Shown piece after piece: positions 1-13,041 of a stretch of 13,041 bases of DNA; the first letter of the stretch is position 1; the number at the start of each line of letters is the position of its first letter. This DNA comes from an uncultured Candidatus Melainabacteria bacterium (GTDB lineage Bacteria; Cyanobacteriota; Vampirovibrionia; Gastranaerophilales; Gastranaerophilaceae), in contig CAKUQA010000011.1 of the NCBI GenBank assembly GCA_934675225.1, positions 1 to 13,041 on the forward strand. The letters run 5' to 3'. A program made the position numbers and the translations under genes. The notes below the pieces were generated by a model, which searched no databases, was not told the DNA's origin, and saw only the letters and a list, made by a program, of their open reading frames with translations.

Positions 1-16
1 TAAAACCCTCTTAAAA

Positions 17-94
17 TGGCGGGAACGACGAGGCTCGAACTCGCGACCTCATGCGTGACAGGCATGCGCTCTAACCAAACTGAGCTACGCTCCC
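17..94 (-). tRNA. tRNA-Asp (anticodon GUC)
   Basis: Read on the minus strand, the segment folds into a full cloverleaf. The acceptor stem is GGGAGCG/CGTTCCC, the D-stem is GCTC/GAGC, and the anticodon stem is CATGC/GCATG around the seven-base loop CTGTCAC. The T-arm carries the TTCGAGC loop. Loop positions 34-36 read GTC, giving aspartate. The discriminator base is G and the CCA end is encoded in the DNA, at plus-strand 17-19. The gene supplies Asp-tRNA for translation. It stands alone in the visible sequence, although neighbours may lie beyond the left edge. Confidence 0.96.
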
Positions 95-126
95 ATATTC
101 TGTTGTCAAGTCTCTCGACAAGTTCT

Positions 127-155
127 ATTATAATATGCTGAATTTTTTTTTGCAA
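127..155 (-). promoter_or_regulatory. Promoter of tRNA-Asp
   Basis: On the minus strand TTGCAA (155-150) is followed after exactly 17 bp by a perfect TATAAT (132-127). This predicts transcription starting near 120, about 26 bases before the mature tRNA 5' end. The spacing and the -10 box are canonical. The -35 element is TTGCAA rather than TTGACA, as also seen upstream of rpsT. Confidence 0.7.
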
Positions 156-231
156 TACTTTTATTGAAAAATTTTTATAAAATGTGTAAATATTTGTAAT
201 AACTATATCAAAAAATTTTTTTATGTAGCTT

Positions 232-237
232 TATAAT
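232..237 (+). promoter_or_regulatory. -10 box of a probably leaderless gene
   Basis: A perfect TATAAT ends six bases before the ATG at 244, so transcription would begin at or within a base or two of the start codon. No Shine-Dalgarno sequence is visible before the ATG. No good -35 hexamer is seen at 16-18 bp, so the promoter call rests on the -10 box and its position. Confidence 0.45.
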
Positions 238-243
238 ACTATT

Positions 244-999
244 ATGAACCATACTGTCGCTCCTAATAACATTACTTTTACTGCAAGATGTTCTCAAATA
301 AGAGATGCTCAATGGGTTTGCCAAAAAGTTCGTTCTTTCCCTCATATTTCTTCAACATATTGGGGAGCTCATTTGGAAAAATTGGAAGAACAAAATCCTG
401 AAATTTATAATCGTTTTATAAATCAATCTTCAATTAATCGTTATATTCCAAAAGATCCAAATGCGTTAAAAATTGTTAAAATTTTTTCTTGGCATAAAAA
501 CCTAGTAAGAAAAATAAATAGAGCTCGTGATGAATGGAATATTGGAGGGGAAAATTCATATAGGAAAGTTAATAATATTTTAGGACAGTTTAAGTATGAA
601 AAACTGGGGAATTGTGGTGAAGATGCGTATTTAGCAGCTTCTATTCTGAGAATGAATGGTGTTGAAAATGCTTGTGTTACCAGAATGAAAATTGATAGTA
701 ACTGGCAAGACCATGTCGTGTGTTTGTTTAATAAAGATGGTTCCTCTTTTGATGGTAAAAACTTGAAAAAAGCTATTGTTATTGACCCTTGGCTTGGTAT
801 CGCCGATTTCGCTTCTAACATGTCTGTTAAATATAAAAATTTATTTCAAGAAATGTTTTGTAGTTTAAAGTCAAATTCTGATATTTCTTTTCAAAAAATT
901 GATAAGGTTGATTTTTCGGAGCAGGAATTGCAACTATTAAAATTAAAATATCCTAATTTGCGTTTTCCTAAAAAATCTAATAGAAAATTTATGCAATAA
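244..999 (+). CDS. Papain-fold-like putative cysteine protease/deamidase (effector- or toxin-like)
   Basis: A 251-residue soluble protein with no obvious signal peptide or membrane segment. The C-terminal half has the layout of a papain-like fold. Cys124 lies in GNCGEDAY at the head of a helix, His157 in WQDHVV on a following strand, and Asp181 in VIDPWLG on the next strand. Such Cys-His-Asp/Asn triads occur in papain-fold toxins and in secreted effector proteases, deamidases and transglutaminase-like enzymes. I cannot say which chemistry or substrate applies. Residues 1-110 form a charged, helical N-terminal region starting with an NNITFTAR segment. The ATG at 244 is kept because a TATAAT box lies six bases upstream and no ribosome binding site favours another start. 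The gene is monocistronic and ends at a strong hairpin. Family assignment is inference from motifs only. Confidence 0.6.
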   Translation: MNHTVAPNNITFTARCSQIRDAQWVCQKVRSFPHISSTYWGAHLEKLEEQNPEIYNRFINQSSINRYIPKDPNALKIVKIFSWHKNLVRKINRARDEWNIGGENSYRKVNNILGQFKYEKLGNCGEDAYLAASILRMNGVENACVTRMKIDSNWQDHVVCLFNKDGSSFDGKNLKKAIVIDPWLGIADFASNMSVKYKNLFQEMFCSLKSNSDISFQKIDKVDFSEQELQLLKLKYPNLRFPKKSNRKFMQ

Positions 1000-1030
1000 A
1001 AAGAGCCTCTATTTAAGAAGCTCTTTTTAT
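996..1030. terminator. Bidirectional intrinsic terminator
   Basis: A perfect 11-bp inverted repeat, ATAAAAAGAGC and GCTCTTTTTAT, surrounds a 13-base loop. It lies between the TAA of the papain-fold gene and the end of the convergent GH57 gene. The stem gives a U-rich run on either strand, so it can end both transcripts. Confidence 0.85.
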
Positions 1031-1048
1031 ATTTATATTTGTTTGTTT

Positions 1049-2767
1049 CTATTTATACAAAGGAGCAAGTTTTGCGGACTGTTGCGGAATTACTCCTTCT
1101 TCAATTGATTGGTAAACTCTATAATCAATTGTAGGGAAGCAGTTGTCAATATTTTCGATTTCGCTTAATTTTGCTTCATCAATATTGCCGCTTTCAATCA
1201 TGTCACAAATTGTTTCAAATCTGTCAACATGTTCTCTAAATCTATCTGTTGCATAGTCCTTAGCCTGCCATGTTGTGATTAAGAAAGGCCAATCTGAACT
1301 TTGTAATAGTAGATTTTCTCTAGCCATTTGTTTTAATGCTCTTAATAAAAGCTTGTCCTCTGGAATTTCAGAATATTTATCTGCAATTGCGCAAATACGT
1401 TTTTCGCAAGCATGGATAATTGGCCACATCCATTCTGTTAAATGGTTGTTCCATACATAGAAGTGTCCGCCTTGTCCCCAAGAGCTTTCCGGAATTTGGA
1501 TAGCTTCTTTTGGAGGGTGAGAATGAACATATTCTCCTGCTGTCATTCTTTCTACTTCTGGAAGATATGTGTTGAATTTTTTGATTACTTGTTTGATAAA
1601 CTCAACACCTTCAAACCACCAGTGTCCAAATAATTCGGTATCAAATGAAACCATTACCAAACCTTCTTTACCGGTTGCTTTTTTGTAATCATTTAACATG
1701 TGGTAAATTAATGTTGTGTAATGATCAGAGTTTTCATTTACTTTGTTAAGAGCTAATACCGGATCATATAACATTTTGTCGCCTAAATCAGTTTTAGGTG
1801 AAGTAATTCTCCAGTAATGCATACCGGACTTAGCATCTTTTCTATGAAATTCTCTATATACACCATCCCCAGGGTAGCCGTCCGCTGCTGACCAAACTTG
1901 GTAGCCGGCTCTTTCGTTTCTTCCCATTACAGCAACTTGCGCATCAGGTAGCCAGTAAGCAGAATATGTATCATAACCTGTAGCTGGTCTATCAGGAAGC
2001 GGAATATATTCAATGTTGCCGTATACACCTATTACACGTCTGTTTCCGATAGAATTTCCTCCTTCGATTACGTGTGATTCTGTGAAGAAATATTCAATAT
2101 CATTGTTTTGAAGTGTTACTTCAATAGCAGGACGCCAATGTTTTTTGCCATCTTTGCCAACATATTCATATCCTTGTCTATATGCACATTCTGGTAACCA
2201 ACATCCGCATGCTTTTTTGCCAAATAATCTTTTAGTTGTATCAGAACCAACTTTAAATTGCGCGTTTAAGTTGCTGTCAGTAGCTAATAACGGAGAAAAT
2301 CCGTGAGTTGCTCCTGAAGTTGTTATTTCGATACAGCCAAGGTCTTGGAATTTTTTGAATTGAGCAATTAAGTCCATGCCATATTTATTAACAAAAGAAT
2401 CTTTTATGTTTGTGAACCAGTCAAAATAATATTTTGCTAGGTATTTTAAGTGTTGAGAATGAGGCACTTTGGGATCAGGATATCTATCCAAATCCTTAGA
2501 TACCTGCGCAATTCTGGAATCAACATATTTAACAAAACCTTCTTTAAGGTGTTGGTCATTAAGTTGTTCTGCAAGAATTGGTGTAATACCTACTGTTAAC
2601 TTAGCTTTAATTCCTTCGTCGTATAGTTCAGAAATTGCATTCAACAAAGGAATATAAGTTTCTGCCATACATTCATAAAGGTTTTCTTCCCCGAAAGGCC
2701 ACATTCCGGCTTTTCTGTAATAAGGAAGGTGGCTATGTAACATAAATACGAATTGTCCTACTGACAT
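1049..2767 (-). CDS. GH57 1,4-alpha-glucan branching enzyme
   Basis: A cytoplasmic glycoside hydrolase family 57 enzyme of about 572 residues, expected to form alpha-1,6 branches in glycogen (EC 2.4.1.18). From the start chosen here, HSHLPY lies near residues 11-16. The nucleophile is Glu193 in CWLPECAY. The acid/base is Asp376 in SFDTELFGHWWFEG, and the Glu/Trp-rich FGHWWFEG signature is typical of the branching-enzyme subgroup. A Trp-rich segment at about 430-448 and a helical C-terminal domain fit the DUF1957-type region. Length agrees with the family (roughly 520-700). An ATG exists four codons upstream (2779), but the bases coding for that stretch contain GGAGG, five bases before the ATG at 2767, so GGAGG is better read as the ribosome binding site. 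No other glycogen genes are adjacent. All key residues are present. Confidence 0.92.
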   Translation of the reverse strand: MSVGQFVFMLHSHLPYYRKAGMWPFGEENLYECMAETYIPLLNAISELYDEGIKAKLTVGITPILAEQLNDQHLKEGFVKYVDSRIAQVSKDLDRYPDPKVPHSQHLKYLAKYYFDWFTNIKDSFVNKYGMDLIAQFKKFQDLGCIEITTSGATHGFSPLLATDSNLNAQFKVGSDTTKRLFGKKACGCWLPECAYRQGYEYVGKDGKKHWRPAIEVTLQNNDIEYFFTESHVIEGGNSIGNRRVIGVYGNIEYIPLPDRPATGYDTYSAYWLPDAQVAVMGRNERAGYQVWSAADGYPGDGVYREFHRKDAKSGMHYWRITSPKTDLGDKMLYDPVLALNKVNENSDHYTTLIYHMLNDYKKATGKEGLVMVSFDTELFGHWWFEGVEFIKQVIKKFNTYLPEVERMTAGEYVHSHPPKEAIQIPESSWGQGGHFYVWNNHLTEWMWPIIHACEKRICAIADKYSEIPEDKLLLRALKQMARENLLLQSSDWPFLITTWQAKDYATDRFREHVDRFETICDMIESGNIDEAKLSEIENIDNCFPTIDYRVYQSIEEGVIPQQSAKLAPLYK

Positions 2768-2797
2768 TTGTGCCTCCATATCTTATTTAAACGAATT

Positions 2798-2803
2798 ATT
2801 ATA
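2798..2803 (-). promoter_or_regulatory. Possible -10 box for the GH57 gene
   Basis: On the minus strand a perfect TATAAT lies about 30 bases upstream of the GH57 start. The surrounding 2780-2850 stretch is so AT-rich that chance matches are expected, and no convincing -35 hexamer is seen. The 181-bp gap between this gene and the upstream minus-strand gene makes a separate promoter reasonable. The gap also holds a weak hairpin (AAGAA/TTCTT, 2864-2877) near a run of As at 2848-2855, which could partly terminate the upstream transcript. Confidence 0.3.
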
Positions 2804-2948
2804 TAACTATAATTCTTACTTATATATTATTTATACCACAAATGGCTAAAAAAAATAATCCTTAAGAACTAATTCTTGTGTGTAATTGTTACAAATATTT
2901 ACAGTAAAAAATAATACTTTGCTATAAACGTAGTAATAGCCTGAAAAT

Positions 2949-3278
2949 TTAGTTTCCAAAGAAAATATCATAATTTTCTTCGCCAAAAAGTCTGATTTTA
3001 ATATTTTTTATGGCTGTGTCAAATTTTTCTGTAGGATGATTAATTTTTTGTGCAAGTTGGCGCATAAATGCATATTGCCTAATTTCAATTTCGCCAATAT
3101 CAAATTCGTCCAGCTTCTTTTTTTCTTTTGCTTGCACAACAAAAATATCTATTGCAGTTTGTAATATTTCAATTTCACGTAATATATATTTTTCAATAGG
3201 TTGTCCATTTTGTTCTGCTAGTTTAATTTTTTCTTCAAGAAGTTTCAATTCTTGTCCATCTGTTAAATTTTGAGGCAT
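2949..3278 (-). CDS. Small helical protein of unknown function downstream of the calpain-like gene
   Basis: A 109-residue cytoplasmic protein that I do not recognise. It is rich in Lys, Glu and Gln and is predicted almost wholly alpha-helical, with a heptad-like region around residues 10-80 and a more hydrophobic C-terminus ending in YDIFFGN. It has no signal peptide and no membrane segment. GGAG lies six bases before the ATG, so the start is well supported. It begins only 54 bp after the calpain-like gene on the same strand, with no hairpin between them, so the two are probably cotranscribed. That position would suit an immunity protein, inhibitor or chaperone for the protease, but this is guilt by association and nothing in the sequence proves it. 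Confidence 0.7.
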   Translation of the reverse strand: MPQNLTDGQELKLLEEKIKLAEQNGQPIEKYILREIEILQTAIDIFVVQAKEKKKLDEFDIGEIEIRQYAFMRQLAQKINHPTEKFDTAIKNIKIRLFGEENYDIFFGN

Positions 3279-3332
3279 AAAAATCTCCTATTAGACAATT
3301 CTAGCATTAATCAGCGTAAAATCATCCGACGT

Positions 3333-5132
3333 TTAGTTGAGTCTTTTCCAAGCTCCGTTTCTTTCAAGCATTACAACTCCATTGTTGTCAATAATACTTC
3401 TTTTTCCAAGCATTTTACCATTATCTCTAAAACCTTGTGGAATTTCTAATTGAGGATAAGTATTTCTTTTTTGAGGGCTTTCTGGTTTTGGTATCTGTTT
3501 ATCTAATTCTACTCTAGTTTTAGTAGTAGTTGTTGCTTGTTGAGTAACATTTTGAACTTGTTCTGATACTGTTTGGGGTGCGGTATTTTTTGCAGTAGTT
3601 TTTTGTTTTAGTCTTGAAATTGCGAATTGTGCAGATTTTTTCTTTAAATCCTCAAGAGGGCAAGTAATATCAATCCCACCGTTATATGGATTGTGATATG
3701 TTACCATTTTGGTTCGCGGATTGTAATCTACAAGAGTTCTGGCATGAGCTTCAAATGTTACCGTCCCCATATCGTCTTTTGAACTAAAGGTAGACAAAGT
3801 ATTTTCTAAATCTGCATATTGATTATTATTAATTATTTTTGTTGTAAATTTATTCTTGTCAAGAATCATGGCTGTAGCTTCTGTATCTAAGCCCATTCTA
3901 TTCTCTTCGGCATTTAATTTTTCAATACTACAATCTTCAATATTCGAAATAGGTGTTTTTTCAGCTAGTTGAATTCTGTTTGCTTGAACCGCTTGTTGTA
4001 ACATTTCAACCCCAGGAGCTCCACCTTCTTTTATTTGTTTAGCAGAATTTGTTTCCAATGGTTTTCCTTTAGGGAATGTTATTGGTTTATTACTATTAGG
4101 CAACAATATTTGAACGTCACCGTTAGGTAATTCCTTGAACATTGAATACAATTCAGCTTTACCTGTATTAGAACCTGTCATTGCGTTAATTCTTGATAAA
4201 ATCCAACAGTTGTTATTTGCTTTTTGCGAAGTCATTGCAAAGCCGCCTTGAGGGAACAATCTGTCAAAGGTTTCTCTTGATAGTTGTATTTCTTGAGCTG
4301 TACCATTGTTATTAACATATAGTTTTTGATTTGTGCCTGAACCAACCGCACAGACTTCTCCTGATTTTATGTAAGAATTTATATTATTTAAATCTATTTC
4401 AGAAGAAAATTCTTTGGCAATTGTAGGTGAGTTTAATTCTTCTTTTAATTTTCTTGAAATATGTACTGTTCCAGGGTCGCCTTCTTTGATTTGTTTTGAG
4501 ATGTTATTTTCAGCTTGTTTCATTAAATCACTTGGAGATAATTTTGTTTTTGAACGTCCAAATAAATTAGATGCGGAAAATTTGTGGAAGAAACTACCAC
4601 CTGCAAGCATTTCTCCATTTTCATTATAGATAGGAGAAATGTTTTTGGTTGCTACTGCGTTATTGTTATGTATTGTTGCTTTAGTTGTAGTAACTGATTT
4701 ATTAGTTGTTGTTTTAGAAGGTATTTGGGCTTTGAATGATTTTGTTTTGCCTTTTACTAATTTAACACTTTTACCAACACCTTTTAAGGTGCCTGATACT
4801 ACGGCTCCTCCGATTCCGCTCATTGCTGCATTTGAAATAATTCCTCTTGCGGTAACGTGCCCCGTTTCTACGTATTCTTGTGCGGCGCCCACACCGACAT
4901 CTCCTGTGGTATTTATTGCAGCTCTTGCTATTTTGGAGCCTGTTGACGCTCCTTTTACAGTTGTCAAAGCTACTTTGCCAACAGCACCACCAGCAAGAGT
5001 TGAAATATCATCAAATGCAGCGTTAGTCATTATCTTTGTATGGTCTGTACCTGCTCTAAAGTTTATTTTACCTTTAGTTACAGCATCTTTTACGTTTAAT
5101 CTGTCTGTTTCATCTATTGCCGCTGAAGCCAT
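3333..5132 (-). CDS. C-terminal portion of a calpain-like (C2) cysteine protease protein
   Basis: A 599-codon open frame, the downstream piece of a gene interrupted by a TGA at 5196-5198. Residues 40-125 are Gly/Ala-rich and hydrophobic, resembling pretoxin or membrane-active segments. Residues 130-250 are a low-complexity linker. The protease domain spans about 255-505. Cys309 sits in NNCWILS, the place of the calpain GDCW motif. His463 is in EAHAR. Asn481 is in HNPYNGG, the place of the calpain NPWG motif. GVEMLQQA at 374-381 matches the region before the second subdomain. A Thr/Gln-rich linker then leads to a small beta-rich tail. The ATG at 5132 has only a weak AGG upstream and is probably an internal Met rather than a native start. 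Active-site residues are intact, so the domain itself is not decayed. Substrate unknown. Confidence 0.72.
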   Translation of the reverse strand: MASAAIDETDRLNVKDAVTKGKINFRAGTDHTKIMTNAAFDDISTLAGGAVGKVALTTVKGASTGSKIARAAINTTGDVGVGAAQEYVETGHVTARGIISNAAMSGIGGAVVSGTLKGVGKSVKLVKGKTKSFKAQIPSKTTTNKSVTTTKATIHNNNAVATKNISPIYNENGEMLAGGSFFHKFSASNLFGRSKTKLSPSDLMKQAENNISKQIKEGDPGTVHISRKLKEELNSPTIAKEFSSEIDLNNINSYIKSGEVCAVGSGTNQKLYVNNNGTAQEIQLSRETFDRLFPQGGFAMTSQKANNNCWILSRINAMTGSNTGKAELYSMFKELPNGDVQILLPNSNKPITFPKGKPLETNSAKQIKEGGAPGVEMLQQAVQANRIQLAEKTPISNIEDCSIEKLNAEENRMGLDTEATAMILDKNKFTTKIINNNQYADLENTLSTFSSKDDMGTVTFEAHARTLVDYNPRTKMVTYHNPYNGGIDITCPLEDLKKKSAQFAISRLKQKTTAKNTAPQTVSEQVQNVTQQATTTTKTRVELDKQIPKPESPQKRNTYPQLEIPQGFRDNGKMLGKRSIIDNNGVVMLERNGAWKRLN

Positions 5133-5195
5133 AGTTGTACCTGCAGCTGTTAATAAAAGAGCTCCTGCTGTCCCTCCGGTAGCTACTGTTGCTGC

Positions 5196-5996
5196 TCAAA
5201 TTGCTAAACCTGCTCCGACTTTTGCGCTTGTTTTTACAACTTCTGCACCGGTTTGTTGTGATTTATTGTAATTTTTAACTCTTGCGTATATATTATTTTT
5301 TGTCCCAAAAACTTTTTCATAATTTTTTTGAGTTGGATTTTTTGCATATTCTGCCATGGCCTGTTGGTTAAAATCTTTGCCATAAATTTGTTTGAATTTG
5401 GCATTAAACTGAGCGTCTCCTTTTTTAGCCGCTTTTTGTAGGTCTTGAATATTTTTGTTGTATTCATTTAAGTCAACTCTTACTTTAGAAGCTCTATTAT
5501 CAGAACCCCATAATACACTTATTCCATCTGCTATATCACCTGCCCAACCGTCTTGAGAAAGTTGATGGTTAAAACTTTTTTGTGACGAAGCTAATTGCTT
5601 CTGCATTGTATTGATTGTTTCAGAGTGTGCTGTTTTGCTATTTGTTTTTATTGCGTTAATTTTGTTATTTTTTTTAATAACTTCTTTGTTTAAAAATGTG
5701 CCATCATGTGCAAGGATTTGATATTGACCTTTTGCATCTTTAACTATTTTTCTTCCGTTAGAAGCGTTTCCAACAAGAGTATATTCTTTACCTGTTTTTG
5801 ATTTTACTTTTGTGCCAGCTCCGTTTGTGTTAATTAATTCAAGGTCTTTTAATTCTTTGTTTTGAGGCTTCTTATCGGGGGGGGGTAGTTTATTTTTTTT
5901 TGGAGTTGAGTTGTTGTAAGTCGATTTATATTGTTTAGTAGCCCACTTATTATCGTTAAAAATTGAAGCAGCGGAGCTACCTTCTTTTTTTATCAT
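5196..5996 (-). CDS. N-terminal portion of the calpain-like protein, ending at a premature TGA
   Basis: A 266-residue open frame in the same reading frame as the calpain-like fragment, separated by one TGA and 21 sense codons. It is Asn/Lys-rich with a Pro/Lys stretch encoded by C9 and A9 tracts (codons 33-42). A short beta-type module follows at about 63-105 (KEYTLVGN ... GRKIVKD ... HDGTFLNK), then a helical region, ending in the Gly/Ala-rich KVGAGLAI that runs into the TGA. The ATG at 5996 has only GAGG about 13 bases upstream. The frame stays open for a further 24 codons 5' of it, and a much better ribosome binding site and ATG lie at 6069 in another frame, so this start is probably not native. 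No signal peptide is visible. Confidence 0.6.
   Translation of the reverse strand: MIKKEGSSAASIFNDNKWATKQYKSTYNNSTPKKNKLPPPDKKPQNKELKDLELINTNGAGTKVKSKTGKEYTLVGNASNGRKIVKDAKGQYQILAHDGTFLNKEVIKKNNKINAIKTNSKTAHSETINTMQKQLASSQKSFNHQLSQDGWAGDIADGISVLWGSDNRASKVRVDLNEYNKNIQDLQKAAKKGDAQFNAKFKQIYGKDFNQQAMAEYAKNPTQKNYEKVFGTKNNIYARVKNYNKSQQTGAEVVKTSAKVGAGLAI
5877..5885 (-). repeat. C9 homopolymer (G9 on plus strand) inside coding region
   Basis: Nine consecutive G on the plus strand encode three Pro codons (CCC) of the calpain-like protein. In such an AT-rich region a nine-base G/C run is exceptional, and it is the usual length and type of tract that changes by slipped-strand mispairing. Any change not divisible by three would stop translation of everything downstream. 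Confidence 0.85.
5893..5901 (-). repeat. A9 homopolymer (T9 on plus strand) beside the C9 tract
   Basis: Nine T on the plus strand, read as the A run in Pro-Lys-Lys-Asn codons, lie only seven bases from the C9 tract in the same gene. Long A runs are common in AT-rich DNA, so alone it means little. Paired with the C9 tract it adds a second slippage site. Confidence 0.8.
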
Positions 5997-6192
5997 TGAT
6001 ACTACTGCCTCATCAGTGATAATAGGTGCGATTTTATGCTTTTTTCTGTGTATTAAGTGATATTCCCATTAATTTCCTTTCTTCTACTAATTTACTTAAT
6101 ATTGTGTACGGAATGTTTATCAAAAAAAATTAGTAAAAAAATGATTCTGTTAATAATTCTTTACAAATTGGTTGAGAATCGTAAAATATGGG

Positions 6193-6224
6193 TTGCAATA
6201 GAAAGGTTTTTTGTATAGTATAAA
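6193..6224 (+). promoter_or_regulatory. Promoter of rpsT
   Basis: TTGCAA at 6193-6198 is followed by TATAGTATAAA (6214-6224), which offers TATAGT at 15 bp or TAGTAT at 17 bp as the -10 box. The start of transcription would be near 6227, leaving a leader of about 65 bases. The stretch 6070-6190 between the divergent genes holds nothing else I can support. Confidence 0.6.
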
Positions 6225-6245
6225 CATACTCACATCCTCAAATGT

Positions 6246-6266
6246 GTTCGGATTCATTACCCGAAC
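6246..6266 (+). promoter_or_regulatory. Hairpin in the rpsT leader
   Basis: GTTCGG and CCGAAC form a perfect 6-bp stem around a nine-base loop, extendable by G-U pairs, in the 5' UTR about 25 bases before the S20 start codon. S20 is known to regulate its own synthesis in some bacteria, and a leader hairpin would be a candidate site. No specific match to a known S20 leader was recognised. Confidence 0.4.
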
Positions 6267-6291
6267 GTAAGAGTAAAGAAAGGTAAATAAA

Positions 6292-6561
6292 ATGGCAAAT
6301 ATTAAATCTGCTAAAAAAAGAGTATTAATCGCTGAAAGAAACAGATTGAGAAACCAAGCATTCAAAACATCTATTAAAACAGCAGTTAAGAAAGTATTAG
6401 AACTTGCAAAAGCTGAAGATAAAGACGCTTTGAATTCAGCATTATCAAAAGCATATCAATTATGTGATAAAGCTGTTTCAAAAGGTGTTTTGCACAAAAA
6501 TACAGCTGCAAGAAAAAAATCTAGATTAACTAAAGCAGTAAATAAATTACAAGCTAAATAG
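6292..6561 (+). CDS. rpsT: 30S ribosomal protein S20
   Basis: An 89-residue, very basic, all-helical protein that binds 16S rRNA in the small subunit. The N-terminal MANIKSAKKRVLIAERNRLRN and the later HKNTAARKKSRL segment are characteristic of S20, and the length is typical. AGAAAGG lies nine bases before the ATG. The gene has its own promoter and leader upstream and a strong terminator downstream, so it is a single-gene unit, which is usual for rpsT. It is transcribed divergently from the calpain-like locus. Stop codon is TAG. Confidence 0.97.
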   Translation: MANIKSAKKRVLIAERNRLRNQAFKTSIKTAVKKVLELAKAEDKDALNSALSKAYQLCDKAVSKGVLHKNTAARKKSRLTKAVNKLQAK

Positions 6562-6576
6562 TTATTTACAAAAAAG

Positions 6577-6624
6577 TAAAAATACCTGTTGTTGTTTTGA
6601 ATGCGACAATGGGTATTTTTTTTA
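6577..6624 (+). terminator. Intrinsic terminator after rpsT
   Basis: AAAAATACC pairs with GGTATTTTT, and the inner TGTTGT pairs with GCGACA through G-U pairs. The result is a long stem followed by a run of eight or more T. It begins 16 bases after the rpsT stop codon. Confidence 0.85.
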
Positions 6625-6686
6625 TGTTAAAAATGTTGGAAAATTAGTTATTGGGGTAAATAGTTATTAAGAATTATTTATATATG

Positions 6687-6715
6687 TTGCAGAAATCAAG
6701 AAAAAATGTTAGAAT
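6687..6715 (+). promoter_or_regulatory. Promoter giving a probably leaderless mRNA
   Basis: TTGCAG (6687-6692), a 17-bp spacer and TAGAAT (6710-6715), with an extended -10 TG at 6707-6708, form a strong promoter. The ATG at 6722 begins seven bases after the -10 box, the usual transcription start position, so the message would begin with the start codon. No ribosome binding site can fit in between. Confidence 0.7.
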
Positions 6716-6721
6716 ATAGGT

Positions 6722-7351
6722 ATGGTTTCTGTAGCTCTTTTAATATTTATTATAGTGTTATTATTTTCGTTTGTTGTTTATCTTTTCTGTAAAAGATTAA
6801 TATACAAGCTAAATAAGCGTGTACTTCCAAGAAATCTTGCTATTATCAAAAATGGAAAATATTTGGCGGATTTTAGTAATTTGGATGAAGAAACAAAACG
6901 AGAAAAAATAATTATTCCTTTCTTTCAAGTATTAGGGTATAATACTTATGATATGCGAGAATTTCGTATTTTTGAAAAACGTCAAACTTTTTTGCCGGAT
7001 TATACGACAAAGAAATGGGATAACAGCCGTTTGTGCAAGCGTTCTATGTATATAAAATATGAAAATTTTTCAGAAGATGCTGTTGATTTGAAAAATAAAA
7101 TTTATAATGATAATAGAATTCAGGGCGCAAGTATTGATGAATTGATGAATAAGACATATTTTTGGGGTGAGTGCTATGTCTTGACTAATGGTTATTTGTA
7201 TTTGTTTTTTGATAAAAAATATGTTCAAGGTTCAAGAAAATTTAAATTTTGCTTTAATTTGAAAATTTATAGCAAATCTGATGTTGCGCAACTTGCGTAT
7301 TATACTAAACAATATATGTTTTTACAGATAGAAGATGTTTATAGAGCGTAA
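6722..7351 (+). CDS. Membrane-anchored protein with a degenerate HSDR_N-like nuclease domain
   Basis: A 209-residue protein. Residues 3-23 form a strongly hydrophobic membrane anchor followed by a basic cluster, which suggests a cytoplasmic C-terminal domain. That domain recalls the N-terminal nuclease region of type I restriction R subunits (PD-(D/E)xK fold). DEETKREKIIIPFFQVLGYN at about 55-74 parallels the helix that opens those domains. LPDY at 91-94 parallels the first acidic residue. MYIKYE at 109-114 sits where an ExK motif is expected, and LTNG lies at 154-157. The catalytic glutamate is replaced, so nuclease activity is doubtful. No methylase or specificity gene is nearby. The start is set by the promoter immediately upstream. 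Function unknown, and the family relation is inference from motif order. Confidence 0.6.
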   Translation: MVSVALLIFIIVLLFSFVVYLFCKRLIYKLNKRVLPRNLAIIKNGKYLADFSNLDEETKREKIIIPFFQVLGYNTYDMREFRIFEKRQTFLPDYTTKKWDNSRLCKRSMYIKYENFSEDAVDLKNKIYNDNRIQGASIDELMNKTYFWGECYVLTNGYLYLFFDKKYVQGSRKFKFCFNLKIYSKSDVAQLAYYTKQYMFLQIEDVYRA

Positions 7352-7379
7352 AATTTTTGATTAATATTATGTAAAGATA

Positions 7380-7408
7380 TTGGTAATTATATTTTTATCA
7401 GGTATAAT
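7380..7408 (+). promoter_or_regulatory. Promoter of the pxpA-like/yvcK/panB operon
   Basis: TTGGTA (7380-7385), a 17-bp spacer and a perfect TATAAT (7403-7408) lie in the 82-bp gap. Transcription would begin near 7415, about 20 bases before the ATG at 7434, with AGGA (7422-7425) as ribosome binding site. This argues against an upstream TTG start at 7380, which would lie in the -35 box. Confidence 0.6.
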
Positions 7409-7433
7409 TATTTTATTATATAGGAAAATGATT

Positions 7434-8228
7434 ATGCAGGATAATTTAGAGAGAAAACAAATAAAAAATATCGATTTTAATATTGATTTAGCTCAAAGTT
7501 TTGGAATTTATAAAAATAATACAGAGTTTGATTTATTGGATTATGCAAGTTCTGTAAATATTTCTTGCGGATTTCATGCAGGAGATCCGTTGACTATTCG
7601 TAATGCTTTGTTAAAAGCTAAAGAAAAAAATGTTGTTGTAGGTGCTCATATCGGTTTTGATGATATTCAAGGGTTTGGGTATCGCGATATGGACTTGGAT
7701 GAGGATGAAATAGAAGCTCTTGTTGTATATCAAGTTGGTGCTTTGATGTCTTTTGCAAAATCTATGAATATGGAAATTGAACATGTTCGTCCTCATGGAG
7801 CGATGTATAAAAGATGTGCGGAAGATTTTTCTTTTGCTTGTTCTGTTGCTAAAGCAATTCGCAAGTGCTCGGAATGGCTCGTTTATTATGGCGCTACCGG
7901 TGAAATTACAGAAAAAACAGGCGAATTAATAAATATTCCGGTTGCGCATGAAGTTTGTTTGGAAAAAATGTATAATGTTGATGGTACGGTTAATTCTGTT
8001 GCCAGAGATAACGAAAATACGGATGTAGAAATACAGCGCTTGAAACAGTTGTTAGCTACGTCTCAGGTTTCAAACATTGAGGGTGGAAAAACTATTGTAA
8101 AAGCTGATACAATCCATTTTACAAACAGACTTTCTAACTCATTGGAGTTAATAAAACAGGCACATAGAGTAACAACTCCGGTTCCTGTTAATTATAAAAA
8201 TGCTTGTTTGTCAGGTTGGGTAGAATAG
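7434..8228 (+). CDS. Divergent LamB/YcsF (PxpA-like) family protein
   Basis: A 264-residue cytoplasmic protein of the LamB/YcsF family, whose best known member is PxpA, subunit A of 5-oxoprolinase. The N-terminal half is clear: NIDLAQSFG (16-24), CGFHAGDP (45-52), GAHIGFDDIQGFG (70-82) and RPHGAMY (119-125). Departures are that the usual DLGES reads DLAQS, that the EVFADR-type motif is replaced by HEVCLEKMY (172-180), and that the C-terminal VHGD motif is absent, with VKADTIHF in its place. The partner genes pxpB and pxpC are not in the window. 5-oxoproline cleavage is therefore uncertain. The ATG at 7434 is chosen for its AGGA at eight bases; an ATG at 7428 is too close to it. The stop lies 13 bp before yvcK, indicating an operon. 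Confidence 0.82.
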   Translation: MQDNLERKQIKNIDFNIDLAQSFGIYKNNTEFDLLDYASSVNISCGFHAGDPLTIRNALLKAKEKNVVVGAHIGFDDIQGFGYRDMDLDEDEIEALVVYQVGALMSFAKSMNMEIEHVRPHGAMYKRCAEDFSFACSVAKAIRKCSEWLVYYGATGEITEKTGELINIPVAHEVCLEKMYNVDGTVNSVARDNENTDVEIQRLKQLLATSQVSNIEGGKTIVKADTIHFTNRLSNSLELIKQAHRVTTPVPVNYKNACLSGWVE

Positions 8229-8241
8229 AAGAAGGTATATT

Positions 8242-9597
8242 GTGATAAAGAATTTCAGAAAAAATGTAAGATTGCCGGAAGATGTAATGTGGTTGATGCC
8301 GGGGTTACAGGTAAAAAGATGGTTTGCACTTATATTTTTAGGTGCTGTTTTAATGACTCTTGGTGTTTTGATTTTATTTGATATAAAACCGGTTTTTTAT
8401 ACAATGGAATTTATTAGAAAAGTGGCCATGAATCTTTCTACCGAATGGCTTGCTTTTGCCTTTGTAATGGTTGGTGCCGGCGTATTTTTTAAAGGCTGGC
8501 AAAAAACCAATCTTTCTATGATTGATGGTGGAAGTAACCATTCTTTGTTAGAAAATTTATATCGTAGACGTAAATTAAACAGAGGTCCAAAAATTGTTGC
8601 TGTTGGTGGCGGAACAGGACTTTCAATGCTTTTGCGTGGAATAAAAAATATTACAAATAATGTAACTGCTGTTGTTACCGTTGGCGATGATGGTGGTAGT
8701 TCAGGTAGATTGCGTGAAGAAATGGGTGTACTTCCTCCTGGTGATATAAGAAACTGTATTGCAGCATTAGCTGATGATGAAGATTTGGTTACAAAATTGT
8801 TCCAATACAGATTTAAAACAGGTGAAGGTTTGGAAGGTCATAGTTTTGGAAACTTGTTCTTAACTGCTTTGTGTTCTATTACGGGCGATATGTTCAGAGC
8901 TGTAAAAGAGTCATCAAATGTATTGTCAATTCGTGGCAGAGTTCTTCCTTCAACATTGGATGATATGAAACTTGTTGCAGAAATGGAAGATGGTAGAATT
9001 ATACATGGCGAATCAAATATTCCGGAAGCTCATGGCAAAATAAAAAGATTGTTTACTGACCCTCAAAATTGCAAAGCTTTACCTGATGTAATTGATGCAA
9101 TCAGAGATGCTGAATTGATAATTTTAGGTCCTGGAAGTTTATATACAAGTGTTACACCGAATTTGTTGATAAAAGAGATTGCTCAGGAAATTGCTAAATC
9201 AAATGCTAAAAAGATTTATGTTTGCAATATCATGACTCAACCCGGAGAAACTGACGGTTATAGTGTAAGTGATCATATTAGTGCATTGATGGCTCATGCT
9301 GGTAGCAAAAAAATTATTGATGCTGTGCTTGTAAATGATTTTATGCCATCAAATTTAGCTCAGAAATACCAATTGTCAGGTTCTTATCCTGTAAAAATAG
9401 ATGTAGAAAATATTAGAAAATTAGGTGTGTCTATTTTCTCAAGAAAATTGATTGAAGATAGTAAAGAAGGCTTGGTAAGACATAGTTCTAATCGTGTTGC
9501 AAGGGCTATTTATTACTGGTTTAGAAAAACTCAAAAAGGACAAAAAGCTAAAACGTCAGAGAAATTATCCAAAGAAAAACAAGGTTGTGCAGTATAA
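8242..9597 (+). CDS. yvcK: YvcK/CofD-like gluconeogenesis and cell-wall factor with membrane anchor
   Basis: A 451-residue protein of the YvcK family. In Bacillus and mycobacteria members bind UDP-N-acetylglucosamine and influence carbon flow into peptidoglycan precursors and cell shape. The Rossmann-type core begins near residue 115. It shows VGGGTG (121-126), VGDDGGSSGRLR (147-158), PPGDIRNC (165-172), HSFGN (200-204) and GPGSLYTSVTPNLL (296-309). The first 110 residues are an extension with two probable membrane helices (about 27-47 and 67-85), absent from the 317-residue Bacillus protein; this would place the catalytic-like domain at the membrane. The GTG start has GAAGG six bases upstream. 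The TAA overlaps the panB ATG by one base, indicating translational coupling. A basic tail follows the core. Binding motifs look intact. Confidence 0.93.
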   Translation: MIKNFRKNVRLPEDVMWLMPGLQVKRWFALIFLGAVLMTLGVLILFDIKPVFYTMEFIRKVAMNLSTEWLAFAFVMVGAGVFFKGWQKTNLSMIDGGSNHSLLENLYRRRKLNRGPKIVAVGGGTGLSMLLRGIKNITNNVTAVVTVGDDGGSSGRLREEMGVLPPGDIRNCIAALADDEDLVTKLFQYRFKTGEGLEGHSFGNLFLTALCSITGDMFRAVKESSNVLSIRGRVLPSTLDDMKLVAEMEDGRIIHGESNIPEAHGKIKRLFTDPQNCKALPDVIDAIRDAELIILGPGSLYTSVTPNLLIKEIAQEIAKSNAKKIYVCNIMTQPGETDGYSVSDHISALMAHAGSKKIIDAVLVNDFMPSNLAQKYQLSGSYPVKIDVENIRKLGVSIFSRKLIEDSKEGLVRHSSNRVARAIYYWFRKTQKGQKAKTSEKLSKEKQGCAV

Positions 9598-10397
9598 TGA
9601 CGAAGAAAATTACAGTTAAATCAATTCAAAAATATAAAGAAGAAGGACAGAAGTTTTCTGTCCTTACTGCTTATGATTATTCAACAGCTAAATATATTGA
9701 TGAGGCAGGTATTGATATTGTTTTAATTGGTGATAGTCTTGCTATGGTTGCATTGGGCTATGAAACGACTCATAGTATTGGTGTTGAAGAAATGTCTATT
9801 TTTACAAAAGCAGTTGCAAAAGGTGTTTCTCACGCTATGGTTGTAACTGATATGCCTTTTTTGAGCTATCACACAGATATTTCTACAGCAATTAAAAATT
9901 GTGGGAAAATGGTTCAATTGGGTGCAAATGCTGTAAAAATTGAAGGTTTTAGTGATTATATTTTAAGTGTAATTAAACGTTTGGTAGATACCGGAATTCC
10001 TGTTATGGGGCATTTAGGTTTTACGCCTCAATTTTTAAATACATTAGGTGGATATAAAATTCAGGGAAAAACTAAAGAAGCTGCCGAAGAAATTCTTAGA
10101 CAGGCTAAAGAATTGGAAAAAGTGGGAGTATTTTCAATTGTTTTGGAAATGGTTCCGCAGGATGCTGCAAAATATATTACAGAAAATTTATCAGTTCCTA
10201 CAATTTCTTGTGGAGCAGGAAAGTATTGTGACGCACAGGTTCTTGTTTCTGATGATGTGTTTGGAAAATTTTCTGATTTCAAACCAAAATTCGCAAGAAA
10301 ATATGGTGACATGAAAGATTTAATATATAATTGCGCAACAAAATTCAATGATGATGTGAAAAATGAACGTTTCCCGTCAGAAGAAGAAGTTTTTTAG
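9597..10397 (+). CDS. panB: 3-methyl-2-oxobutanoate hydroxymethyltransferase
   Basis: A 266-residue cytoplasmic TIM-barrel enzyme (EC 2.1.2.11) that transfers a hydroxymethyl group from 5,10-methylene-tetrahydrofolate to 2-oxoisovalerate, giving ketopantoate, the first committed step of pantothenate synthesis. Metal and substrate residues are all present: Asp46 in IGDS, Asp85 in VTDMPF, Lys114 in AVKIEG and Glu184 in LEMVP, close to the E. coli positions 45, 84, 112 and 181. GHLGFTPQ follows as usual. Near the C-terminus the common VLVWHD reads VLVSDD. The ATG at 9597 overlaps the yvcK stop (TAATG). A TTG start at 9585 would add four residues inside yvcK and is not needed. Length is normal for the family. 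Ketopantoate reductase (PanE/IlvC) is not in the window. Confidence 0.96.
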   Translation: MTKKITVKSIQKYKEEGQKFSVLTAYDYSTAKYIDEAGIDIVLIGDSLAMVALGYETTHSIGVEEMSIFTKAVAKGVSHAMVVTDMPFLSYHTDISTAIKNCGKMVQLGANAVKIEGFSDYILSVIKRLVDTGIPVMGHLGFTPQFLNTLGGYKIQGKTKEAAEEILRQAKELEKVGVFSIVLEMVPQDAAKYITENLSVPTISCGAGKYCDAQVLVSDDVFGKFSDFKPKFARKYGDMKDLIYNCATKFNDDVKNERFPSEEEVF

Positions 10398-10406
10398 AAT
10401 AAAATT

Positions 10407-10422
10407 GCACAAAATTTTGTGC
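10407..10422 (+). promoter_or_regulatory. 16-bp perfect palindrome in the panB-panC gap
   Basis: GCACAAAATTTTGTGC is a perfect inverted repeat with no spacer, placed 10 bases after the panB stop. A perfect TATAAT (10423-10428) starts at the very next base, followed by eight T. It is either a repressor operator overlapping an internal panC promoter, or a compact attenuator or terminator (6-bp stem, AATT loop, U-rich tail). No proper -35 hexamer was found for the -10 box. Confidence 0.5.
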
Positions 10423-10451
10423 TATAATTTTTTTGAAAGAGAGTGAAAAAC

Positions 10452-11309
10452 ATGTTAGTTCATACAATAGCTGAAGTTAGAGAAAAGATTAGAGAATGGA
10501 AAAAACAAGGTTTAACAATTGGGCTTGTTCCAACAATGGGTGCTCTGCATAATGGACATTTAAGCCTTATTAAAAAAAGTGTTGAAAAATGTGATAAAAC
10601 CGTTGTATCGGTTTTTGTTAATCCAATACAGTTTTGTGCGGGGGAAGATTTAGACAAATACCCTAGAACTCTTGAGGCTGATAAAGAATTATGTGAAAAA
10701 GCCGGAGTTGATATTGTGTTTGCTCCGTCTCCTAAAGAAATGTATGGAGAAGGACATATAATGTCTAACGATTTTTTGACTTATGTAATTCCTCCGTTTT
10801 TCTATGTTAATAAGTTGTGCGGGAAATCTAGAGTTGGGCACTTTGACGGAGTTTGTACCGTTGTAAATAAATTGTTTAATATTGCTCAACCGGATTATGC
10901 ATTTTTCGGGGAAAAAGATAGACAACAGTTAATAATTTTGAAAAAAATGGTTAAAGATTTGAATATTCCTGTTCAGATTATTCCTTGTCCGATTGTTCGA
11001 GAAGAAAGTGGTTTGGCTTTATCTTCAAGAAATAAGTATTTGTCTGATGAAGATAAAGAAAATGCTTTAGCATTGAGCAAAATTTTGTTTAATATCGATG
11101 CTTGTTACAAAAAAGGTATTACAGATGTAAAAGCTTTGACCGAAACAGCATATTCGTTCTTAAATAAAGGTCATTCTCTTGAATACTTAGAATTTAGAGA
11201 TGCTGATGATTTAGAAGAAAAACAAGTTGCAGATAACAATACAATTGTATTTATTGCTGTAAAAATTGGAAATGTAAGATTGATAGATAATATTGCGTTA
11301 GGAAATTAA
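10452..11309 (+). CDS. panC: Pantothenate synthetase (pantoate--beta-alanine ligase)
   Basis: A 285-residue cytoplasmic enzyme (EC 6.3.2.1) that joins pantoate and beta-alanine with ATP to give pantothenate. It belongs to the nucleotidyltransferase superfamily. PTMGALHNGH (27-36) carries the HxGH ATP motif, SVFVNPIQF follows, FGEKDRQQL (152-160) binds ATP and pantoate, and LSSRNKYL (190-197) is the KMSKS-like loop. SRVGHFDGVCTVV is the dimer and pantoate-site segment. The usual NPTQF reads NPIQF, and the stretch between residues 100 and 125 is longer than in most homologues. The ATG at 10452 has GAGAGTG about six bases upstream; a GTG at 10443 falls in that site and is rejected. It is 54 bp after panB and overlaps the next gene by one base. 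Confidence 0.96.
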   Translation: MLVHTIAEVREKIREWKKQGLTIGLVPTMGALHNGHLSLIKKSVEKCDKTVVSVFVNPIQFCAGEDLDKYPRTLEADKELCEKAGVDIVFAPSPKEMYGEGHIMSNDFLTYVIPPFFYVNKLCGKSRVGHFDGVCTVVNKLFNIAQPDYAFFGEKDRQQLIILKKMVKDLNIPVQIIPCPIVREESGLALSSRNKYLSDEDKENALALSKILFNIDACYKKGITDVKALTETAYSFLNKGHSLEYLEFRDADDLEEKQVADNNTIVFIAVKIGNVRLIDNIALGN

Positions 11310-12232
11310 TGATTGGAATTTATAAATTAATATCAAAAATAATTAAAGGTGTAATTAACTTGTTATTTGTTGTGCAAATAGTCCTAATGATTTTAGTATT
11401 TTTGACAGCAACATATTGGTTTTTTAGTTTGATTAATGTTGGAGTATTTGATTTTGCAAAACCGATTGCAGATGCTGTTACTGAGTTTATGCATTTATTT
11501 TATAAGCAGGATGTTGAACTTGGTGGAGTATTTATTGACGGAACTCTTTTATTATTTGATTTACTTGCAATTATTGTTGTATTTTGTATTGCAAAATCAA
11601 AATATTATTTTCATAGAATGATAGATTCTTTAAATATAGCAATTAACGGATGTCAGGAAAAGAAGGAAGAAAAATTCAATAAATCACTTCAAAAAGAAGT
11701 AGAAAAGAATATAAGAAAAAGCAATAATGTTGCAGTATTAGTTCAGTTAAAAGCTAAAAATATGATGGTTGACAGTTGTTGGGGCGGAGACGCAGTTGAA
11801 GGTGTTAAAGAAAAAGAGGATGAAGCATTTAAGACTTTTTATGCCTCAATAAAAAACGTTGAAGGTTGTAAGTTCGCAAAAACCGGAGACAAAATGCTTA
11901 TAATGTTAGATAATTTTGATAATATTGATAATCTTTTGAATTATATTGATTTGTCTGTTAATAGAATTCGAATTAATATGAAGAAAAAAAGATGGCTTTT
12001 GACTAGTTATATCGCTGTTGATGTATATGATGAGAATATCAGTTTTAAGGCAGATGTTTATCCGTTATTGGAAAAACTCTTGACTTTGCATATTCAAAAT
12101 GAAGCCGTTTGCTTGAGTAACTTCTGTATGAGGTATGAATTACATTTGGAACCAATGTATACACCTTTTTTGCGTGGTTCATACAATATAAATGATCAAT
12201 GTGATGTATGGTCATTGATTAAGAAAGTTTAA
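11309..12232 (+). CDS. Two-helix membrane protein with a possible degenerate nucleotidyl-cyclase fold
   Basis: A 307-residue protein that I do not recognise as a named family. Helices at about 16-42 and 73-95 anchor it, with a short loop between them. A charged helical linker (105-138) leads to a cytoplasmic domain of about 165 residues. The order of elements in that domain recalls class III nucleotidyl cyclases: a strand NVAVLVQLKA (140-149); FYASI then KFAKTGDKMLIMLDN (188-202), like the cyclase VKTIGD segment; a strand TSYIAVDVYDE; a late strand EAVCLSNF; and a closing FLRGSYN ... DVWSLIKK. The first metal-binding Asp is not present, so an active cyclase is unlikely, and this reading is tentative. 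The ATG shares a base with the panC stop, indicating coupling to pantothenate genes. Confidence 0.6.
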   Translation: MIGIYKLISKIIKGVINLLFVVQIVLMILVFLTATYWFFSLINVGVFDFAKPIADAVTEFMHLFYKQDVELGGVFIDGTLLLFDLLAIIVVFCIAKSKYYFHRMIDSLNIAINGCQEKKEEKFNKSLQKEVEKNIRKSNNVAVLVQLKAKNMMVDSCWGGDAVEGVKEKEDEAFKTFYASIKNVEGCKFAKTGDKMLIMLDNFDNIDNLLNYIDLSVNRIRINMKKKRWLLTSYIAVDVYDENISFKADVYPLLEKLLTLHIQNEAVCLSNFCMRYELHLEPMYTPFLRGSYNINDQCDVWSLIKKV

Positions 12233-12240
12233 CGTTCCTA

Positions 12241-12269
12241 TTGATTTTTTATAATTTTTAATATACTAT
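12241..12269 (+). promoter_or_regulatory. Promoter of the L10 operon
   Basis: TTGATT (12241-12246) and the TATACT/TACTAT region (12262-12269) form a plausible promoter with 15- or 17-bp spacing. Transcription would begin near 12274, just before the first helix of the L10 leader, and that agreement supports the call. Confidence 0.55.
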
Positions 12270-12277
12270 TGTCGTAT

Positions 12278-12385
12278 ACCGCAGACAGTTAGCGGAAGTC
12301 TTTCGAAACTTCCTTAATAAATCAGCTAACCGAGGTGAACAGTCGAAATATAATATAGATTTGTTAACCTATGAGATTTTGCGGT
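12278..12385 (+). ncRNA. Ribosomal protein L10 leader RNA
   Basis: A cis-regulatory leader directly upstream of rplJ. ACCGCA (12278-12283) pairs with TGCGGT (12380-12385) to close the structure. AGTTAGC (12287-12293) pairs with GCTAAC (12325-12330), and inside it GGAAG pairs with CTTCC to form a hairpin. The AACCGAGGTGAAC segment that follows matches the conserved, kink-turn-like part of known L10 leaders. L10 or the L10-L12 complex binds this element and represses its own operon. After it, CCAATATTGG and a short T run near 12410 could form part of an attenuator, which is less certain. The remaining bases to the rplJ start show only the ribosome binding site. Confidence 0.85.
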
Positions 12386-12484
12386 CCAATATTGGAAAAG
12401 CAAAGTCTTTTTTAGTATTTGGGTAAAATCGGTCGATAACAGATTGTTAAATCAATCAAGTAATACAAACAAAAGGAGCTAATC

Positions 12485-13006
12485 ATGGCAACAAAAGCTT
12501 TTAAATCTGAAAAAATAGATGCTATAAAAGCAAAAGCAGAAAAAGCCCAAGTAGCTATTTTGACAGAGTATAAAGGTTACACTGTAGAAGAAATCACTAA
12601 CTTGAGAAGAAATATTCAAAAAGATGGTGGCGATTACATGGTAACAAAAAATACTTTGGCAAAAATCGCTTTGAAGGGTACTGATTTTGAAGTACTTGCT
12701 GATTCTCTAACTGGACCTGTAGCTATTGCTTTCGGTTTTGAAGATCAAGTAAGTCCTGCAAAAGCAGTTGCAAAATTTATTAAAGATACCAAAAAAGGAG
12801 CTATCCTTGGTGGTGCATTAGATGGAAACTTATTATCAGCTCAAGAAGCTGAAGCATTGGCAAAAATGCCTTCAAAAGAAGAACTTTTGGCAAAAATTCT
12901 TGGTTCTATCAACTCACCTGCTTCAGGTATCGTTGGATCTATCAACGCAGTTATGGCTCAACTTACAAGAGCTATGGCAGCAGTCAGAGACCAAAAATCT
13001 GCTTAA
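12485..13006 (+). CDS. rplJ: 50S ribosomal protein L10
   Basis: A 173-residue protein of the large-subunit stalk. The N-terminal domain (about 1-135) binds 23S rRNA next to L11 and contains ILTEYKGYTVEEITNLRR and VTKNTLAKIA, typical of bacterial L10. The C-terminal helix (about 130-173, including PASGIVGSINAVMAQL) is the landing site for L12 dimers. AAGGAG lies seven bases before the ATG, and an L10 leader RNA precedes it. The length is within the usual 165-180. rplL is expected next, but only 35 bases follow in the window, without an open frame start. L11 and L1 genes are not immediately upstream, unlike in many bacteria. Confidence 0.97.
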   Translation: MATKAFKSEKIDAIKAKAEKAQVAILTEYKGYTVEEITNLRRNIQKDGGDYMVTKNTLAKIALKGTDFEVLADSLTGPVAIAFGFEDQVSPAKAVAKFIKDTKKGAILGGALDGNLLSAQEAEALAKMPSKEELLAKILGSINSPASGIVGSINAVMAQLTRAMAAVRDQKSA

Positions 13007-13041
13007 CAGATTTTTGCAAGTGCGCCGCATAGGTGCATAAC

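Follow-up and report, generated by a model that had tools for sequence, protein, structure and literature searches.

In a 13,041-base stretch of DNA from an uncultured Candidatus Melainabacteria bacterium (the window), we found a calpain-like gene that carries a run of nine C and is broken at two other places. This bacterium falls in the Gastranaerophilales, which are gut, non-photosynthetic Cyanobacteria, and most of its near relatives carry many C-flanked G-tracts, mainly in prepilin-like genes. The reading we favour, and hold to be fairly probable, joins two layers: a window gene that has decayed independently of its tract, and, in the relatives, a poly-G phasome of prepilin-like genes whose commonest tract length would be the OFF state.

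The calpain-like gene and its C9 tract

The features of the window are as follows.

5877 to 5885, minus strand: C9 tract (G9 on the plus strand), in the variable linker of the calpain-like gene
5893 to 5901, minus strand: A9 tract (T9 on the plus strand), at chance level
6067 to 6069, minus strand: natural start codon with leader MGISLN..., preceded by AAAGGAAAT; its own frame meets a stop within 12 codons
6037 to 6050, minus strand: frame break between start and body, with sequence missing relative to the homologue P0006
5199 to 5996, minus strand: N-terminal piece, 266 aa from an internal ATG (5996)
5196 to 5198, minus strand: premature TGA, at a position taken by glycine in 7 of 7 homologues (judged by eye)
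3333 to 5132, minus strand: papain/calpain-like C-terminal piece of 599 aa, in which Cys309 and His463 are invariant
4206 to 4208, minus strand: codon of the invariant Cys309 in NNCW, candidate nucleophile
6292 to 6561, plus strand: presumed rpsT (S20); conserved flank, used for synteny
1049 to 2779, minus strand: GH57 branching-enzyme-like gene, the other conserved flank

The initial annotation had drawn attention to the C9 and A9 tracts together as a candidate contingency locus, and both had been placed exactly, at 5877-5885 and 5893-5901. The nine-base run is as unusual as it had proposed, being the sole G/C run longer than 5 in the window, where GC is 32%. Under a first-order Markov model of the window, the expected number of runs of at least 9 was ~0.002 for G and ~0.001 for C, compared with ~2.4 for T and ~1.8 for A, and a further T9 was found at 143-151. 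Because about 0.003 G/C runs but about four A/T runs are expected per window, the C9 tract is remarkable and the A9 tract is not, so that only the first half of the proposed joint signal rises far above chance.

We found that the ORFs at 5196-5996 and 3333-5132 on the minus strand form a single gene in a single frame, split by the TGA at 5198-5196. The close homologue P0006 begins MGISLN..., and the same start is present in the window at 6069 in a frame that differs from that of the body, with residues 1-11 of P0006 corresponding to 6069-6037 and residues 16-152 running from 6050 in another frame. The window gene is therefore broken twice, since its start is out of frame with its body and a TGA stands for a glycine. 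The frame is maintained across the C9 tract, and the earlier statement that it is open at the present length was locally true, from the ATG at 5996 to the TGA at 5198-5196, but failed for the whole gene, whose natural start lies upstream in the other frame and whose remainder is the 599-aa ORF. A tract of a potentially hypermutable type (G9/C9 at 5877-5885) is present in the 5' part of the gene, and the gene is not intact, as that of a contingency locus should be, in either its start frame or its body.

Cys309 and His463 were invariant in 19 aligned family members and are probably catalytic, and from this invariance a papain/calpain-like fold may be predicted. A Pfam scan of the two window pieces gave no match to a protease model and no good match at all, and the N-terminal half matched no Pfam family above cut-off. 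Among seven relatives scanned, one (P0039) passed the cut-off of Peptidase_C2 (PF00648). The likeness to calpain/papain-like cysteine proteases thus lies in the invariant Cys and His and in P0039, whereas the window pieces themselves match no Pfam protease model.

An alignment query against genome contigs returned 33 related loci, 19 of them titled Gastranaerophilales or Gastranaerophilus and 4 more Melainabacteria or Cyanobacteria. The same contigs searched with the C-terminal piece alone, and viral contigs, yielded no related loci. Two distant family members, L028 and L032, came from records titled Muribaculaceae and Fusobacterium, which may be mis-binned contigs or cases of transfer.

With one genome per species compared, rpsT and the GH57 gene were both present on 23 of 38 pieces from relatives, and the calpain-like gene stood between them in four of these 23 (G001, G002, G003 and G031) and was not detected in that interval in the other 19. 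The gene is thus accessory and has a constant location, the rpsT-GH57 interval (3333-6069 in the window). All four syntenic orthologues were open over their full length, and the linker varied in length and sequence; the copy in G031 has a C-terminal part unlike that of the window. No G/C run of at least 7 occurred in any of these four (the linker of G002 has G6), and the C-tract was absent from P0006, the closest N-terminal homologue protein. A tract kept with varying length among relatives, which the initial annotation had led us to look for, was accordingly found in 0 of 4 syntenic orthologues. Since the gene is broken at two tract-independent places and its orthologues are tract-free, the window tract is no working switch: the broken start region and the premature TGA, as read from the DNA, would already silence the gene, and the tract does not appear to switch it now.

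Two further observations concern the same neighbourhood. In G050 the rpsT-GH57 interval is occupied by a prepilin-like gene with a G10 tract. Beside the GH57 gene, the window contains a transglutaminase-like ORF at 244-999 (PF01841, E 0.0024, below cut-off), with matches of 25-51% identity near GH57 in several relatives.

Number, length and strand of G-tracts in relatives

A search for G/C runs of at least 8, which the initial annotation had proposed for the genome itself, found many when carried out in the genomes of relatives. A G8 search of the ten closest genomes gave from 36 (G142) to 540 (G050) matches, counted as overlapping 8-mers. The 800 kb sampled from G050 and G039 contained 65 G/C runs of at least 8, comprising 61 of exactly 10, 3 of 11 and 1 of 8, and none of 7 or 9. 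Whole-genome length counts, taken over 65 genomes, showed many more long tracts than expected by chance, and in most genomes close to that of the window G10 outnumbered G9. Tracts of exactly 10 numbered 169 in G050, 126 in G169, 97 in G002, 91 in G031, 73 each in G039 and G044, and 65 in G281; tracts of exactly 9 numbered 0, 11, 9 and 2 in G050, G169, G002 and G039, respectively. In a second group G9 was modal (48 G9 and 14 G10 in G118, 45 and 4 in G283, with 43 and 28 G9 in G061 and G064). A G8 check of 15 genomes suggested a mode of 11 in G122 and G127, the length of 17 of 25 sampled tracts, and found no G8 in four similar-size relatives (G084, G016, G026 and G189). Near relatives with few or none were G142 (8 G10) and G095 (no G9 or G10). 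Most near relatives thus carry tens to ~170 G-tracts per genome, with one clade-specific length dominant.

The flanks of these tracts were also nearly fixed, with C in ~98% before and 95% after the tract in the G10 group (98 tracts). The window tract reads TC-G9-T, with T replacing C on one side and 9 rather than 10 G, and its flank score was equally low in only 2 of 98 true tract flanks and equally good in 4.6% of random sites; as a canonical tract flank it is therefore weak, and so is the membership of the window tract in the G-tract class of the relatives. The window G9 lies on the same strand as the YvcK-PanC block, as do 13 of 14 tracts of at least 8 on the syntenic pieces (the exception is in G199). 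The window tract, with its atypical flank, probably either arose singly or belongs to this lineage-wide class in decayed form, and within the prepilin G-tract class it would be at best a decayed or atypical member. Decay of a class member is conceivable in a dead gene, and an unrelated origin is just as likely.

The tracts were strongly polar. On three contig stretches, G was on one strand in 28/28, 17/17 and 19/19 tracts. In G001 the tract strand, at the places listed, flips once within contig C1 and once within C2, and in the fetched pieces the sign of the GC skew also changes across the flips, with exceptions in C2 (two plus-tract pieces with slightly negative skew and one minus-tract piece with slightly positive skew). 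Across 20-kb pieces, G lay on the G-rich strand in 125 of 141 tracts, the other 16 disagreeing with the local skew, and on the strand with more coding in 97 of 141. Polarity was also broken in G118, where some G11-G12 prepilin tracts had the opposite orientation, and in G100, whose A/T-flanked tracts lie on both strands.

The tracts of G100 were seen in piece L176 (G100:C6:71000-81000), where G8-G9 tracts with A/T-rich flanks occur on both strands at 1567, 2611, 6908 and 8090, beside or in genes for a short-chain dehydrogenase, a TPP enzyme and a weak sulfotransferase match; in this more distantly related genome they resemble contingency loci of the classical type. In pieces L200-L219 of G122 and G127, tracts of 11-12 G occur in dispersed repeating sequences, for example ...actgagttttgc[G11]tgccaaactctaagcccc..., and for most of them no prepilin leader was recognised.

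Prepilin-like genes and their reading frames

An open frame beside the tract carried the motif FTLAEVLITLGIIG, a putative prepilin N-terminal cleavage/methylation motif, at 56 of 64 tracts in G050 and G039 and at 29 of 37 in G118 and G064. The 800-kb sample contained 73 prepilin-like ORFs, and 57 of them had a tract upstream in the open frame. Two of the proteins matched Pfam N_methyl below cut-off (E 0.0022-0.0025) and several database homologues carry PF07963, which together with the motif suggest that the genes are prepilin-like. Their leaders mostly begin with an ATG after a Shine-Dalgarno-like sequence and then run into the tract, reading through it as G (poly-Gly) or C (poly-Pro), with G constant on the same replication strand; poly-C was in the coding strand of 23 of 131 prepilin tracts.

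We evaluated the frame between leader and body at these 131 prepilin tracts, from pieces of 16 genomes, choosing the leader start by rule (with a Shine-Dalgarno-like sequence, nearest 27 bases upstream). Among the 120 tracts at their assigned modal length (9, 10 or 11), 116 shared one single-base offset, 4 were in frame and none had the other offset. The 11 off-modal tracts were mixed (5 in frame, 3 with the same offset as modal tracts, 3 with another). With starts chosen by this rule, tract length sets the leader-to-body frame, and the counts are non-independent because many tracts are paralogues. Eight tracts of G050 were not in prepilin genes; five of these lay in coding frames, and four of the five were in frame at ten, which speaks against the loss of a base during assembly. 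Extension of the frame rule to the G11-modal genomes failed, since 21 of 25 tracts of G122 and G127 had no prepilin motif and the other 4 had the motif but no usable start.

In-frame forms were present among public proteins. One prepilin query matched 5200 proteins, and among the best 120 of these, 24 had at least 6 residues before a GGG or PPP stretch followed by the prepilin motif, including P0159, P0131, P0113 and P0088, whose leaders are like those in the DNA. Because these 24 join leader, GGG/PPP stretch and motif, in-frame alleles exist across public proteins. A further 23 of the best 120 start at most 5 residues from the stretch, probably as a gene caller's rendering of an out-of-frame leader, and 73 lacked such a stretch or were called inside the body.

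These results are consistent with a mechanism in which a C-flanked G9 or G10 tract separates an ATG leader from a prepilin-like body, and slipped-strand mispairing at replication would add or remove a G. At the commonest length the leader would fall short of the prepilin frame by one base (OFF), and added length would join the two (ON), so that only a minority of cells might express a given prepilin, presumably at the surface. Free slippage is opposed by a length distribution sharper than that of Campylobacter and by the prevalence of a single offset in two clades that differ in modal length; metagenome assemblies would report the commonest length, and part of the sharpness may follow from this. 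Loss of mismatch repair was not supported, as 18 of 18 genomes had a match to MutS (MutS_I). Pairing of the flanks into a hairpin (Shine-Dalgarno against GCTCC) was rejected, since own flanks paired no better than swapped ones (91 and 38 tracts). In the G122 and G127 sets (14 and 10 tracts) the difference in mean stem between own and swapped flanks was nil or slight, with stems of at least 7 in 5/14 versus 18% and in 2/10 versus 7%, respectively.

A bolder form of this proposal, which we regard as doubtful, is that gut Gastranaerophilales keep tens to well over 100 mostly prepilin-type genes, across the genome and polar to the replication strand, at one exact tract length that puts nearly all of them one base out of frame. 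Their expression would then come from directed length change or a programmed slip rather than random drift, and such a regulated repertoire, OFF by default, would differ from the contingency sets known so far.

Programmed recoding would account for the same frames at the level of expression: the ribosome would slip back one base, or RNA polymerase would add one, and this would set a low prepilin fraction, with tract length under selection. The very sharp length distribution and the single offset in 116 of 120 tracts, in clades modal at 9 and at 10, would suit it well. We nevertheless consider it unlikely, as polarity follows the replication strand whatever the orientation of the gene, which places a G run in some mRNAs and a C run in others, in-frame alleles occur among public proteins, and no stem is common to the tract flanks. 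A DNA-level cause is favoured because of the replication polarity. Such polarity, which flips once in each of two contigs, would also be expected if C-G10-C were a replication-strand-oriented signal of the segregation, recombination or uptake type and its leader position were secondary, and the near-fixed C flanks and some non-coding copies fit this as well. We hold this to be improbable, since the presence of a tract at 57 of 73 prepilin-like ORFs in the 800-kb sample makes placement strongly gene-specific, and a signal of this kind would not be expected to obey a frame rule.

It is just as improbable that the window gene is itself a true calpain-like protease contingency locus whose other two lesions are assembly errors. 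The frame kept across C9 favours this, as do relatives in the family: in L008 a G12 tract (7939-7950) divides a calpain-family gene into open frames of 306 aa (measured from a stop codon to slightly beyond the tract) and 828 aa, and in L010 and L016 tracts lie inside the open frame of family members. Against it stand the tract-free orthologues and the lack of enrichment in the family, where calpain genes as a favoured site were not supported by 3 runs in 166 kb of genes versus 6 in 299 kb of flanks (33 loci). The database cluster P0015, which contains the 599-aa piece, has 3 members on 3 contigs and supports a real TGA weakly, because its members were grouped at 90% identity and could count the window among them. 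Since L008 is split by G12 with both sides open, a calpain-like switch is possible elsewhere in the order and unlikely in the window. The proposal of the window gene as a phase-variable locus was thus not borne out, given two breaks, a tract missing from 4 of 4 orthologues and P0006, and an unenriched family; for phase variation in the lineage it fared better, as most near relatives have many contingency-like poly-G tracts, albeit mainly in prepilin-like genes.

That the tracts are assembly or base-calling artefacts, such as filled gaps or bases lost in G runs, is barely credible even for sources that are probably metagenome assemblies, given the near-fixed C flanks, strand flips inside contigs, modal lengths that differ by clade, same-length non-prepilin tracts in frame, and tracts in contigs of different naming schemes, NODE (L002, L012) and k127 (L010).

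Comparison with known phase-variable systems

If the preferred reading of a decayed window gene and a prepilin phasome is right, gut bacteria known mostly from metagenomes would have a very large repertoire of switchable surface-filament genes, silent by default through exact G-tract length. Gene callers applied to metagenome assemblies may also miscall tract-bearing prepilins as truncated. The polarity and fixed offset make it testable whether replication sets both tract length and the direction of its change. A limited literature search found no paper on phase variation in Gastranaerophilales, nothing on this order for poly-G tracts, pilin, gut metagenomes or prepilin in titles and the starts of abstracts, and nothing on poly-G tract phase variation with the leading strand; a paper on Melainabacteria and phase variation concerned flagellins. 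Strand polarity and one fixed offset are not known from other phasomes. Poly-G contingency as such is a known kind of system; what is new here is its scale, the polarity of the strands, the sharpness of the modal length and the offset shared by the tracts, and the novelty possibly goes further.

In a PhasomeIt survey of Campylobacter (PMC6321876), the median for one species was 20 tracts, with 9G at 53% and 10G at 26%. The likeness lies in long G-tracts that are mostly within ORFs and whose length sets the frame; by comparison, most near relatives here have tens to ~170 modal-length tracts with one dominant length, and their commonest length would be OFF with one offset, with strand polarity and poly-C in 23 of 131 prepilin tracts. 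For N. meningitidis, 115 phase-variable genes are reported (PMC5084427). Neisseria resembles the present case in its large set of simple-repeat switches, whereas here there is mainly one tract type in mostly one kind of gene, the prepilin-like genes.
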